This document shows, in pieces, positions 1-61,424 of a stretch of 61,424 bases of DNA. The notes under the pieces are model-generated. The model was not told where the DNA came from. It worked only from the letters and a program-made list of their open reading frames with translations, and ran no database searches. Location of the stretch: assembly GCA_017544005.1 (NCBI GenBank), contig JAFYEZ010000027.1:1-61424 (forward strand), written 5' to 3'. Origin of the DNA: Bacteroidales bacterium. GTDB taxonomy: Bacteria; Bacteroidota; Bacteroidia; Bacteroidales; UBA932. Positions within the stretch are counted from its first letter, which is position 1. Every line of letters starts with the position of its first letter. Position numbers and translations under genes: made by a program.

Positions 1-508
1 CGATATAGAAGGCCAGGACCGGAAGAACGGCGCCGTTCATGGTCATGGAGACGGACATCTTGCCGAGCGGAATCTGGTCGAAGAGGACCTTCATGTCCTC
101 GACGGAGCAGATGGACACACCGGCCTTGCCGACGTCGCCCACGACGCGCGGATGGTCTGCGTCATAGCCGCGGTGGGTAGCCAGGTCGAAGGCGACCGAG
201 AGGCCCTTCTGGCCGGCAGCCAGGTTGCGGCGGTAGAATGCGTTGGACTCTTCAGCCGTGGAGAAACCCGCATACTGGCGGATGGTCCAGGGCTTGTTCA
301 CGTACATCGTGGAGTAAGGACCGCGGAGGAACGGGGGAAGGCCGGCCGCATAATTCAGATGCTCCATGCCTTCGAGATCCTTGGCGGTGTAGAGCGGCTT
401 CACCTCGATCCGTTCCGGAGCGAGCCAGGCTTCGCCTGCACCGGCAGCACTGCAGCTCTTGGACGCTGCGCCTGCGTATTCGATATCTTTGTTGAAATCA
501 GGTCTCAT
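1..508 (-). CDS. mutB: Methylmalonyl-CoA mutase large subunit, N-terminal part (runs off the window)
   Basis: This is the catalytic alpha subunit of the cobalamin enzyme that interconverts (R)-methylmalonyl-CoA and succinyl-CoA, used in Bacteroidales for propionate formation. About 169 N-terminal residues are visible; the rest, including the C-terminal B12-binding domain, lies beyond base 1. The reading contains [20 protein letters not shown] and [13 protein letters not shown], which are characteristic of the substrate-binding TIM-barrel entrance. The ATG at 506-508 follows a strong AGGAGGAAG ribosome site, unusual in this window. It lies 15 bases downstream of the mutA stop, so the two subunits are one operon. 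Identification is firm; only completeness is unknown. Confidence 0.95.
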
Positions 509-523
509 GGGTTCTTCCTCCTA

Positions 524-2410
524 TTAAAGTGCCTTGATGCCCATTTCCTGCTGATAACCCCGGAGGGTATCGAGGATGTTGCACTTGACGTGGATATAAT
601 TCTTGATGCCCTTTTCCTCGAGCTGCGGACGGCATTCCGGATCACCGGCGACGACCAGGACAGCCTTGTCACCGAGCAGTTCGGCGATCTGCGGAACAGC
701 CTCGGCGTATTCGTCGTCGGCCGAGCAGGCCACGACGATGTCGGCCTTGGCGGCGACGGCTGCCTTGACGCCCTCTTCAATGGTAGCGAAGCGGTTGTTG
801 TCCACCACCTTGAAGCCGGCTACCGCGAAGAAGTTGCAGCTGAACTGCGCGCGGGCGCGGCACATGGCCAGGTTGCCGAAGGTCAGCATGAAGACCACCG
901 GGCGCTTGCCGCTGCGGTCGGTCGCCAGGCGGAGTGCCTCGAAGACCTGGGCTGCGCGGTACTTGCGGAGCGGCTCTGCGATACGCTCTTCGTCGTTTTC
1001 GCAAGCGCACTTGCACGTGCATTCACCGGTGACGATTTCTTTGGTGATTTCGTCGGAAGCCTTCTCGAGGAAGTTCGGGAACTGGTTGGTACCGAGGATG
1101 GTCTCCCGGCGCTGTGCGAAGTTCTTGTCCTTCTTGTCGGCGACAGCCTTGATCTCAGCCTGCACGAAACCGGCTTTGAAGGCCTCGGTATAACCGCCCT
1201 TCTCCTCCACCGTCTTGAAAAGTTTCCAGGCGGCGTCGATGATGGAAGCGGTGAGGGTTTCAATATAGTAGGAACCGCCGGCAGGATCGATGATCTTGTC
1301 GAAACGGGATTCTTCCTTCAGGATGGACTGCACGTTGCGCGCGATGCGGTTGGAGAACTCGCCGGGAGCGCGGAAAGCGTAGTCGAAGGGGAGCACCTCG
1401 AGGGAGTGGACGCCGGCAATGGCTGCACTCATGGCCTCGGTCGTGCCGCGGAGCATGTTGACGTAAGCGTCATAGACCGTCTGGTTCCAGGTGCTGGTGA
1501 CCGCATGGACGCAGATCTTTTCAGCGCAGGTGCAGGTTGCACCGTAATCCTTGACGATATTGGACCAGAGCACGCGGGCAGCGCGGAACTTGGCGATTTC
1601 CATGAAGTAGTTGGAGCTGATGCCGAAGGTGAAGCGCATGCGGCGGCCGATCTCGTTGACTTCGATGCCGCGGTCGGAGAGTTCAGCGAGGTAGTCGCTG
1701 CCGATAGCCAGGGCGAAACCGAGCTCCTGTACGATGCTGGCACCGGCGTCGTTGAAGTCGTAAGCCTCGACATTGATCACGCGGATCTTCGGGAACTCCG
1801 CAACGAGGCGGATGCAGTTCGCCAGGATGTCGTATGCCTTCTCCTTGTTGAGACGGCCGCGGGTGGTGAGCATGTGGAGCGGGCTCACATCGAAGGAGGC
1901 ACGGACCTCTTCCGGATTGACGCCCAGTTCCTTGACATACGCGACAAAGTTGCTGATGGTCTCTTCTGCCACGCGGGGACGCACTTCGCAGAAGTTGACC
2001 TCGACGGCGGGAAGTTCGATACCCTTGAGCAGCGTCTTGTAGTCAGCCACGGTGAGGGGTTTGCGTTCGTCGATGCAGAAACCGATTGCCTGGACGCCTT
2101 TCATCAGGCCGTCCAGTGCCTGTTCGTTGGCCTTTGCAGGGCCGATTTCACAGAGGCAGTAATCCTGACGCGTGAGCCACTCGTTGCTGGCGCAGTTGCC
2201 CCGGACAAAGGGGAACTCGCCCGGAAGCGTACCGAGGAACTTCAGGTCCTTGAGGTCCTCGGCACGATAGTAGGGCCGCACGGCAAATCCCTCATGGGTC
2301 TTCCAGACAAGCTTCTTGTCATAGTCGCCCCCTTTGAGGTCTTTGATGATTACTTCGTCCCACTGTTCGGTGGAAACAGGAGGGAATTCAGTAAAAAGTT
2401 TGTTAGCCAT
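524..2410 (-). CDS. mutA: Methylmalonyl-CoA mutase small subunit
   Basis: This is the 628-residue non-catalytic beta subunit, which pairs with MutB in the heterodimer. The TIM-barrel half carries IDPAGGSYYIETLT near residue 374-388, and a Rossmann-like half follows at about 500-628. I place the start at 2410 (MANKLFTEFP), because the 14 in-frame codons upstream (MINRRN...) have no family look. A TAnnTTTG promoter lies at 2464-2471. Between the two domains is a Cys-rich patch, GECTCKCAC at residues 462-470, with further cysteines at 293, 295 and 300. The role of these cysteines is unknown to me. It is co-transcribed with mutB, which follows 15 bases later. Confidence 0.95.
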   Translation of the reverse strand: MANKLFTEFPPVSTEQWDEVIIKDLKGGDYDKKLVWKTHEGFAVRPYYRAEDLKDLKFLGTLPGEFPFVRGNCASNEWLTRQDYCLCEIGPAKANEQALDGLMKGVQAIGFCIDERKPLTVADYKTLLKGIELPAVEVNFCEVRPRVAEETISNFVAYVKELGVNPEEVRASFDVSPLHMLTTRGRLNKEKAYDILANCIRLVAEFPKIRVINVEAYDFNDAGASIVQELGFALAIGSDYLAELSDRGIEVNEIGRRMRFTFGISSNYFMEIAKFRAARVLWSNIVKDYGATCTCAEKICVHAVTSTWNQTVYDAYVNMLRGTTEAMSAAIAGVHSLEVLPFDYAFRAPGEFSNRIARNVQSILKEESRFDKIIDPAGGSYYIETLTASIIDAAWKLFKTVEEKGGYTEAFKAGFVQAEIKAVADKKDKNFAQRRETILGTNQFPNFLEKASDEITKEIVTGECTCKCACENDEERIAEPLRKYRAAQVFEALRLATDRSGKRPVVFMLTFGNLAMCRARAQFSCNFFAVAGFKVVDNNRFATIEEGVKAAVAAKADIVVACSADDEYAEAVPQIAELLGDKAVLVVAGDPECRPQLEEKGIKNYIHVKCNILDTLRGYQQEMGIKAL

Positions 2411-2463
2411 TTTTTGTATTGATTGTTTGGGGTTGTTTCGGCGATTAATCATTAATAAGTCTG

Positions 2464-2471
2464 CAAAAATA
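2464..2471 (-). promoter_or_regulatory. Bacteroidetes-type promoter -7 box of mutAB
   Basis: On the minus strand the sequence reads TATTTTTG, a perfect TAnnTTTG box, with a TTG 22 bases upstream as the -33 element. It lies 53 bases before the mutA ATG and supports transcription of mutA-mutB from here. Confidence 0.7.
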
Positions 2472-2483
2472 CGATTTATTTTC

Positions 2484-2491
2484 TACATTTG
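2484..2491 (+). promoter_or_regulatory. Promoter -7 box of the alpha/beta hydrolase gene
   Basis: The sequence TACATTTG fits TAnnTTTG and ends 21 bases before the ATG at 2513. It is back to back with the mutAB promoter, with 12 bases between the two boxes. No clear -33 element is seen. Confidence 0.55.
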
Positions 2492-2512
2492 GGCAATCAA
2501 AGTACCAGTTCG

Positions 2513-3436
2513 ATGAAACGTTTTTTCAGCCTCTTGATTATCACGCTTTTGGCCTCTCAAGCAGTTTTTTCGCAGGAGCCTGACCGCAACATTGTTTACG
2601 CCGTCGATGACAACCAGATTCTCGGCATGGACCTCTATGCGCCGCAGGACACCGCCGCGCTCCATCCATGCGTCATCTTCATCTATGGCGGAGGATTCAG
2701 CGAGAACAACCAGAAAGCGGAGACGACACGCGCCTTCTGCCGCCGCCTGGCGGACGACGGATTCGTGGCCTTTGCCCTCGATTACCGTCTGGGACTGGCC
2801 GGATTCGTGAGCCACGGGCTGATGGGGATGATCCGGCCCACCCAGAATGCCGTTCGGATGGCCACGGAAGATCTTTTTCGCGCCCTGGACTGCATCCTGA
2901 AGAACGCTTCCGACCTGAAGGTGGACCCCACGAAGATCATTCTGGTGGGCAGCAGCGCCGGGGCCATCACCGCCCTGCAGGCAGACTATGAACTGGGCAA
3001 CCGCACCCCGATGACCGCGCAGATTCCGGAGGAGTTCCGCTTTGCCGGAGTCGCCTCCTTCGCGGGCGCCATCTTCTCCAGCGACGGCCGCGTCAAATAC
3101 CGTGTGCACGCACCCGCCCCCACCTTCTTCCTGCACGGCACGGCAGACCGGCTGGTCACCTATAAATCCATCTCCTTCTTCAAGCTGGGATTCTACGGCA
3201 CCAACGCCCTGGTCAAACGGTTCGAGAAGGCGGGCTATCCCTACGTCGCCATGCGCTTCAAGGATGAGGGCCACGTGGTCTCCATCAAGATGCTCAAGGA
3301 GTACGACGCGCTGATGTGGTTTATCCGCAATATGGCCTTCGAGCGGAAGAATTTCCGGGTGGACCTTACCTTCAACGATGTGGACCGCGAGCAGGTCTGG
3401 TGGGACCGGATCAAGCCCGGAGGAGTCTATAAATAA
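2513..3436 (+). CDS. Secreted alpha/beta hydrolase (esterase/lipase-like)
   Basis: This 307-residue protein begins with a signal peptide (MKRFFSLLIITLLASQAVFS, cleaved near SQ-E). The body has the alpha/beta-hydrolase landmarks of the carboxylesterase/HSL group: an oxyanion-hole IYGGGF near residue 58, the nucleophile elbow GSSAG, a late Asp in FFLHGTADRLV and a His in DEGHVV. It is therefore probably a periplasmic or outer-membrane esterase, but the substrate cannot be told. I chose 2513 rather than the in-frame ATG 24 bases upstream because the signal peptide starts there and the promoter box overlaps the upstream option. Confidence 0.8.
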   Translation: MKRFFSLLIITLLASQAVFSQEPDRNIVYAVDDNQILGMDLYAPQDTAALHPCVIFIYGGGFSENNQKAETTRAFCRRLADDGFVAFALDYRLGLAGFVSHGLMGMIRPTQNAVRMATEDLFRALDCILKNASDLKVDPTKIILVGSSAGAITALQADYELGNRTPMTAQIPEEFRFAGVASFAGAIFSSDGRVKYRVHAPAPTFFLHGTADRLVTYKSISFFKLGFYGTNALVKRFEKAGYPYVAMRFKDEGHVVSIKMLKEYDALMWFIRNMAFERKNFRVDLTFNDVDREQVWWDRIKPGGVYK

Positions 3437-3447
3437 CAAATAATTGC

Positions 3448-3455
3448 TATCTTTG
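3448..3455 (+). promoter_or_regulatory. Promoter -7 box of the parE operon
   Basis: The sequence TATCTTTG matches TAnnTTTG and ends 25 bases before the parE ATG. The gap from the preceding gene is only 44 bases, so most of the promoter lies just past the hydrolase stop. Confidence 0.65.
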
Positions 3456-3480
3456 CGGGTCAATTAAACCACCCAAGCGG

Positions 3481-5409
3481 ATGAAAGAGATCGAAGACGA
3501 AGAATTGCAGCTGCAGCAGACCGAGTACGGCGACGAGAGCATGACGCATCTCGAGGATATCGAGCATATCCGCCTCCGTCCCGGCATGTATATCGGCCGC
3601 CTGGGCGACGGCACCGCCCCGAACGACGGCATGTACGTCCTGATGAAGGAGGTGATCGACAACTCCGTGGACGAGTTCGCCGCCGGATTCGGCAAGCAGA
3701 TCATCATCACCATCACCGACCACCTGATTTCCGTCCGGGACTTCGGCCGCGGCATCCCCTTTGGCGTCAACGCCAAGACGGGGCTGAACAACCTCGACTC
3801 CGCCGTAAGCAAACTTCACACCGGCGCCAAGTACGACAGCAAGGTCTTCCAGAAATCCGTCGGTATGAACGGCGTCGGCCTCAAGGCGGTCAACGCCCTC
3901 TCTTCGCGCTTTGTCGTCCAGAGTTTCCGCAGCGGCGAAACCCTCCGCCTGGAGTATGCCGGCGGCAAGCTCGTCACGCCGGATTTCACCCCCACCCCCA
4001 CCTCGGAGCGCGACGGTACGATGATCTCCTTCGTCCCCGACGAAACCCTCTTTGAGCCTTACGAATACAACCTCGAATATATCGAGACGATGCTCCGCAA
4101 CTACTCCTACCTCAACGTAGGGTTGCGGCTGACCTTCAACGGCGTGGACTACCGGTCCACCGACGGCCTGCTCGACCTGCTGGGCGAGTGCATCGACGAG
4201 GAACCGCTCTACCCGCCCATCCACCTCAAGAGCGACGATATCGAGGTCGCCTTTACCCACGGCAACGGCTACGGCGAGAACATCTACTCGTTCGTCAACG
4301 GCCAGAACACCACCCTCGGCGGCACGCACCTCTCCGCGTTCAAGGAGGTGATTGCCAAGGTACTGAAGGATTTCTACAAGAAAGATTTCAACCCGGTGGA
4401 CGTCCGCCAGGGCATCATCGGCGCCGTGAGCGTCCGCATCCAGGAGCCCGAATTCGAGGCGCAGACCAAAGTGCAGCTCGGCTCCAAATACATGTGGCAG
4501 AACAAGCAGGAGGGCACCCACGGCCCGACCATCGTCAAGGAGATGTCCGATTTCCTGATGGCCGACCTGGACAACTACCTGCACAAGAATCTCGACGTCG
4601 CCGACATCATCCTCAAGAAGATTCAGGATTCGGAGCGCGAGCGCAACGCCATCTCCAGCATCAGCAAGAAGGCCAAGGCGCGCCTCAAGAAAGCCAGCAT
4701 CCACAACAAGAAGCTGCGTGACTGCAAGATCCATTACGGCGACCGCAATCCGCTCTCCGACGAGACCACCCTCTTCATCACCGAGGGCGACTCCGCCTCC
4801 GGCTCCATCACCAAGAGCCGCGACGCCAACACGCAGGCCGTCTTCAGCCTGATGGGCAAGCCCTTCAACTGCGCCAAGGCCTCCAAAAAAGACCTCTACG
4901 TGGACAAGAACGTGGAGCTCTGCCTCCTCCAGTCCGCCCTCAATATCGAGGAGGGCGTGGACGGGCTGCGCTACAACAACATCGTCATCGCAACCGATGC
5001 CGACGTGGACGGCATGCACATCCGGCTGCTGATGCTGACCTTCTTCCTGAAATTCTATCCCGACGTGGTCCGCGCCGGGCACCTCTATATCCTCCAGACC
5101 CCGCTCTTCCGTGTCCGCGACAAGAAGAACAACATCTACTGCTACAACAGCGCCGAGAAGGAAGAGGCGCTCAAGAAGCTGGGACGGGGCGCTGAAATCA
5201 CCCGGTTCAAAGGCCTCGGAGAGATTTCGCCGGACGAATTCAAGGGATTCATCGGCAAGGACATGCGGCTGGAAATGGTCCGCCTGACCGGTGAGGACAA
5301 GATTGCTGACCTGATCGAGTTTTACATGGGCAACAATACGCCGGTCCGCCAGAAGTTCATTCGCACCAACCTCCGCAGCGAGATTGAAAACACGGAGGAA
5401 GCCCAGTAA
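3481..5409 (+). CDS. parE: DNA topoisomerase IV subunit B (type IIA topoisomerase ATPase subunit)
   Basis: This 642-residue protein is the ATPase and TOPRIM subunit of a type IIA topoisomerase, which decatenates and relaxes DNA together with ParA/GyrA-type partners. The GHKL ATPase begins with IRLRPGMYIG and has the EVIDNSVDEF Mg/ATP motif. A transducer domain follows, and then TOPRIM with TEGDSASGS (catalytic E435) and D506-A-D-V-D510. The length matches the shorter topo IV B form rather than GyrB, which carries a C-terminal insert in many bacteria. The partner subunit is not in the window. The TAA overlaps the next ATG by one base, so translation of the acyltransferase is probably coupled. 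Confidence 0.9.
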   Translation: MKEIEDEELQLQQTEYGDESMTHLEDIEHIRLRPGMYIGRLGDGTAPNDGMYVLMKEVIDNSVDEFAAGFGKQIIITITDHLISVRDFGRGIPFGVNAKTGLNNLDSAVSKLHTGAKYDSKVFQKSVGMNGVGLKAVNALSSRFVVQSFRSGETLRLEYAGGKLVTPDFTPTPTSERDGTMISFVPDETLFEPYEYNLEYIETMLRNYSYLNVGLRLTFNGVDYRSTDGLLDLLGECIDEEPLYPPIHLKSDDIEVAFTHGNGYGENIYSFVNGQNTTLGGTHLSAFKEVIAKVLKDFYKKDFNPVDVRQGIIGAVSVRIQEPEFEAQTKVQLGSKYMWQNKQEGTHGPTIVKEMSDFLMADLDNYLHKNLDVADIILKKIQDSERERNAISSISKKAKARLKKASIHNKKLRDCKIHYGDRNPLSDETTLFITEGDSASGSITKSRDANTQAVFSLMGKPFNCAKASKKDLYVDKNVELCLLQSALNIEEGVDGLRYNNIVIATDADVDGMHIRLLMLTFFLKFYPDVVRAGHLYILQTPLFRVRDKKNNIYCYNSAEKEEALKKLGRGAEITRFKGLGEISPDEFKGFIGKDMRLEMVRLTGEDKIADLIEFYMGNNTPVRQKFIRTNLRSEIENTEEAQ

Positions 5410-5984
5410 TGCGTCCGAAAACCGCCAAAGCGCTGCTGCACCTGATGGGTTGGACAGGAATCGACGGTCCGGCGCCCGAAAAGAAGTGCATCTTCCTCGG
5501 CGTACCTCACACCAGCATCGCAGACTTTTTCGTAGCCTGGCTGTACTACCGCTCGGTGGGCGGCCATATCTCCATCATCGTCAAGGATTCTTTCTATCGC
5601 TGGCCCCTGCGCCGCATCCTGGACCGCCTCGGCGTCATTCACATTGACCGCGGCCATCCGACCGGTACGCTGAAGGGAGTCATCGATGCGTTTGCCGCCC
5701 GGGAAGAACTCCACCTGGGGCTTGCCCCCGAAGGCACGCGGAAAGCCGTCAAGCGCTGGAAAACAGGCTTCCACACCATCGCCCGCGAAGCCGGCGTCCC
5801 GGTCTATACGGGATTCATCGACTGGGGCAAAAAAGAGGTGGGCATCGGCCAGCGGTTCGAATGCACGGAGGATGCTGCCGCCGACCTGAAGGCCATTCAG
5901 GAATGGTACAAAAAGAAGGGTGTCGTCGGACGACACCCTGAACAGTTCGTCTTCCCCGACGAGGCCGGAGAAGCAGATCTCTAA
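5409..5984 (+). CDS. PlsC-like 1-acyl-glycerol-phosphate acyltransferase family protein
   Basis: This 191-residue protein has the two hallmark motifs of the PlsC superfamily: HTSIAD (the HX4D catalytic pair, near residues 34-39) and LAPEGTRK (the EGTR glycerol-phosphate-binding block). It is likely a membrane-associated acyltransferase in phospholipid or ornithine-lipid synthesis; the acceptor is unknown. It is shorter than typical PlsC (about 240) and lacks an N-terminal membrane helix. It starts in the stop codon of parE. Its last codons contain a 21-base perfect palindrome that probably also terminates transcription of the convergent efp gene. Confidence 0.8.
   Translation: MRPKTAKALLHLMGWTGIDGPAPEKKCIFLGVPHTSIADFFVAWLYYRSVGGHISIIVKDSFYRWPLRRILDRLGVIHIDRGHPTGTLKGVIDAFAAREELHLGLAPEGTRKAVKRWKTGFHTIAREAGVPVYTGFIDWGKKEVGIGQRFECTEDAAADLKAIQEWYKKKGVVGRHPEQFVFPDEAGEADL
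5910..5938 (-). terminator. Intrinsic terminator for efp inside the acyltransferase gene
   Basis: Bases 5918-5938 form a perfect palindrome (GGGTGTCGTC-G-GACGACACCC). Read on the minus strand it is followed at once by TTCTTTTT (5917-5910). It lies 50 bases past the efp stop at 5988. Both hairpin and U-tract are therefore correct for efp, although the bases also encode the C-terminus of the convergent acyltransferase. Confidence 0.75.
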
Positions 5985-5987
5985 TCC

Positions 5988-6560
5988 CTATTTCACACGC
6001 TCGCCGTAGGAACGGTCCGTCGTATTGACGCGGATCAGTTCGTCGTTCTGGATAAAGAGCGGAACCATGATCTTGGCGCCCGTCTCGAGGGTAGCCTCTT
6101 TCAGCGCATTGGTGGAAGCGGTATCGCCCTTGACAGCGGGTTCGGTATAGGTGACGCGGAGCTCGACATAGGTCGGAAGCTCGCAGGTGAGGCATTTTTC
6201 CTCGTCGCCGTCCACGTGGAAAACCATCTGGACGACCTGTCCCTCCTTCATCAGATCCGAGTTCTCCACAAGATCCTTGGAGATGGGAATCTGGTCGAAG
6301 GTTTCCGTGTTCATGAAGTTGAATACGTCGTCCTCGGCATAGAGGAACTGATACTCACGGTGTTCAACGGTAATCACATCGATCTTCTCACCCGCGTTCC
6401 AGGTCTTCTCCAGAATACGGCCGTTCTCGAGGTTGCGCAGTTTGGATTTGACAAAAGCGGGGCCCTTGCCCGGTTTGACGTGCTGGAACCAGACGATCGA
6501 GCAGGGTTTTCCTTCATAATCGAGGTAGAGTCCGTTCTTGAAATCAGCAGTTGTTGCCAT
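5988..6560 (-). CDS. efp: Elongation factor P
   Basis: This 190-residue protein is a full-length EF-P, which binds stalled ribosomes between the P and E sites and speeds up Pro-Pro bond formation. The KOW-like N-domain has the tip loop HVKPGKGPAF with a lysine at position 32, the residue modified in lysine-type EF-P. The central OB domain (FMNTETFDQI) and the C-terminal OB domain (GAKIMVPLFIQNDELIRVNT) follow. No epmA/epmB-like gene is nearby. A TATTTTTG box at 6602-6609 serves as its promoter, so it can be made independently of the upstream ispH. Confidence 0.97.
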   Translation of the reverse strand: MATTADFKNGLYLDYEGKPCSIVWFQHVKPGKGPAFVKSKLRNLENGRILEKTWNAGEKIDVITVEHREYQFLYAEDDVFNFMNTETFDQIPISKDLVENSDLMKEGQVVQMVFHVDGDEEKCLTCELPTYVELRVTYTEPAVKGDTASTNALKEATLETGAKIMVPLFIQNDELIRVNTTDRSYGERVK

Positions 6561-6601
6561 AAAAGTGAATCTATCTGTTGGTTAATTGAATATTCCGGTC
6601 G

Positions 6602-6609
6602 CAAAAATA
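6602..6609 (-). promoter_or_regulatory. Promoter -7 box of efp
   Basis: The minus-strand sequence TATTTTTG fits TAnnTTTG, 41 bases before the efp ATG. It lies in the short gap just after the ispH stop, so the -33 region falls within the end of ispH. Confidence 0.6.
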
Positions 6610-6616
6610 GGAAAAA

Positions 6617-7477
6617 TCAGCCAAATAGCGAAGAAACTTTGGCGGCCGCCTCTTCCAGCTGCCACTTGGGGGTGGAGGTGGCACCGCAGATGCCCACCGA
6701 ATCCCCGTCGTGGAACCATGACGGCTCAAGACAGGAGACATCCTCCACCAGAAAGGTGCGGGGATTCTCGTTGCGGCAAAGATCGTAGAGCACCTTGCCG
6801 TTGGAACTCTCCCGGCCGCTGACGAAGAGGATCACGCTGTGGTTCCGGGCGAAATCGACGAGCAACTTGTGGCGCGAGGCCACCTGGCGGCAGATGGTAT
6901 CGAAACAGACGGTATGGGCGCAGCGCGCCTCCACCGCCTTGCAGAGGCGGGCGTATTCCACCGGATCCTTGGTGGTCTGCGAGAAGAGGGCGACGGGGCG
7001 CTCCGGATCAATCCGGTCCAGTTCGTCGAGGCTGCCGATCACGAGGGCGTTCCCCTCCGTCTGCCCCACCAGGCCGTTGACCTCCGCATGGCCGGCGCGG
7101 CCGAAGATCACCACCTGGCCGCCAGTGGATTTCATGCTTTGATAGACCTCCCGGACGCTTTGCTGCAGGCGCAGCACCACCGGACAGGTGCAGTCGATGA
7201 TGCGGATGCCGTTTTCCTTTGCCAGGGCATAGGTCGAAGGGGGTTCGCCATGGGCGCGGATGAGCAGCGTCTCGCCCCGCAGGCGGCGGACCTCCTCCAG
7301 GGAGAGGATCTTCAATCCTTTGGATTCCAGCCGCTCCAGTTCCAGGGTATTGTGTACGATGGCTCCCAGGGAATAGAGCTGCCGTTCGTGGGAGAGGTAC
7401 TCCTCCGCCTGGCGGACGGCACGGACTACCCCGTTGCAGAAGCCGCTCCCGGGGTCGATTTCAACGGAAAGTTTCAT
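6617..7477 (-). CDS. ispH: 4-hydroxy-3-methylbut-2-enyl diphosphate reductase
   Basis: This 286-residue protein is the last enzyme of the MEP pathway, an iron-sulfur protein that converts HMBPP to IPP and DMAPP. The cluster cysteines are C14 (GFCNGV), C98 (DCTCPV) and probably C196 (DTICRQVASR). The substrate-binding residues are seen as RAHGEP, GHAEVNG and SQTT. A Ser-Asn pair (SSNGKVLYDL) lies later, as expected. It is preceded without a gap by cmk, whose stop ends right at the ispH ATG, so the two are an operon. Confidence 0.95.
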   Translation of the reverse strand: MKLSVEIDPGSGFCNGVVRAVRQAEEYLSHERQLYSLGAIVHNTLELERLESKGLKILSLEEVRRLRGETLLIRAHGEPPSTYALAKENGIRIIDCTCPVVLRLQQSVREVYQSMKSTGGQVVIFGRAGHAEVNGLVGQTEGNALVIGSLDELDRIDPERPVALFSQTTKDPVEYARLCKAVEARCAHTVCFDTICRQVASRHKLLVDFARNHSVILFVSGRESSNGKVLYDLCRNENPRTFLVEDVSCLEPSWFHDGDSVGICGATSTPKWQLEEAAAKVSSLFG

Positions 7478-8179
7478 CTAAAAGTCAATATCGAAGCGCT
7501 CTTTGAGCACCTTGCCCAGCCAGACCATCTGTTCGTCGATCGTCATGTGGCTGTTGTCCAGTTCAATGGCATCGTCCGCCTTGCGCAGGGGATTCATCGC
7601 GCGGTGCGAATCGATATAGTCGCGCTCCAGTACGTTCTTGTAAACAGCTTCAAAATCAGCCGTTTCCCCCTTGAGCAGCATTTCGTCGAGCCGGCGCTGC
7701 GCGCGGATGGCGGGATCGGCCGTCATGTAGAGTTTCAGGTCCGCGTTGGGGAAGACGGCCGTGCCGATATCGCGGCCATCCATGACACAGCCGTCAGCGC
7801 CGTAACGATGCAGCAGATCGTCCACGAAATTGCGGACGAAGGGAATGACGGCGATATGGCTCACATTGTTCGAGATATCGAGCTGGCGGATCCGCTTCTC
7901 CACATTGGTGCCATTCAGACAGATTTCGTGGCGGCCTGTCGCCTCGTCCCGGACAAAGGAGATCGCCACCTTGCCCCCGTCCAGGTCCGCCTTGAGCGCA
8001 GGCTCGTTCACTACGTGGTCAGGGCTGATGAGCCCGTGGTCCGCAGCATAGAGGGTGACGGCGCGGTACATGGCGCCTGAATCGAGGTAAAGGATGCCCA
8101 GCCGGGCGGCAATCAGTTTGGCAAAGGAACTCTTTCCGGTAGAGGAAAAACCGTCGATGGCGATGATGATGTTCGACAT
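7478..8179 (-). CDS. cmk: Cytidylate kinase
   Basis: This 233-residue protein phosphorylates CMP and dCMP with ATP. It starts with a P-loop IDGFSSTGKSSFAK, followed by YLDSGAMYRAVTL and MDGRDIGTAVFPNADLKLY, both diagnostic of bacterial Cmk. I use the ATG at 8179 (MSNIII) because the 12 codons before it run into the promoter. The stop abuts ispH. A promoter with TAAATTTG at 8203-8210 lies upstream. Confidence 0.95.
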   Translation of the reverse strand: MSNIIIAIDGFSSTGKSSFAKLIAARLGILYLDSGAMYRAVTLYAADHGLISPDHVVNEPALKADLDGGKVAISFVRDEATGRHEICLNGTNVEKRIRQLDISNNVSHIAVIPFVRNFVDDLLHRYGADGCVMDGRDIGTAVFPNADLKLYMTADPAIRAQRRLDEMLLKGETADFEAVYKNVLERDYIDSHRAMNPLRKADDAIELDNSHMTIDEQMVWLGKVLKERFDIDF

Positions 8180-8202
8180 AGTGGAGCGTTTGATCGTGTC
8201 CA

Positions 8203-8235
8203 CAAATTTAGCCAAAAAAACGTTATCTTTGCAAA
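8203..8235 (-). promoter_or_regulatory. Promoter of the cmk-ispH operon
   Basis: On the minus strand, TTTG (8235-8232) and TAAATTTG (8210-8203) are spaced by 21 bases, close to the Bacteroidetes sigma-ABfr consensus. The -33 element touches the -7 box of the divergent response-regulator promoter at 8224-8231. Confidence 0.75.
8224..8231 (+). promoter_or_regulatory. Promoter -7 box of the response regulator-der operon
   Basis: The sequence TATCTTTG lies 26 bases before the ATG at 8258. It sits inside the spacer of the divergent cmk promoter, so the two polymerases probably cannot bind together. Confidence 0.65.
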
Positions 8236-8257
8236 ACTATTCTTACAGAGGTACGTT

Positions 8258-9421
8258 ATGAAGATTCTCATTATCGACGACGCCGAGCCCATCCGCATGA
8301 TTCTCAAGGAAGACCTCGAGACGCTCGAGGGGTGTGAGGTCGCTACGGCCGCCAACGGCCGGGAAGGCGTGGACCTCGCCCTGGCCGGCGATTTCGACGC
8401 CATCTTCTGCGACATCAAGATGCCGGTGCTCGACGGCCACGGCGTGCTGGAGGAGCTTGCTGCCGCCGGCTGCGAGACCCCCGTCATCATGCTCACCGGC
8501 CACGGCGATATCGAAGACGCCGTCAGCTGCATCAAAAAAGGCGCATACGACTACCTCAACAAACCGCCGGATATCTCCCGGATGATGATTTCCATCCGCA
8601 ATGCCACGGAAAAGACCAGCCTGGTCAAGGAGACCCGCACGCTCAAGAAAAAGGTCCGCTCCAAATACGAGATCGTCGGTTCTTCTCCCGCCATCAGCCA
8701 TATCAAGGAGATCATCGACCGCGTGGCGCCCACCGACGCCCGCGTCCTGATTACCGGCAGCAACGGCACCGGCAAGGAGTTGGTGGCCCGCCGCCTCCAC
8801 GACAAGAGCGCCCGTGCGGCCGGCCCCTTCATCGAGGTCAACTGCGCCGCCATTCCGGGCGAACTGATTGAAAGCGAGCTCTTCGGCCACGAGAAGGGAT
8901 CCTTCACCTCCGCCGTCAAACAGCACAAAGGCAAGTTCGAGCAGGCCGAGGGCGGCACCCTCTTCCTGGATGAAATCGGCGACATGAGCCTGGCCGCCCA
9001 GGCCAAGGTGCTCCGCGTGCTGCAGGAGAACAAACTGACCCGCGTAGGCAGCGACAAGGACATCAACGTGAATGTCCGCGTCGTGGCCGCCACCAATAAA
9101 AACCTGACCCACGAGATTGCCGCCGGCAATTTCCGGGAAGACCTCTACCACCGGCTGAGCGTCATCGTGATCCACGTTCCCAGCCTGGCCGAGCGCAAGG
9201 AGGATATCCCCGAACTCGTCAACCACTTCATCGCCCAGGTGAGCGAGGAGATGGGCATCGCCCCCAAAGCGGTCGCGCCCGAGGCGATGGCCGCCCTGCA
9301 GGAGCTTCCCTGGACCGGCAACATCCGCGAACTCCGCAATGTCACCGAACGACTGATGATTCTCTGCGGCAACACCGTTACCAAAGAGGACGTCATCGCT
9401 TACGCAACCCCTTCAATCTAG
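8258..9421 (+). CDS. NtrC-like response regulator with receiver and AAA+ domains but no DNA-binding domain
   Basis: This 387-residue protein has a receiver domain (1-120; acidic pair D7/D8, phosphoacceptor D52, T80, K102). The sigma-54-activator AAA+ domain runs from about 135 to 370, with Walker A GSNGTGKE (167-174) and Walker B LFLDE (235-239). The loop that touches sigma-54, normally GAFTGA, reads GSFTSA (214-219). The protein ends at 387 without the Fis-type helix-turn-helix usual for NtrC. It may act on RNA polymerase without sequence-specific DNA binding or have changed function. The NtrY-like kinase at 10743-14267 is the likely partner. Der follows after 6 bases. Confidence 0.85.
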   Translation: MKILIIDDAEPIRMILKEDLETLEGCEVATAANGREGVDLALAGDFDAIFCDIKMPVLDGHGVLEELAAAGCETPVIMLTGHGDIEDAVSCIKKGAYDYLNKPPDISRMMISIRNATEKTSLVKETRTLKKKVRSKYEIVGSSPAISHIKEIIDRVAPTDARVLITGSNGTGKELVARRLHDKSARAAGPFIEVNCAAIPGELIESELFGHEKGSFTSAVKQHKGKFEQAEGGTLFLDEIGDMSLAAQAKVLRVLQENKLTRVGSDKDINVNVRVVAATNKNLTHEIAAGNFREDLYHRLSVIVIHVPSLAERKEDIPELVNHFIAQVSEEMGIAPKAVAPEAMAALQELPWTGNIRELRNVTERLMILCGNTVTKEDVIAYATPSI

Positions 9422-9427
9422 ACTGTC

Positions 9428-10738
9428 ATGAACCTCGTCGCTATCGTAGGACGACCGAATGTTGGAAAGTCCACCCTGTTCAACCGCCTGGTAGGCACCC
9501 GCAAAGCCATCGTCGATGAGACGGCCGGCGTGACCCGAGACCGCCACTACGGCCGCTGCGAATGGTGCGGCACGGAATTCTCCGTGGTGGATACGGGCGG
9601 TTTCACCGTCAATTCGGACGACATCTTCGAAGAGGAGATCCGCAAGCAGGTGATGATTGCCATCGAGGAGTGCGACCTGGTACTCTTCCTCACGGAGGTG
9701 GGCACCGGCATCACCGATTTCGACGCGGAGATCGCCAAGATCCTGCGCCGCAGCAAGAAACCGGTCGTGCTGGCGGTCAACAAGGTGGATACGGGCGACC
9801 GCATCTACGACACCTACGAGTTCAACGCCCTCGGTCTGGGCGAGCCCTGGTGCATCGCCTCGGCCACCGGCAGCGGAACGGGCGACCTGCTTGACGAAAT
9901 CGTCCGTCTCCTGCCCAAGAATACCGCCACCGAAGAGGACAATCCCGACCTGCCCCACTATGCCATCGTGGGCAAGCCGAACGTGGGTAAATCCTCGCTG
10001 ACCAACGCCCTGCTGGGCGAGGAACGCAATATCGTCACCCCGCTGGCCGGCACCACCCGCGACTCCATCTCCTCCCATTACAACAAATATGGCCACGAAT
10101 TCATGCTCGTGGATACAGCCGGTGTCCGGCGCAAGAACCGGGTCAAGGAGGACCTCGAGTTCTACTCGGTGTTGCGCTCCATCAAGGCCATCGAGGAATC
10201 CGATATCTGCATTCTGATGGTCGATGCAACCACCGGAATCGAAGCGCAGGACATGTCCATCTTCAACCTGATTGTCCGCAACCGCAAAGGGTGCGTCGTG
10301 GTGGTCAACAAGTGGGACCTGGTGGAGGACAAGACGGCCAACACCATGAAGGAGTACACCGAGGGCATCAAGGCCCGGCTGGCCCCCTTCAACGACATTC
10401 CCATCATCTTCACCTCCGTCCTGAACAAGCAGCGCATCCTGGACGTGCTGAACGCCGCCAATCGCGTCTATGCCAACTACAGCCGCCGCATCCCCACCTC
10501 CGAGCTCAACGAGGTGATGCTGCCCGAGGTGGAAAACTACCCGCCGCCGGCCTGGAAAGGCAAGTACATCAAGATCAAGTATGTAACGCAACTGCCCACG
10601 AAGTTCCCGGCCTTCGCCTTCTTCTGCAACCTGCCGCAGTACATCCGCGATCCCTACAAGCGCTATCTGGAAAACAAGCTCCGCAGCCACTATGATTTCA
10701 CGGGCTGCACGATGGAGATTTTCCTGAGAAAGAAATAA
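9428..10738 (+). CDS. der: Ribosome biogenesis GTPase Der (EngA)
   Basis: This 436-residue protein is a double-GTPase factor for assembly of the 50S subunit. The first G domain has [14 protein letters not shown] and NKVD. The second has [17 protein letters not shown] and NKWD. A C-terminal KH-like domain follows, from about 350 onward. Length and order are standard. It follows the response regulator by 6 bases and is probably read from the same promoter. Its stop is 4 bases from that of the convergent kinase gene. Confidence 0.96.
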
Positions 10739-10742
10739 CCCG

Positions 10743-13700
10743 TCAGGAGACTGCCGGGAACCGTACGGTGAAGCAGGCGCCGCCCAACGATTCGGAGCGG
10801 CTGCAGGCGATCGTTCCGCCGCTCTGCTCCACAATTCCCTTGCTGATGGAGAGTCCTAGTCCCGATCCGCTGCTGCGGGTCGTGAAGTTCGACGTGAAGA
10901 TCCGGTCGATATTCTCCGGCGGAACGCCCGGGCCGTCATCTTCCACCCGCACCACATAGGATGCCCCCTCCTCCACCGGCTCCCGGGTGAGCGAGAGCGC
11001 AATCCGTCCCGAACCCCGCGATTCTTCGATGGCCTGAATCGCATTGGTAATGAGGTTCGTAAAGACGCGGGACAGCTGCCGGCGGCGGCCCATGATGATG
11101 GGCTCCGTCACGTTGCAACGGTATTTGAGGGTAAGATTCGGACGGTTGTCGAAGATGATCATCTGCTCGCGCAGCAAGGCATTGAGATCCACCTCCGTGG
11201 CCACATCGTCCGCCGTACGGGCAATGGCGGAGAATTCGGAGGCCGTTTCGGCCAGCACGTCGATCTGGCTGATCAGGCTGCCGCCGATCTGTTCCACCTT
11301 CTCTTCCCAGCCCGGGATACCGCGCTGCTTGAGGCGGATCAGGTGCTGGATGCTCAGGCGCATCGGGCTGAGGGCATTCTTGATCTCGTGGGCGATCCGG
11401 CGCGCCATCTCCTTCCAGGCCTGTTCGCGTTCGCTCTGCGCCAACAGCCGCCGGCTCTCTTCCAGCGCGTCCACCATGTCGTTGTAGGAGTGCACCAGCA
11501 CGCCCAGTTCATCGCGCGAATTCTTATAAGGAATATGGGTCAGACGGCCCGGCGATGCGGCGGCGGCACGCATCTGGTCGCGCACTTCCCGGATGGGACG
11601 CGAGATGGAGTTCGACAGCAGGACGCCGATGATGAGCGAAGCGATGATCAGCACCAGATAGAGGTTGATGAACATGACCAGGGTATGACCGGTCACGGTG
11701 CCCGACGAACGGGAACGGTAAGGGACGTAGACGATTCCGAGCAGTTCGCCGTCCAGGTTGAAGAGCGGCGCATAGACGGCGTAGTAGTTCCGCGCTCCCT
11801 CCTCCACCACTTCCGAGAAGCGGGTGGCGTGCATGTGCACGATTTCGTGGTAGGCGTGGTGGCTGAGGCGGAAAGCGGGGGTTCCGCCGGCGGAGGTTTC
11901 GGAAACCGTGGAATAGATCAGCGAGCCGCGGATATCATAGATGCCGATTTCATAGCGGGTCTTCTCCGAGAGCTGGCGGACCTCCTCGATAAAGTCGGGC
12001 GAAGAGAGTCCCTCCGGATCCGGATAGTAGTGGCTCTTCTCCGAGAGCGCTCCCTGCACGGCGGCGATGCGCTCCTCCATGAAGGCGGCATTGGCGTTGT
12101 GCCGGAACCGGACGTTGTAGCTGATGGCCGTCCCGCCCACGGCAGCCAGGGTAGCCAGCATGACGCCGGTCGTCAGCAGGGTAATCTTTCGCTTGATGGA
12201 GTGCTTGGGCAGGTCCAGGAACCGGCCGCGGGCATCCCGGGAGGTAAAGATGATCAGGAAGATTCCGAAGAAAATCAGCAGGTAGGAGAAGGAGACCAGG
12301 TAGGGCAGCCACGGGCGCGACTGGCGCGAAAGGATGGTGGCATCCGCCTCGGAATAGCGGTTGATAAAGTGGATGACGCCGCCGCGGCCCACCATCGAAT
12401 AACCGGGACGGTACTCTTCCGGAAGGACGACAGGATAGCTGACGTTGCCTTCGGAGGCCACGAGCCGGCGGTCGTTGTAGCAGGCGTAGGAATACTGGCC
12501 GGGAAGCGGGCCGGCGGCCGATTCGGCATGGCGCCGCTTGGAGGTGAAGGTCAGGTAGAGCCGCCGGACATCGCGTCCGTCCGGATCGTAATACTGGAAG
12601 AGGCCCAGGTAGGCCAGTTTCCCGTCATAGTTGTTGACCTGATAGAAATGGGTGCTCTGGTCCAGGCGCGTGCCCCGTGCGGCAAGGATATCGTGGAAGA
12701 AGGGGAAGCAGAGGACCGGCTCCGCCTGGCTCCCCAGCGGGAGGTAATCGTTGGCGGCGCAGATGGAAAGCCGCACATCGTAGTTATCCAGAAGCTCTTT
12801 ATAAAAATACCTGTCTATCAGTCTGTTCCGAATCAATTCCCCCGCCTTGACGCTGACCAGCGTAGCAATAAAGGGATCCTCCGAAATGGCTTGTTCCACG
12901 CCCCGCAGGTAGAGTTCGAAGGGCAGGTCGTGCTCTACGGCCAGCTTGGCCGTGATGACCCGGTTGCTCTCATATTCCCGCTTGACCCCGAAGATGCCCT
13001 GCGCCACCACGAAGAAGAGCGAAACGAGGATTGTGCCCAGGATCAGGTTACGCCAGGAGAAGAGCGAGACGCGGCGCAGCCGGCGGGTCAGCAGCAGCCC
13101 GGTCTGCAGCACGAAGAGCAGGGCCAGGGCCAGCATGGCGAAGGTCAGGTAGCAGAGCAGCGTGGCACCGGTAAATTCGTTGATGCGATAGGGCTCCAGA
13201 ACCAGCGTCGAGTTCAGGATCAGCGAACGCAGGGTCCAGAAGAGGTAGAGGGCCAGCGCGGCCGCCGCCAGGAAAAGTGCTGAAGCCGCGGCGATCCGGG
13301 CCGGCGGAAACCTGCGCCCCGCCCGCTCGGCGGCACGCATCATGGGGAAACGGACGGCAAAGAGCAGGTAGGCGAGGGAGGCCACATAGACATTGTTGAG
13401 CAGGAAGTCCCCCAGCGTGGGGAAGAGCATGTTGTCGGCGTAGAGGATCGGCGAGAAAAGGGAGGTCACCGGATCGTGCAGCCCGGAGAGGAAAACCGCC
13501 GCGAGCCGGATCAGCGAGAGGCCGGCGAAAGCGATCCCGAAGGTCCGCCACGAGGGCCGTTTGAAATGGAGTGCAAAGAGAGCCAGCAGCGCAGCCAGCA
13601 ACGAAAACCATTTGAGGGTCAGCCCATTGGAGATAAACGCCTCGGGAGAGTCGGGTACGACGGAGAAAAGCGGCGTACCGTCGATACTGTGGACGACAGC

Positions 13701-14267
13701 CGGCGGATTTTCCGTCAGTTCGGCTACCCGGAAGTGCGCGCCCAGCGGCAGACGGTCCGTCCGGATGCCGGCTACGATTTTGGTGCGGCGCGACGAGGAA
13801 TACCACTTGCTCACCACGAAACGGGCGCTTCCCAGGTCGCAGTACTGCCACTGGTCCCCCAGCAAAGCGAGCGGAGAGACCCCACTGGGCGCCTCGTTGT
13901 CGGGCTCCAGCCTGTAATTGAACGGATAGGAATCGGTGGCGTCGTTGCGGATGGGGAACTCGTTGATCCAGGAGTGGAGCGTATCGAAGTTGTACTTGTA
14001 GAGCACCATGTCCTCGGGCAGGTCGTCCATGTCCAGACAGACCTCAGGGCTCAGCGTGAGGGCGTTGCGGATATAGCCTTCGATGACGCGTTCCCGGGAT
14101 TGCAGCGCCCGCTCCACACGGGACACCCGGCGGGAGAGCTGCGCCTCATAGGAGGGCGTATGGAAGGAGAGGGCGAAGAGAAGAATCGCGAGGACCCCGA
14201 GTATCTCGACCAGATACCGGGAGAGGATGCCGCGCATCCGAAGGAAGATCTCTTTCGTCCGTTTCAT
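10743..14267 (-). CDS. Large membrane sensor histidine kinase, NtrY-like
   Basis: This 1174-residue protein has an N-terminal membrane helix (about 20-35), an extracytoplasmic region, a multi-helix membrane block (about 220-430) and a second periplasmic sensor. A further helix precedes a HAMP linker (SISRPIREVRDQM). The kinase core has the H-box ARRIAHEIKNALSPMR (H960), the N-box NLITNAIQAI, DDGPG and GSGLGLSI. The HEIKN..SPM H-box is that of the NtrY/NtrB group. It is unusually large. It lies just downstream of rlmH (3 bases). The AAA+ response regulator 1.3 kb away is its probable partner (inference from family and proximity). Confidence 0.88.
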   Translation of the reverse strand: MKRTKEIFLRMRGILSRYLVEILGVLAILLFALSFHTPSYEAQLSRRVSRVERALQSRERVIEGYIRNALTLSPEVCLDMDDLPEDMVLYKYNFDTLHSWINEFPIRNDATDSYPFNYRLEPDNEAPSGVSPLALLGDQWQYCDLGSARFVVSKWYSSSRRTKIVAGIRTDRLPLGAHFRVAELTENPPAVVHSIDGTPLFSVVPDSPEAFISNGLTLKWFSLLAALLALFALHFKRPSWRTFGIAFAGLSLIRLAAVFLSGLHDPVTSLFSPILYADNMLFPTLGDFLLNNVYVASLAYLLFAVRFPMMRAAERAGRRFPPARIAAASALFLAAAALALYLFWTLRSLILNSTLVLEPYRINEFTGATLLCYLTFAMLALALLFVLQTGLLLTRRLRRVSLFSWRNLILGTILVSLFFVVAQGIFGVKREYESNRVITAKLAVEHDLPFELYLRGVEQAISEDPFIATLVSVKAGELIRNRLIDRYFYKELLDNYDVRLSICAANDYLPLGSQAEPVLCFPFFHDILAARGTRLDQSTHFYQVNNYDGKLAYLGLFQYYDPDGRDVRRLYLTFTSKRRHAESAAGPLPGQYSYACYNDRRLVASEGNVSYPVVLPEEYRPGYSMVGRGGVIHFINRYSEADATILSRQSRPWLPYLVSFSYLLIFFGIFLIIFTSRDARGRFLDLPKHSIKRKITLLTTGVMLATLAAVGGTAISYNVRFRHNANAAFMEERIAAVQGALSEKSHYYPDPEGLSSPDFIEEVRQLSEKTRYEIGIYDIRGSLIYSTVSETSAGGTPAFRLSHHAYHEIVHMHATRFSEVVEEGARNYYAVYAPLFNLDGELLGIVYVPYRSRSSGTVTGHTLVMFINLYLVLIIASLIIGVLLSNSISRPIREVRDQMRAAAASPGRLTHIPYKNSRDELGVLVHSYNDMVDALEESRRLLAQSEREQAWKEMARRIAHEIKNALSPMRLSIQHLIRLKQRGIPGWEEKVEQIGGSLISQIDVLAETASEFSAIARTADDVATEVDLNALLREQMIIFDNRPNLTLKYRCNVTEPIIMGRRRQLSRVFTNLITNAIQAIEESRGSGRIALSLTREPVEEGASYVVRVEDDGPGVPPENIDRIFTSNFTTRSSGSGLGLSISKGIVEQSGGTIACSRSESLGGACFTVRFPAVS

Positions 14268-14270
14268 CGG

Positions 14271-14744
14271 TTATTCGTGATGGTAGGGTTCGCCCCGCAT
14301 GATGGTGAAGGCCCTGTAAAGCTGCTCCACGAACACCAGGCGCACCAGCTGGTGGGAGAAGGTCATTTCGGAGAGGGAGAGCTTCTCGTTCGCCCGGTCA
14401 TAGACGGGCTGGGAAAAGCCGTAGGCCCCGCCGATTACGAAGACCAGGTCCCGGGCACCGTGGGACAATTTTCGTTCCAAATCCTGCGCCCAGGCCAGCG
14501 AGGTGAAGTGTCTGCCCCGTTCGTCGAGCAGGATCACCCAGTCCACTTCCCGCAGGCGGGAGAGGATCAGTTTCCCTTCCCGCGTTTTGATCTGGTCGCG
14601 GGTCAGCGAGGCCGTCTGCTTCAGCTCGGGAATCTCCTCGATGGAAAAAGAGGCATAGTGTGCAAGCCGTCCGGCATAGTCGGCCACGCCCTCCCGGAGG
14701 GGAGCGCCGACGGTTTTTCCAACGAGGATGAGCCGGAGTTTCAT
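14271..14744 (-). CDS. rlmH: 23S rRNA pseudouridine-1915 N3-methyltransferase
   Basis: This 157-residue SPOUT methyltransferase acts on helix 69 of 23S rRNA in whole 70S ribosomes. It shows ILLDERGRHFTS, the SAM-knot motif FVIGGAYGF, and the conserved end SLSEMTFSHQLVRLVFVEQL with YRAFTIMRGEPYHHE. I start at 14744 (MKLRLILVGKT), the family's standard start; another ATG lies two codons earlier. The histidine kinase follows after 3 bases, so rlmH leads that operon. Confidence 0.95.
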   Translation of the reverse strand: MKLRLILVGKTVGAPLREGVADYAGRLAHYASFSIEEIPELKQTASLTRDQIKTREGKLILSRLREVDWVILLDERGRHFTSLAWAQDLERKLSHGARDLVFVIGGAYGFSQPVYDRANEKLSLSEMTFSHQLVRLVFVEQLYRAFTIMRGEPYHHE

Positions 14745-14849
14745 GGGCATGCAATAACAAACAATCCGTAAAGATAGTGATTTTTGCCGGGATTGCGTTG
14801 CCGTCTCTGGCGTGATTCTTGCTTGTTTTCGCTCCGCATTCCAACCGCC

Positions 14850-15275
14850 ATGCTAAAGAGACTCCTGTTTCCCATCCTTGCGCTGCTGCTGGCAGCCGCT
14901 CCGGTCCCGGCTCAGAACCTGCTGCCGGCAGGGCTGAACACGGGCACCTCCCAGGATCTCTTTACCCCCATCTGCAAGTATTTCCAGGCCGGAGACTACA
15001 ACAGCCTTTCCGCCTGGTTTGCAGAGAGTCTCGAACTGGATCTGCTGGGCCAGGAGAGCAACTGCTCGCGGAACCAGGCCCGCCGCATCATGAAGGATTT
15101 CTTTGCGGACTATGCGCCCAAGAGTTTCGGAATCATCCACAAAAGCGGAAAGACCCCGATGCGCTATGCGATCGGAGTCCTTCAGGCTGGGGGCGAAACC
15201 TTTCAGGTAACGCTGTATGTCCGGCTCGGCGACGGAAAGAGCGAAATCCAACAGCTCAAAATCGAACGCCGGTAA
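14850..15275 (+). CDS. DUF4783 family secreted protein
   Basis: This 141-residue protein has a signal peptide (MLKRLLFPILALLLAAAPVP, then AQ). The mature part resembles the NTF2-like DUF4783 family that is nearly confined to Bacteroidetes: a helix with FQAGDYNSLSAWFAESLEL, a second helix RIMKDFFADYAP, and a curved sheet ending IQQLKIERR. Its function is not known. It stands alone between convergent and divergent neighbours. The start at 14850 is set by the signal peptide. Confidence 0.75.
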   Translation: MLKRLLFPILALLLAAAPVPAQNLLPAGLNTGTSQDLFTPICKYFQAGDYNSLSAWFAESLELDLLGQESNCSRNQARRIMKDFFADYAPKSFGIIHKSGKTPMRYAIGVLQAGGETFQVTLYVRLGDGKSEIQQLKIERR

Positions 15276-15278
15276 CCG

Positions 15279-15983
15279 CTATCGGCTCAGGTAGTAGGTG
15301 ACCGAGGTCACGACGCGTACCTTCTTGGTCTGCGGCGTATTGCTGTCGCGCGACTCGATACTGAAGGTGCCCTGCGATGCGGTGCGGATCTTGCCCAGGC
15401 GGCTGCCGCTGTCCTTGGCGAATTTCTCCGCCACCTGACGGGCGTTCTTCGTGGCCTCTTCAATCATCTCGGGCTTGAGGTTGTTCAGCCCTTCGAAGAG
15501 GAACTGAGGCTGCGAATCCCAGCCGCTTTCCAGAATGATATCCTTGCTGAGCAGTTCGCTCTGGGAGGCCATCAGCGCGAGGACTTTGTCCACCTCGGCA
15601 GAGCAGACGGTGATGGTGCAGGTAGCCACGTAGCGATACGTGCGGGTGTTTCCGCCATATTCCTGCGCCTCCTTGTCGGAGAGTGCGGGTACGGATACGG
15701 AGATGTCCTTGGGATCGATACCGCCCTTCTTCAGGAAGGCAAAGACGGTCTCCTTCTTGTTTTCAATGGCACGGTAGACCGAGCCCAGGTCGTTGCCCAC
15801 CACTTTGTAAACCACCGGCCAGATGACTTTGTCTGCCGGAACCTCCCGTTCACAGAGACCTTTCACGCTGACCGTACGTTCGTAGGAGCGGAAGACGGCA
15901 GCGGTGCGCGGGAGCATCAAACCGATAAAAACCAGGCCCGCCAAAACTGCGCAGGCGAAGAGAACTTTGCTTTTATTTTCCAT
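15279..15983 (-). CDS. SIMPL domain (DUF541) protein
   Basis: This 234-residue protein has one N-terminal membrane anchor (VLFACAVLAGLVFIGLML) and a SIMPL/DUF541 body. The body has VSVKGLCEREVPADKVIWPV, then the Ala-rich ATKNARQVAEKFAKDSGSRLG and a C-terminal VRVVTSVTYYLSR strand. Related periplasmic proteins (BP26/OMP28) form ring-like oligomers of unclear role. I start at 15983 (MENKSK), next to the TATATTTG promoter at 16005-16012, which rules out the ATGs further upstream. Confidence 0.85.
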   Translation of the reverse strand: MENKSKVLFACAVLAGLVFIGLMLPRTAAVFRSYERTVSVKGLCEREVPADKVIWPVVYKVVGNDLGSVYRAIENKKETVFAFLKKGGIDPKDISVSVPALSDKEAQEYGGNTRTYRYVATCTITVCSAEVDKVLALMASQSELLSKDIILESGWDSQPQFLFEGLNNLKPEMIEEATKNARQVAEKFAKDSGSRLGKIRTASQGTFSIESRDSNTPQTKKVRVVTSVTYYLSR

Positions 15984-16004
15984 AATTCGGTGCATTAGTT
16001 TATA

Positions 16005-16012
16005 CAAATATA
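16005..16012 (-). promoter_or_regulatory. Promoter -7 box of the SIMPL gene
   Basis: The minus-strand sequence TATATTTG fits TAnnTTTG, 21 bases before the ATG at 15983. It lies two bases from the divergent box at 16015-16022. Confidence 0.65.
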
Positions 16013-16014
16013 AG

Positions 16015-16022
16015 TAAATTTG
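16015..16022 (+). promoter_or_regulatory. Promoter -7 box of the ABC exporter operon
   Basis: The sequence TAAATTTG lies 25 bases before the ATG at 16048. Together with the opposite-strand box it forms a tight divergent promoter pair within 18 bases. Confidence 0.65.
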
Positions 16023-16047
16023 TGGTCTAAACCATACGCTTTACGAG

Positions 16048-16896
16048 ATGTTGCAGTGCAAAAACATTACCAAACGGTTCGGCGACTTCACGGCCATCGA
16101 GGATATCAACCTTGAAATCCCTGAAGGAAAGATCTTTGGCCTGCTGGGGCCCAACGGCGCCGGCAAGACGACGCTGATCCGCATCATCAACCGGATTACC
16201 ATCCCCACCTCGGGTGGCGTGTGGTATGACGGCGTCCCCATGACCGATGAAATGGTCCGCGCCATCGGCTACCTGCCGGAGGAGCGGGGCCTCTACAAAA
16301 AGATGAAAGTGGGCGAACAATGCCTCTACCTGGCCCGGCTGCGCGGCATGTCCACGGCGGAGGCCACGGCGGAACTCAAGAAATGGTTCGTCCGTTTCGG
16401 CATCCAGAGCTGGTGGAACAAGAAGGTGGAAGAGCTTTCGAAAGGCATGGCCCAGAAGGTCCAGTTCATCACCACGGTCCTGCACCGGCCCAAACTGCTG
16501 ATTCTCGACGAGCCCTTCTCCGGGTTCGATCCGGTCAACGCCCAGCTCATCCGCGACGAGATTCTCCGCCTGCGGGACGAAGGAGCCACCATCATTCTCT
16601 CCACCCACAACATGGAGTCGGTGGAGGAGCTCTGCGACAACATCGCCCTGATCAACCGCTCCCACGTGGTGGTCACCGGGCCCACCGATGAAATCCGCAA
16701 GAAATACGGCGACAACCAGGTAGAGCTGGTGTACAGCGACGCCGAGGGGCGCCACAGCGAGGTGATCGACGTGGCAGGCGATCCCAATGCCGCCCTGCGC
16801 GAGGCGCTCGAACGCGGGGTCACCATCCACTCCTGGCGGGAACTGATTCCGCGCATGAACGATATTTTCATCAAACTGGTCACCGAAAAAGAATAG
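16048..16896 (+). CDS. ABC transporter ATP-binding protein, NatA type
   Basis: This 282-residue ATPase subunit has Walker A GPNGAGKTT (residues 35-43), the Q-loop region, a signature reading LSKGM in place of LSGGQ, Walker B LLILDEPFSGFDP and the switch His in STHNMES. The C-terminal extension of about 65 residues matches the accessory domain found in NatA-like exporters. It pairs with the permease 11 bases downstream. The substrate (sodium, a drug or a lipid) cannot be told. Confidence 0.92.
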   Translation: MLQCKNITKRFGDFTAIEDINLEIPEGKIFGLLGPNGAGKTTLIRIINRITIPTSGGVWYDGVPMTDEMVRAIGYLPEERGLYKKMKVGEQCLYLARLRGMSTAEATAELKKWFVRFGIQSWWNKKVEELSKGMAQKVQFITTVLHRPKLLILDEPFSGFDPVNAQLIRDEILRLRDEGATIILSTHNMESVEELCDNIALINRSHVVVTGPTDEIRKKYGDNQVELVYSDAEGRHSEVIDVAGDPNAALREALERGVTIHSWRELIPRMNDIFIKLVTEKE

Positions 16897-16907
16897 GAGG
16901 AAGCGCT

Positions 16908-18293
16908 ATGAATCTCAAGAAAATCGGTTTGGTCATCGGCCACGAGTATTCGGTCCGTGTCCGTAAGAAATCCTTTATCCTCACGACCCTCCTCACCCCG
17001 CTCCTTTTCGGCGCACTGATCTGCGTACCGTTCCTCATCATGCTCTGGGGCGGCGGAGGCGGCGAGCAGAAGGTCCGGATCCTCGATGGCACCGGTGAGA
17101 TTGCCTCCCGTTTTGAAGACAGCGGCAAGACCCGCTACGAGGCGGCCTCCGAGGGAGAGACCCTTGACCTGATGAAGAACCTGTTCGATGAAATGGGGCT
17201 CTACGCCATCGTGGACATCTCCCCCTACAATGCGCAGGACGAGGTCACCGTCACCACCTATTCCAAGGAACCGCTCAACATCGAGCTCAAGATGGCCATC
17301 AGCCGCACGGTGAACAAGGCGGTGGAAGACCGTAAACTGACGCACTACCATATCGACAACCTGGATGCGATCCTGGCCGACGTCAAGACCGACATCAAGC
17401 TCAATACCCTCACCATCAAGGATGACGGCAAGGCGGAGAAAGATTCCGTGGAGCTCTACATGATTCTCTCCTACGTGATGAGTTTCCTCATCTACATCTT
17501 TGTCTTCATGTTCGGGACGTTGGTCATGCGCAGCGTGATCGACGAAAAGAGCAGCCGCGTGGTAGAGGTCATCGTCGCCTCGGTGAACAGCGTCGATCTG
17601 ATGATCGGCAAAATCGTGGGCGTCGCCCTGGTGGCCCTGACGCAGTTCGCCATCTGGATCGGACTGACCGTCGCCATTGCCGGCGGCGTGATGGCGGCGA
17701 CGGGAGCCGACCTGATGGGCTCCGCCGGTGGAAGCGAGCAGCTGATGCAGATGGCTGCCGGCGCCTCCACGGGCGTTCATCCCGAGGGAATGGATCTGCT
17801 CTCGCAGTCTCTCACCGACGAGGGAGCCTCCGGAGCCGCGGCGATACTCACCCAGATCCGCGATCTCAACTGGGGCTACATCATCGGCTGCTTCCTGCTT
17901 TACTTCCTGTTGGGTTACCTGCTCTATGCGGCGATGTTCGCCGCCATCGGATCGGCCGTGGACAGCGAGGCGGACACCCAGCAGCTGCAGCTGCCCGTGA
18001 CGCTGCCGCTGATCGTGGGGCTCTTCATCATGCTCCATACCTTCGAGCATCCGGGCAGTCCGCTCTCCGTCTGGGCCTCCATCATCCCCTGGACCTCTCC
18101 GATGGTGATGCTCGCCCGCATCCCCTTCGGCACCGTTCCCGCCTGGCAGCTGCTGCTCTCGCTGGGACTGCTGTTCCTGACCTTCCTCGGGACGGCCTGG
18201 GTGTCGGCCAAAATCTACAAGGCCGGCATCTTGATGTACGGCAAGAAGTCCTCCTTCAAGGATCTGATACGCTGGGTCCGCATGAAAGAATAA
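16908..18293 (+). CDS. ABC transporter permease, NatB type
   Basis: This 461-residue membrane subunit has an N-terminal helix (about 25-48), then an extracytoplasmic domain of some 130 residues. Five or more helices follow from residue 185, including ILSYVMSFLIYIFVFMFGTL and the conserved cytoplasmic VIDEKSSRVVEVIVASV characteristic of ABC2-type permeases. A strong ribosome site (AGGAGGAAG) precedes the ATG. It works with the ATPase encoded just upstream. The genes that follow, a nucleotidase pair, may be read from the same transcript. Confidence 0.9.
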   Translation: MNLKKIGLVIGHEYSVRVRKKSFILTTLLTPLLFGALICVPFLIMLWGGGGGEQKVRILDGTGEIASRFEDSGKTRYEAASEGETLDLMKNLFDEMGLYAIVDISPYNAQDEVTVTTYSKEPLNIELKMAISRTVNKAVEDRKLTHYHIDNLDAILADVKTDIKLNTLTIKDDGKAEKDSVELYMILSYVMSFLIYIFVFMFGTLVMRSVIDEKSSRVVEVIVASVNSVDLMIGKIVGVALVALTQFAIWIGLTVAIAGGVMAATGADLMGSAGGSEQLMQMAAGASTGVHPEGMDLLSQSLTDEGASGAAAILTQIRDLNWGYIIGCFLLYFLLGYLLYAAMFAAIGSAVDSEADTQQLQLPVTLPLIVGLFIMLHTFEHPGSPLSVWASIIPWTSPMVMLARIPFGTVPAWQLLLSLGLLFLTFLGTAWVSAKIYKAGILMYGKKSSFKDLIRWVRMKE

Positions 18294-18306
18294 TTATTAC
18301 AACGAT

Positions 18307-19047
18307 ATGAATATCAGACGTTTTATTTCTGTATTTACCCTGCTGGCGCTGCTCTCGGGTGCGGCGTCGGCCCAGTTACGGTATTCCTGGAGCACGGTCA
18401 AGATGGACAGCCGTTTCGACAACGGCTCCGACCGCACCGCCACCGCCATCATCGAGAAATACAATCCGCTGGTGGCCCCGCTGCAGGAGATCATCGGCTA
18501 CAGTGACCGCGAATATGCCAAGTCCGCCCCCGAAAGCGGCCTGTCGAACTTCGCCGCCGACATCATCCGCGCAACGGCGGAGAAGGCCTGCGGCAAACGC
18601 GTGGACCTGGCCCTCACCAACTTCGGCGGCATCCGGACCAGCCTGCCCAAAGGGGCGATCCGGGTGTATGACATTTTCTCCATCTTCCCCTTTGAGAACC
18701 GCATCGTGGTCTTCGACATCAAGGGACGGGACCTGCTGAAGTTCTTCCAGCAGATGGCCCGTCGCTGCGAAGCGCTCAGCGGCGTATATTTCGTAGCCCA
18801 TAACGGCGAGATCGTAACCCTGCGCATCGGCGACCGGCCCTTTGACGTGGAGAAGACCTACCGGATGGCGACCATCGACTTCCTCATGTCGGGCGGCGAC
18901 GGCGTCAGCCTGGAGAAATGCGCCATGCACCGTCTGGACACGGGGATTCTTATCCGCGATGCCATCGTGGATCACATCAAGCAGATGACGGCCGAGGGCA
19001 AAACCGTCCGTCTCTTCAAAGAGGGCCGCGTATCAATCACCAAATAA
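18307..19047 (+). CDS. 5'-nucleotidase C-terminal domain as a separate secreted protein
   Basis: This 246-residue protein has a signal peptide ending SGAASAQ and then only the substrate-binding C-terminal domain of UshA-type 5'-nucleotidases. Markers are LSNFAADIIRATA, LTNFGGIR and IFPFENRIVVFDIKG. The catalytic metallophosphatase domain is missing here but is encoded by the next gene, 14 bases downstream. The two proteins probably meet in the periplasm to form a full enzyme, with the domain order reversed relative to fused relatives (inference). Neither looks like a frameshift product, since each has its own signal peptide. Confidence 0.88.
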   Translation: MNIRRFISVFTLLALLSGAASAQLRYSWSTVKMDSRFDNGSDRTATAIIEKYNPLVAPLQEIIGYSDREYAKSAPESGLSNFAADIIRATAEKACGKRVDLALTNFGGIRTSLPKGAIRVYDIFSIFPFENRIVVFDIKGRDLLKFFQQMARRCEALSGVYFVAHNGEIVTLRIGDRPFDVEKTYRMATIDFLMSGGDGVSLEKCAMHRLDTGILIRDAIVDHIKQMTAEGKTVRLFKEGRVSITK

Positions 19048-19061
19048 CGGGAGGAAACGCC

Positions 19062-19892
19062 ATGAAACAGAGAATTCTCGCACTTGCAACCCTGCTGCTG
19101 GCAGCTGCCTTTACGGCGGAGGGCCAGCGCCTCGTCATCCTGCATACCAACGATTCCCACAGCCAGATCGAGCCCATCCGCGTGGGCCGCGACAAGGGCC
19201 TCGGCGGCGTGGAGCGCCGCGCCGAGTACATCCGTCAGGTCCGCCAACAATACGGGAAGGACAAAGTCCTGCTGCTCGATGCCGGTGATTACAACCAGGG
19301 TACCCCCTATTTTACCGTAGCCAAGGGCGACCTGGAGATTGAACTGGTCAACGCCATGGGCTACGATGTGGCGACCCTCGGCAACCACGAGTTCGACAAC
19401 GGCCAGGAGGAACTGGCCCGCCGGCTCAAGAAATCCAAGTTCACCACCCTCACCTGCAATTACGACTTTACCGGGACCTGCCTGGAGAAACGGGTGAAAC
19501 CCTGGACTATCGTCAAGCGGGGCGGCATGAAGATCGGTATCGTGGGTGCTACCTCCTACCTGGAAGGAAATGTGATGAAGTCGCACCTCGACGGAATGAA
19601 ACGCCTCAACACGATTGCAGAAGTCAACCGCTGGGCCGACTACCTCAAGCATAAGAAGAAGTGTGACCTGGTCATCTTCCTCTCCCACCTGGGATATCAG
19701 GGCGGCACGCCGGAGCGTCCTTCGGACATGCTGCTGGTCGCCGCCTCGCGCAACATCGACCTGGTTATCGGCGGTCACAGCCATACCTTCATCAAGGAAC
19801 CGGCTATCGTGAAAGACCTGGACGGCAAGGACGTTCCCATCGTCCAGGCCGGATGCCAGGGCGTCGAGGTCGGAAAATTTGAAATCTACTAG
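19062..19892 (+). CDS. 5'-nucleotidase metallophosphatase domain as a separate secreted protein
   Basis: This 276-residue protein has a signal peptide (MKQRILALATLLLAAAFTAEG) followed by the calcineurin-like dimetal phosphatase core. Metal ligands are seen in ILHTNDSHSQIEP, LLDAGDYNQGTP, LGNHEFDNG and GGHSHTF. The protein stops where UshA-type enzymes continue into the C-terminal domain, which is supplied by the preceding gene. A GGGAGGAAA ribosome site sits before the ATG at 19062, deciding the start over upstream in-frame codons inside the previous gene. It probably dephosphorylates nucleotides in the periplasm. Confidence 0.9.
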   Translation: MKQRILALATLLLAAAFTAEGQRLVILHTNDSHSQIEPIRVGRDKGLGGVERRAEYIRQVRQQYGKDKVLLLDAGDYNQGTPYFTVAKGDLEIELVNAMGYDVATLGNHEFDNGQEELARRLKKSKFTTLTCNYDFTGTCLEKRVKPWTIVKRGGMKIGIVGATSYLEGNVMKSHLDGMKRLNTIAEVNRWADYLKHKKKCDLVIFLSHLGYQGGTPERPSDMLLVAASRNIDLVIGGHSHTFIKEPAIVKDLDGKDVPIVQAGCQGVEVGKFEIY

Positions 19893-19896
19893 TATC

Positions 19897-21003
19897 ATGA
19901 AAAAGTATCTGTTATTCCTGTTTGCCTTCGGAGTGCTGCTCACAGCAGGCTGCGGCAAGGATGAGCCGGCTCCGGTTTCCGCAGAAGCCGTCTGCCACTG
20001 CGACTACTACTTCAACGGGACCACCAACTTCACGGTCGGCATCTTTGTGGGAAAACGCAAGGATGACGGCTCCTTCCGCCGCGTCGGCGAGCTGGTGACG
20101 CTCGATTTCATCGCGGCGGGCGACGTGGCCCGGGACGTCCTCCCGGAGGGCACTTTCACGCTGGATACCGACGGCGATCCCCAGCCGGGTGAACTGGTCG
20201 TTTCCCAATCCTTTACCCTCCGCGAATACCTTCAGAGGTGGATTGACGCCGGTGTCAACATCGACTTCTCGGACTATGCCTCGCTGGACCTGGATGCCGT
20301 CGCCGGTTACAACGGGACGACCTACTACTCCCAGACCAACGCGAAAAACGGAAAATCCGTCCCCGTCACGAAAGCCTCGATGACCATTACCCGGAACGGC
20401 AGCAACTACCAGATCAGCGCTTCGGTTACCGCCGACGGTACCGACTATGAATTCGCCTATGAAGGGCCGCTAGCCGTTCAGCTCCGGGAACCCAGCAAAC
20501 CCCTGACACAGGGGGTCACCGCCATCTACTACGGAGACTATTACAATGTAAAAGCCGACTGCTGGGCCCTTCGCGTCAATCTCCCCGAGAATGAAGCTCT
20601 CTTCCTGGAGCTCATCAAAGAGCAGGCAACCATCGACGGCGTTCCTGAGGGCGAATTCTCCTGCAGCGCCGCACTGGAGCCCGGTACCCTCATCCGGGGC
20701 CGTATCAATGGCGGATCCGGAATGGTGGAGGGCTCCTGCGCCGGAAACTGGAGCGGAAACATCACCGTCCTCTTCGATGAAGGCAGCGTTACCCTGACCC
20801 CTTCAGCCGACCATACCACCTGCCGCGTGGATTATTCCCTCAGAGGATACAGTCCCAGCTTCGGCGGTGAGATCGAAGGCACCTTCACCGGAGCGCTGGA
20901 GATTGTCGACGGCACGCCGACAGCCACCACAGACTGCATCTTACCCCCGATTCTCAACTTGAAAAATATTCCCAACCATGGCAGTAAAAAAACTTTACCG
21001 TAA
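19897..21003 (+). CDS. Lipoprotein of unknown function
   Basis: This 368-residue protein has a lipoprotein signal (FAFGVLLTAGC, lipid-modified Cys near residue 19). The mature part is rich in beta strands, Thr and Gly, with two loosely similar halves that share a DYYFNGTT.. / GDYYNVKAD.. opening and a G-T-Y-like core. This suggests a duplicated beta domain. I do not recognise a family. The start is set at MKKYLLFLF (19897), 4 bases after the previous stop. The last 26 bases overlap the next gene in another frame. Confidence 0.7.
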   Translation: MKKYLLFLFAFGVLLTAGCGKDEPAPVSAEAVCHCDYYFNGTTNFTVGIFVGKRKDDGSFRRVGELVTLDFIAAGDVARDVLPEGTFTLDTDGDPQPGELVVSQSFTLREYLQRWIDAGVNIDFSDYASLDLDAVAGYNGTTYYSQTNAKNGKSVPVTKASMTITRNGSNYQISASVTADGTDYEFAYEGPLAVQLREPSKPLTQGVTAIYYGDYYNVKADCWALRVNLPENEALFLELIKEQATIDGVPEGEFSCSAALEPGTLIRGRINGGSGMVEGSCAGNWSGNITVLFDEGSVTLTPSADHTTCRVDYSLRGYSPSFGGEIEGTFTGALEIVDGTPTATTDCILPPILNLKNIPNHGSKKTLP

Positions 21004-21184
21004 GCAACAGGGCCGCATGATTGCCGGCGTCTGCAACGGAATCGCAGATTATTTTGAAATCGATCCGACCATCGTCCGCCTGGCCTGGCTGATTTGCATC
21101 TTTGCCGCCGGCGGCGGACTGCTGGCCTATCTGATCGGCATGATCGTCATCCCCTCGGACGGTGTCTATATCTCTAAACAGTAA
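20978..21184 (+). CDS. PspC domain small membrane protein
   Basis: This 68-residue protein matches the PspC domain: MAVKKLYRKQQGRMIAGVCN, then DYFEIDPTIVRLAWLI and a membrane helix to GMIVIP. Family members sense or relieve envelope stress in phage-shock systems. Here there is no pspA nearby; LemA and DUF2207 genes follow, a common Bacteroidetes arrangement. The gene begins 26 bases inside the end of the preceding lipoprotein gene. Confidence 0.88.
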   Translation: MAVKKLYRKQQGRMIAGVCNGIADYFEIDPTIVRLAWLICIFAAGGGLLAYLIGMIVIPSDGVYISKQ

Positions 21185-21190
21185 TTCATT

Positions 21191-21742
21191 ATGAGCACTA
21201 CCCTTATCATTGTCCTGGCTGTCCTGCTGCTGTTCGTCCTCTGGCTGATCAGCGCACAGCGCAAACTTGTTTCGGCCGACGAAATCGTCAAGAATTCGCT
21301 CAGCCAGATCGGCGTCCAGCAAAACAGCCGCTGGGATGCCCTTACCGCCCTCGTCGACCTGACCAAGGGATACGATGAACATGAATACAAAACCCTGATG
21401 GATGTCGTCGCGCAGCGCACGGCGATCGGTCGCAACGCTTCGGTTTCCGATGTGCAGGCCCAGGAGGCCAAGCTGGCCGAGGTCGTCCGCCACATCAACG
21501 TGGTGGCCGAGCAGTATCCCGCCCTGAAGGCCAGCGAAATGTACGGCAAGACGATGGACAGCGTCAACACCTATGAAAACCAGGTCCGCATGAGCCGCAT
21601 GGTTTACAACGACGCCGTCACGAAGTTCAACCGGATGGTCCGCCAGTTCCCGGATTCGATTGCCGCATCCATCTTCCGTTTCACCCAGAAGGATTACCTG
21701 GAAGAGCCCAAGGGCAAGACTGAAATGCCCTCGATGCGCTGA
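21191..21742 (+). CDS. lemA: LemA family protein
   Basis: This 183-residue protein has a single N-terminal membrane helix (LIIVLAVLLLFVLWLIS) and a helical-bundle LemA domain with KNSLSQIGVQQNSRWDALTA and YENQVRMSRMVYNDAVTKFN. The cellular role of LemA is not established. It is translationally coupled to the DUF2207 gene by a TGATG overlap, and this pair recurs across bacteria. Confidence 0.92.
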   Translation: MSTTLIIVLAVLLLFVLWLISAQRKLVSADEIVKNSLSQIGVQQNSRWDALTALVDLTKGYDEHEYKTLMDVVAQRTAIGRNASVSDVQAQEAKLAEVVRHINVVAEQYPALKASEMYGKTMDSVNTYENQVRMSRMVYNDAVTKFNRMVRQFPDSIAASIFRFTQKDYLEEPKGKTEMPSMR

Positions 21743-23373
21743 TGAAACGTCTCTTCTGCCTGCTGGGGCTGCTCTGCCTCTTCCTTTCGGAGGCCGGTGC
21801 CACCCGCATTCACAGGGTGCAGATTCGCGTTACGCTGGAGCGCGACGGATCGGCCCGGGTCTGCGAAGTGTGGGATATCACGGCCGACCGCGGCACGGAA
21901 TGGTACCTGGTCAAGGATCATCTCGACCATATCACCGTTTCCGATTTCTCCGTCGCGGAAGAGGGACGCACCTTCACCAACGTCGGCGCATGGAAAGTCG
22001 ACCGAAGCCTGGCGCAGAAGAGCGGCCAATGCGGAATCGTCCGCAAATCCAACGGTTGTGAACTCTGCTGGGGCCTCGGTTCGATGGGGCACCACACCTT
22101 CACCGCCACCTATCGGCTGAACGGCCTGGTGGAAGCCTTCCATGAAGCGGACGGGCTTCATTTCCAGTTCGTTTCACCCGGAATGGGCGCCGAGGCGGAG
22201 GAGGTAGAGGTACACCTGATTCCGGGGGAAGGCATCGCGCCGTTTTCTGCTGAGCATGCGCGCATCTGGGCCTTCGGATACGATGGAACCAGCGCCTTCA
22301 GCAACGGAGAGATTATCGCCCGCACGGATGGAAGCCTTTCCGAACGGAGTTCCGTAATCCTGCTGGCCCGTTTTGACAAGGGGGTCTTCTCCCCTTCCCA
22401 CCAGACTGATAAGGATTTCTCACAGGTACTCGAGGGGGCCCTGGAAGGGGCAGACTTCGGAGACGACAAACCGATCCCCTGGTACGGCCGTCTCATGATG
22501 TTCCTCATGATGGTGGTCTCCCCGCTGCTGGTGGGCCTGGGCGTGGCCACGGCCGTTCGCAAACGCAATCAGAAACTCTTCGGAGTCACCCGCCTGAGCC
22601 AGATTGACTGGTGCCGCGAGGTTCCCTTCGGCGGCGACCTGCTCCAAAGCGAGTACATCCTCCGCAAAGTCAATTCGACGGCAGGCGGCAGCAGCAGCAT
22701 CGCCTCCGCGATGATTCTGCGGATGATTGACCGGGGCGTACTCCGCCTCACGCGCAGCGGACGCAACGGGAAACAGGTGGAAATTGCCTTCAACGATTCG
22801 GATTCTCAAGAATCGCTCTCTGAAAGCGAGCGCCTCCTGTACGGGATGATGAAAGAGGCCTCCGGCAGCGACGAAATCCTTCAGAAGCACGAGTTCTCCC
22901 GCTGGAGCCAGCACCATACCCAACAGGTCGAGACCTGGATCTCCTCGGTGGAGACCGAATCCCGCAAACGGATTGTCGAGGCCGGCCACGACGGCGAAGG
23001 CGGACAAACGGAGGCCCGCAAGGTGATCGGACTGCGCAAGTTCCTGAAAGACTTCACACTCGTGCGCGAGCGCGCCTCGGAAGAGGTGGCCCTTTGGAAC
23101 GATTATCTGGTATTCGGTGCCCTCTACGGCATCGCCGACAAAGTGGCAAAAGAGCTTTCTGAAATCAATCCGAAGCTCTTTGAACAGACCATTTACAGCG
23201 ATCCCTACACGGCGCGCCAGGTGGTCTGGCTCAGCCGCGACCTTTCCAACAGCATCCTCAATACGGCAGCCCGCTCGGCGGCAGCTGCGGCCAAAGGCGG
23301 ATTCGGCGGACGCGCCTCTTTCGGGGGCGGCGGCGGATTCCACGGCGGCGGATTCGGCGGCGGCGCCCGATAA
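21742..23373 (+). CDS. DUF2207 membrane protein with Gly-rich tail
   Basis: This 543-residue protein has a signal peptide (LLGLLCLFLSEAGA), an extracytoplasmic DUF2207 beta domain to about residue 240, and a membrane helix near 250 (LMMFLMMVVSPLLVGLGVAT). A cytoplasmic helical region follows, with ASAMILRMIDRGVLRLT. The protein ends in a glycine-rich tail (GGFGGRASFGGGGGF and beyond) typical of this family. Function unknown. It is coupled to lemA. Confidence 0.85.
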   Translation: MKRLFCLLGLLCLFLSEAGATRIHRVQIRVTLERDGSARVCEVWDITADRGTEWYLVKDHLDHITVSDFSVAEEGRTFTNVGAWKVDRSLAQKSGQCGIVRKSNGCELCWGLGSMGHHTFTATYRLNGLVEAFHEADGLHFQFVSPGMGAEAEEVEVHLIPGEGIAPFSAEHARIWAFGYDGTSAFSNGEIIARTDGSLSERSSVILLARFDKGVFSPSHQTDKDFSQVLEGALEGADFGDDKPIPWYGRLMMFLMMVVSPLLVGLGVATAVRKRNQKLFGVTRLSQIDWCREVPFGGDLLQSEYILRKVNSTAGGSSSIASAMILRMIDRGVLRLTRSGRNGKQVEIAFNDSDSQESLSESERLLYGMMKEASGSDEILQKHEFSRWSQHHTQQVETWISSVETESRKRIVEAGHDGEGGQTEARKVIGLRKFLKDFTLVRERASEEVALWNDYLVFGALYGIADKVAKELSEINPKLFEQTIYSDPYTARQVVWLSRDLSNSILNTAARSAAAAAKGGFGGRASFGGGGGFHGGGFGGGAR

Positions 23374-23385
23374 AACCCTAAGGCG

Positions 23386-24021
23386 ATGGCAGACAACTAT
23401 CTCGAAAAACGCTATGCAGAGGTCTTCGGCCCGGGCGCATCCAAAACGGGTGCGCGGCGGCCGGGACTCGATATCCTGCTTGCCCGCAACCGCAGTTTCC
23501 GGGGCTACGACAAATCCTACGTGGTCCATCCGCGCCAGCTTGAGACGCTGATTGCCGTCAATCCGAAACTCGCCTCCGGGATGAATGCCCAGCGGCTGCG
23601 GTTTCATCCGGTGGTCAAAGGGCCTCAGGCGGACGCCGTCCTGGCGAACATCGGCCTGGGTGCCGCCCTGCCGGAGCTGCATCTGCCGCTGCCCGGAAGC
23701 GAGCCGGAAGCCTTCATCGTGGTCTGTGCCACCTGCGAGGAGAATCCCATCGTGGATATCGACCTGGGCATCTCGCTCCAGAGCATGGCGCTCAAGGCGG
23801 TGGAACTGGGACTGGGCTGCGTCATGATCCGGAATTTCAAGCCGGAGGCCCTGCAGTCGGCCCTGGGTCTTCCGCTCAAACCGCTGGCGGTGCTCGCCGT
23901 CGGCAAACCGGCGGAAACGGTCGAACTCCGCCCCGTCCGTGCCGGGGAACCGCTGAAGTATTACCGCGAGGAGGGACGTCACATCGTTCCCAAAATCGTG
24001 CTTGAAGATTTGATCATTTAG
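23386..24021 (+). CDS. Nitroreductase family protein
   Basis: This 211-residue protein has the flavin-binding nitroreductase fold. The early FMN-phosphate segment is LLARNRSFRGYD, followed by NPKLASGMNAQRLRFHPV and the late block LGLGCVMIRNFKPEALQSAL. These enzymes reduce nitro groups or quinones with NAD(P)H; some have other roles, and the substrate here is unknown. It follows the DUF2207 gene by 12 bases and precedes the LytTR regulator by 4, so it may belong to that transcript. Confidence 0.85.
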   Translation: MADNYLEKRYAEVFGPGASKTGARRPGLDILLARNRSFRGYDKSYVVHPRQLETLIAVNPKLASGMNAQRLRFHPVVKGPQADAVLANIGLGAALPELHLPLPGSEPEAFIVVCATCEENPIVDIDLGISLQSMALKAVELGLGCVMIRNFKPEALQSALGLPLKPLAVLAVGKPAETVELRPVRAGEPLKYYREEGRHIVPKIVLEDLII

Positions 24022-24025
24022 CGCT

Positions 24026-24826
24026 ATGGCAGCAGTACCCAAGAACTTCTACCGTTTCGGCGTGCAGGTCTGGCATTTCCTCGGGCTGCCCGTCTTCTTT
24101 TTCGCCATATCGATGGTTTACCATCCCCTCGATATTCTCGATTTCATGGACCTGGGCGCCGGGTCGCTGGATTTCAACATGACGATCGTCACCAGCATCC
24201 TGTTCGGCGTGCTTCTCATCTCCCGCCTGATTCTGTATTTCTCACGCAAGTCCCTGGAGCTCAGTTTACCACTGTATATCGCCTGGTGCGGAAGCGAGCT
24301 CTTTATCGCCAGTGCCTTCTCCGCCCTCTTCATCAGCCTGATGTCCCACGGTGCCGTGACCTACTTCCTGGCCTGGGGCAAAATGTTCGCCTACTCGCTG
24401 TCCATTCTCGTCTTCCCTTATGCCATCCTGATCCTGCTAATGATCATCCGCGGCATGCGGGAGGCCGCCCTCATCGAAACCGAAGACCTGATCCGCTTCC
24501 GCGATTCGGGCGGCAAACTGAAACTGACCATCGCTCCGAAGGCCGTGCTCTATGTCGAGTCGAAGGAGAACTATGTCTGCATCTGCTATGAGGATGGAGG
24601 TCATATCCGCAACTATCTGCTGCGCAGCTCCATGAAACGCGCCGAGGAGCTTCTCGCGCGCCACGGAATGGTCCGTTGCCACCGCACCTGTATCGTCAAT
24701 CCCAGCCACGTCCATATTCTTCGGCGCGACCGTGACGGGCTGATCTACGCCGACCTGGATGTAGAGGGCTGCCCTGCCATTCCGGTCTCCAAACCCAACT
24801 ACGACCGACTCTCCTCCCTGCTCTAA
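24026..24826 (+). CDS. Membrane-bound LytTR-type transcription regulator
   Basis: This 266-residue protein has four predicted membrane helices in residues 10-145 and a LytTR DNA-binding domain from about 165 to the end. The LytTR core is visible as VLYVESKENYVCICYEDGG, LLRSSMKRAEELL, VRCHRTCIVNP and ISVSKPNYDRL-like residues. There is no receiver domain, so the signal is probably sensed in the membrane itself. Its targets are unknown. Confidence 0.85.
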   Translation: MAAVPKNFYRFGVQVWHFLGLPVFFFAISMVYHPLDILDFMDLGAGSLDFNMTIVTSILFGVLLISRLILYFSRKSLELSLPLYIAWCGSELFIASAFSALFISLMSHGAVTYFLAWGKMFAYSLSILVFPYAILILLMIIRGMREAALIETEDLIRFRDSGGKLKLTIAPKAVLYVESKENYVCICYEDGGHIRNYLLRSSMKRAEELLARHGMVRCHRTCIVNPSHVHILRRDRDGLIYADLDVEGCPAIPVSKPNYDRLSSLL

Positions 24827-24837
24827 TCCATACCGCC

Positions 24838-25542
24838 ATGACTGTAGAAAAATTCGTTACCGCCCTGGGCATCACCGTTTCCGTCTATTGCATCAACCAC
24901 GGCTCGCTCGCCCTGGCCATCCAGTGGCCCGAGAGCGGACGCACCTGTACCATCTGGGTGGACCCGGTGGCCAATTACTACGGCAATACCGTCGATTACA
25001 GCAGCGTTCCCGCGGCAGACGTGCTGCTGATTACCCACGCCCACGGCGATCACCTCGACAAGGCGCTCGCGGAAGAGGCCATCCGCGGAGGGGCCCTCTG
25101 TCTGGGAAGCGAGGAGGTGGCAGCAACGCTCCGGGAGGCTTCCGCCCTGCCGCACCACGCGCCCGTCAAGGTGGCCGAAGGGATCACCGTCACCGCCGTG
25201 CCTGCCTACAACCAGTCTCCCGGCCACCTGAAGTTCCACCCGCAGAGCCGCAAGGACAACGGGTATGTCATCGATATCGAGGGATACCGCATCTATGTAG
25301 CCGGAGACACGGAGGACATCCCGGAGATGGAGAACCTCAAGGGAAGTATCGATCTGGCTTTTCTTCCGGTCAACCAACCCTACACGATGACCATCCCGCA
25401 GGCGGTTCACGCAGCCCGCATGATAGCCCCCAAAGCCCTGATTCCCTATCACTTGACGGATACAGACCTGACCCTTCTGGAGGATTCGCTCAAGGCGGCT
25501 CTCCCGGAGGCGGACCTCCGTATTGTGCCGGAATTCCGCTAA
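24838..25542 (+). CDS. MBL-fold metal-dependent hydrolase, UlaG-like
   Basis: This 234-residue metallo-beta-lactamase-fold protein has the metal motif THAHGDHLD (HXHXDH), then VAGDTEDIPEM with the bridging Asp and a final His in IPYHLTD. It is closest in layout to the UlaG/YtnP-like L-ascorbate-6-phosphate lactonase group and to UPF0173 hydrolases. The natural substrate is not clear. No signal peptide, so it is cytoplasmic. Confidence 0.85.
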   Translation: MTVEKFVTALGITVSVYCINHGSLALAIQWPESGRTCTIWVDPVANYYGNTVDYSSVPAADVLLITHAHGDHLDKALAEEAIRGGALCLGSEEVAATLREASALPHHAPVKVAEGITVTAVPAYNQSPGHLKFHPQSRKDNGYVIDIEGYRIYVAGDTEDIPEMENLKGSIDLAFLPVNQPYTMTIPQAVHAARMIAPKALIPYHLTDTDLTLLEDSLKAALPEADLRIVPEFR

Positions 25543-25571
25543 CAGCAGAACCAAATCGAACAATTATTTCT

Positions 25572-25579
25572 TATATTTG
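25572..25579 (+). promoter_or_regulatory. Promoter -7 box of the YegP-like gene
   Basis: The sequence TATATTTG lies 28 bases before the ATG at 25608, in the 65-base gap after the MBL hydrolase gene. Confidence 0.65.
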
Positions 25580-25607
25580 TCACATAATCCTTTAAAACAC
25601 GTGTACT

Positions 25608-25934
25608 ATGGGAAAATTTGAAGTTTCAGTAAGAAAGAACGGTGAATTCCAGTTCAACCTCAAGGCTACCAACGGCCAGGTGATTCTCTCCAGCGAAGGT
25701 TACAACACGAAGGCAGCTTGCCTCAACGGTGTTGAATCCGTGAAGAAGAACGCTGCAGATCCCAAGCGCTTCGAGAAGAAGGTCGCCAAGAACGGCAAAC
25801 CTTTCTTCTGCCTGAAGGCCTCCAACGGTCAGGTGATCGGCCAGAGCCAGATGTATGCCAGCGAGAAGACCTGCGACAACGGTATTGCATCCGTGATGAA
25901 GAATGCGCCGGAAGCTCAGGTCGTTGAACTGTAG
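25608..25934 (+). CDS. YegP-like DUF1508 protein (two repeats)
   Basis: This 108-residue protein consists of two tandem DUF1508 units (about 2-50 and 54-102). Both have the pattern KNG.F.F.LKA.NGQVI...Y.....C..G..SVKKNA. Each forms a small beta-beta-alpha fold. The family is abundant in Bacteroidetes and of unknown function. It has its own promoter and a hairpin just downstream, so it is probably a single-gene unit. Its codon use is strongly biased, which hints at high expression. Confidence 0.92.
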   Translation: MGKFEVSVRKNGEFQFNLKATNGQVILSSEGYNTKAACLNGVESVKKNAADPKRFEKKVAKNGKPFFCLKASNGQVIGQSQMYASEKTCDNGIASVMKNAPEAQVVEL

Positions 25935-25955
25935 TCTTACTGCAACCCCTCTTCG

Positions 25956-25983
25956 GATGGCTGGTCCCCCCGGGCCGGCCATC
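25956..25983 (+). terminator. Hairpin after the YegP-like gene
   Basis: GATGGCTGG (25956-25964) pairs with CCGGCCATC (25975-25983), with one G-T pair and a 10-base loop. It is followed by CTCATTTATT. The U-tract is weak, but the position between gene ends fits a terminator. Confidence 0.55.
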
Positions 25984-26046
25984 CTCATTTATTGGGATTG
26001 TACATTCAGAAAGATTTCGCGAATTTTGCGCCGTTAAACGCAAGAA

Positions 26047-28377
26047 ATGACACTCGACTCCCTTCATCCCGGCGATTGCGCCCGTATTCTGGCTATCGGA
26101 GGCAAAGGAGCGCTCCGGCAGCACCTGCTGGATATGGGCCTGATTCCGGGCACCCTGCTCAAGTGCACCAAACTGGCGCCGCTCGGAGATCCGATGCAGC
26201 TGCTCGTCAGCGGGTACTCCCTCTCCCTGCGCAGGGCGGATGCCGCACGGATTCAAATCCAGCCTGCGGCTTACGAAGAGCCCCGGCCGGAAGCGGAGGA
26301 TCTCTCGGAACAGAGCCTCTCGCACCCGGGACTCGGGGAAGGGGGAAAGTATCATCAGAAAGAACACGAGATGGCGGTGCCCAAGGAGGAGACGCTGACC
26401 TTTGCCCTGGCCGGCAATCAGAACTGCGGAAAAACCACCCTGTTCAACCAGCTGACCGGATCGAACCAGCACGTCGGAAACTTCCCGGGCGTGACGGTGG
26501 ACCGCAAGGACGGCGTCATCCGCAACCATCCGGAGACCCGGATTACCGACCTGCCCGGCATCTACTCGCTGGCCCCTTATACTTCGGAGGAGCGGGTGGC
26601 GCGTGATTTTATCCTCAAGGAGAAGCCCCACGCCATCATCAACATCCTGGATGCCAGCAATATCGAACGCAATCTATACCTGACCATGCAGCTGATGGAA
26701 CTCGAAGTTCCCATGGTGCTGGCCCTCAATATGATGGACGAGGTTCGCGGAAACGGCGGCTCGATCCGCATCAACGAACTCGAGGCGATTCTCGGTCTGC
26801 CGGTCGTCCCCATCTCCGCGGTCCGCAACGAAGGCGTCGAGGAGCTGGTGGAACACGCCATCCATATCGCCCGCTACCAGGAGAAACCCGCCCGGCAGGA
26901 CTTCTGCGACAAAGAGGATTACGGCGGCGCGGTACACCGCTGCCTGCATGGCATCATGCACCTGATTGAAGACCACGCGCTTCAGGCGGGGCTTCCCGTC
27001 CGCTATGCCGCCAGCCGGCTGATCGACGGCGACCCGCAGGTAGAAGAAGAGCTCCGGCTCGAGGAGAACGAGAAGGAGATGATCGAGCACATCATCCGCC
27101 AGATGGAGGAGGAGCGCGGCCTGGACCGCAATGCGGCGATGGCCGACATGCGTTTCTCGTTCATCCGCCGGCTCTGCCGCAAAACGGTGGTCAAACCCCA
27201 CGAAAGCAAGGAGTTGCGCCGCAGCCGCCGGATCGACCGCGTGCTCACCGGAAAGTGGACGGCCATTCCGATCTTCATCGCGGTGATTTCGCTCGTCATC
27301 TGGCTGGCCATCGATGTGCTCGGGGCGCCGCTGCAGGAGTTGCTTGCCAGCGGTATCGCGCAACTGGGCGAGGTCACTTCCGCAGCGATGGCCCGTTGGG
27401 GGGTATTGCCAGCCGTGCGGTCGCTGGTGGTGGATGGCATCTTCGGAGGCGTCGGCACCGTCATCAGTTTTGTCCCGATTATCGTCATCCTGTTCTTCTT
27501 CCTTTCGATGCTGGAAGACAGCGGCTATATGGCCCGCGTGGCTTTTGTCAGCGACCGACTGCTCCGCCACCTGGGCCTCAGCGGCCACAGCATCGTTCCG
27601 CTGCTCATCGGATTCGGTTGCTCCGTGCCTGCCGTAATGGCAACCCGCACGCTTCCCTCCGCCCATGACCGGCGGCTGACCATCCTGCTGACGCCCTTTA
27701 TGAGCTGTTCAGCCAAGATTCCCATCTATGCATTCTTCACCAGTACCTTCTTTCCGGGCCATGGCGGGTTGGTGTTGGTGATTTTATATCTTTCTGCGAT
27801 TCTCGCCGGCATCCTGCTGGCACTGCTCTCGAAGTGGCTCCACCCCCAGCGTGAGGCGGCGCCCTTCGTGATGGAACTGCCCAACTACCGTCTCCCGGGG
27901 CTGAAAAACACAGGCCATCTGCTCTGGGACAAGACAAAAGATTTCCTCCAGCGGGCATTTACCGTCATTTTCGTCGCGTCCATTGTCATCTGGTTCCTGC
28001 AGTCATTCGACTTCAAGATGCAGTTTGTCAATGGGGAAGGGAGCATGCTTGCCTGGATAGCCGGTGTGATCGAACCGGTTTTCCGTCCGCTCGGACTGGG
28101 AGACTGGCGCATCGTGACGGCGCTCATCACCGGCTTCCTGGCCAAGGAGAGCGTCGTCTCCACGATGCAGGTGCTCGGCGTTTCCGCCGCCCTGACCCCG
28201 CTCACCGCTGCGGCGATGCTGGCATTCTGCCTGCTCTATACCCCGTGTGTCGCGGCCGTCGCCGCCGTCAAGCGGGAACTGGGCCGGCGGCTGGCTCTCT
28301 GGATGGTTCTTTTCCAGTGCACCATCGCCTGGCTGGCCGGCTGGCTGGTTTATCTGCTGGGCGGCTTGTTCTGCTAA
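26047..28377 (+). CDS. feoB: Fused ferrous iron transporter FeoAB
   Basis: This 776-residue protein joins an SH3-like FeoA domain (1-73) to FeoB by a linker of about 40 residues. The G domain has G1 GNQNCGKT (123-130), FPGVTVDRKDG, DLPGIYS and NMMD. The membrane part has the two Gate regions, including LIGFGCSVPAVMATRTL and FMSCSAKIPIYAFF with the conserved cysteines. It takes up Fe(II) across the inner membrane. FeoA-FeoB fusion is common in Bacteroidetes. A Cys-rich small protein gene follows after 15 bases. Confidence 0.95.
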   Translation: MTLDSLHPGDCARILAIGGKGALRQHLLDMGLIPGTLLKCTKLAPLGDPMQLLVSGYSLSLRRADAARIQIQPAAYEEPRPEAEDLSEQSLSHPGLGEGGKYHQKEHEMAVPKEETLTFALAGNQNCGKTTLFNQLTGSNQHVGNFPGVTVDRKDGVIRNHPETRITDLPGIYSLAPYTSEERVARDFILKEKPHAIINILDASNIERNLYLTMQLMELEVPMVLALNMMDEVRGNGGSIRINELEAILGLPVVPISAVRNEGVEELVEHAIHIARYQEKPARQDFCDKEDYGGAVHRCLHGIMHLIEDHALQAGLPVRYAASRLIDGDPQVEEELRLEENEKEMIEHIIRQMEEERGLDRNAAMADMRFSFIRRLCRKTVVKPHESKELRRSRRIDRVLTGKWTAIPIFIAVISLVIWLAIDVLGAPLQELLASGIAQLGEVTSAAMARWGVLPAVRSLVVDGIFGGVGTVISFVPIIVILFFFLSMLEDSGYMARVAFVSDRLLRHLGLSGHSIVPLLIGFGCSVPAVMATRTLPSAHDRRLTILLTPFMSCSAKIPIYAFFTSTFFPGHGGLVLVILYLSAILAGILLALLSKWLHPQREAAPFVMELPNYRLPGLKNTGHLLWDKTKDFLQRAFTVIFVASIVIWFLQSFDFKMQFVNGEGSMLAWIAGVIEPVFRPLGLGDWRIVTALITGFLAKESVVSTMQVLGVSAALTPLTAAAMLAFCLLYTPCVAAVAAVKRELGRRLALWMVLFQCTIAWLAGWLVYLLGGLFC

Positions 28378-28392
28378 TCCCCCGCTTCCGCC

Positions 28393-28539
28393 ATGAACCT
28401 CCCTACCCTGATTGTACTGATTGCCCTCGCCGGCCTGCTGGCGGCGGTGCTGGTCAGCTTGCGCAGAAAGCGCCGCTGCGGGAACGGCTGCGGAAACTGC
28501 CCCTTTGCCGAAGGGTGCGGACGGAGGAAAACGCCTTAA
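28393..28539 (+). CDS. FeoB-associated Cys-rich membrane protein
   Basis: This 48-residue protein has one membrane helix (LIVLIALAGLLAAVLVSL) and a cytoplasmic tail with CGNGCGNCPFAEGC, four cysteines in a compact cluster. The family usually lies right after feoB, as here. A role in Fe(II) delivery or FeoB assembly is presumed but not shown. Its stop codon overlaps the end of the convergent PAP2 gene by 4 bases. Confidence 0.88.
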   Translation: MNLPTLIVLIALAGLLAAVLVSLRRKRRCGNGCGNCPFAEGCGRRKTP

Positions 28540-29273
28540 CGCTTGCGATTCATCTCCCGCTGAGCACGGCGGAAGGCCTTCTGCCAGGTGCGCTCGCCGG
28601 AGAGACGGGCATAAGCGGCACTGGCGGCCAGGCGGGCTGCATCAATGTCTGACTGAAAATGAAAGCCCACGATCGTGCGGCTCTGTCCCAGTTCATAGCC
28701 AACCTTGAGAATCTCCTCCTGGTGCGCCGGATCGAGGGCCGCGAGGGTCAGGGCCGCCATCCAGAAACGAATGGTGTGTCCTGACGGATAGGAAGTAAAG
28801 TCATCCTTCGCCTCTTTCTCGGGAATCGGTGTCGGCTCATTGAAGTATTGATACGGCCGCATCCGATGGAACTTGTCCTTGGCGGTGGTGACGGTCAGGC
28901 GGGCTGTCGTGATGGTCCGGAAGAGGAAATCGGCCGTAACCGGATAGTTTTCCGGAGTAAAATCCCGCTCCATCACGGCGCCGAAACGCTTCATGACGAC
29001 ATCGATCTTGGTTTTGGCATCCCGCACCGCCTGTTCGCCGCAGGGCGTTCCGCGAAGCGCTTTCCCCTGTTCATAAACCAGACTGTCCAGGCAGAAGGCG
29101 GGCGAACCGTTGACGGGCGGATCGGGCAGGAAGCGGGAGGCATCGGGCATCTGTTCGACCGTCAGGAAATAGCGGGCCTTTTCAACGACATTGGAAGACT
29201 GGGAAAAAAGCGGAGCGGCTGGCAGGAGCAGCAGGAACGCCAGGAGGGCGCAGGCGAATCGGTTCGGTTTCAT
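28536..29273 (-). CDS. PAP2 family acid phosphatase, class A type
   Basis: This 245-residue protein has a signal peptide (ALLAFLLLLPAAPLFSQ) and all three PAP2 motifs: KDKFHRMRP (KX6RP), YPSGHT and SRTIVGFHFQSD (SRX5HXXXD). The lack of further membrane helices and the FLPDPP-like opening match periplasmic class A non-specific acid phosphatases. It probably releases phosphate from nucleotides or other monoesters. Expressed from the TATCTTTG box at 29293-29300. Confidence 0.92.
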   Translation of the reverse strand: MKPNRFACALLAFLLLLPAAPLFSQSSNVVEKARYFLTVEQMPDASRFLPDPPVNGSPAFCLDSLVYEQGKALRGTPCGEQAVRDAKTKIDVVMKRFGAVMERDFTPENYPVTADFLFRTITTARLTVTTAKDKFHRMRPYQYFNEPTPIPEKEAKDDFTSYPSGHTIRFWMAALTLAALDPAHQEEILKVGYELGQSRTIVGFHFQSDIDAARLAASAAYARLSGERTWQKAFRRAQREMNRKR

Positions 29274-29292
29274 CGTTCAGGAATTATCCTTG

Positions 29293-29300
29293 CAAAGATA
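29293..29300 (-). promoter_or_regulatory. Promoter -7 box of the PAP2 phosphatase gene
   Basis: The minus-strand sequence TATCTTTG lies 19 bases before the ATG at 29273, in a divergent gap shared with the gene starting at 29341. Confidence 0.65.
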
Positions 29301-29319
29301 AGGATTCCCCGAAAAAGGT

Positions 29320-29327
29320 TATCTTTG
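29320..29327 (+). promoter_or_regulatory. Promoter -7 box of the BPL_N-like gene
   Basis: The sequence TATCTTTG ends 13 bases before the ATG at 29341. If transcription starts about 7 bases on, the leader is very short, so the next Met codon (29347) is a possible alternative start. Confidence 0.65.
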
Positions 29328-29340
29328 TGGAAACAAACAA

Positions 29341-30702
29341 ATGACTATGACTGTTCATTCCCTCCGGCGCTCCGCCCGCATTGCGGCGCTCGTCCTGCTT
29401 GCTGCCCTGATGGCCGTCCCGACGGCTGAGGCCCGCAAGAAGAAAAAAGCCGAAGAACCGGCCAAGGTTCAAACCCACGACAAAGGTTATTACAAGGATA
29501 TCTGGATGGACAGCGGAATCGGTGTCACCTCCCGCAAGGATCTGCCGGCCGCCCGCTATCTGGGCCTGGAAATCGAGGCCCTCGTCACCGCCCCGAAGAA
29601 GGAACTTTCCTATATCGATACCGTCGTCCAGAATGAAGTCCTTCTGGGCAACCCGCTCGACGAGAACGGAATCCTGCTCTATCCCGACGGCGCGCCGCGC
29701 TTCCGCTGCATCTATATGAACGGAGGCAATGCACAGGCGCTCTCCCGTCCGCTCGGTGACCGCGGCCGTCAGATTTTCAAGGACTTTATCCATGGGGGCG
29801 GAAGCTACGTGGGCAGCTGTGCCGGCGCCTTCTTCGCCACCCAGTATAAACTGATGGATGAAGGCGTGCAGGACTTCGGCCCCAACTATATCGGCATCTG
29901 GCCGGGCGTCGTGCGCAATACGAACGTCACCAACAAGACCCATGGCGTCCGCGTGGATCCGGGCTCCCCGCTGCTCAAATACTACGACTTCGGCGGAGAC
30001 AACTACGTGGCTGAGGTCTTTCACAATGGCGGCTGCTACGGCATCGTGGACACCCTCTGGCCCGCAGCCGGCGAAGTGCTGGCCCGCTACGACATCTCGA
30101 TGATCGACCCGCAGCCCAAGCGTCAATTCGACGGCACCCCGGTCATCTGGTCCGTCAAGGAGAAGGAGGAATGGGGCCGCGTCATCTCCTGCGGTTCCCA
30201 CCCGGAAGGCGCCACTTCCGGCGACCGGTTGCACCTGATGAGCGCCATGCTGCTCTACGCCATGGAAGGCAATGCGCCCGCCCGCGTGAAAGGGGCCCTC
30301 ACGATCGGGGAACCGCGCCGGATGGATCAATGCACCCACGACGCCAATCCCGCCTTCACCCGGATCGGCGACCGCCAGTACCATCACTTCACGGTAGAGG
30401 TACCCGAAGGGCTTGACACGCTGAAGATCCAGCTGAGCGGCGTGGCGGCTGAAAACAACTACGATTTCTATCTGTTTGCGAACCCGGGTGACTTCGCCTT
30501 CCGGGAAAATGCCAAGTATCAGCTCATTTCGCTCGGCATGGACAAGACGCTGAAGATCCCCGCTCCCAAAGCCGGACTGTATTATATCTCCGTCTTCTGC
30601 GCCACCACGGTAACGGCTGTCGAGACGGACAAGGGTACCCGCTACATGGGCCGTGTGGATGTCCTCAACGGCGTTCCTTACGAGATTCGCGTATGGCACT
30701 GA
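29341..30702 (+). CDS. Secreted BPL_N-like amidotransferase-fold protein with C-terminal PPC-like domain
   Basis: This 453-residue protein has a signal peptide (IAALVLLAALMAVPTAEA). A class I glutamine-amidotransferase-like domain follows (about 60-310), with the nucleophile elbow GSCAGAFFA and a later CGSHPEG that can supply the catalytic His-Glu. This matches the domain found at the N-terminus of yeast biotin-protein ligase. The last 110 residues (HHFTVEVPEGLDTLKIQLSG ...) look like a bacterial pre-peptidase C-terminal beta domain. Its extracytoplasmic place implies a role other than glutamine-dependent amidation; substrate unknown. It overlaps the next gene by 10 bases. Confidence 0.7.
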   Translation: MTMTVHSLRRSARIAALVLLAALMAVPTAEARKKKKAEEPAKVQTHDKGYYKDIWMDSGIGVTSRKDLPAARYLGLEIEALVTAPKKELSYIDTVVQNEVLLGNPLDENGILLYPDGAPRFRCIYMNGGNAQALSRPLGDRGRQIFKDFIHGGGSYVGSCAGAFFATQYKLMDEGVQDFGPNYIGIWPGVVRNTNVTNKTHGVRVDPGSPLLKYYDFGGDNYVAEVFHNGGCYGIVDTLWPAAGEVLARYDISMIDPQPKRQFDGTPVIWSVKEKEEWGRVISCGSHPEGATSGDRLHLMSAMLLYAMEGNAPARVKGALTIGEPRRMDQCTHDANPAFTRIGDRQYHHFTVEVPEGLDTLKIQLSGVAAENNYDFYLFANPGDFAFRENAKYQLISLGMDKTLKIPAPKAGLYYISVFCATTVTAVETDKGTRYMGRVDVLNGVPYEIRVWH

Positions 30703-31205
30703 TCAAGACCGTCTGCGGCCTGACGCCCCGCTGGGGGCGTGACTGCTATTTCAGCGAGAACGCCACCCTCGTGGGGGAGGTGACCCTTGGAGACGAGTGC
30801 TCCGTCTGGTTCAATGCCGTCATTCGCGGCGACGTGGCTCCGATCCGCATCGGCGACCGGACCAACGTCCAGGACGGCGCCTGCATTCATGTGACCTACC
30901 AGACCGGCCCGACGAATATCGGCAACGATGTCTCCATCGGCCACAACGCCACGGTGCACGCCTGCACCATCCACGACGGTGCGCTCATCGGCATGGGCGC
31001 CACGCTACTCGATGGCTGCGAAGTGGGCGAGGAGGCGGTCGTAGCAGGCGGTGCGCTGGTGCTGCAGAACACCAAAATCGGCCCTGGAGAACTCTGGGGC
31101 GGCGTACCGGCCAAGTTTATCAAGATGGCACGCGAAGGCCAGGCCCGCAGTTTTGCGGAGCACTACGTGGGCTATTCCAAATGGTATCTGGCTGAGGAAG
31201 ACTAA
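30693..31205 (+). CDS. Gamma-type carbonic anhydrase family protein
   Basis: This 170-residue left-handed beta-helix protein has hexapeptide repeats from VTLGDECSVWFNAVIRGD onward. Histidines are placed like the zinc ligands of gamma carbonic anhydrases (ACIHV and GHNATVHAC), and the closing helix is GVPAKFIKMAREG. Many such proteins (YrdA/PaaY-like) have weak or other activity. It begins inside the stop region of the previous gene, so the two are co-translated. Confidence 0.88.
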   Translation: MALIKTVCGLTPRWGRDCYFSENATLVGEVTLGDECSVWFNAVIRGDVAPIRIGDRTNVQDGACIHVTYQTGPTNIGNDVSIGHNATVHACTIHDGALIGMGATLLDGCEVGEEAVVAGGALVLQNTKIGPGELWGGVPAKFIKMAREGQARSFAEHYVGYSKWYLAEED

Positions 31206-31627
31206 AGCCGCGTCATCGTCATCGCCACTTCAACGGCGGTGCCGTAGTCGTAGAACCAGAACAGATCGTTCGACAGGAACTGGTACATCCAGGTTCCGCT
31301 TTTCCGGAAGGCAAACCACTCAGGTGCGCCTTCCGGAATGGCATTATAGGTAAACCGAATGGATGAAGAAGAGATTACCTCGTAGGTTCCGCTGGCCTGA
31401 AAGCCGTCCGCCGTTGCGGTGAACGAGCCGTCCTCGCTGAAAGACATCGTTTTATAGTAAACACCTTCCCCCTGCTTGTCCAGCACGGTGAAGGCGCCCT
31501 CTATCTTCGTAGAGCCGGAGGTCATCCCCCACTCCCCGAGGAGTCTGGATTCGCTTTTGGGCGAAACGCAGGAGATAGCAAGCACCATCGCGACCCCGAG
31601 GAGCGCGCACCGGAGGCAGCTCTTCAT
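31202..31627 (-). CDS. Lipocalin-like lipoprotein, last gene of the alarmone/partner-switch operon
   Basis: This 141-residue protein has a lipoprotein signal (ALLGVAMVLAISC, Cys 20). The mature part contains LLGEWGMTSG, GSFTATADGFQASGTYEV and a C-terminal VAMTMTRL strand. The opening GEW plus successive strands resemble small lipocalin-like domains of Bacteroidetes, but the family call is tentative. It lies 6 bases after the STAS gene and its stop overlaps the convergent carbonic anhydrase stop by 4 bases. Confidence 0.7.
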   Translation of the reverse strand: MKSCLRCALLGVAMVLAISCVSPKSESRLLGEWGMTSGSTKIEGAFTVLDKQGEGVYYKTMSFSEDGSFTATADGFQASGTYEVISSSSIRFTYNAIPEGAPEWFAFRKSGTWMYQFLSNDLFWFYDYGTAVEVAMTMTRL

Positions 31628-31633
31628 GGCGGG

Positions 31634-31936
31634 CTACTGGATCTCGAACAGGTTCAGGAATCCGGTCATCATGAAGACGCTCCGGATCTCGTTGCTGATG
31701 TGGCGGACGATAACCTTGCCGCCCTTTTCTGCAGCCGCCTTGCGGACGGTGAGGAAGATTCGGAGTCCGGAACTCGAAATGTAGGCCATCTCCGAGCAGT
31801 CGAGCACGACGACGCCCGAGGCGGCTTCAATCAGGGGTTCCAGGTCTTTTGCCACACCTGCGGAAGCCGGCGTGTCGAGTCGGCCGATCAGGCGTGCGAC
31901 CGTCTCATTGTCTTTTTTGGTGATAACTACTTCCAT
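31634..31936 (-). CDS. STAS domain anti-sigma factor antagonist
   Basis: This 100-residue single STAS domain shows the SpoIIAA/RsbV pattern: ARLIGRLDTPAS, VVVLDCSEMAYISSSGLRIF (phosphoacceptor Ser near residue 55) and VRHISNEIRSVFMMTGFLNLF. In partner switching, the unphosphorylated form binds an RsbW-type kinase and frees its target. The SpoIIE phosphatase encoded 6 bases upstream should dephosphorylate it, and the RsbW-like domain fused to that phosphatase may be its partner (inference). Confidence 0.92.
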   Translation of the reverse strand: MEVVITKKDNETVARLIGRLDTPASAGVAKDLEPLIEAASGVVVLDCSEMAYISSSGLRIFLTVRKAAAEKGGKVIVRHISNEIRSVFMMTGFLNLFEIQ

Positions 31937-31942
31937 CTTATA

Positions 31943-34153
31943 TCAGAAATTTTTTGTCATTGTCAGGATGTTTTTATTGCCGCGCCGCTCATAGTGGACG
32001 CTGTCCATAATCGTCCGCACGAGGTGGATGCCCAGGCCGCCAATGCGGCGGTCGCTCACGGAAGCGGTGGTATCGGCCGCCGGAGCCGCCGTCGGATCGA
32101 AGGGCTTGCCGCTGTCGGTCACGACAAACTCGATCCAATCTACCCCGACCCGGGCCAGGACGTCCACTTCCCCGGTCGTTCCCTGAGGATAGGCGTACAG
32201 AACGACGTTGGTTACCGCCTCCTCGAGGGCGAGGTTCAGGTTCAGCGTCTGGGAAAGATCCAGTTCGCGGTCCTTGGCGACGGCCTCGATGAATCCTTCA
32301 AGCTGAGAGATTTGGGACACCTCGTTGTGAAGCACGATCCGGTGCTCCGAGACGGCGGGAACCTGGATGGCGGAGGAATCCGCTCCGAGATAGTGGATAA
32401 AGAGCATGGTGAGGTCGTCGCTCTGCGGGGCATCCCCCACGAAGAGCCGGACCTGCCGGGAGATGTTCTTCAAGTGCTCTTCGGAAGACTTGCGCCCGTG
32501 AAGCACCTCCACTACGCGCTCCTCGCCGAACTGCTCTTTCTCTGCATTTTCCGCCTCGGTCAGGCCGTCGGTATAGAGGAAGATGGCATCGTCCCGGTTC
32601 AAGTCAATCTCCTGCTCGATAAAGACCATGCCCTGCATGACACCCAGCGGCAGGTTCGCCTCCACCGGAAGTTTGCGGATTTCGTCGGTCAGCAGCATCG
32701 GCGGATTGTGTCCGGCGTTGCAGTAGCACAGATGTGCGGTGGTCAGATCGAGCACGCCGCAGAAGAAGGTGACGAACATGCTGCTCTCGTTCATATCCGA
32801 CATGCTGTCATTCATCTGCGTCACGATCCGCCGCGGGGAGTCTTCATGGGCGGAAACGGTCCGGAACATCGTCCGGGTGACCGCCATCACGAGCGAGGCG
32901 GGAACGCCTTTTCCGCTCACGTCGCCGATGCAGAAGAAGAGTTTTTCGTCGCGGATATAGAAGTCATAGAGGTCGCCGCCCACCTCCTTGGCGGGAACGA
33001 TGGTGGCAGACATATCCAGGTCGCTGCGCTCGGGGAAAGGCGGGAAAATCTTGGGAACCATCGACATCTGAATGCCGCTGGCAATCTGGAGTTCCCGCAC
33101 CACGCGATCCTTGCGCTCGTTGAGTTCGCGGTAGCGGATCTGGCTTCGGGCCAGGAACCAGAGGATGAGGGCCAGCATCGCCAGACCGAGAATCTGCAAC
33201 AGGAAAACCATCCTGCCGATTCTGCGGATGCCGCTATAGATTTCCTCTTCCGGAATGACGATGGACATCGACCAGCCGGTTCGCTCGACCGGGGAGAAAT
33301 AGACGATGCTCGTCTTTCCGCCGTAATCCACGGCCATGCTGCCGGAGGCGCCGGAAAGCATCGTACGGGTCAGCTCTCCGAAGGTGGCGGTATCTTCCAT
33401 CTGGGAAACCAGTTCCCCGACGGTTGCCTGCATCACCAGCGACGAATCCGGGCAGACCATGATATGGCCGTCCCGGCTGATCATCATGCTGTAGGCGGTG
33501 GGATAGACCTTGACGTTGCCCACCAGATCGGTCAGCCAGTCCAGCGAAATGTCGGCGGTCAGCACGGCGGCCGTCCGGCCGCTGCGGTCTTTCACAGGCA
33601 CGGAATAGGTCGTCATCAGGACCTCTCCGCCACCGACATCAATATACGGTTCAGACCAGTAGCCGGCATCGAGTTCGATGGGTTTCGTAAACCATTCCTG
33701 CGAAGGATAATCGTAATCTTCCGTCGCAAGCGAACGGAAAACCAGCTCTCCTTCTTTTTTGAAAACGTAAGGCGAGAAAAGCTTGTGGCGGGGACTGTAG
33801 CCGGGCACCAGCGCGACGGTGGAACCCATCACGACCGGGTTGTCCTCCACAATCCGCTGGGCGACGCGGTGCAGGCTGTCCGGCACGGAGAGCGCCCACT
33901 GGGCAATCCAGATGCTGTTGCGGACAGCGGCTTCCGTCTGGTTGACGACATCCATGATCTGGTTGCGGGTGGCCTCCATCTGGCTTTCTGCACGCATCGA
34001 AGCCTCCTCTCGGATTCCTTTCTGGGAAAAATAATACTGAACAAGCGCCGTCGCCTCCAGCGTAGCCGCAGCAACGATCACGATCAGCAGGCCCAATCCG
34101 GCGGATTTCCGGATCTGCTTCAAATCGGTTAGCGTTTTCAGGGAATGTTTCAT
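31943..34153 (-). CDS. Sensor SpoIIE phosphatase fused to an RsbW-like kinase domain
   Basis: This 736-residue protein has an N-terminal helix (15-36), a Cache-type extracytoplasmic sensor (about 40-300), and a second helix (MVFLLQILGLAMLALILWFL). A short coiled coil leads to a SpoIIE PP2C domain with EVGGDLYDFY, IGDVSGKG and SDDLTML. The final 130 residues are a GHKL anti-sigma-type kinase with NLALEEAVTNVVLYAYP, DSGKPFDP and GGLGIHLV. Phosphatase and kinase for the same STAS target may thus lie in one protein. The ATG overlaps the preceding gene's stop by 4 bases. Confidence 0.9.
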   Translation of the reverse strand: MKHSLKTLTDLKQIRKSAGLGLLIVIVAAATLEATALVQYYFSQKGIREEASMRAESQMEATRNQIMDVVNQTEAAVRNSIWIAQWALSVPDSLHRVAQRIVEDNPVVMGSTVALVPGYSPRHKLFSPYVFKKEGELVFRSLATEDYDYPSQEWFTKPIELDAGYWSEPYIDVGGGEVLMTTYSVPVKDRSGRTAAVLTADISLDWLTDLVGNVKVYPTAYSMMISRDGHIMVCPDSSLVMQATVGELVSQMEDTATFGELTRTMLSGASGSMAVDYGGKTSIVYFSPVERTGWSMSIVIPEEEIYSGIRRIGRMVFLLQILGLAMLALILWFLARSQIRYRELNERKDRVVRELQIASGIQMSMVPKIFPPFPERSDLDMSATIVPAKEVGGDLYDFYIRDEKLFFCIGDVSGKGVPASLVMAVTRTMFRTVSAHEDSPRRIVTQMNDSMSDMNESSMFVTFFCGVLDLTTAHLCYCNAGHNPPMLLTDEIRKLPVEANLPLGVMQGMVFIEQEIDLNRDDAIFLYTDGLTEAENAEKEQFGEERVVEVLHGRKSSEEHLKNISRQVRLFVGDAPQSDDLTMLFIHYLGADSSAIQVPAVSEHRIVLHNEVSQISQLEGFIEAVAKDRELDLSQTLNLNLALEEAVTNVVLYAYPQGTTGEVDVLARVGVDWIEFVVTDSGKPFDPTAAPAADTTASVSDRRIGGLGIHLVRTIMDSVHYERRGNKNILTMTKNF

Positions 34154-34980
34154 AAGACGGAAGATAGTGCGTCACGGAAAACCGGCATCGGCTGGTTCAT
34201 GTCACGTTCGATGATCAAAGTTTTGAGGCCGGCATAGGGACGGATCTCCTCTTCGATGGCCGCCAGCGGGCGGTCCTCTCCGAAGTAAGCGGGCGCGAAT
34301 GCCCGCCAGAATTCGATGGCCAGGGCCTTGGGCATATGGAAAGTTTCCAGAATAAAAGGTTCCGGACTCAGGTTGCAGCAGAGATAGACCATGCCCACGT
34401 CGAAGAGATGGTTTCCGTAGCAGAAGTCGCCCAGGTCGATAAAATAGCGCTCTTCGCCCACGAAGATGGCGTTGCTGTACTGCAGATCGCCGTGGATGGC
34501 GGTCTCTTCGTCAGGGGTATCGGCGATAAAGCGGGCGATGCGGTCCTTCTCCCGGGTGGTAAAGAAGGGGCTCTCCGAAAGGAGGCGTCCGTAGCGGTCC
34601 TTGACATTTTCGAACTGCTTGACATCCACGCGGGTGGCATGCAGCTGGCGGCACATGGCCGCAAACTCGCCGGCATACTGCGCTACCTTTTCCGGATGGT
34701 CCGCCGTTGCGCGGGAATAGGATTTCTTGCCGACAATCCGATGGAAGCGAATTCCATAGCGGCCGTCTTCGGTCACCACGTATTCGCCGGGTTCGGGGGT
34801 CGGGATGCCCATGTCGTACACCTTGCGGGCCAGCAGCATCTCATCGAGCGGCTGTTGGATCTTGCCCGGGAAATAGAGTTTGAGCATCATGGTCGGATCA
34901 CTCTTGTGGTCGTAGCTCTCCCCGTTGGCGCCGCCGCCGGAGAGGACATAATCGTCGAGGTTTATCCTGATCGGGTCCAT
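34150..34980 (-). CDS. APH-fold phosphotransferase, TIGR02172-like
   Basis: This 276-residue protein has the aminoglycoside-phosphotransferase/choline-kinase fold: a truncated N-lobe (LSGGGANGESYDHK, MMLKLYFPG) and a C-lobe with the catalytic loop AIHGDLQYSNAIFV and metal-site FIDLGDFCYGN. It resembles the paralogous TIGR02172 group known from Fibrobacter and Bacteroidetes, whose substrate is unknown. Its place between an alarmone hydrolase (abutting stop) and a SpoIIE phosphatase (4-base overlap) suggests a signalling rather than drug-resistance role. Confidence 0.78.
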   Translation of the reverse strand: MDPIRINLDDYVLSGGGANGESYDHKSDPTMMLKLYFPGKIQQPLDEMLLARKVYDMGIPTPEPGEYVVTEDGRYGIRFHRIVGKKSYSRATADHPEKVAQYAGEFAAMCRQLHATRVDVKQFENVKDRYGRLLSESPFFTTREKDRIARFIADTPDEETAIHGDLQYSNAIFVGEERYFIDLGDFCYGNHLFDVGMVYLCCNLSPEPFILETFHMPKALAIEFWRAFAPAYFGEDRPLAAIEEEIRPYAGLKTLIIERDMNQPMPVFRDALSSVL

Positions 34981-35559
34981 TTATCTAGAAAACACTTGGT
35001 TGATGAGTCGTTCGAATTCCTGGAAAGCGGCCGTGTCGGAGAGCTCCCGCAGGGAGTCCGCCAGACCGCGGTAGTGCCACTCGTGTGCCGCTGGATCGCT
35101 CTCGTGGAACAGGCTCCAGAAGGAGTCGCCCTGCTCGGCATAGTCCCGCGCGATGGCGCGCATGTTGGAGAGTTTGTCGCCCAGCGCCACCATCTTGGCC
35201 TCTCGCGAAGCGCGCGCGAGCCGGTCGATGGCCGCCTGCTTGCGGGCGTGCCAGCTCTCAGCCTCCGATACACCCGGCTCAAAGGAGTCGCTTTCTTCCG
35301 CCACCAGGTGGGCGACCCGCTCGCCGAATTCCGCCCGCAGCTGCTCCACCGTCACGTCGGTATCCTCCACGGTGTCGTGAAGTGCGGCGGCGGCCAGCAA
35401 TTCCTGATCGGGCGTCATCGTGGCGACAATCGCCACCGCCTCCAGCGGGTGAACGATATAGGGAAATCCTTTGCCGCGGCGCTCCGTGCCGGCATGGGCG
35501 CGGACCGCAAACAGGATAGCACGGTCCAGCAATCGGGTGTCAAGGGGTTTGTTGGCCAT
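34981..35559 (-). CDS. HD-domain small alarmone hydrolase (Mesh1/SpoT-HD type)
   Basis: This 192-residue protein is a stand-alone RelA/SpoT-type HD domain predicted to remove pyrophosphate from (p)ppGpp. It has ERRGKGFPYIVHPLEAV (H37), ALHDTVEDTDVT (H61, D62, E65, D66) and ALGDKLSNMRAI (D128, N132), so the Mn-binding and catalytic residues are intact. It lacks synthetase, TGS and ACT regions. The alarmone synthetase is encoded 3 bases upstream, giving a physically separate synthesis/hydrolysis pair. Confidence 0.9.
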   Translation of the reverse strand: MANKPLDTRLLDRAILFAVRAHAGTERRGKGFPYIVHPLEAVAIVATMTPDQELLAAAALHDTVEDTDVTVEQLRAEFGERVAHLVAEESDSFEPGVSEAESWHARKQAAIDRLARASREAKMVALGDKLSNMRAIARDYAEQGDSFWSLFHESDPAAHEWHYRGLADSLRELSDTAAFQEFERLINQVFSR

Positions 35560-35562
35560 AGG

Positions 35563-36666
35563 TTACTGGTTCATGAAAGGGAGATCTTTGGTCTGCTCCA
35601 CCAGGAAGTCCGCCAGGATATCGTTGCTCTCCGAAGGGCCGTTCAGGATGTCCAGCATGAACCGGAGCCCAGCTTTTCCCGCGCCCTTGCGGAGCAGATA
35701 GGCCGTGCAGAGGTTCTGCGGCGCGACCGAGGAGGAGAGAATATCGATATCGGTCAGGCCGATCTGGAAACAGGCAATCTGATAGGCCGCATCCGAGAAC
35801 TCGCGTACGAGGCTGTCCAGCTCGCCGAGGGTTTTGAAGCCCATCTCCGTGAAGACCTGAAGGAAACGGGAGAGGTCCACCTCCTGGATTTCCGCCTGGT
35901 TGAGCGAGGCGATCCGGCGCGTGAGCGCATCGAAGGGGCGGATGGCCAGAAAACTGCGGAACGAATCGCCGTCGAGCGGGACCTCCGAAAGGTTGCCCGA
36001 GGCAACGAGGTTCTGGATGCGGCGGCGGTAGTCTGAAAGCTCCTGACGGATGCGGCTGAATTCGTCGTCCACCAGCTCCAGCATCCCGGCCAGCCGGCTG
36101 AGGTTGCGCCGGTAAACCTGGGGAATCTCCACGCCGCTCTTGTAGCCGGTATCGTGGTTCATGTTGGCCCAGGCATGCTGCAGGACGGTCCGCATCTGCA
36201 CTTCGAACCGGATCCGGTTGATCTCCGGGTGGTCCGGATCGTGGTAGGAGGATTCGGGAATCCGGCAGATGTAGTGCAGCGACAGGTAGCCGAAACTGTC
36301 AATTTCGTGCGCCTTGCGTTTGTCCACCGAGTTTTCCCAGTCAATCTCAAAGAGCCGCTCCAGCACGGAAGCCACCTTGTCCACATCGTCGATATAGAAG
36401 GTGATGACGCGCAGTCCCACGATGTCGGTCAGGCCGAAAATGTCGGGATACTTCTCCCCCTTGAGCTGCAGCTTGCCCGCCAGCGACGACTCCGTCTTGA
36501 GGCGATGCTCCAGCGCGGCGACGATAATGCCGGATTCGACGAAAAACTCCTTCAACTTCGTGGGGATCACCTCCTCCATCTTGGCAAAGACCGGAAGGAA
36601 AGTACGGTACTGCTCCAGGATTTCTTCACAGTGCGGACTGAGGGCGGGAATACGGCTGTCGCTCAT
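35563..36666 (-). CDS. RelA/SpoT-type alarmone synthetase with C-terminal extension
   Basis: This 367-residue protein has a complete RelA/SpoT synthetase domain (about 30-215). Markers are HRLKTESSLAGKLQLKG (ATP site, R55/K57), TDIVGLRVI (D81), FGYLSLHYIC (Y127 stacking on GTP) and FEVQMRTVLQHAWANMNHD (E155, Q157). No HD, TGS or ACT domain is present, so it is a small alarmone synthetase. A helical C-terminal extension of about 150 residues is not one I recognise and may be regulatory. It is the first of six tightly packed genes, with a TATATTTG promoter upstream. Confidence 0.9.
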   Translation of the reverse strand: MSDSRIPALSPHCEEILEQYRTFLPVFAKMEEVIPTKLKEFFVESGIIVAALEHRLKTESSLAGKLQLKGEKYPDIFGLTDIVGLRVITFYIDDVDKVASVLERLFEIDWENSVDKRKAHEIDSFGYLSLHYICRIPESSYHDPDHPEINRIRFEVQMRTVLQHAWANMNHDTGYKSGVEIPQVYRRNLSRLAGMLELVDDEFSRIRQELSDYRRRIQNLVASGNLSEVPLDGDSFRSFLAIRPFDALTRRIASLNQAEIQEVDLSRFLQVFTEMGFKTLGELDSLVREFSDAAYQIACFQIGLTDIDILSSSVAPQNLCTAYLLRKGAGKAGLRFMLDILNGPSESNDILADFLVEQTKDLPFMNQ

Positions 36667-36705
36667 GGCGGAAGGGATTTGTTTTATCTGTCTCTATATA
36701 AAGTG

Positions 36706-36713
36706 CAAATATA
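36706..36713 (-). promoter_or_regulatory. Promoter -7 box of the alarmone/partner-switch operon
   Basis: The minus-strand sequence TATATTTG lies 39 bases before the synthetase ATG. Inter-gene gaps downstream are 8 bases or less through 31202, so this may be the only promoter for six genes. Confidence 0.65.
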
Positions 36714-36736
36714 GCAAAGTTGTCGGTTTTTTTGAT

Positions 36737-36744
36737 TATATTCG
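36737..36744 (+). promoter_or_regulatory. Promoter -7 box of the TauE-like gene
   Basis: The sequence TATATTCG is a common variant of TAnnTTTG (TTCG in place of TTTG). It lies 8 bases before the ATG at 36753, so the leader would be extremely short. Confidence 0.45.
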
Positions 36745-36752
36745 CAGGAGTT

Positions 36753-37481
36753 ATGGAGGTTTGGACCTACATCGGGCTGTTTGCGTTGACCGTGGCTTCG
36801 AGTTTCACCCAGCGGGTGACCGGATTCGGTTTCGGCATTCTGATGATGACCCTCCTGCCCGTTCTGGCCCCCTCCTATGCCGAAGCCACCGCCCTGAGCG
36901 GCCTGCTGGCCATATTCACCGCCCTGGTGCCGGCCATCCAGTCGCGCAAAAGTCTCAACTGGAAGAAACTGCTTCCCATCCTGCTCATTTTTCTGGTGAC
37001 ATCCTGGCTGGGGGTTCTGCTGCTGGCCCGGCTGGACAGTTCCTTGATGAAACACGTGGTCGGCGGGGTACTGATTGCCGTCAGCCTCTGGTTTTTCATC
37101 ACTGGCGGCCGCATCCGGCTCGCCCCAACCCTTCCCGTCCAGGCCGGAATGGGAACGCTCTCCGGACTGATGGGCGGTCTGTTCGCCATGCAGGGGCCGC
37201 CGGCCGTCATCTACTTCCTGGCGGTTTCCGACACCAAGGAGGAGTACATCGCCCTGACGCAATGGTATTTCCTGATCGGGAATATCTTCATGGCCTTCTT
37301 CCGTGCCGGTAGCGGATTCATCACTCCGGCCGTGCTCAAACTCTGGTGCGTCGCCATCCCCGGCGTATTCCTCGGCCTCTTCCTCGGCGCCAAGGTCTAT
37401 AAAAAAATCCGCACCGAAGAGCTCCGCCGCGTCATTTACGCCTTTCTGCTGATTGCCGGTCTGCTGGCGATTCTCGGGTAG
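36753..37481 (+). CDS. TauE/SafE family membrane transporter
   Basis: This 242-residue protein has seven or eight hydrophobic segments and the two half-repeats of the TauE/SafE family: SSFTQRVTGFGFGILMMTLL near the start and LSGLMGGLFAMQGPPAVIYF in the second half. Members export sulfite, sulfoacetate or related organic anions. The start at 36753 (MEVWTYIG) is favoured because the in-frame ATG upstream precedes the likely promoter. It seems to be a single-gene unit. Confidence 0.85.
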   Translation: MEVWTYIGLFALTVASSFTQRVTGFGFGILMMTLLPVLAPSYAEATALSGLLAIFTALVPAIQSRKSLNWKKLLPILLIFLVTSWLGVLLLARLDSSLMKHVVGGVLIAVSLWFFITGGRIRLAPTLPVQAGMGTLSGLMGGLFAMQGPPAVIYFLAVSDTKEEYIALTQWYFLIGNIFMAFFRAGSGFITPAVLKLWCVAIPGVFLGLFLGAKVYKKIRTEELRRVIYAFLLIAGLLAILG

Positions 37482-37512
37482 ATTCCGCGTGGGCCGACCG
37501 CTTTTTTTTTCG

Positions 37513-37520
37513 TATCTTCG
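37513..37520 (+). promoter_or_regulatory. Promoter -7 box of the DUF3298 lipoprotein gene
   Basis: The sequence TATCTTCG lies 8 bases before the ATG at 37529 and just after a run of nine T (37502-37510). Confidence 0.45.
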
Positions 37521-37528
37521 CGGTCGGT

Positions 37529-38407
37529 ATGAAAAAGTATATTCTTCTGATCGTTTTCTGCGCTGCGTTGTGCGCTGCCTGCGAAAACCGGAGCAGAGAA
37601 ATGGAGACGGAAACGCTCCTTTTGGCGGACTCCTCCGCGAATCTGCACATGTGCCTGAATGTAGAGCTTCCGCTGTCCCAAAGCGCTGCGGCGGAGGCTA
37701 TTCGCAACTCTTTGCTTACGCTGCTCGACCAGCAGCTGAGCCATCTGAGCTACGAGGACAACGGACGGGAGTTTCCGCCCTTTTCGGGGGATTCCCGCCA
37801 GAGCGACCCGCTGTTGCATTACCTGCTGAAGGAAGCTTTCCAGCGAGCTGATTCCACCGCGGCGGAGGATGTTTCGATGCACCGGGCATTCATTCTGGAA
37901 AACGCCAAAATGACCGAGGAACAGAAGCAGGAGGCCTTGAGTTATATCCCGCTCTGGGAATACGAGTTCTCCATTTCTCGAATCGGCGAAGGCGCGCGCT
38001 GGATTGTCTTCCAGTCGCAGAATTATCAGTACACGGGCGGTGCGCACGGAGGCGTCTGGGGCGCGGGTTGCCTGACCTTCGACAAACGCACGGGAAAACG
38101 GATTTCTCCCATGATCGATCCCGCCCAGGCGCAAGCCATCCAGCCCTTGCTGATCAAAGGATTGCAGTCTTACTATGCGGAGTGCGACGCCCCGATGAGC
38201 GCCCAGGAACTGCTGGACCACCTCTTTATCGAGAACGGCGTCATTCCGCTTCCGGGATGGACCCCTTATCCCAACGGCGAAGGACTGGTCTTCGTCTATC
38301 AGCAATATGAAATCGCCAGCTACGCGGAAGGAATGCCGGCCTTCACCCTCGCCCTCGACGAGGTTCGCCCTTTCCTGACCCCGGAAGCTGCAAAACTGTT
38401 TGAATAA
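37529..38407 (+). CDS. DUF3298 (RsiV-like) lipoprotein
   Basis: This 292-residue protein has a lipoprotein signal (LLIVFCAALCAAC). The C-terminal half matches DUF3298: YQYTGGAHGGVWGAGCLTFD, GWTPYPNGEGLVFVYQQYEI and ALDEVRPFLTPEAAKLF. The N-terminal half corresponds to the DUF4163-like part. RsiV of Bacillus has this domain and binds lysozyme, but most Bacteroidetes members lack any anti-sigma region, as here. Role unknown. Confidence 0.85.
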   Translation: MKKYILLIVFCAALCAACENRSREMETETLLLADSSANLHMCLNVELPLSQSAAAEAIRNSLLTLLDQQLSHLSYEDNGREFPPFSGDSRQSDPLLHYLLKEAFQRADSTAAEDVSMHRAFILENAKMTEEQKQEALSYIPLWEYEFSISRIGEGARWIVFQSQNYQYTGGAHGGVWGAGCLTFDKRTGKRISPMIDPAQAQAIQPLLIKGLQSYYAECDAPMSAQELLDHLFIENGVIPLPGWTPYPNGEGLVFVYQQYEIASYAEGMPAFTLALDEVRPFLTPEAAKLFE

Positions 38408-38422
38408 CAACAATCCATGTAT

Positions 38423-38821
38423 ATGAAAAAGATTATCGTTTTCCTGGCCGTCAGCCTGCTGCTGATTACCTCCTGCAAAAACGGAGACGGCGTCATGACC
38501 TGCAAGAACGGTGTTTACACCATCAATACGACGGAGATTGGCAAAGAGATCGAGGGCTTCAACGGAGCCACGCCGCTGCTGATTACCATCGAGGACAACA
38601 AAATCTCCAAGATTGAAATTCTGGAGAACGAAGAGACGCCGCGCTTTCTGGAGCGGGCCGAGAAGGGCATCTTCCCGGCACTGATCGGCCGGACGCCCCA
38701 TTCGCTTCAGTACGATGAGATCGATGCCGTTTCCGGTGCCACCTACAGCTCGGAGGCACTCATCGCCAACCTCCGCCTGGGCATCAAATACTACCTGGAG
38801 CACCGCTCAGTCCGGCCGTAG
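38423..38821 (+). CDS. FMN-binding domain lipoprotein
   Basis: This 132-residue protein has a lipoprotein signal (FLAVSLLLITSC). A small FMN-binding domain follows, with the flavinylation-type motif DAVSGATYSSEALI near residue 102, where a Thr is covalently flavinylated by ApbE in NqrC/RnfG relatives. It may serve as an extracytoplasmic electron carrier. No apbE or quinone oxidoreductase gene is nearby. Another ATG lies two codons upstream. Confidence 0.85.
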   Translation: MKKIIVFLAVSLLLITSCKNGDGVMTCKNGVYTINTTEIGKEIEGFNGATPLLITIEDNKISKIEILENEETPRFLERAEKGIFPALIGRTPHSLQYDEIDAVSGATYSSEALIANLRLGIKYYLEHRSVRP

Positions 38822-38825
38822 GGCG

Positions 38826-39362
38826 ATGGACTACGTCTTTCACTACGATTCCCCGCTTGGAGGAATCACGATGGGTAGTGACGGCGAGGCGCTCGTCGGA
38901 CTTTGGTTCGACGGGCAGAGGTATTTCGGAAATACACTTCATCCCCAGTTTATGACGGTGGACCTGCCCGTTTTCAGGGAGACCCGGCGATGGCTGGACC
39001 TTTACTTCCGCGGACAGGACCCAGGATTCACGCCAAAACTGGTTATGCGGGCCTCCCCTTTTCGCAAAGAGGTCTGGGAAGCATTGATCGCCATCCCTTT
39101 CGGCGAGACGGTGACCTACGGAGAAATAGCCGCCCGGATCGCCGCCGGGAGGAGAATCGCAAGAATGTCCTCACAGGCGGTCGGCGGAGCGGTCGGGCAC
39201 AATGCCATCTCCCTGATTATCCCCTGCCACCGGGTCGTCGGAACGGATGGCTGCCTGACAGGATATGCGGCCGGCCTCGACAGAAAGCTCCGCCTCCTCC
39301 AATTGGAAAACGCCCAAGGATTTGCGTCCGGGAACCCACGTGCTGCCCACGTCCCGTTTTGA
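38826..39362 (+). CDS. ogt: Methylated-DNA-protein cysteine methyltransferase
   Basis: This 178-residue suicide repair protein transfers alkyl groups from O6-alkylguanine to its own cysteine. The active site IIPCHRVVG holds C134. The DNA-binding helix FGETVTYGEIAARIA and Asn hinge (AVGHNAISL) are present. The usual end of the family, LLQLE, is at residue 161. The remaining 17 residues are extra, and the last 8 (PRAAHVPF) and the TGA are supplied by the left repeat of the RAYT locus. The start at 38826 (MDYVFHY) lies 4 bases after the previous stop. Confidence 0.92.
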   Translation: MDYVFHYDSPLGGITMGSDGEALVGLWFDGQRYFGNTLHPQFMTVDLPVFRETRRWLDLYFRGQDPGFTPKLVMRASPFRKEVWEALIAIPFGETVTYGEIAARIAAGRRIARMSSQAVGGAVGHNAISLIIPCHRVVGTDGCLTGYAAGLDRKLRLLQLENAQGFASGNPRAAHVPF

Positions 39363-39419
39363 GGGACGATAGAAGCAAAAACGGCTCAAAATGCTGCCCA
39401 CGTCCATGATTTCGGGACG
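39337..39419 (+). repeat. REP-like paired-hairpin repeat, left copy
   Basis: This 83-bp unit is identical to 40773-40855 and in the same orientation. It contains two half-units, each opening TGCTGCCCACGTCC. The first forms a hairpin CGTCCC-GTTTTGA-GGGACG, the second CGTCC-ATGATTTCG-GGACG, with about 23 bases between them. It covers the last codons and stop of ogt. Confidence 0.9.
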
Positions 39420-39511
39420 AGGGAAGCAACCTGCGTCAATCTGTTTTTTTGAAAAACGATTTATATTCAAAAACGGTTAAAATCGCTGTTTCAAAACTCT
39501 GGAATCCATTC

Positions 39512-39519
39512 TACCTTCG
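39512..39519 (+). promoter_or_regulatory. Promoter -7 box of the RAYT-partner operon
   Basis: The sequence TACCTTCG (TAnnTTCG variant) lies 31 bases before the ATG at 39551. Other elements in 39420-39550 are a T7 run (39444-39450) and an AT-rich stretch; no gene is seen there. Confidence 0.45.
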
Positions 39520-39550
39520 CCGTGTCAACACCTAAAAACGTGCGAACGAA

Positions 39551-39904
39551 ATGAAAAAGATTCTTGAAGTGCTCCAGTATGGAGAAGCAGATATCCGATT
39601 CCACACGGATATCAAAAGTGACAGAGATTTACAACAGATCCCCGCCCTTGCCGCCCAATGCGCATTTACTATGGTAACCCGACTGTGGGGCGGCAACGAA
39701 CGCGGTGTTCTTGCCGCTATCCGCGCCTTGGCCCTAGCCGACCTCGCAGCCAGTGCAAAAAGAAAAGAAATGGTGAAACATCTCGATGAAGAGTCAGGGC
39801 ATCTTGCGGGTATCTTGCGAGAAACGATCGAGACATTTAAAAAACAGGGCGGAAAAGTGCAGGTATTCGGGCCGGGCGTCCCGCCACCGATGGAAAAGAG
39901 TTGA
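39551..39904 (+). CDS. Unrecognised 117-residue protein paired with the RAYT-like transposase
   Basis: I do not recognise this family. The protein is predicted to be almost wholly alpha-helical: an N-terminal MKKILEVLQYGEADIRFHTD, a central helical stretch with LWGGNERGVLAAIRALALAD, and a Lys/Glu-rich amphipathic helix, then a short Gly-Pro tail (VFGPGVPPPMEKS). There is no signal peptide. Its base composition is clearly less GC-rich than neighbouring genes. It ends 4 bases before the transposase gene, and both lie between identical repeats. A role as accessory or control factor for the transposase is inference. Confidence 0.75.
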   Translation: MKKILEVLQYGEADIRFHTDIKSDRDLQQIPALAAQCAFTMVTRLWGGNERGVLAAIRALALADLAASAKRKEMVKHLDEESGHLAGILRETIETFKKQGGKVQVFGPGVPPPMEKS

Positions 39905-39908
39905 TACA

Positions 39909-40769
39909 ATGGCTTTCATTCTCATTTCCACCGCGCATCTTCGTGAAGGACTCTGGTTCAAGGATGATGACGATTATCGGGCCGGAATGAACTATGTTGC
40001 CATCGTTTCTTTTTTGCTGGGGATTCCTGTCCTTGCTTTTGTCCTGATGTCCAACCACGTTCACATGGTCCTTGCATGCAGCGAGAAAGAAGCGATGGCA
40101 TTCATTTCTGCGTACAAAAAACTCTATAGCTATTATTATCGCGTCAAATACAACCATAAAGAGTTCCTCAGGAAGAATGGATGCGATTTGAGGAGCCTCT
40201 CCCAGGACGACGAGTCGCTTGAGAGGGCCATCGCCTATGTGCAGATGAATCCAGTCGCCGCCAATATCTGCCTGAATCCCACACAATACCCATGGGGGAC
40301 CGGAACATCGTTCTTCGATATGCGCCCTGAGGCAGGCGAGTTGCTGGGAGAGTATTCGTTCCGTCAGCAGATTCGCCTGTTTCATAGCAAAGTCCGTCTT
40401 CCCCAAGAGTATCGTCTTGAGAATGGACACATTCGGCCCCGGTCATTCGTCAAGACACAATGGGTCGAGGCCATCTTCCGAACGCCTAAAAGAATGCACT
40501 ATTTTCTGGTCAATTCCTCCAAGGCAAAGAGCCGCATTGAAAACAGGGAACCCTTCCTTCCCGCCTTTCGCGACCAGAGCCTCGCCGCTTCCATGACAGA
40601 TCTGTGCCGGTCGCTTTTCGGCCAGGAAACGATGGAGAATCTCGCCCGGGAGCAGCAGGCCGAAGTCATACGACAGTTACGGTATCGCTTCGGTGCGGAT
40701 ATCGTTCAGGTTTCCCGCGTTTCAGGCATCCCCTACGAAACGGTGTGCCAATTCATCGATACGTATTAA
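39909..40769 (+). CDS. RAYT-like (REP-associated tyrosine transposase, IS200-like Y1) protein
   Basis: This 286-residue protein has the Y1-transposase/HUH core: FILISTAHLREGLWF, the HUH-type metal motif LMSNHVHMVL (H50, H52) and the helix AIAYVQMNPVAANIC, whose Y110 is the likely nucleophile. YPWGTGTSFF follows. The C-terminal part ends with a helix-turn-helix-like IVQVSRVSGIPYETVCQFI. It is flanked by inverted-repeat-bearing direct repeats but has no IS200 ends, as expected for domesticated RAYTs. The GC content is lower than in neighbours, suggesting transfer. Confidence 0.82.
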   Translation: MAFILISTAHLREGLWFKDDDDYRAGMNYVAIVSFLLGIPVLAFVLMSNHVHMVLACSEKEAMAFISAYKKLYSYYYRVKYNHKEFLRKNGCDLRSLSQDDESLERAIAYVQMNPVAANICLNPTQYPWGTGTSFFDMRPEAGELLGEYSFRQQIRLFHSKVRLPQEYRLENGHIRPRSFVKTQWVEAIFRTPKRMHYFLVNSSKAKSRIENREPFLPAFRDQSLAASMTDLCRSLFGQETMENLAREQQAEVIRQLRYRFGADIVQVSRVSGIPYETVCQFIDTY

Positions 40770-40772
40770 GTT

Positions 40773-40870
40773 CACGTGCTGCCCACGTCCCGTTTTGAGG
40801 GACGATAGAAGCAAAAACGGCTCAAAATGCTGCCCACGTCCATGATTTCGGGACGCTAAGAGCACTTGGG
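40773..40870 (+). repeat. REP-like paired-hairpin repeat, right copy
   Basis: Bases 40773-40855 are identical to the left copy (39337-39419). A further 15 bases (CTAAGAGCACTTGGG) are shared in diverged form with the third copy. It begins 3 bases after the RAYT stop codon, so its hairpins could also end the transcript. The remaining 40 bases before the YhfC stop hold nothing else I can name. Confidence 0.9.
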
Positions 40871-40910
40871 GCGACCGACAAGGCCCGGGACAAGCCGCAG
40901 TTTTGAAGGG

Positions 40911-41690
40911 TCACAGCTTCTTGGAGACCCCATAGCCGAGTGCGGCGACGGCCAGGGCTTCCGCCGTAATGATCAGCTCGAGCGGAACCATGCCGACCGA
41001 CTTCTGGAGCAGCACGGCGCCGGCATCGACCAAGGCATGGAGGGCGATGGCGGCAGGAAACAGCCACAACCACTTGCCGCCTTTGCGGACGGCCGTCCAG
41101 ACCATCAGGGAGAGGCCCAGATGGAGAATCAGGGCAGACAACCTTTCCCAAAGGCCGATGAACAGGGTGCCGGCACCCATCGTCTGCAACTGATCCAGCT
41201 GCGCCTGTAGCTGAGGGGCGGCTTCAGCCGGAACTTTGGCAAAGATGGCATCGGCCTGCCCGCTGTTGATCAGGAAGGAAACCGCCAGGTTGCCAATCAT
41301 CGTTATCCCGAAGATAACCAGCATTTCCGCTCCGCCGTGCCCGATACCGTAGGCCACGCCGGGAAGCGCAGCGGAAGGCTCCTTTTTCATCAGGAACTTC
41401 ATGGAGAGGAACCGGCCGGTTTCTTCAAAGAGGCCGGCAGCCAGCCCGCCGTAGAGGGCATACCGGAGGGGATGGTTCAGGATGGAGGCCCCGTGCGGTC
41501 CCTTCAGGACGATCTGATGCAGAATGCTCTCCAGAACCAGCGCAAACAGGATGAAGGTAGCAGCACCGATCAAAATGGTAGATATCCGGGCATGGTGCCT
41601 GCGCACCAGGTAGATGCTAAGGCAAATGGGGATGACAATACCCAAGAGTGCATTGACTCCCATCAGAATGAGTGAACTTGTAGGGACCAT
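40911..41690 (-). CDS. YhfC family glutamic-type intramembrane protease
   Basis: This 259-residue protein has about seven membrane helices and the motifs of the YhfC group in the CPBP/Rce1-related superfamily: LFEETGRFLSMKFL (Glu-Glu), AYGIGHGGAEMLVIF (His and Glu) and ALHALVDAGAVLL (His, Asp). Such proteins are presumed to cleave peptides within the membrane. It stands between two copies of the REP-like repeat, is transcribed towards the right repeat of the RAYT locus, and is read from the TACTTTTG promoter at 41717-41724. Confidence 0.82.
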   Translation of the reverse strand: MVPTSSLILMGVNALLGIVIPICLSIYLVRRHHARISTILIGAATFILFALVLESILHQIVLKGPHGASILNHPLRYALYGGLAAGLFEETGRFLSMKFLMKKEPSAALPGVAYGIGHGGAEMLVIFGITMIGNLAVSFLINSGQADAIFAKVPAEAAPQLQAQLDQLQTMGAGTLFIGLWERLSALILHLGLSLMVWTAVRKGGKWLWLFPAAIALHALVDAGAVLLQKSVGMVPLELIITAEALAVAALGYGVSKKL

Positions 41691-41716
41691 GGTATCGCGA
41701 AAGTATCAAGTTGATG

Positions 41717-41724
41717 CAAAAGTA
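41717..41724 (-). promoter_or_regulatory. Promoter -7 box of the YhfC gene
   Basis: The minus-strand sequence TACTTTTG has a TTTG 19 bases upstream, the best-spaced -33/-7 pair near this gene, 26 bases before the ATG at 41690. Confidence 0.65.
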
Positions 41725-41754
41725 GCGACATTCCGGTATAATACAAAAATGGAG

Positions 41755-41848
41755 TGCTGCCAGCGTCCCGTTTTGAGGGACAGTAGGAGCAAAAACGGCC
41801 CAAAATGCTGCCTGAGTCCCTGATTTCAGGACGCTGGGAGCACCTGGG
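41755..41848 (+). repeat. REP-like paired-hairpin repeat, diverged third copy
   Basis: It has the same order as the other two copies: TGCTGCC...GTCCCGTTTTGAGGGAC, GAGCAAAAACGGCCCAAAA, TGCTGCC...TGATTTCAGGACGC, then GAGCACCTGGG. Substitutions leave both hairpins possible, and the second becomes stronger through CCTGA/TCAGG. It lies in the direct orientation upstream of the YhfC gene, not next to a transposase gene. Confidence 0.85.
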
Positions 41849-41881
41849 CGGGTAGATGGCGCCCGGCCGCTGGGAGGAGAA

Positions 41882-41908
41882 GAAGGCGGAGAAGGCGGAG
41901 AAGGCGGA
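41882..41908 (+). repeat. Three tandem copies of GAAGGCGGA
   Basis: The 9-base unit GAAGGCGGA is repeated three times without gaps, in a purine-rich run that starts near 41871. It is non-coding. The 391-base gap 41691-42081 contains only the YhfC promoter, the third repeat copy, this array and the structured element beside the tRNA. Confidence 0.9.
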
Positions 41909-41950
41909 GGATTGCTCGCTGCGCTCGCGATCCGTGAGGGGGAGGCGTTG

Positions 41951-42085
41951 ACCAAAACCCAAAGTGAGCGCACCGCAGAGCGGTGCAAGCTGTTTTCTAT
42001 TTCTGAGCCGAGCCGAAAGCTAGCTTTCGCACGGCTCAGAAATAGAAAAAGCAGGACTGGCGTCCTGCTCACTTTTGGTTTTGGT
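41951..42085. repeat. 135-nt element with 19-bp inverted ends enclosing three hairpins
   Basis: The left end ACCAAAACCCAAAGTGAGC (41951-41969) pairs with the right end (42067-42085) with one mismatch. Between them lie a 7-bp hairpin (41970-41986), an 18-bp stem (41993-42010 with 42032-42049) whose loop holds the 16-bp palindrome CGAAAGCTAGCTTTCG (42014-42029), and a 7-bp hairpin (42051-42068). The right end overlaps the 3' ACCA of the tRNA gene. It could be a MITE-like element or a branched RNA; no coding potential. Confidence 0.85.
42046..42068 (-). terminator. Intrinsic terminator of the initiator tRNA gene
   Basis: On the minus strand GCAGGAC-GCCA-GTCCTGC is followed by TTTTT (42050-42046). 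It starts 13 bases past the tRNA 3' end and has a standard stem, tetraloop and U-tract. It is also one of the three hairpins of the 135-nt element. Confidence 0.85.
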
Positions 42086-42156
42086 AGCGGGGGGAGGATT
42101 CGAACCTCCGACCTCCGGGTTATGAGCCCGACAAGCTACCACTGCTCTACCCCGCG
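42082..42156 (-). tRNA. Initiator tRNA-fMet (CAU)
   Basis: The 75-nt gene has the anticodon loop CTCATAA. The stem has three successive G-C pairs (GGG 29-31 with CCC 39-41), the hallmark of initiator tRNA. The acceptor CGCGGGG pairs with CCCCGCT except for an unpaired C1-U72, again an initiator trait. D arm GAGC-AGTGGTA-GCTT, T arm GGAGG-TTCGAAT-CCTCC and an encoded ACCA end are present. A well-spaced promoter lies upstream and a terminator downstream. Confidence 0.95.
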
Positions 42157-42169
42157 GTGTATTGGACTG

Positions 42170-42201
42170 CAAAGGTATGTATTTTCCGCGAAATCACCAA
42201 A
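42170..42201 (-). promoter_or_regulatory. Promoter of the initiator tRNA gene
   Basis: On the minus strand TTTG (42201-42198) and TACCTTTG (42177-42170) are separated by 20 bases, one of the best matches to the Bacteroidetes consensus in the window. The box ends 13 bases before the tRNA 5' end. Confidence 0.8.
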
Positions 42202-42241
42202 CAAAAATACAGAAGGGCATTCAGGCGGGGCGGTAAAAGCC

Positions 42242-43342
42242 CTACCAAAGGTCTATGCCATAGGACCATTCGATGAAATCGGCGTGGGTGGAATTGGCCT
42301 TGATGGAGATGCCGGCGAACTGGTGGACCTTGCCGGGGAAGTGGTAGAAGACGCCGACCCGTTCATAGAGGCGGCTGTCCGGGAAGGACTCGATGATGTG
42401 ATAGCCCACCCCCATTCGCAGGGAGAGGGGGCCCCAGTGGGTTTCATGGGTGGCGGCCAGGGCGACGAACATCGGGAACGGGGTCGGCTCCCCGGCAAGA
42501 ATATATTCGTAATTGTCCGCAAAATTGTAGGCAAAGTCCACGGAGAGCGCGATAGAACGGCACTTCATATAGGCGTAGCGCCAGCCGAACTGCACGGTGT
42601 AGGCGGGAAAGAAATCGCCGTTCTTGGCGTTCTCATTGCGCGGAATCGTCATACCGGGGGCAATCACCAGGAAACCGCCGGTCCGTGCGTCGTAGCGTTC
42701 TCCGTAGCGGATCGGCTCCGAAAGGCCCTGCTTCTGGGCGTGGGCGGGAATCTGCCAGCCGAGTTCCCCTTGCAGGTAGTTGAGTCCCTGATTGGGCTTG
42801 GCCAGGAAGCCGTTGGAATTGTGGACGAATTTGGCGCCGACCACCAGGGCCCCTGCCCCGCCGATGGGCTGCGTATAAACCAGCCCGAAGTCCATCACGC
42901 AATTGAGATAGGTGGCGATGAAGGTATTCTTATCATCGTGGGTCTGTTCCCAGGGTTTGGTATAGAATCCAAATCCGGCGCCGATCTCCGCAGAAAGGTT
43001 CCCACCGGGCAGATCCAGCCCGAAGACAGAAGGGCGGATGGAGGCCAGGGGCGTTGTCGCAAAGCCGCTCACCCCGCCCCGATGCCCGGCAATTCCCTGT
43101 GGAATCCACGCGAAATTGGCTTTGAGTCCCAACCGGTAAGGCCGCCGGCCATTTTCCGGATGCACGGCATCCCACGACACCGAAAAATCGGCGCCGGTGG
43201 TCGGGCATTCGATATACTTTTCCCAGGAATTGGGCGAGAAGTTCCAGCCCCGGGTCAGGCTGAAGGTATAATACTGTCCGAAGCAGGGCAGCGCCACGGA
43301 CAGCAGAATCATGCCCACAAGGCAGGCGCCGAGGCGTTTCAC
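42242..43342 (-). CDS. Acyloxyacyl hydrolase / PagL-like lipid A deacylase family outer membrane protein
   Basis: This 366-residue protein has a signal peptide ([16 protein letters not shown]) and a long series of amphipathic strands, consistent with an outer-membrane barrel. The end, [23 protein letters not shown], with its His and the preceding barrel strands, resembles the Bacteroidetes acyloxyacyl hydrolase group related to PagL, which removes acyl chains from lipid A. The catalytic His-Ser pair cannot be fixed by eye. Its ATG overlaps the thymidine kinase stop by 4 bases. Confidence 0.7.
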
Positions 43343-43917
43343 CGGATCACGCCCTCCTCCAGGAGGCGGTTGAAGCAGGCCCGGCAGATGGGCTCGTAGA
43401 TATCTTTTTCACCGAGTTCCACCAGCTTGTCACTCTTGGAGAGGCGGTGGGAATACAGGGCCAGGTCCCCGCAGCGGACGCAGATGGCGTGGACCTTGGT
43501 CACGTCGTCGGCGACAGCCATCAGGGCCGGCATCGGGCCGAAAGGCTTGCCCAGGTAGTCCATATCGAGGCCGGCCACGATGACCCGGACGCCGCGCCGT
43601 GCGAGTTCGACGGCCACATCCACGATCTCCGGATCGAAGAACTGCGCCTCGTCGATTCCGATCACCTTGGCATCGCCGGCCTGGGAGAGAATCTCCGCCG
43701 GGGAGGCAACCGGGGTGGAGGCGATGGCCTTGGCATCGTGCGAGACGACATCGCTCGCGGAGTAGCGCACATCGATCTGCGGCTTGAAAATCTTGATATT
43801 CAGGTTGGCAAAGACGGCACGACGCATGCGGCGGATCAATTCTTCGGTTTTGCCGGAAAACATCGACCCGCAGACAACTTCAATGCGGCCCGCATTTTTT
43901 GCGCTTTCGATAAACAT
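43339..43917 (-). CDS. tdk: Thymidine kinase
   Basis: This 192-residue type II thymidine kinase salvages thymidine with ATP. It has the P-loop [14 protein letters not shown], the Walker-B-like [11 protein letters not shown], the lasso region [14 protein letters not shown] and zinc-binding Cys pairs (ICVRCG and ICRACF). The promoter is probably TATCTTTG at 43956-43963. The deacylase gene overlaps it downstream. Confidence 0.96.
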
Positions 43918-43924
43918 TTTTGAC

Positions 43925-43932
43925 TACTTTTG
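43925..43932 (+). promoter_or_regulatory. Promoter -7 box of rsmI
   Basis: The sequence TACTTTTG lies 37 bases before the ATG at 43970, with a TTTG 23 bases upstream inside the start of tdk. It overlaps the leader of the divergent tdk gene. Confidence 0.55.
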
Positions 43933-43955
43933 TAGGGTTGACAGTTAACAGGTCA

Positions 43956-43963
43956 CAAAGATA
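43956..43963 (-). promoter_or_regulatory. Promoter -7 box of tdk
   Basis: The minus-strand sequence TATCTTTG lies 38 bases before the tdk ATG. The two promoters of this divergent pair face each other, so the transcripts would overlap. Confidence 0.55.
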
Positions 43964-43969
43964 GAAAAA

Positions 43970-44686
43970 ATGTCGAAACTCTACATCGTCCCGACCCCGG
44001 TGGGCAACCTGGAAGACATCACCCTCAGGGCGCTCCGCATCCTGAAGGAGGCGGACCTGGTCCTGGCGGAGGATACCCGCACGAGTTCGGTGCTGCTCAA
44101 GCGCTACGAAATCGGCACGCACATGGAGGCGCACCACAAGTTCAACGAGCACAAGACGGTGGAGCAAATCCGCGACCGAATCCTTGCCGGCAGCACGGTG
44201 GCGCTGATCAGCGATGCCGGGACACCGGGCATCTCCGATCCGGGGTTTCTCCTGGTGCGCACCTGCGTGGAGGCCGGCATCGAGGTGGAAACCCTTCCGG
44301 GCGCCACGGCATTCGTACCGGCGCTCGTCGATTCCGGTTTCCCTTGCGACCGTTTCTGCTTTGAGGGATTCCTGCCTGTCAAGAAGGGGCGCCAGACACG
44401 GCTCAAGGCCCTTGCAGAAGAAGAACGAACGATGATCTTCTACGAATCGCCCTACCGGCTGGTCAAGACGCTGGGGCAGTTCATCGAAGTATTCGGACCG
44501 GAGCGGCCGGCCGCCGTTTCCCGGGAAATCTCCAAGCTCCACGAGGCCACCCACCGGGGCACTCTGCAGGAGCTCTACCACTATTTTACCCAACACGAAC
44601 CCAAAGGCGAAATCGTACTGACCGTCAAAGGAGGGAAAGATTATGAAACAGACAGAGCGGGACGGGAGGAAGAAACGTCTTTCTGA
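43970..44686 (+). CDS. rsmI: 16S rRNA (cytidine-1402-2'-O)-methyltransferase
   Basis: This 238-residue enzyme methylates the ribose of C1402 in the decoding centre. It has the TP-methylase pattern YIVPTPVGNLEDITLRALR, DLVLAEDTRTSSVLLKRY, LISDAGTPGISDPGF and the central FEGFLPVKKG with YESPYRLVKTL. Size and motifs are standard. Its last 44 bases overlap the next gene in another frame. Confidence 0.95.
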   Translation: MSKLYIVPTPVGNLEDITLRALRILKEADLVLAEDTRTSSVLLKRYEIGTHMEAHHKFNEHKTVEQIRDRILAGSTVALISDAGTPGISDPGFLLVRTCVEAGIEVETLPGATAFVPALVDSGFPCDRFCFEGFLPVKKGRQTRLKALAEEERTMIFYESPYRLVKTLGQFIEVFGPERPAAVSREISKLHEATHRGTLQELYHYFTQHEPKGEIVLTVKGGKDYETDRAGREEETSF

Positions 44687-45611
44687 GCATGCCGCAAACG
44701 GGGCTGTCGCCCTGATATTCCTGATTATCGGTTTTCAACTGGCCATCTTCGTCACGAAGGTCGTCGAGCGGCCGTCTTCCACCTCTACGACGGAGAACAG
44801 CCCAGCGGCAGCGCCTCCAGCGACACCCCAGAGCGCGCCTCAGCCAAGTGACGCTTACCAGGCGAGGAGGTTTTCGTCCGAGCGGAGTAAGGCGCCCGCC
44901 GCAGGAGGAAGCCAGCCGCAGAAAAGCAAACTCGGCGGCTACAAGACCCCCGTCCGCCCCGGGACGACCGCGGCCGTGGTGGAATCGCGCAAACCGCGCA
45001 AGGTGGAGTCCTTCCCCTTCAACCCCAATACCGTCACGCTCGAAGAGCTGGTGCGGCTGGGGCTCAGCGAGCGGCAGGCGGAGGTTATCGAGCATTACCG
45101 CGAAAAGGGCGGGCAGTTCCGCACCCGGGAGGACTTTGCCAAGATGTATGTCGTATCGGACAGTCTCTTCGAGCGACTGGCGCCCTTTATCGACATCCCG
45201 AAGCTGGAGCTGAACGCAGCCGACAGCTCCGCCCTCGTGGAGTTGCGGGGGATCGGCCCCTATTATGCCAGCAAAATACTCCGTTACAGGGATTCCCTGG
45301 GCGGCTATTATGCCCCCGAGCAGCTGATGGAAATTCGCGGAATCGACAGCTCCCGGTTCGCGGGGCTTGCCGGAAGCATCCGCACGGATTCGACCCGGAT
45401 TCATCCGCTGCGAATCTGGGATCTGCCGGAAGACAGCCTGGCCATGCACCCCTACCTCGGGAAGAACGCCGCCCGCAGTATCGCCCGCTACCGCCGGGTT
45501 TATGCGATGGAACCCCTGCGCAGCGAACACTACACCCTCGATGCGCTGGTGCAGGAAAATGTCCTCACGCCGGAGCGTGCCGCCAAACTGCGTCCCTACT
45601 GCGCAAGATAG
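44643..45611 (+). CDS. Membrane-anchored helix-hairpin-helix protein, ComEA-like
   Basis: This 322-residue protein has a membrane helix at about 20-38 (GAVALIFLIIGFQLAIFV), a Pro/Ala/Ser-rich linker and then tandem helix-hairpin-helix units: FNPNTVTLEELVRLGLSERQ, LNAADSSALVELRGIGPYYA and two more. Such domains bind DNA without sequence preference; ComEA uses them in DNA uptake, but in Bacteroidetes the role is not proven. The start lies within the 3' end of rsmI. Confidence 0.85.
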   Translation: MKQTERDGRKKRLSEHAANGAVALIFLIIGFQLAIFVTKVVERPSSTSTTENSPAAAPPATPQSAPQPSDAYQARRFSSERSKAPAAGGSQPQKSKLGGYKTPVRPGTTAAVVESRKPRKVESFPFNPNTVTLEELVRLGLSERQAEVIEHYREKGGQFRTREDFAKMYVVSDSLFERLAPFIDIPKLELNAADSSALVELRGIGPYYASKILRYRDSLGGYYAPEQLMEIRGIDSSRFAGLAGSIRTDSTRIHPLRIWDLPEDSLAMHPYLGKNAARSIARYRRVYAMEPLRSEHYTLDALVQENVLTPERAAKLRPYCAR

Positions 45612-45631
45612 GGTAACAACTTGTAAATATT

Positions 45632-45657
45632 ATGCTTATATTTGCAATTATAAGCAT
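45632..45657 (+). promoter_or_regulatory. Promoter with a palindrome over its -7 box, upstream of the first BspA-like gene
   Basis: The -7 box TATATTTG (45637-45644) lies inside a perfect inverted repeat, ATGCTTATA (45632-45640) and TATAAGCAT (45649-45657), spaced by 8 bases. The gene starts at 45661. The palindrome could bind a repressor dimer or form a hairpin in the leader. Confidence 0.6.
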
Positions 45658-45660
45658 TCT

Positions 45661-47613
45661 ATGAAGCGGTTCCTATTTATTCTGACACTCCTGCTGGGAG
45701 TGGCCGTCGGCTGCAGCGATTGGCAGCGGGGGCCTGCCGGCGATACGGGCGGGGCCTGTGTCACAGCTTCCATCATAGCCACTCAGCCCGACTCCCGGGC
45801 CGATTTCGACCCGGCCACTTATTGCCAGCGCTGGCGCAGCGGCGACCGGATTTCCGTTTTCGACCTCTCGGGCAATACGGCCTTCGACCTGGTGACAGGG
45901 GCCGGCACCACGGAGGGCAGTTTCCACTCGGATATCAACCTCGAGGAGGGCGACACCTACTACGCCCTCTATCCCTATAATCCCGTCTCTTCGCTGGAGA
46001 ACGGCGCCATCCGAACCCGCTACCCCGACACCCTGCGCTACGATCCTGCCTCCGGTTGCGCCCTGGGTGCCAATCTGATGGCCGCCGTCAGCCAGGGCAT
46101 GGCCTTCACCTTCTACAATGCAGCCACCTTCATCCAACTGACGATGACGGGAGCGGAAATCATCGAAACGATCTCGATTTCCGCCAAAGACGGACGGGCG
46201 GTTGCCGGAGCGGCCTCGCTCACTTTTGCGGACAACCGGGTCGCGGCCGTCTCGATAGATCCGGACGGAGCCAAATCCATTCTCGTGGACTTCGGCGAAG
46301 GGCTTCCCCTCTCCGGAGAGCCAGTCACGGTCATCCTGGCCGTCCCGCCGGTCTTTGAAAACGGATTCACCCTGGACTTTTCCACCCGAAGCGGCCGGAT
46401 CGGCTCCAAGGGGAGCAGTAATCCCACCCAGCTGAACACCCTGCTGCAGATGCCCGAATTCCATTACACCGGCATCTCCTACGCAACGCTGGCCACCGGC
46501 TCTACCTTCAATGCGGCCATCAAGAATCTCGCCAATGCGACCACCAACGCAACCTCTAGCACCAACAACACCTCCATCCGGCAGGTTTCATTCGTCACCG
46601 GGGCGGACCTCTCGCAGATCGCGGGAGGCGTGGATGTAAGTGCAGCAGGAGACGGCTCCGTCCTCGCAACTTTTGCCGCCGGAACCTTGACGGTCAGCAC
46701 TTCCTGCGACCGCTTCAAGACCGCCGCCAACGCCAGCTACCTCTTCTCCCGCCTGCAGGCGCTCACCACCCTGACCGGCACGGACCAGGTCCTCACCGAC
46801 GAGGCCACCAACCTGCGGAACATGTTCCACTACTGCCTGGCACTCCAGCATCTGGATGTCAGCTGGATCAACGTAGACAACGTCACCAATCTGACCAGCT
46901 TCATCAACCACTGCGAGGGACTGCTTTCCATCGACCTCAGTTCGTGGAACCCGGCCAAGGTGACCGATATCTCCTATCTCTTCAACGGTTGCACCAAACT
47001 CCAGTCGATCACCCTCGGTGCCCATTTCAGGAACCTACCCGCCAAGAACCTCTACAGCCTCTTCCAGAACTGCAAGGCACTGACGCAGCTCGATGCAGAG
47101 AACCTCAACCTGTCCGGGGTCACCTCCCTCTCACGCCTCTTCACCGGCTGCTCCTCCCTGGCGCAGCTGGATCTGAGCGAAACGACGACAAGTTTCACGA
47201 AGGCGGATTCAGCCTTCTTCGGTTGCACCCAGCTTTCCGAGGTGGACCTGAGCGGATTCAATACCCGTGGGGCTACCCACATCCGGCAGTTCTTCGGGGG
47301 CTGCTCCGTGCTGAAAGATGTCTCATTGGGACAGAACTTCGTGCTCAGCGCCGCCAACCGCGCCGGTTTCTTCCCGGCCCTGAGCGAATCGCTCCCCGCC
47401 GGAGCCGCGCAGTGGGAAATGCCGCTGGCTACAGCCCAGGCACTTATTTCGGAGTATGATGACGCAGCAAAAGCGCTGCGCTCCGGCATTCTGATTCTCA
47501 TGACCCCCTCCGGAGACGCGTATCGTTACAAAGACGCGCAGCAGACGGTTGTCGACCCCACGACCCTCGCCAGCCTGGAGGAGGTAAAAGCCCTGACTGT
47601 GTGCGAACCTTAA
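45661..47613 (+). CDS. BspA-like surface lipoprotein with fimbrillin-like N-terminal domain
   Basis: This 650-residue protein has a lipoprotein signal (LFILTLLLGVAVGC). A fimbrillin-like beta domain follows (about 25-280; WRSGDRISVFDLSG, YYALYPYNPV). From about 330 to 570 it has imperfect BspA/DUF285 repeats of about 23 residues of the form L..LDLS.....V..LS.LF.GC..L. These repeats fold as a leucine-rich solenoid. Related proteins are surface-exposed and can bind host proteins. The start is fixed by the signal peptide and promoter. Confidence 0.85.
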   Translation: MKRFLFILTLLLGVAVGCSDWQRGPAGDTGGACVTASIIATQPDSRADFDPATYCQRWRSGDRISVFDLSGNTAFDLVTGAGTTEGSFHSDINLEEGDTYYALYPYNPVSSLENGAIRTRYPDTLRYDPASGCALGANLMAAVSQGMAFTFYNAATFIQLTMTGAEIIETISISAKDGRAVAGAASLTFADNRVAAVSIDPDGAKSILVDFGEGLPLSGEPVTVILAVPPVFENGFTLDFSTRSGRIGSKGSSNPTQLNTLLQMPEFHYTGISYATLATGSTFNAAIKNLANATTNATSSTNNTSIRQVSFVTGADLSQIAGGVDVSAAGDGSVLATFAAGTLTVSTSCDRFKTAANASYLFSRLQALTTLTGTDQVLTDEATNLRNMFHYCLALQHLDVSWINVDNVTNLTSFINHCEGLLSIDLSSWNPAKVTDISYLFNGCTKLQSITLGAHFRNLPAKNLYSLFQNCKALTQLDAENLNLSGVTSLSRLFTGCSSLAQLDLSETTTSFTKADSAFFGCTQLSEVDLSGFNTRGATHIRQFFGGCSVLKDVSLGQNFVLSAANRAGFFPALSESLPAGAAQWEMPLATAQALISEYDDAAKALRSGILILMTPSGDAYRYKDAQQTVVDPTTLASLEEVKALTVCEP

Positions 47614-47644
47614 TTGTTTTTTAACAATTATCCAAATAATAACT

Positions 47645-47652
47645 TATTTTTG
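47645..47652 (+). promoter_or_regulatory. Promoter -7 box of the 41-residue peptide and second BspA-like gene
   Basis: The sequence TATTTTTG lies 35 bases before the ATG at 47688. A small hairpin (AATTGTT-TTTT-AACAATT, 47612-47629) just upstream overlaps the stop of the previous gene and may act as a weak terminator. Confidence 0.65.
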
Positions 47653-47687
47653 CACTCTCAACGCAATTACTTTTGAGTAAGACGAAC

Positions 47688-47813
47688 ATGAAAAGACAGA
47701 TTTATTCAAAGCCCGAAACGGAACTCGAGTTCCTTTCGTTGGAGTCGAATGCCTGCGCTGGGGCAAGCGGCAGTAATGACAGTTTCACCCCGATCAGCGG
47801 AAGCTGGGACTAA
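47688..47813 (+). CDS. 41-residue small protein, KRQxYxKPE type
   Basis: The predicted peptide opens MKRQIYSKPETELEFLSLES, continues NACAGASGSNDSF and ends SGSWD. It has the general shape of short Bacteroidetes peptides with a K-x-Y-x-K/x-P-E start and a small-residue/Gly-Ser tail, often found before surface-protein genes. No signal peptide is evident. It sits 13 bases before the second BspA-like gene and shares its promoter. Function unknown; protein expression is not proven. Confidence 0.65.
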   Translation: MKRQIYSKPETELEFLSLESNACAGASGSNDSFTPISGSWD

Positions 47814-47826
47814 AACCTACAGTGCC

Positions 47827-49926
47827 ATGAAAAAACTGATTATTGCTTTATTCGCGCTGCTGACCCTGGCAGTGGCCTGCGACAAGGAAAATGGAAAGAA
47901 TCTGACCCGTCTCGACGGTGTTACCACCATTCAGGCCGTCATCTCGGACGTCTGTGACACAAAGGCAGTTCTCGACGGAACCGCTTACAAGCAAGTATGG
48001 GAAGCCGGCGATGAGATCTCCCTCTTCGACGGTGTCGCCAACATTAAGTTTACCCTGACCGCCGGTGCCGGCACCCCGACCGCTACCTTCTCGACGGACG
48101 CTACCGTCGCCGTTGCGGACCACTATTTCGCCGTGTATCCGTACAGTGAGACCAACGCGGTCGATCAGGACTCGGTCAGCGTGGTCTATCCTTACGAAAT
48201 CTCCCTTGACCCCGCTACGGGACATGTCAGCGGCGGCAACATCATGATAGCCAAGAGCGAGGGCTCCGCATTCGAATTCAAGAATGCCTGCTCGTTCATC
48301 AAACTGAACCTGACCGGCAACGAAACGCTCGAGTCGGTTTCCATCGTCTGCAAGGAAACTGAATCCCTGGCCGGTACGGGCGTATTCGCTGTTACGGAAA
48401 CGGAGCCGAAAGGAAGATTCACCCGCTCGTCAACCTGCCTGAAGGTCAATTGCGGCGAGGGACTTCAGCTTCCGGCCACCGTCTGCATTCCGGTTCCCCC
48501 GACCGTCACAACCGGCTTCACGGTTTACGCGACCGGCAAGAACGGGCTCAGCGCCCGCGCTTCGGCAAGCACCACCGAGACCATCGGTTTCAACAAAGTC
48601 GTGGAAATGCCTGCCCTCAACGTCGTTTGCGACAAGGCCTATCTGGATGGCATCAACTTCAACAAGACGGTGAAGTCTTTCGTCAAAGGTGAATTTGTCA
48701 CCAGCACTTCCAGCTATGACTCGACCATCACCAAGATTGTCTTCCTCGCCAATCAGGATATGACGGATGTCAGCGGTATTCCGGTAGGCGCCGGCAACGA
48801 CCGTTGCGCCGTCGCAGTGCTTGACGGAAACACCCTGACCGTCAAGACGGCTGCGCCCAAATACCATGTCAATGTCCGCTACCTGTTCAGCTACTTCAGC
48901 GGACTGGAGCAGATTGAAGGTCTCGAGCTCTTCGACACGGGTATTTCCACGTCGATGTACTACACCTTCGGTCACTGCCACAACCTGCAGAGCGTGGATC
49001 TCTCCCACTTCAACACGGAGAATGTCACCACGATGCAGTACGCATTCAACGGCTGCTGGAAACTGGAGGCTATCGACTGCAGCACCTTCAACACGTCGAA
49101 GGTCACCACGATGAACCAGATGTTCCGCCAGTGCTTTGTGGCTGATCCGATCAACGTCAGCAGCTTTACTTCCGAGAGCCTGGAGAACACCTATTATATG
49201 TTCATGTCCTGCGAGAAGGTCAAGAACCTCGTATTTGGCGAAGGTTTCACCCTCGACAATGCGACGATCACCTCGTACATGTTCCACCACTGCGCTTCGG
49301 TGCAGGAACTCGACCTGCGTCACTTCTCGCTGGCTAAAGACACCACCTTGCGACACATGTTCGACAGCTGCGTGGCAATGACCAGCCTGAAACAGAACTT
49401 CGACACCCGCAACGTGACGAACTTCCACAGCATGTTCCGCCGCTGCGAGAGCCTCGTTGATCTGGATCTGTCCAACTTCAATACGGCCAAGGGCGTGAAC
49501 TTCGCCTATATGTTCCGCCTCTGCCCGAGCCTGCGCACCATCAATCTTTCCGGCGCAAGTTCTGCCAGCGCAACCGGTACGTCCCAGTACATGTTCAACA
49601 CCTCCAACACCAGCGATGCTCCGAAAACTGCACTCCGCGAGATCATTCTCGGTCCGGATTTCGGCTGGCCCGGCAGCACCAGCTCCAATACGAACCAATA
49701 CTGGCCCGCTCCTTCTACGCTGACCGCTACGGCAGAGGATCCGCTTGTCGTCAAGTGCTCGCTCGCCTATGCACAGGCCGCTGTGAAACGCAATCTCCAG
49801 AACCTGATTACGCCGCTCAAGGACGGCCGTATCGTGCTGAAGAACCTTCAGGGCCACGAATTCCTCTACAACTGCGAGAAGACCGCTATCACCTCCAGCG
49901 CGGTTCTGACCGATCCGGACGCTTAA
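47827..49926 (+). CDS. BspA-like surface lipoprotein (second copy)
   Basis: This 699-residue protein has a lipoprotein signal (LFALLTLAVAC), a fimbrillin-like N-terminal domain (about 25-270; VWEAGDEISLFDGVANIKF, YFAVYPYSE) and at least eight DUF285 repeats from about 340 to 600. A clear unit is VDLSHFNTENVTTMQYAFNG followed by the next repeat IDCSTFNTSKVTTMNQMFRQ. It is a paralogue of the preceding lipoprotein with the same domain order. It ends without a sorting domain, so lipid anchoring should hold it on the outer membrane. Confidence 0.87.
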   Translation: MKKLIIALFALLTLAVACDKENGKNLTRLDGVTTIQAVISDVCDTKAVLDGTAYKQVWEAGDEISLFDGVANIKFTLTAGAGTPTATFSTDATVAVADHYFAVYPYSETNAVDQDSVSVVYPYEISLDPATGHVSGGNIMIAKSEGSAFEFKNACSFIKLNLTGNETLESVSIVCKETESLAGTGVFAVTETEPKGRFTRSSTCLKVNCGEGLQLPATVCIPVPPTVTTGFTVYATGKNGLSARASASTTETIGFNKVVEMPALNVVCDKAYLDGINFNKTVKSFVKGEFVTSTSSYDSTITKIVFLANQDMTDVSGIPVGAGNDRCAVAVLDGNTLTVKTAAPKYHVNVRYLFSYFSGLEQIEGLELFDTGISTSMYYTFGHCHNLQSVDLSHFNTENVTTMQYAFNGCWKLEAIDCSTFNTSKVTTMNQMFRQCFVADPINVSSFTSESLENTYYMFMSCEKVKNLVFGEGFTLDNATITSYMFHHCASVQELDLRHFSLAKDTTLRHMFDSCVAMTSLKQNFDTRNVTNFHSMFRRCESLVDLDLSNFNTAKGVNFAYMFRLCPSLRTINLSGASSASATGTSQYMFNTSNTSDAPKTALREIILGPDFGWPGSTSSNTNQYWPAPSTLTATAEDPLVVKCSLAYAQAAVKRNLQNLITPLKDGRIVLKNLQGHEFLYNCEKTAITSSAVLTDPDA

Positions 49927-49975
49927 TCCCGTGACTATTCACTTTTATTTCCTAACCCATAAAAACACAAACAAC

Positions 49976-50227
49976 ATGAAAAAACTCACTGTTATCGTGA
50001 TGATGGCTTGCATGGCTATGTTCGCCGTCTCCTGCAAGAACCAGCCGAAGGCTGCTGAAGAAACCAAATGCGAAAAATGCGCTACCGAGTGCAAAGGTGA
50101 CTGCAAGGGCGAATGCAGCGGCGAATGCAAGACTGTAGAGCAGACCGCTAAGGATGCTGCAGAAGGTGTTGCTAAAGCTGGTATCGAAAAAGCAGCTGAG
50201 AAGGCTGTCGAAGCTATCAACAAATAA
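49976..50227 (+). CDS. Cys-rich small lipoprotein
   Basis: This 83-residue protein has a lipoprotein signal (MMACMAMFAVSC, Cys 20). A cysteine-rich segment follows with CEKCATECKGDCKGECSGEC, which contains four G/E-[DE]-C steps, and then an Ala/Lys/Glu helix to the end. The clustered Cys suggest metal or redox binding in the periplasm, but I know no function. Its codon use is AAA/GCT-rich, unlike the neighbours, and suggests strong expression. It ends at a very strong terminator. Confidence 0.75.
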   Translation: MKKLTVIVMMACMAMFAVSCKNQPKAAEETKCEKCATECKGDCKGECSGECKTVEQTAKDAAEGVAKAGIEKAAEKAVEAINK

Positions 50228-50250
50228 TTGAAGCTCCCTTTCGCTTAACG

Positions 50251-50290
50251 AATAAGCGATTTGACTACCAAGTCAAATCGCTTATTTTTT
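50251..50290 (+). terminator. 16-bp perfect terminator hairpin containing the hisS stop codon
   Basis: AATAAGCGATTTGACT (50251-50266) pairs perfectly with 50271-50286 across the loop ACCA and is followed by TTTT. It ends the Cys-rich lipoprotein transcript. The hisS stop (50265-50267) lies at the loop and its last codons form one arm. The upstream TCGCTTA (50241-50247) can pair with TAAGCGA (50253-50259) as a competing hairpin. Confidence 0.9.
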
Positions 50291-51575
50291 GTGCGCTTTC
50301 GGTGCGTTGCTCCCCGGTCGCGAGATTCTTGAGGGTAACGGTTCCGGCGGCCATTTCATCGCCGCCGACGATAGCCAGGTAGCGGATGCCCTTGCAATCG
50401 GCATATTCAAACTGTTTGCGCAGTTTGGCGGCCTCCGGATAGACTTCGCAGCGAATGCCGCGCGCGCGGAGCGAGGCGGCTACCGGCAGCAGCCAGGCCA
50501 CTTCCGCTTCGCCCATGTTGGTAAAAAGAATATCGGCGGATCCTTCCATTCCCTGCGGGAAAAGATTCAGGCCGGCCAGCACGTCGTAGATCCGGTCCGC
50601 GCCGAACGAAATACCTACGCCGGACATCCCGGGCAGCCCGAAGATACCGGTCAGGTCGTCGTAACGGCCGCCACCGCAGATGCTTCCGATCTGGAAATCG
50701 AGGGCCTTGACCTCGAAAATGGCACCCGTATAATAATTGAGCCCGCGCGCAAGCGAAAGATCGAGTTCGACGTCGATCCCCACAGCGGCCCGGTCAATCA
50801 GGCCGAAGAGCGTCGAGACCTCCTCCAGGCCCTTGCGGCCGATCTCGGAGGCGGCAAGTACCTGCTCCATCCGGGCCAGTTTCTCCACCGTGGTTCCCGA
50901 AAGGGTCAGCACCGGCTCGATCACGGCGACCTCTGCCGCGGAAAGCCCCTTCTCCGCGAGCTCCTCCTTGACGGCATCCAGGCCGATCTTGTCGATCTTG
51001 TCGATGGCCACGGTGATGTCGATCAGCTTGTCCGGCGCGCCGCACACCTCCGCCAGGCCGGCGAGAATCTTGCGGTTGTTGATCTTCAGGCAGACGCGGA
51101 TTCCCAGTTTGCCGAATACCTCATCCACAATTTGGACCAACTCCAGTTCATTGAGCAGCGAACGGCTGCCGATGGCATCCACATCGCACTGGTAGAACTC
51201 ACGGTAGCGTCCCTTCTGCGGACGGTCTGCGCGCCAGACGGGCTGAATCTGGTAGCGCTTGAAGGGGAAGGAGATTTCTCCCTGGTGCTGCACCACGTAG
51301 CGCGCAAAGGGCACGGTCAGGTCGTAGCGAAGTCCCTTCTCCGGCGGCAGGTCTGCCTTTTCGCCGCTATTCTGAATCCGGAAAAGAAGCTTGTCCCCTT
51401 CTTCGCCGTATTTCCCCATCAGCGTGCTGAGGTTCTCCATGGCCGGGGTTTCGATCCCCTGGTAACCATACTTGACAAAAACCGATTTGACGGTGTCGAA
51501 AATGTAGTTGCGGCCGACCATCTCGGCGGTGCCGAAATCTCGCGTGCCTTTCGGAATTGAGGGCTTCTGAGCCAT
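50265..51575 (-). CDS. hisS: Histidyl-tRNA synthetase
   Basis: This 436-residue class II synthetase charges tRNA-His. It has motif 1 around [16 protein letters not shown], motif 2 [20 protein letters not shown]-type sequence, the HisA/HisB boxes ([24 protein letters not shown]) and the C-terminal anticodon domain. The gene follows nfnB/sudA by 12 bases and so can be read with it. The 3' end is built into a terminator hairpin. Confidence 0.96.
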
Positions 51576-51587
51576 TGTATCGTGTTT

Positions 51588-52973
51588 TTAGGCTTTGTTC
51601 TGAATATAACTGTCGATAGCGGCGGCAGCGCGACGGCCAGCGCCCATCGCCAGGATGACGGTGGCAGCGCCGGTCACGGCGTCTCCGCCGGCAAATACAC
51701 CTGGACGGGTGGTTGCACCCACTTCATCGGCCACCAGGCAACCGCGGCGGTTGGTTTCCAAACCGGCCGTGGTTCCGGCAATCAGGGGGTTCGGCGAGGT
51801 GCCGAGGGCCATGATGACCACGTCGGCTTCGATCTCGAATTCGCTGCCCGCCACCGGAACGGGGCTGCGGCGGCCGCTCTCGTCGGGCGCGCCGAGTTCC
51901 ATTTGGATGCAGCGCAGTCCGCGGACCGTTCCCTTCTCATCCCCAAGGATTTCCACCGGGTTGGTGAGCATCCGGAAGGTAATCCCCTCCTCCTTGGCGT
52001 GATGCACCTCCTCGGCGCGGGCCGGCAGTTCCTTCTCCGTACGCCGATAGACGATGGAAACCTCAGAGCCTAGGCGGAGCGCCGTACGGGCGGCGTCCAT
52101 CGCCACGTTGCCGCCGCCGACCACCACCGTGTGGCGGCCGATCCGGATGGGCGTGTCGCTCGCAGGATCATAGGCCTGCATCAGATTGCTGCGGGTCAGG
52201 TATTCGTTGGCGGAGAAAACACCGTTCAGGTTCTCTCCGGGAATGTCCATAAACTTGGGAAGTCCCGCGCCGGAGCCGATAAAGACGGCTTCGAAGCCTT
52301 CGCGGTCCATCAGCTCGTCGATGGTCACCGTGCGGCCGATTACGACGTTGGTCTCGATCTTGACGCCCAGCGCGCGAACGTTTCCGATCTCATGCGCCAC
52401 CACCTTCTCCTTGGGCAGGCGGAACTCGGGGATGCCGTACTGCAAGACGCCGCCCGCTTTGTGGAGCATCTCGAAGATGGTGACATCATAGCCGAGGCGG
52501 GCCAGGTCGCTGGCGCAGGCCAGACCGGAGGGGCCGCTGCCGATGATGGCTACGCGGTGGCCGTTCGAAGAGGCCTTCTCCGCCACGGAAACGCCGTTTT
52601 CACGACTCCAGTCGGCCACAAAACGTTCCAGCCGGCCGATCGCCAGCGGTTCGCCCTTCACGCCGAGAATGCAGCTGCCTTCACATTGCGTCTCCTGCGG
52701 GCAGACCCGGCCGCAGACGGCGGGCAGCGAACTGTCGCGCGCAATGATGCGGGCGGCAGAGGCAAAATCGCCCCTGGCCACTTCGGCGATGAAGGCGGGA
52801 ATCTGCAGGTTGACCGGGCAGTGCGCCACGCAGCGCGGATTCTTGCAGTTCAGGCAACGGGAGGCCTCGGCGACCGCCTCTTCGGCGCTGTAGCCGCAGC
52901 AGACCTCTTCAAAATTGCGGGCGCGGACTTTCGGGTCCTGTTCCCGTACGGGGATTCGTTTCAAGCGATCCAT
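51588..52973 (-). CDS. NfnB/SudA-type subunit of NADH-dependent ferredoxin:NADP oxidoreductase (GltD-like)
   Basis: This 461-residue protein resembles the GltD family. An N-terminal 4Fe-4S region has CLNCKNPRCVAHCP and VCPQETQCEGSC. It is followed by a FAD site GSGPSGLACASDL and an NADPH site GGGNVAMDAARTALRLG. Together with the 284-residue subunit just upstream it matches NfnAB (also SudAB), which bifurcates or confurcates electrons among NADH, NADPH and ferredoxin. The ATG at 52973 lies in the stop of the other subunit (TGATG), fixing the start. Confidence 0.9.
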   Translation of the reverse strand: MDRLKRIPVREQDPKVRARNFEEVCCGYSAEEAVAEASRCLNCKNPRCVAHCPVNLQIPAFIAEVARGDFASAARIIARDSSLPAVCGRVCPQETQCEGSCILGVKGEPLAIGRLERFVADWSRENGVSVAEKASSNGHRVAIIGSGPSGLACASDLARLGYDVTIFEMLHKAGGVLQYGIPEFRLPKEKVVAHEIGNVRALGVKIETNVVIGRTVTIDELMDREGFEAVFIGSGAGLPKFMDIPGENLNGVFSANEYLTRSNLMQAYDPASDTPIRIGRHTVVVGGGNVAMDAARTALRLGSEVSIVYRRTEKELPARAEEVHHAKEEGITFRMLTNPVEILGDEKGTVRGLRCIQMELGAPDESGRRSPVPVAGSEFEIEADVVIMALGTSPNPLIAGTTAGLETNRRGCLVADEVGATTRPGVFAGGDAVTGAATVILAMGAGRRAAAAIDSYIQNKA

Positions 52974-53827
52974 CAGGCGTCCCTCCCGATTTTGCATGTG
53001 TGATCTTTTTCCTGTTCCAGGTCGCGGTACATGCCCTGGCGGCGCATCGCCTCGTCGAAATCCACCTGATAGGCATCGAACTCGGGGCCTTCCACGCAGG
53101 CGAAACGGGTCTTTCCCCCCACCGTCACGCGGCAGGCGCCGCACATGCCGGTTCCGTCTACCATCAGCGTATTGAGGCTGACCGTCAGCGGAATGCCGGA
53201 AGGCTGGAGGGTGAGGGCCGTGAATTTCATCATGATCATGGGGCCGATAGCCACCGCCTGGTCATAGGAATTGCCTTCTGCAAGCAGACGCGTGATGACT
53301 GCGGTCACCAGCCCTTTCTCCCCGCGCGAACCGTCGTCGGTGCAGACATGGAGATGGTCGCAGACGGCGCGGAGCTCCTCCTCCAGGATAATGAGTTCCG
53401 CATTCTTGGCGCCGGCAATCAGGTCGATCCTGGCACCGCGTTCGTGGAGATACTTCACCTGGGGATACACCGGGGCGGCACCGAGACCGCCCGCCACAAA
53501 GAGGAAACGGGTGGTACGGATACGCTCGTCGCTCCAGCCGACAAATTCGGACGGCTGTCCGAGCGGACCTACGAAATCGGTGAAAGAGTCGCCCTCCGCC
53601 AGGCTGTTGATCAGCCGCGTGGAAGCGCCGATGGCCTGGGTGCAGATGGTGACAGTGCCTTCCCTGCGATCATAGTCACAGATGGTCAGCGGGATCCGTT
53701 CCCCCTGCTCGCGTGCGCGCACAATCAGAAACTGCCCCGGCTGCGCCGCAGCGGCGAGTCGGGGAGCCTCCACCTTCATCAGGGTGATGGTGGGTGTCAG
53801 GGTTCGTTTGGAGACGATGCGAAACAT
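52973..53827 (-). CDS. NfnA/SudB-type FAD/2Fe-2S subunit of ferredoxin:NADP oxidoreductase
   Basis: This 284-residue protein has the ferredoxin-NADP-reductase fold of dihydroorotate dehydrogenase electron-transfer subunits. The FAD site is ERIPLTICDYD, the nucleotide site VAGGLGAAPVYPQ, and a C-terminal 2Fe-2S loop MCGACRVTVGGKTRFACVEG follows. It is the NADH-binding partner of the GltD-like subunit, to which it is translationally coupled. The HMA protein gene lies 9 bases upstream. Confidence 0.9.
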   Translation of the reverse strand: MFRIVSKRTLTPTITLMKVEAPRLAAAAQPGQFLIVRAREQGERIPLTICDYDRREGTVTICTQAIGASTRLINSLAEGDSFTDFVGPLGQPSEFVGWSDERIRTTRFLFVAGGLGAAPVYPQVKYLHERGARIDLIAGAKNAELIILEEELRAVCDHLHVCTDDGSRGEKGLVTAVITRLLAEGNSYDQAVAIGPMIMMKFTALTLQPSGIPLTVSLNTLMVDGTGMCGACRVTVGGKTRFACVEGPEFDAYQVDFDEAMRRQGMYRDLEQEKDHTCKIGRDA

Positions 53828-53836
53828 GCGGAAGGG

Positions 53837-54154
53837 CTATTTCGCAGCAGCGGGTTCAGCCACCTTGGCGTCGTAGCCGAGTTTGTTGATGGCGGCAATC
53901 AGTTTGTCGATGGTCGTCTTCTCCGGATTGTACTTGACCCAGACCGTCTGGTCGTCCAGTTTGACCTTCATATCGAGGATGCCTTTCTCATAGGGGAGGT
54001 TGGCTTCCACCTTCTTCACACAGTTCTTGCAGTCAATGGTCGTAACGAAGGTAACTTCTGCCACTTTCTTCTGCTTCTTGCCCGCTGCATCGGCCTGGAA
54101 ACCGATCGCAAAGGTCAGGAGCGCCATCAGGCAAAGCGTGAGAATCTTTTTCAT
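53837..54154 (-). CDS. Periplasmic heavy-metal-associated (HMA) domain protein
   Basis: This 105-residue protein has a signal peptide (LMALLTFAIGFQADA) and one HMA domain. The metal site TTIDCKNCVKKVEANLP has cysteines 42 and 45. The domain ends IDKLIAAINKLGYDAKV. It resembles MerP/CopZ-like metal carriers. It follows the TonB receptor gene by 24 bases, and such pairs are frequent in Bacteroidetes, suggesting transfer of copper or another soft metal from receptor to carrier. Confidence 0.92.
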   Translation of the reverse strand: MKKILTLCLMALLTFAIGFQADAAGKKQKKVAEVTFVTTIDCKNCVKKVEANLPYEKGILDMKVKLDDQTVWVKYNPEKTTIDKLIAAINKLGYDAKVAEPAAAK

Positions 54155-54178
54155 AGCAATTTGTATTTTAAGAGTTTA

Positions 54179-56434
54179 TTACATTTTCCAAAGGGTATAG
54201 CGCAGGCCGGCGTAGGCCATCGTGCCCATCAGCGGGCCCCAGACGCATCCGGCGTTGAAATCCGGTCCGAAGGGAGCATCACTGCCGAGGATGGCCGTCT
54301 TCTGGCGGTAATTGAGCAGGTTCTCGCCGCCGATGTAAATATCCAGGCCGCGGAATTTGCGGGTGATCTGTGCGTAGAGCATCGGATAGACCGGGCTCGT
54401 CTCGCGGCCCCAGGCATCCGCTGCGAAGCGCGGCAGGCGCATCGGACCGTTCAACTGGGCGGTGAAATCGAAGATCCACCGGTTCATCGGCAGCGTGTAC
54501 TGCATGTTCAGCACGGCCTTGAACCGGCTGGTCATCGGGCGCTCCACCAAACCCTGGCCGTTCAGGGTCACACGGGCGTCCGTATAGCGGAAGGTGGCCG
54601 TCACATTGAAGCGTTCGAAAGGATCGGTGGTGAAATCCACCTGCCAGGTGTCGGTGTAGGAAGGGCCGTTGAGATTGTAAATCTCGGTAAAGCCGTCGGT
54701 GCACTCCTGGTCCACGATTACCTGCTTGTTGAAGGTGTTATGGAAATAATCGAAGCTCAGGTAAGTGTTTTCCGGATCGTAGCCGAAGGGCAGGTAGAAG
54801 GTCATATTGCCGCCGAAGGTCCAGGCGTCCTCCATCGTATCCAGGCCATCGGCCAGACGGATCAGGCGGCTGGTGGAGAGCATGCCGAGGTTGTCCGCAA
54901 AAATATCGGAGCAGCGATAGCCGCGGCCGCCGAGGGCGCGGAAGACGATCTCGTCGGTGAAGGAGTATTTGAAGTTGGCCCGCGGAGCGAACAGCCAGCC
55001 GTGGCGCCAGTTGTATTCGAGGTTCATGCCGCCCACAAAGGTCACCTTGTCGGTGGTATAGGAGTACTCGCCGAAGAGGGCGGCGGAGGTCTCCCGGCGG
55101 TCCCGGTTGATGGGGACGGCTACGGGCAGCGCAGCCACGGCACCGGCATAGGTCAGATTCTCGGCAAACAGGTCGGAATTGAAGGTCAGTCCGGTCTCGA
55201 CTTTATGATGCTCGTTCAACTCGGTACTGAAAAGCAGGTTGCCGAACAGGGAGGTCTGCTCGCCCAGAAAATCCTTGGTTCCGAAGAAGGATCCGAAGTG
55301 GTGGCGCGTGGCGTCGAGCACCAGCGCGATATTGGTGTTGTGCTCCTCGTTGATGGGAACGCCCACCTTGAGGTAGCCGTTCACGCCGCGGTTGACGATC
55401 TGGGAACCCCAGAGGCCGCCGTCGAGGTTGGCGGTGTTGTCGCGCCCGGCCTGCATCTGGCCGCCGAGGCGGTCTTCATTGATAAAGCGGAAACCGAAGC
55501 GGACCTGCGTGCCGGAAGGATCGTAGTAGAACCAGCGGTTGGCCACGTTGACCTGCATCACCTGCGGCGCATCACGGAAGGTGTCGTTGTTCATATCCAT
55601 GGACATCGCCGTTCCGCCCACATGGGCCAGGAAGATGGTGCTCCACTTGGGGCTGAACTGCAGCGCGGAGGCGACATTGGCCTCAAACATGGCATCGGTG
55701 CTGCCGTAAAGCTGCACAAAGAGCGGCGTTTCATCGGTGGGCTTGCGGTGTTCCATGTTGATCTGGCCCGTGATGGCCTCCAGGCCGTTGATAACCGACG
55801 AGGGGCCTTTGGCAATCTGGATGCTCTCCAGCCACTGCCCCGGCACATAAGACATGCCGAAGGGGCTCAGCAGGCCGCGCATCACCGGCCGGTTCTCGTC
55901 CAGCATCTGCGTATAGGTGCCCGAGAGGCCGAGCAATTTGATCTGCTTGGCGCCGGTCACGGCATCGGAGTAGCCCACCGTCACGCTGGCCGAGTTTTCG
56001 AAACTCTCCGCCAGGGCGCAGCAGGCCATCTTGCAGAGACCGGCGGCCGTGATGACCTCGGTCTTGACGGGTTTCAGCTTGGAAATTCCTGCCTGACGGC
56101 TGGTCACCACCGCCTCATCCACCTCGTTTTCACCGGTCAGGTAGAAATCGGCCGAGGGGGTGCCGGGGACGACGACCACCGTATCGCGGGAGTAGCCCAC
56201 GTAGGTGGCGATCAGCGTTGCGGCCGCCTGGAGATCCAGGTGGAAGACGCCGTCGCCGTCCGTTTCGATAATCTTCTTCTGTTCCAGGTAATAGACCTGC
56301 GCGAAGGGAAGCGGCTCGCTCCCGCCCGACTTCTTGCGGGCATAGACCGTTCCCTTGAAATCCACGGCGTGGAGCGGCAGGACGGCCATCAGCAGCAGAA
56401 GCCCTATGAAGAGTCTTTTGAACACAATATGCAT
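54179..56434 (-). CDS. TonB-dependent outer membrane receptor, metal type
   Basis: This 751-residue protein has a signal peptide (LFIGLLLLMAVLPLHA), a carboxypeptidase-regulatory-like domain (about 24-100), a plug domain (105-230) and a 22-strand-type barrel. Just before the plug's core is LCKMACCALAESFENSASVT, with C134, C138 and C139. This CxxxCC motif recurs, to my memory, in Bacteroidetes receptors next to HMA genes. The ligand is probably a metal or metal chelate. The ATG is 15 bases after a TATTTTTG box. Confidence 0.88.
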   Translation of the reverse strand: MHIVFKRLFIGLLLLMAVLPLHAVDFKGTVYARKKSGGSEPLPFAQVYYLEQKKIIETDGDGVFHLDLQAAATLIATYVGYSRDTVVVVPGTPSADFYLTGENEVDEAVVTSRQAGISKLKPVKTEVITAAGLCKMACCALAESFENSASVTVGYSDAVTGAKQIKLLGLSGTYTQMLDENRPVMRGLLSPFGMSYVPGQWLESIQIAKGPSSVINGLEAITGQINMEHRKPTDETPLFVQLYGSTDAMFEANVASALQFSPKWSTIFLAHVGGTAMSMDMNNDTFRDAPQVMQVNVANRWFYYDPSGTQVRFGFRFINEDRLGGQMQAGRDNTANLDGGLWGSQIVNRGVNGYLKVGVPINEEHNTNIALVLDATRHHFGSFFGTKDFLGEQTSLFGNLLFSTELNEHHKVETGLTFNSDLFAENLTYAGAVAALPVAVPINRDRRETSAALFGEYSYTTDKVTFVGGMNLEYNWRHGWLFAPRANFKYSFTDEIVFRALGGRGYRCSDIFADNLGMLSTSRLIRLADGLDTMEDAWTFGGNMTFYLPFGYDPENTYLSFDYFHNTFNKQVIVDQECTDGFTEIYNLNGPSYTDTWQVDFTTDPFERFNVTATFRYTDARVTLNGQGLVERPMTSRFKAVLNMQYTLPMNRWIFDFTAQLNGPMRLPRFAADAWGRETSPVYPMLYAQITRKFRGLDIYIGGENLLNYRQKTAILGSDAPFGPDFNAGCVWGPLMGTMAYAGLRYTLWKM

Positions 56435-56448
56435 ATTGAATCAATCTA

Positions 56449-56479
56449 CAAAAATAAAAATTAGTACCTATATTTGCAA
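56449..56479 (-). promoter_or_regulatory. Promoter of the TonB receptor-HMA operon
   Basis: On the minus strand TTG (56479-56477) and TATTTTTG (56456-56449) are about 20 bases apart. The divergent sppA box TATATTTG lies within this spacer. Confidence 0.6.
56469..56476 (+). promoter_or_regulatory. Promoter -7 box of sppA
   Basis: The sequence TATATTTG lies 42 bases before the sppA ATG and overlaps the TonB receptor promoter on the other strand. Confidence 0.6.
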
Positions 56480-56518
56480 TGCAAACGCGCATAGGAAAAA
56501 CAAATATCAAGCCATACC

Positions 56519-58288
56519 ATGAAAACTTTCTGGAAAATATTTTTCGGATCGCTGCTCGCCTTCCTGGTGGCCTCCATCCTGACCCTGGCCATCTTCTTCG
56601 GAATCATCGGCGCCATGATCGGCGGTTCGTCCAAAGGGGCAGAACCGATCACCGGCGAAGCCATCCTGAAGCTCGACTTTGCCGCCCCTGTCTCCGAGCA
56701 GAGCCAGGAGAGTTTCCGCTGGTCACCGGCCGCCGGTCCCGACTTCTCCTCGGCCGTTTCCCTGTATGATTATGTCCGGGCGATCGACCGTGCCGCACAG
56801 GATCCCAGCATCAAATTCATCTACATGACGCCCGAGGATCCGATGCTTTCGCAGGCCCAGGCGGAGGAGATCCGCGCCGCGCTGCTGCGCTTCCGCGCCT
56901 CCGGGAAAGCCATCGTCTCCTATTCCAACCGGATGACCGATGCGGGCTACTACCTGGCCTCCGTGTCCGACAAGGTGCTGATGAACAGCTATGGAGATGC
57001 GATGATGCTGGGCATGAGCGGTTCCATGGTGTTTTTCAAGGATGCGCTCGACCGGCTCGGCATCGATGTCCAGCTGATTCGCCACGGCAAGTACAAATCG
57101 GCCGGCGAGACCTTTGTCAAGCGCGACATCTCCCCGGAAAACCGCGAGCAGAACGAAGTGATGCTTCGCTCGATGTGGAACGCGATGGTGACGGATATCT
57201 GCGCTTCGCGCGACCTGGATCCGGAACGCTACAACCGCTGGATTGACAACCTGGAACTCACCGATGCGCCGAGCCTGCTCCAGCGCGGACTGGTGGATGA
57301 ACTCCTCTACCAGAGCGAAGCGGAAGCGTATCTCTGCTCGCTGATGGGCGTTAAGGAACCCGATGATCTGCGGTTCGTGGATATGGCCCGCTACGTGGCG
57401 GCGGCCGGCCAGAAGCCCGCACGGGGCGCCCGCGACCGGATTGCCGTCGTCTATTGCAACGGCGAGATCGTGGTGAGCGGCCCGGAAGGGGCGCTCGCCG
57501 GGGAGTCGATGGCCCATACCCTCGCGGAACTCCGCCGCGACAGCACCGTCAAGGCCGTCGTTCTCCGGGTCAACTCCCCGGGCGGTGACGCCCAGGGCGC
57601 TGAGATCATCAACCACGAACTCGGCCTGCTGAAGGAGGTCAAGCCGGTGATTGCCAGCTACGGCGACTATGCCGCTTCGGGCGGCTACTGGATCTCGGCC
57701 CGTGCCGATAGGATCTTCACCAACCGCGGCACACTGACCGGTTCGATCGGTGTCTTCTCGCTGATTCCCTCCTTTGGAGATGCCCTCCGGAAGAAGGTCG
57801 GCGTCAATATCGTCAACATCAACACGCACCGCCACAGCAGCGCGCTCTCGCTGATGAAGCCCCTCGACCCCAGCGAGCAGGCCTACCTGCTGAAGATGAC
57901 CGAACGGGTCTATTCCGACTTCACGGCACTCGTGGCCGAGGGCCGCAAGATGCCTGTGGAAAAGGTGGATGAACTCGGACAGGGACGCGTCTGGACCGGC
58001 AGTGACGCCGTAGAGCGCGGACTGGCCGACGAAATCGGCGGACTGGTGGACGCCATCGACTATGCGGCAGCCGCCGCCGGACTTTCCGAGGGAGGCTATC
58101 GCGTGGTGGCCTATCCGGCCGTCAAAGGGGTGATGGAACGCCTGATGGAGAGTTTCTCCAAAACCCGCACTTCACTCGAGGCAGCCGCCGATCCAATGAC
58201 GGCCCTCGAGCGGGCCTACGCCCAACTGCGCAAAGAGAACCACGCCCGGGTTTATGCGCGGCTTCCGTGGGTCTATCTGTTTGATTGA
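56519..58288 (+). CDS. sppA: Signal peptide peptidase SppA, 67-kDa type
   Basis: This 589-residue membrane protease degrades cleaved signal peptides. It has an N-terminal anchor (LLAFLVASILTLAIFFGIIG) and two Ser-protease half-domains. The general-base lysine is in GKYKSAGETF (K193) and the nucleophile in DYAASGGYW (S387), as in E. coli SppA. LTGSIGVF supports the second half. It is a long-form enzyme with the lysine in the first half and the serine in the second. Confidence 0.94.
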   Translation: MKTFWKIFFGSLLAFLVASILTLAIFFGIIGAMIGGSSKGAEPITGEAILKLDFAAPVSEQSQESFRWSPAAGPDFSSAVSLYDYVRAIDRAAQDPSIKFIYMTPEDPMLSQAQAEEIRAALLRFRASGKAIVSYSNRMTDAGYYLASVSDKVLMNSYGDAMMLGMSGSMVFFKDALDRLGIDVQLIRHGKYKSAGETFVKRDISPENREQNEVMLRSMWNAMVTDICASRDLDPERYNRWIDNLELTDAPSLLQRGLVDELLYQSEAEAYLCSLMGVKEPDDLRFVDMARYVAAAGQKPARGARDRIAVVYCNGEIVVSGPEGALAGESMAHTLAELRRDSTVKAVVLRVNSPGGDAQGAEIINHELGLLKEVKPVIASYGDYAASGGYWISARADRIFTNRGTLTGSIGVFSLIPSFGDALRKKVGVNIVNINTHRHSSALSLMKPLDPSEQAYLLKMTERVYSDFTALVAEGRKMPVEKVDELGQGRVWTGSDAVERGLADEIGGLVDAIDYAAAAAGLSEGGYRVVAYPAVKGVMERLMESFSKTRTSLEAAADPMTALERAYAQLRKENHARVYARLPWVYLFD

Positions 58289-58291
58289 CGG

Positions 58292-59617
58292 CTAGATCTT
58301 TTCAATCCATACCAGCGTCCGGGTGGCTTCGGTTACCCGGACGCGGTCGTCTAACCGCAGTCCTGCGATACAGACGATGCGCTCCTCCCCTTCCGGCGTG
58401 CGGGTGGTGACCACCACCTGGCGGGCCTTCTGCTCCCGATCCAGCTTTTCATCCACAAAGAAATCGCTCAGCTTCCGGAATCCCTGCATGCCCAGGGGAC
58501 GGAACCGGTCGCCCGGGCGCCAGCGACGGCAGTTCAGCGGAAGCGCCAGGGCATCGGCATCGTCCACCATCGTGCCCTGCGGCAGCCTCCGGGGATCGAA
58601 ATCCTCCGGGCGTGGCGTAATGCGGATGCGCACCTCCGCCGCACAGTCCGCTTCCGCCGCACCGCGCAGCGGATAGCACTTCAACTCAGTGCGGTCCTGC
58701 AGCAGCAGGTGCGTTTCAGAATAAAAACGGCGGCCGGAACCCTCCGCCGAGAGCGACGCCTCCACCGCGTACACCTGCGTTTCGTTGAAGCCGCAGAGGC
58801 TCAGCAGCCGGTAGAGCAGGTAGTGGCGGAAGGGCTCCGCGACAAGGGCCTGCGCGTCAATCACCGTCGCATCATCTTCGCGACGGGTGAACGTGGCGGC
58901 CTTGCCGGCAACGAAATCATCCAGCACCGCCTGCGCCTCCTCCAGATGTGTCATGGTGCGGGCGATATTCGTCAGGAAGGCGGGATTGATCTGCGCAAGG
59001 GCAGGAAAAACCTCCTGGCGGATCCGGTTGCGGGCGAACCGGCAGTCGGAATTGGTGGCATCCTCCCGGAAAGGAATTCCGGCCGATGCCGCAAAAGCGC
59101 GGATCTCCTCCCGGGTAAAGGGGAGCATCGGGCGGACGACCGCCCCGTTGACGGGACGGATACCGGTCAGACCCCGCAGCCCCGTGCCGCGCACCAGGTT
59201 GAGCAGCAGGGTCTCCGCGCTGTCGTTCAGGTGGTGGGCCACCGCCACGTAGCCCAGACCGAGTTCCGCCTGCAGCTGGGCAAACCAGGCGTACCGCAGG
59301 TCGCGGGCGGCCATTTCAAGGGAAATGCCGCGCCGGGCGGCTTCAGCGGCCGTATCGAACCGCCGCACATGAACGGGCAGGCCGTGGGCACCGGCCCAGG
59401 CGCGCACCAGAGCCTCATCGGCATCGCTCTCCGCCCCGCGCAGGGTAAAATTGGCATGGGCCACCACCAGCGGGCAACCCTGCAGCAGCGGGCTGTGCAC
59501 AAAGAGATGGGCCATCGTCATCGAATCGGCACCGCCGCTCAGGGCAAGCAAAAAACCGGACCGCCTCCCCTGCGAGGAGGTGAGGCGGTCCAGTTGCGTG
59601 TCAAATCGGGACTGCAT
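58292..59617 (-). CDS. tilS: tRNA(Ile)-lysidine synthase
   Basis: This 441-residue enzyme modifies C34 of the AUA-reading tRNA-Ile to lysidine. It has the PP-loop LALSGGADSMTMAHLF, HANFTLRGAESDADE, YVAVAHHLNDSAETLLLNL and the C-terminal FRPLGMQGFRKLSDFFVDEK region. The length is standard for the full three-domain form. It follows the DUF3078 gene by 5 bases, and its stop is 3 bases from the convergent sppA stop. Confidence 0.95.
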   Translation of the reverse strand: MQSRFDTQLDRLTSSQGRRSGFLLALSGGADSMTMAHLFVHSPLLQGCPLVVAHANFTLRGAESDADEALVRAWAGAHGLPVHVRRFDTAAEAARRGISLEMAARDLRYAWFAQLQAELGLGYVAVAHHLNDSAETLLLNLVRGTGLRGLTGIRPVNGAVVRPMLPFTREEIRAFAASAGIPFREDATNSDCRFARNRIRQEVFPALAQINPAFLTNIARTMTHLEEAQAVLDDFVAGKAATFTRREDDATVIDAQALVAEPFRHYLLYRLLSLCGFNETQVYAVEASLSAEGSGRRFYSETHLLLQDRTELKCYPLRGAAEADCAAEVRIRITPRPEDFDPRRLPQGTMVDDADALALPLNCRRWRPGDRFRPLGMQGFRKLSDFFVDEKLDREQKARQVVVTTRTPEGEERIVCIAGLRLDDRVRVTEATRTLVWIEKI

Positions 59618-59622
59618 GCCCG

Positions 59623-60555
59623 CTATTTCTTCTGGCCGATCGTGTAGGAGAAGCCTACGCTGAAGATCTCCTTGAACTGGACGCCGGCCACCATGATGTT
59701 GTTGCCATCGCCGTCCAGCACCGGATTACCGGCCGAATCGCGTTTGATGGCACTCTTGATCTTGCTGTCGTAGATCAAGCTGGTGCGGAGCGTCACGGAG
59801 AACAATTTGGAGATTTTGGCATCCACGTTGACATCCCAGTTAACCTTCACATCCAGCGGATTGTCGAGGTAATCGGAGAACAACTGGAGGTTGGAAGCCA
59901 CCGTGAAGTCCTTGACAGCCAGCTTGGCGTCCACCTTCAGCTGGGCACCGAGTTCGAAGCGGCAGAACTGGTCGTCCGCATTGCCGTACTTGGAACGGAG
60001 TTCCGGGATGGCCACCATCACCGTCTTTCCGGTCAACGGCGCAAAGTTGATGGAGAGATTCTTGGCGGGCTGATAATCGATACCGAGACCGAGGGACATG
60101 TAGGCCGGCGCCATCAGCGAAGAGGTGAGGTCCGTGCCGGTAAAGCCGTCGGCGAACTGGGAACGGAAGTTATAGACCGCCGAGAGGTAGAGTTTGTCGG
60201 TGGCCTTGTAGCCGAATTTGCTGTCGAAAATCAGGCGGTCATCGCTCTTCTTGTAGCCGTCCTCAAAGTTCTGGATAAAGCCGTATCCCATCTGGAGTTC
60301 GTTGTTCCAGAGGTATTTGTCCTTTTTGTAGTTCGTATAGGCATCCAGGTAGGTATTGAGGGAGATGGACCCCACACCGCCGGCTGCCCAGTTGGTCAGC
60401 GAGAGCTGCGAGAAACCGATCTGGGTGAGCAGGCCCTTGGTCCAGTTGGACGGCGCCTTGACAGCGGCGCTGTCGGCTGCCGGCTTGTCCTGTGCCAGGG
60501 CGGGCATGATCGTGAGGCAGAGGGCTGCCGCAAGCGAGAAAAGAATCTTTTTCAT
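59623..60555 (-). CDS. DUF3078 family outer-membrane-associated protein
   Basis: This 310-residue protein has a signal peptide (LFSLAAALCLTIMPALA) and matches DUF3078 of Bacteroidetes: WTKGLLTQIGFSQLSLTNWA, NTYLDAYTNYKKDKYLWNNE and LYLSAVYNFRSQFADGF. Alternating hydrophobic strands suggest an outer-membrane barrel. The function is unknown. The start at 60555 (MKKILF) is set by the signal peptide. The 28-base gap to proS has no clear promoter. Confidence 0.85.
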   Translation of the reverse strand: MKKILFSLAAALCLTIMPALAQDKPAADSAAVKAPSNWTKGLLTQIGFSQLSLTNWAAGGVGSISLNTYLDAYTNYKKDKYLWNNELQMGYGFIQNFEDGYKKSDDRLIFDSKFGYKATDKLYLSAVYNFRSQFADGFTGTDLTSSLMAPAYMSLGLGIDYQPAKNLSINFAPLTGKTVMVAIPELRSKYGNADDQFCRFELGAQLKVDAKLAVKDFTVASNLQLFSDYLDNPLDVKVNWDVNVDAKISKLFSVTLRTSLIYDSKIKSAIKRDSAGNPVLDGDGNNIMVAGVQFKEIFSVGFSYTIGQKK

Positions 60556-60583
60556 ATCGTTGATCATTTTGTATTTCAATGAT

Positions 60584-61424
60584 TTAGTACGCTCTTGCAA
60601 AGACTACGCGACGGTGCGAAGGTTTGCCGGAATAGACGCATTTCCCTTCCTCTTCGCAGACGCAGGTATCCATCGGGATACAGCGGATCGTCGCCTTGGT
60701 TTCGTCCTTGATCTTCTCTTCCGTCTCGGTGGTGCCGTCCCAGTGGCAGAGGAGGAAACGGCCCTTTTCGATCTCGGTCTTGAATTCCTCCCAGGTGTCC
60801 ACCTTGACGATATTGGCCTCGCGGAAGGCGGCCGCCTTGTCGTAGAGATTCTGCTGGATTGTGCCCATCAGGCCGGCGGCAAAATCGGCCAGGCCTGCCT
60901 GCGGCACGGATTCCTTTTCCATCGTATCGCGGCGGGCGAGCTCTACCACGCCGTTCTCAAGATCGCGCGGGCCGATCACCACGCGGACCGGAACGCCCTT
61001 GAGTTCCCACTCGGCGAACTTGAAGCCCGGGCGGAGGTTGTCGCGGTCGTCAATCTTGACGGAGAGACCCTTGGCGGTCATTTCAGCCTTGAGGGACTCC
61101 ATCCGTTCGAGAATGGCGGCGCGCTCTTCGTCGGTCTTGAAAATCGGAACCATCACCACCTGGATCGGGGCGAGGGTCGGCGGCAGCACAAGGCCGTTGT
61201 TATCGGAATGCGTCATGATGAGCGCACCCATCAGACGGGTGGAAACGCCCCACGAGGTAGCCCAGACATATTCGAGGTCCCCCTCCTTGTTGGCGAACTG
61301 CACGCCGAATGCCTTGGCGAAGTTCTGGCCCAGGAAGTGGGAGGTACCGGCCTGCAGTGCCTTGCCGTCCTGCATCATGGCCTCGATGGTATAGGTATCG
61401 AGTGCGCCGGCGAAGCGTTCATTC
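60584..61424 (-). CDS. proS: Prolyl-tRNA synthetase, C-terminal part (runs off the window)
   Basis: The visible 279 residues are the end of an archaeal/eukaryote-type ProS: motif 3 region [20 protein letters not shown], the anticodon-binding domain ([25 protein letters not shown]) and a C-terminal zinc-type domain with [19 protein letters not shown], ending RRVVFARAY. The 5' part lies beyond 61424. The lack of an INS editing insert cannot be checked from this piece. DUF3078 and tilS follow in the same direction. Confidence 0.95.

Follow-up and report, generated by a model that had tools for sequence, protein, structure and literature searches.

A probable REP-RAYT system with a lineage-specific partner protein in gut Bacteroidales

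In the genome of a Bacteroidales bacterium (GTDB lineage Bacteroidota; Bacteroidia; Bacteroidales; UBA932), a gene for a RAYT-like HUH/Y1 protein and a gene for a 117-residue protein, here termed p117, lie between two identical direct repeats built of paired hairpins. We interpret this locus, with a probability of about 0.8, as a chromosomal REP-RAYT system that in these gut Bacteroidales includes a second, lineage-specific protein. It is an atypical rather than a canonical REPtron-like system, with a foot that is not of the GTAG type, and its new part is p117, a conserved neighbor of RAYT genes that had previously not been modeled. RAYTs themselves are described in PMC8049555 as domesticated transposases that are passed on vertically and have no precisely known function. 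The features considered below are located in the window, i.e., the whole stretch of 61,424 nucleotides that was analyzed (assembly GCA_017544005.1, contig JAFYEZ010000027.1):

39337..39419, + strand: upstream repeat, copy 1, a REP-like double unit of 83 bp, 100% identical to copy 2
39341..39377, + strand: half-unit 1a, a TGCTGCC...AGCA hairpin (pattern match, 0 mismatches)
39392..39428, + strand: half-unit 1b (pattern match, 0 mismatches)
39551..39904, + strand: p117, the 117-residue partner gene; conserved neighbor of RAYT, modeled with a beta hairpin and three helices
39909..40769, + strand: RAYT, a 286-residue HUH/Y1 protein (S48-N49-H50-V51-H52, Y110, N114), from NCBIfam, Foldseek and alignment
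40773..40855, + strand: downstream repeat, copy 2, 83 bp, 100% identical to copy 1
40777..40813, + strand: half-unit 2a (half-unit pattern match)
40828..40864, + strand: half-unit 2b (half-unit pattern match)
41755..41791, + strand: half-unit 3a, of a third, separate repeat copy (repeat comparison and pattern match)
41806..41842, + strand: half-unit 3b, of the third repeat copy (half-unit pattern match)

The RAYT enzyme and its flanking repeats

The preliminary description of this DNA had recognized the larger protein as an HUH/Y1 enzyme by HVH at residues 50-52 and a tyrosine at position 110. Alignment upholds this, as S48, N49, H50, H52, Y110 and N114 are invariant across 32 aligned RAYTs, and the Pfam Y1_Tnp domain was found in 28 of these 32 relatives at E 0.1 or better. 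The NCBIfam model REP_Tyr_transpos matches the window protein with an E-value of 2.9e-9, at 37 bits and hence under that model's curated cut-off of 80. When its structure model (pLDDT 87.0) was compared with Foldseek, IS608 TnpA (2vic) and the E. coli REP transposase (4er8) were both recovered with probability 1.00, at E-values of 1.3e-3 and 1.5e-3, respectively, and none of the 1059 matches stood at E 0.001 or below. By sequence and model, the window RAYT retains the single-strand nuclease fold of the HUH/Y1 enzymes together with its catalytic residues. In its C-terminal half, the protein is helical and gives weak helix-turn-helix matches (HTH_PafC in 8 of the 32 rows, best E 0.0067). Both genes are less GC-rich than their surroundings, as had been noted earlier (RAYT 51.1% and p117 51.4%, versus 59.2% for the window).

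The enzyme's sharing of its fold with IS608 TnpA, and the identical 83-bp ends, which suggest recent movement or conversion, could also be accommodated by an active IS200/IS605-type insertion sequence with a passenger gene. We regard this as very improbable: several near-identical copies would be expected of such an element, whereas the window RAYT is present once in its own 86% complete assembly, where the nearest other RAYT is 49% identical, and it had no match in 72,556 plasmid records. The dN/dS of the RAYT is likewise low (0.075 for clade B, 28 pairs). More broadly, 33 of 40 genomes of the genus contain RAYT matches with E-values of at most 0.001, up to 13 per genome.

The repeats enclosing the two genes are 100% identical over 83 bp, and, as claimed in the preliminary description, each copy comprises two hairpin half-units. 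These are 37 bases long, lie 51 bp apart, and take the form TGCTGCC-NNN-GTCC-loop-GGAC-N6-AGCA, which confirms for the window unit the TGCTGCC foot without GTAG. The third copy (41754-41833, 86% identity, with half-units reaching 41842) had escaped that description; it is situated upstream of a yhfC-like gene and has no RAYT of its own. The stretch over which the flanking copies are identical sets in 4 bases ahead of the first TGCT and breaks off 9 bases short of the end of the last AGCA, such that it is offset from the palindrome. This offset (39337-39428 versus 40773-40864) might mark the end of a strand transfer or conversion.

The spacer between half-units is AAAACGGCYCAAAA in all three window copies and of the TTTTGGNCCG type, the reverse complement of AAAACGGCYCAAAA or near to it, in the five other printed paired or part-paired copies. 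Folding with RNA parameters yielded one long hairpin in 4 of 4 folded units, while DNA parameters yielded one long hairpin in 3 of these and two hairpins in 1. Three base pairs of the half-unit are not fixed by the search pattern. Across the genus (62 distinct half-units at 65 places), 147 of the 186 cells at these positions are paired, against a mean of 111.0 in shuffles, 0 of 5000 of which were as high; for the half-units of the own genome alone, 25 of 45 are paired versus 27.2 in shuffles, i.e., without excess. Downstream in the window, a long inverted repeat around GAGCCGAGCCGAAAGCTAGCTTTCGCACGGCTC (41985-42055) is found near a tRNA-like gene at about 42080-42155, the latter judged by eye.

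Dispersal of the repeat and known systems

The earlier REP-RAYT reading was to fail if the repeat occurred nowhere else in the genome. In the 1.57-Mb, 50-contig own assembly, a search with the half-unit pattern, allowing up to 3 mismatches, hits 16 places, and the reversed control pattern 0. These places account for 21 strand hits, as palindromic sites can score twice, and include seven pairs with exact 51-bp spacing (on contigs C1, C19 three times, C30, C31 and C34). Sixteen places are nevertheless far under the copy number of more than 100 given as usual for REPs in the cited part of PMC2817692.

The association of the repeat with the transposase, the other point at issue in that reading, holds as enrichment and fails as exclusivity. 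Taking as clade-A genomes, i.e., those with a RAYT of the window clade, the 12 of 40 genus genomes with a RAYT match at E about 1e-38 or better, the pattern is present in 9 of 12, as opposed to 9 of the 28 others, with 64 versus 20 strand hits (p 0.018 by the Fisher test and 0.0013 by the Mann-Whitney test, both uncorrected for kinship); part of these 3-mismatch hits in the genus look like chance matches. Two genomes, G034 (7 hits, 84% complete) and G015 (4 hits, 87% complete), bear repeats with no window-clade RAYT detected. Hence, within the genus the repeat is genuinely enriched with the window-clade RAYT yet not confined to it, and the earlier REP-RAYT reading withstands both of its checks, with limits.

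Matching repeats were also found between the 1.5-kb flanks of 18 of 24 RAYT loci, in a comparison run without a control. Among loci with printed repeats, as read by eye, the GTCC...GGAC core is present in 8 of 9 clade-A loci, window counted, and an AGGT core, e.g., GGGCAAGGTC, in 16 of 16 clade-B loci. Upstream of four clade-B RAYTs that lack p117 (L172-L175) lie GGGGTAGGTC palindromes with GTAG within, while their p117-linked relatives have GGGCAAGGTC units. In one clade-B pair (L133), the short palindrome CGACCTAGGTC is repeated in series on both sides (178 bp, 94% identical). Most of the other RAYT-like genes of the own genome (L052, L053, L054 and L055, on contigs C32, C43 and C49) have repeats on both sides that are of different types and 91 to 150 bp long.

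With the REPtrons of E. coli, Stenotrophomonas and Pseudomonas, the locus has in common an HUH/Y1 enzyme with a Y---NP context, palindromic units that flank the gene and recur as dispersed copies, a repeat type that tracks the enzyme lineage, and a single-copy gene under purifying selection. It differs from them in the lack of a GT[AG]G foot, in place of which stand TGCTGCC...AGCA and a GTCC...GGAC core; in having 16 half-unit places, not hundreds; and in the conserved second gene and the long C-terminal part of the RAYT. REP-associated TnpAY1 classes without GT[AG]G, namely 2.6 and 3, are described in the cited portion of Quentin et al. 2018 (PMC6006769). Given such precedents and the TGCTGCC foot seen here, our claim is for an atypical REPtron. 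According to the same portion, subclass 2.6 shares with our locus its presence in Bacteroidota and atypical repeats without GT[AG]G; membership is rejected on the table's 179 aa and YIH[QN]NP motif, compared to 286 aa and YVQMNP in the window RAYT. Subclass 2.1 shares the NHVH motif and a long C-terminal part with a possible helix-turn-helix; however, it has no REP-like sequences per that portion, in contrast to the repeat-flanked window RAYT. A DnaA-like C-terminal domain characterizes subclass 2.1; in this part, the window protein gave weak helix-turn-helix matches. The CGTC repeats, as presented in the cited part of Di Nocera et al. 2013 (PMC3733652), share a CGTCC...GGGACG core and count Bacteroidetes among their reported phyla. 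Compared by description, they have CGTC at one end, the window units having CGTCC inside the stem, and they are reportedly without a flanking transposase gene, whereas the window repeats flank a RAYT.

p117 as a conserved companion of RAYT genes

The two-gene content, which the preliminary description had thought new, proves to be so in that p117 is a conserved RAYT neighbor with no significant family match. In the window, the RAYT starts 4 nt past p117 on the same strand. p117 is present in 9 of 40 genus genomes, directly adjoining a same-strand RAYT in 9 of 9, and in 27 of 299 family genomes from 3 of 25 genera, always as a single copy; the one positive genome in the order sample (1/393) and in the phylum sample (1/395) is the own genome. 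A scan of named genomes recovered 60 p117 loci, all titled Bacteroidales or Bacteroidia and mostly from ruminant or horse gut, with one from Candidatus Cryptobacteroides onthequi. At these loci, a RAYT is directly downstream in 43 and directly upstream in 2, none was detected in 14 (by a profile search that covered mostly 3.6 to 6 kb of downstream sequence, and 1 kb at L170), and one lies at a contig edge. Together with four loci from the family sample (L106-L109; gaps of 41 to 146 nt), the RAYT-first order is seen six times. Both the solo and the reversed arrangements go beyond what had been described earlier.

The distance from the p117 stop to the RAYT start is -4 to +17 nt in 48 of 49 pairs, window included, and 121 nt in one, under a rule that begins 20 nt ahead of the p117 stop, accepts the first start codon reached and is therefore biased to short gaps; the start so chosen in clade B is a conserved Met of the alignment. 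Flanking repeats within 500 bp are present at 21 of 44 pair loci (22 of 45 rows, L169 being counted twice), with none seen at the other 23, none in 220 random control intervals of the same loci, and none at the 16 p117 loci that lack a RAYT downstream (14 solo, 2 RAYT-first). Pairwise distances of p117 and RAYT are correlated (r 0.70 for 39 clade-B pairs, 0.50 for all 45; 0 of 2000 permutations each), a correlation that may reflect only shared species descent. The genes flanking p117 vary from one locus to another. yhfC, the downstream neighbor in the window, occurs in 17 of the 40 genomes of the genus, the own genome counted; at 17 yhfC loci of relatives, searched with 1.5-kb flanks, none adjoined ogt, p117 or the RAYT, and no empty site was seen. 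That the p117 and RAYT genes belong together is, in sum, well supported.

p117 is a protein of 12.9 kDa with a pI of 8.8. Across 55 sequences, its invariant residues are M1, F17, T19, D20, M41, T43, L45, W46-G47-G48-N49-E50, R58, D64 and P108, and its model (pLDDT 87.1, pTM 0.73) has a beta hairpin (6-10, 14-18) and helices at 29-43, 50-67 and 71-98. Sequence searches returned nothing significant: Pfam gave scattered sub-threshold matches across the 55 members (best E 0.003, DUF7433, in 2 members), the PDB a best E of 0.59, and, for the window p117 alone, NCBIfam 0 families and PHROGs a best E of 0.076. The comparison of the model covered the PDB (best E 2.5 of 68 matches) and a viral fold library (best 0.73 of 197 matches), again without significance, with predicted cellular proteins outside its scope. 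In viral contigs, 41 pattern matches yielded 0 confirmed p117 proteins. No paper on a RAYT partner gene was found in the open-access library searched, a scope that does not take in the survey of Bertels et al. 2017.

Evolution of the pairing and a proposed role

In an IQ-TREE phylogeny of 70 RAYT rows, p117 pairs occur in 4 of 18 clade-A rows and in 42 of 42 clade-B rows, the latter having been fetched through p117; both clades are well-supported branches. Further pairs involve the divergent RAYTs L151, L161 and L164, and the presence of p117 on this tree needs 4 changes, 2 of them forced by starred branches. The p117 tree, with 13 of its 63 inner branches starred, comes from a sequence too short to resolve the count of partner changes. 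When the search is reversed and starts from the clade-B RAYTs of the genus, p117 lies beside 7 of 11. Its absence from the other 4 and from 14 of 18 clade-A rows indicates that the RAYT can do without p117. Genus genomes with p117 have 6 to 12 RAYT matches, versus 0 to 13 in those without (Mann-Whitney p 0.0017, uncorrected for kinship).

The converse also occurs. The flanks of L120 and L121, which have p117, RAYT and repeats, are about 89 to 94% identical to those of the solo loci L117, L125 and L165, in which the RAYT and repeats are missing and p117 is kept, with an in-frame gap in L165. Between solo copies, p117 dN/dS is 0.09 to 0.14, and the median for clade B is 0.17 (68 pairs). The low values of the solo copies imply that p117 does more than serve the neighboring RAYT. 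Three solo-p117 genomes have 11, 6 and 3 RAYT-like genes, counts that allow other RAYTs in the genome to be targets of p117. One metagenome assembly, RUG352, has two p117 genes (L117 and L166), neither with an adjacent RAYT.

These observations bear on two other accounts of the pair. The small upstream gene, its tight spacing and its basic product would suit a toxin-antitoxin-like pair with p117 restraining a harmful nuclease, but RAYTs without p117 are common, p117 alone persists under selection, and neither window protein was matched in PADLOC at E up to 1; we accordingly think this improbable. An account that fares only slightly better, and which we still deem unlikely, holds p117 to be an unrelated host gene whose 3' end is merely a favored site for the landing or retention of RAYT genes. 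The 14 of 60 loci with no RAYT detected, the single site shared by paired and solo loci, and the purifying selection on solo p117 all speak for it. Against this, the repeats stand outside the whole pair, upstream of p117 as well, at nearly half of the pair loci and at 0 of 14 solo loci; the genes around p117 differ; the RAYT precedes p117 at six loci; and the RAYT adjoins every p117 copy in the genus.

We therefore return to a REP-RAYT system with a second protein. By analogy with the biochemistry of E. coli TnpAREP, the RAYT would bind the folded single strand of the repeat, e.g., on the lagging strand, cleave at the foot via Tyr110 and rejoin the strand, with the repeats being copied now and then through such cleavage and rejoining. 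The anatomy of the locus suggests that p117 is produced together with the RAYT. As it accompanies RAYT clades with differing repeat cores, it probably works with the RAYT protein or its replication context, and not with any single repeat sequence, and it may modulate RAYT activity or targeting. After loss of the neighboring RAYT, p117 would keep a function, perhaps on other RAYTs of the same genome. More tentatively, and with the odds against the proposal as a whole, p117 might be the first dedicated protein partner of RAYTs. It would then have its own fold, would have been recruited by several RAYT lineages that differ in repeat type, and would act both in cis and in trans, such that REP processing in these bacteria would be a two-protein machine kept for the benefit of the host.

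p117, sometimes retained after the RAYT is lost, thus offers a gene to delete, tag or use as bait in the study of RAYT function. Further, the variation of repeat cores by RAYT clade within one bacterial family provides a natural series for studies of recognition beyond the proteobacterial models of the GTAG type.
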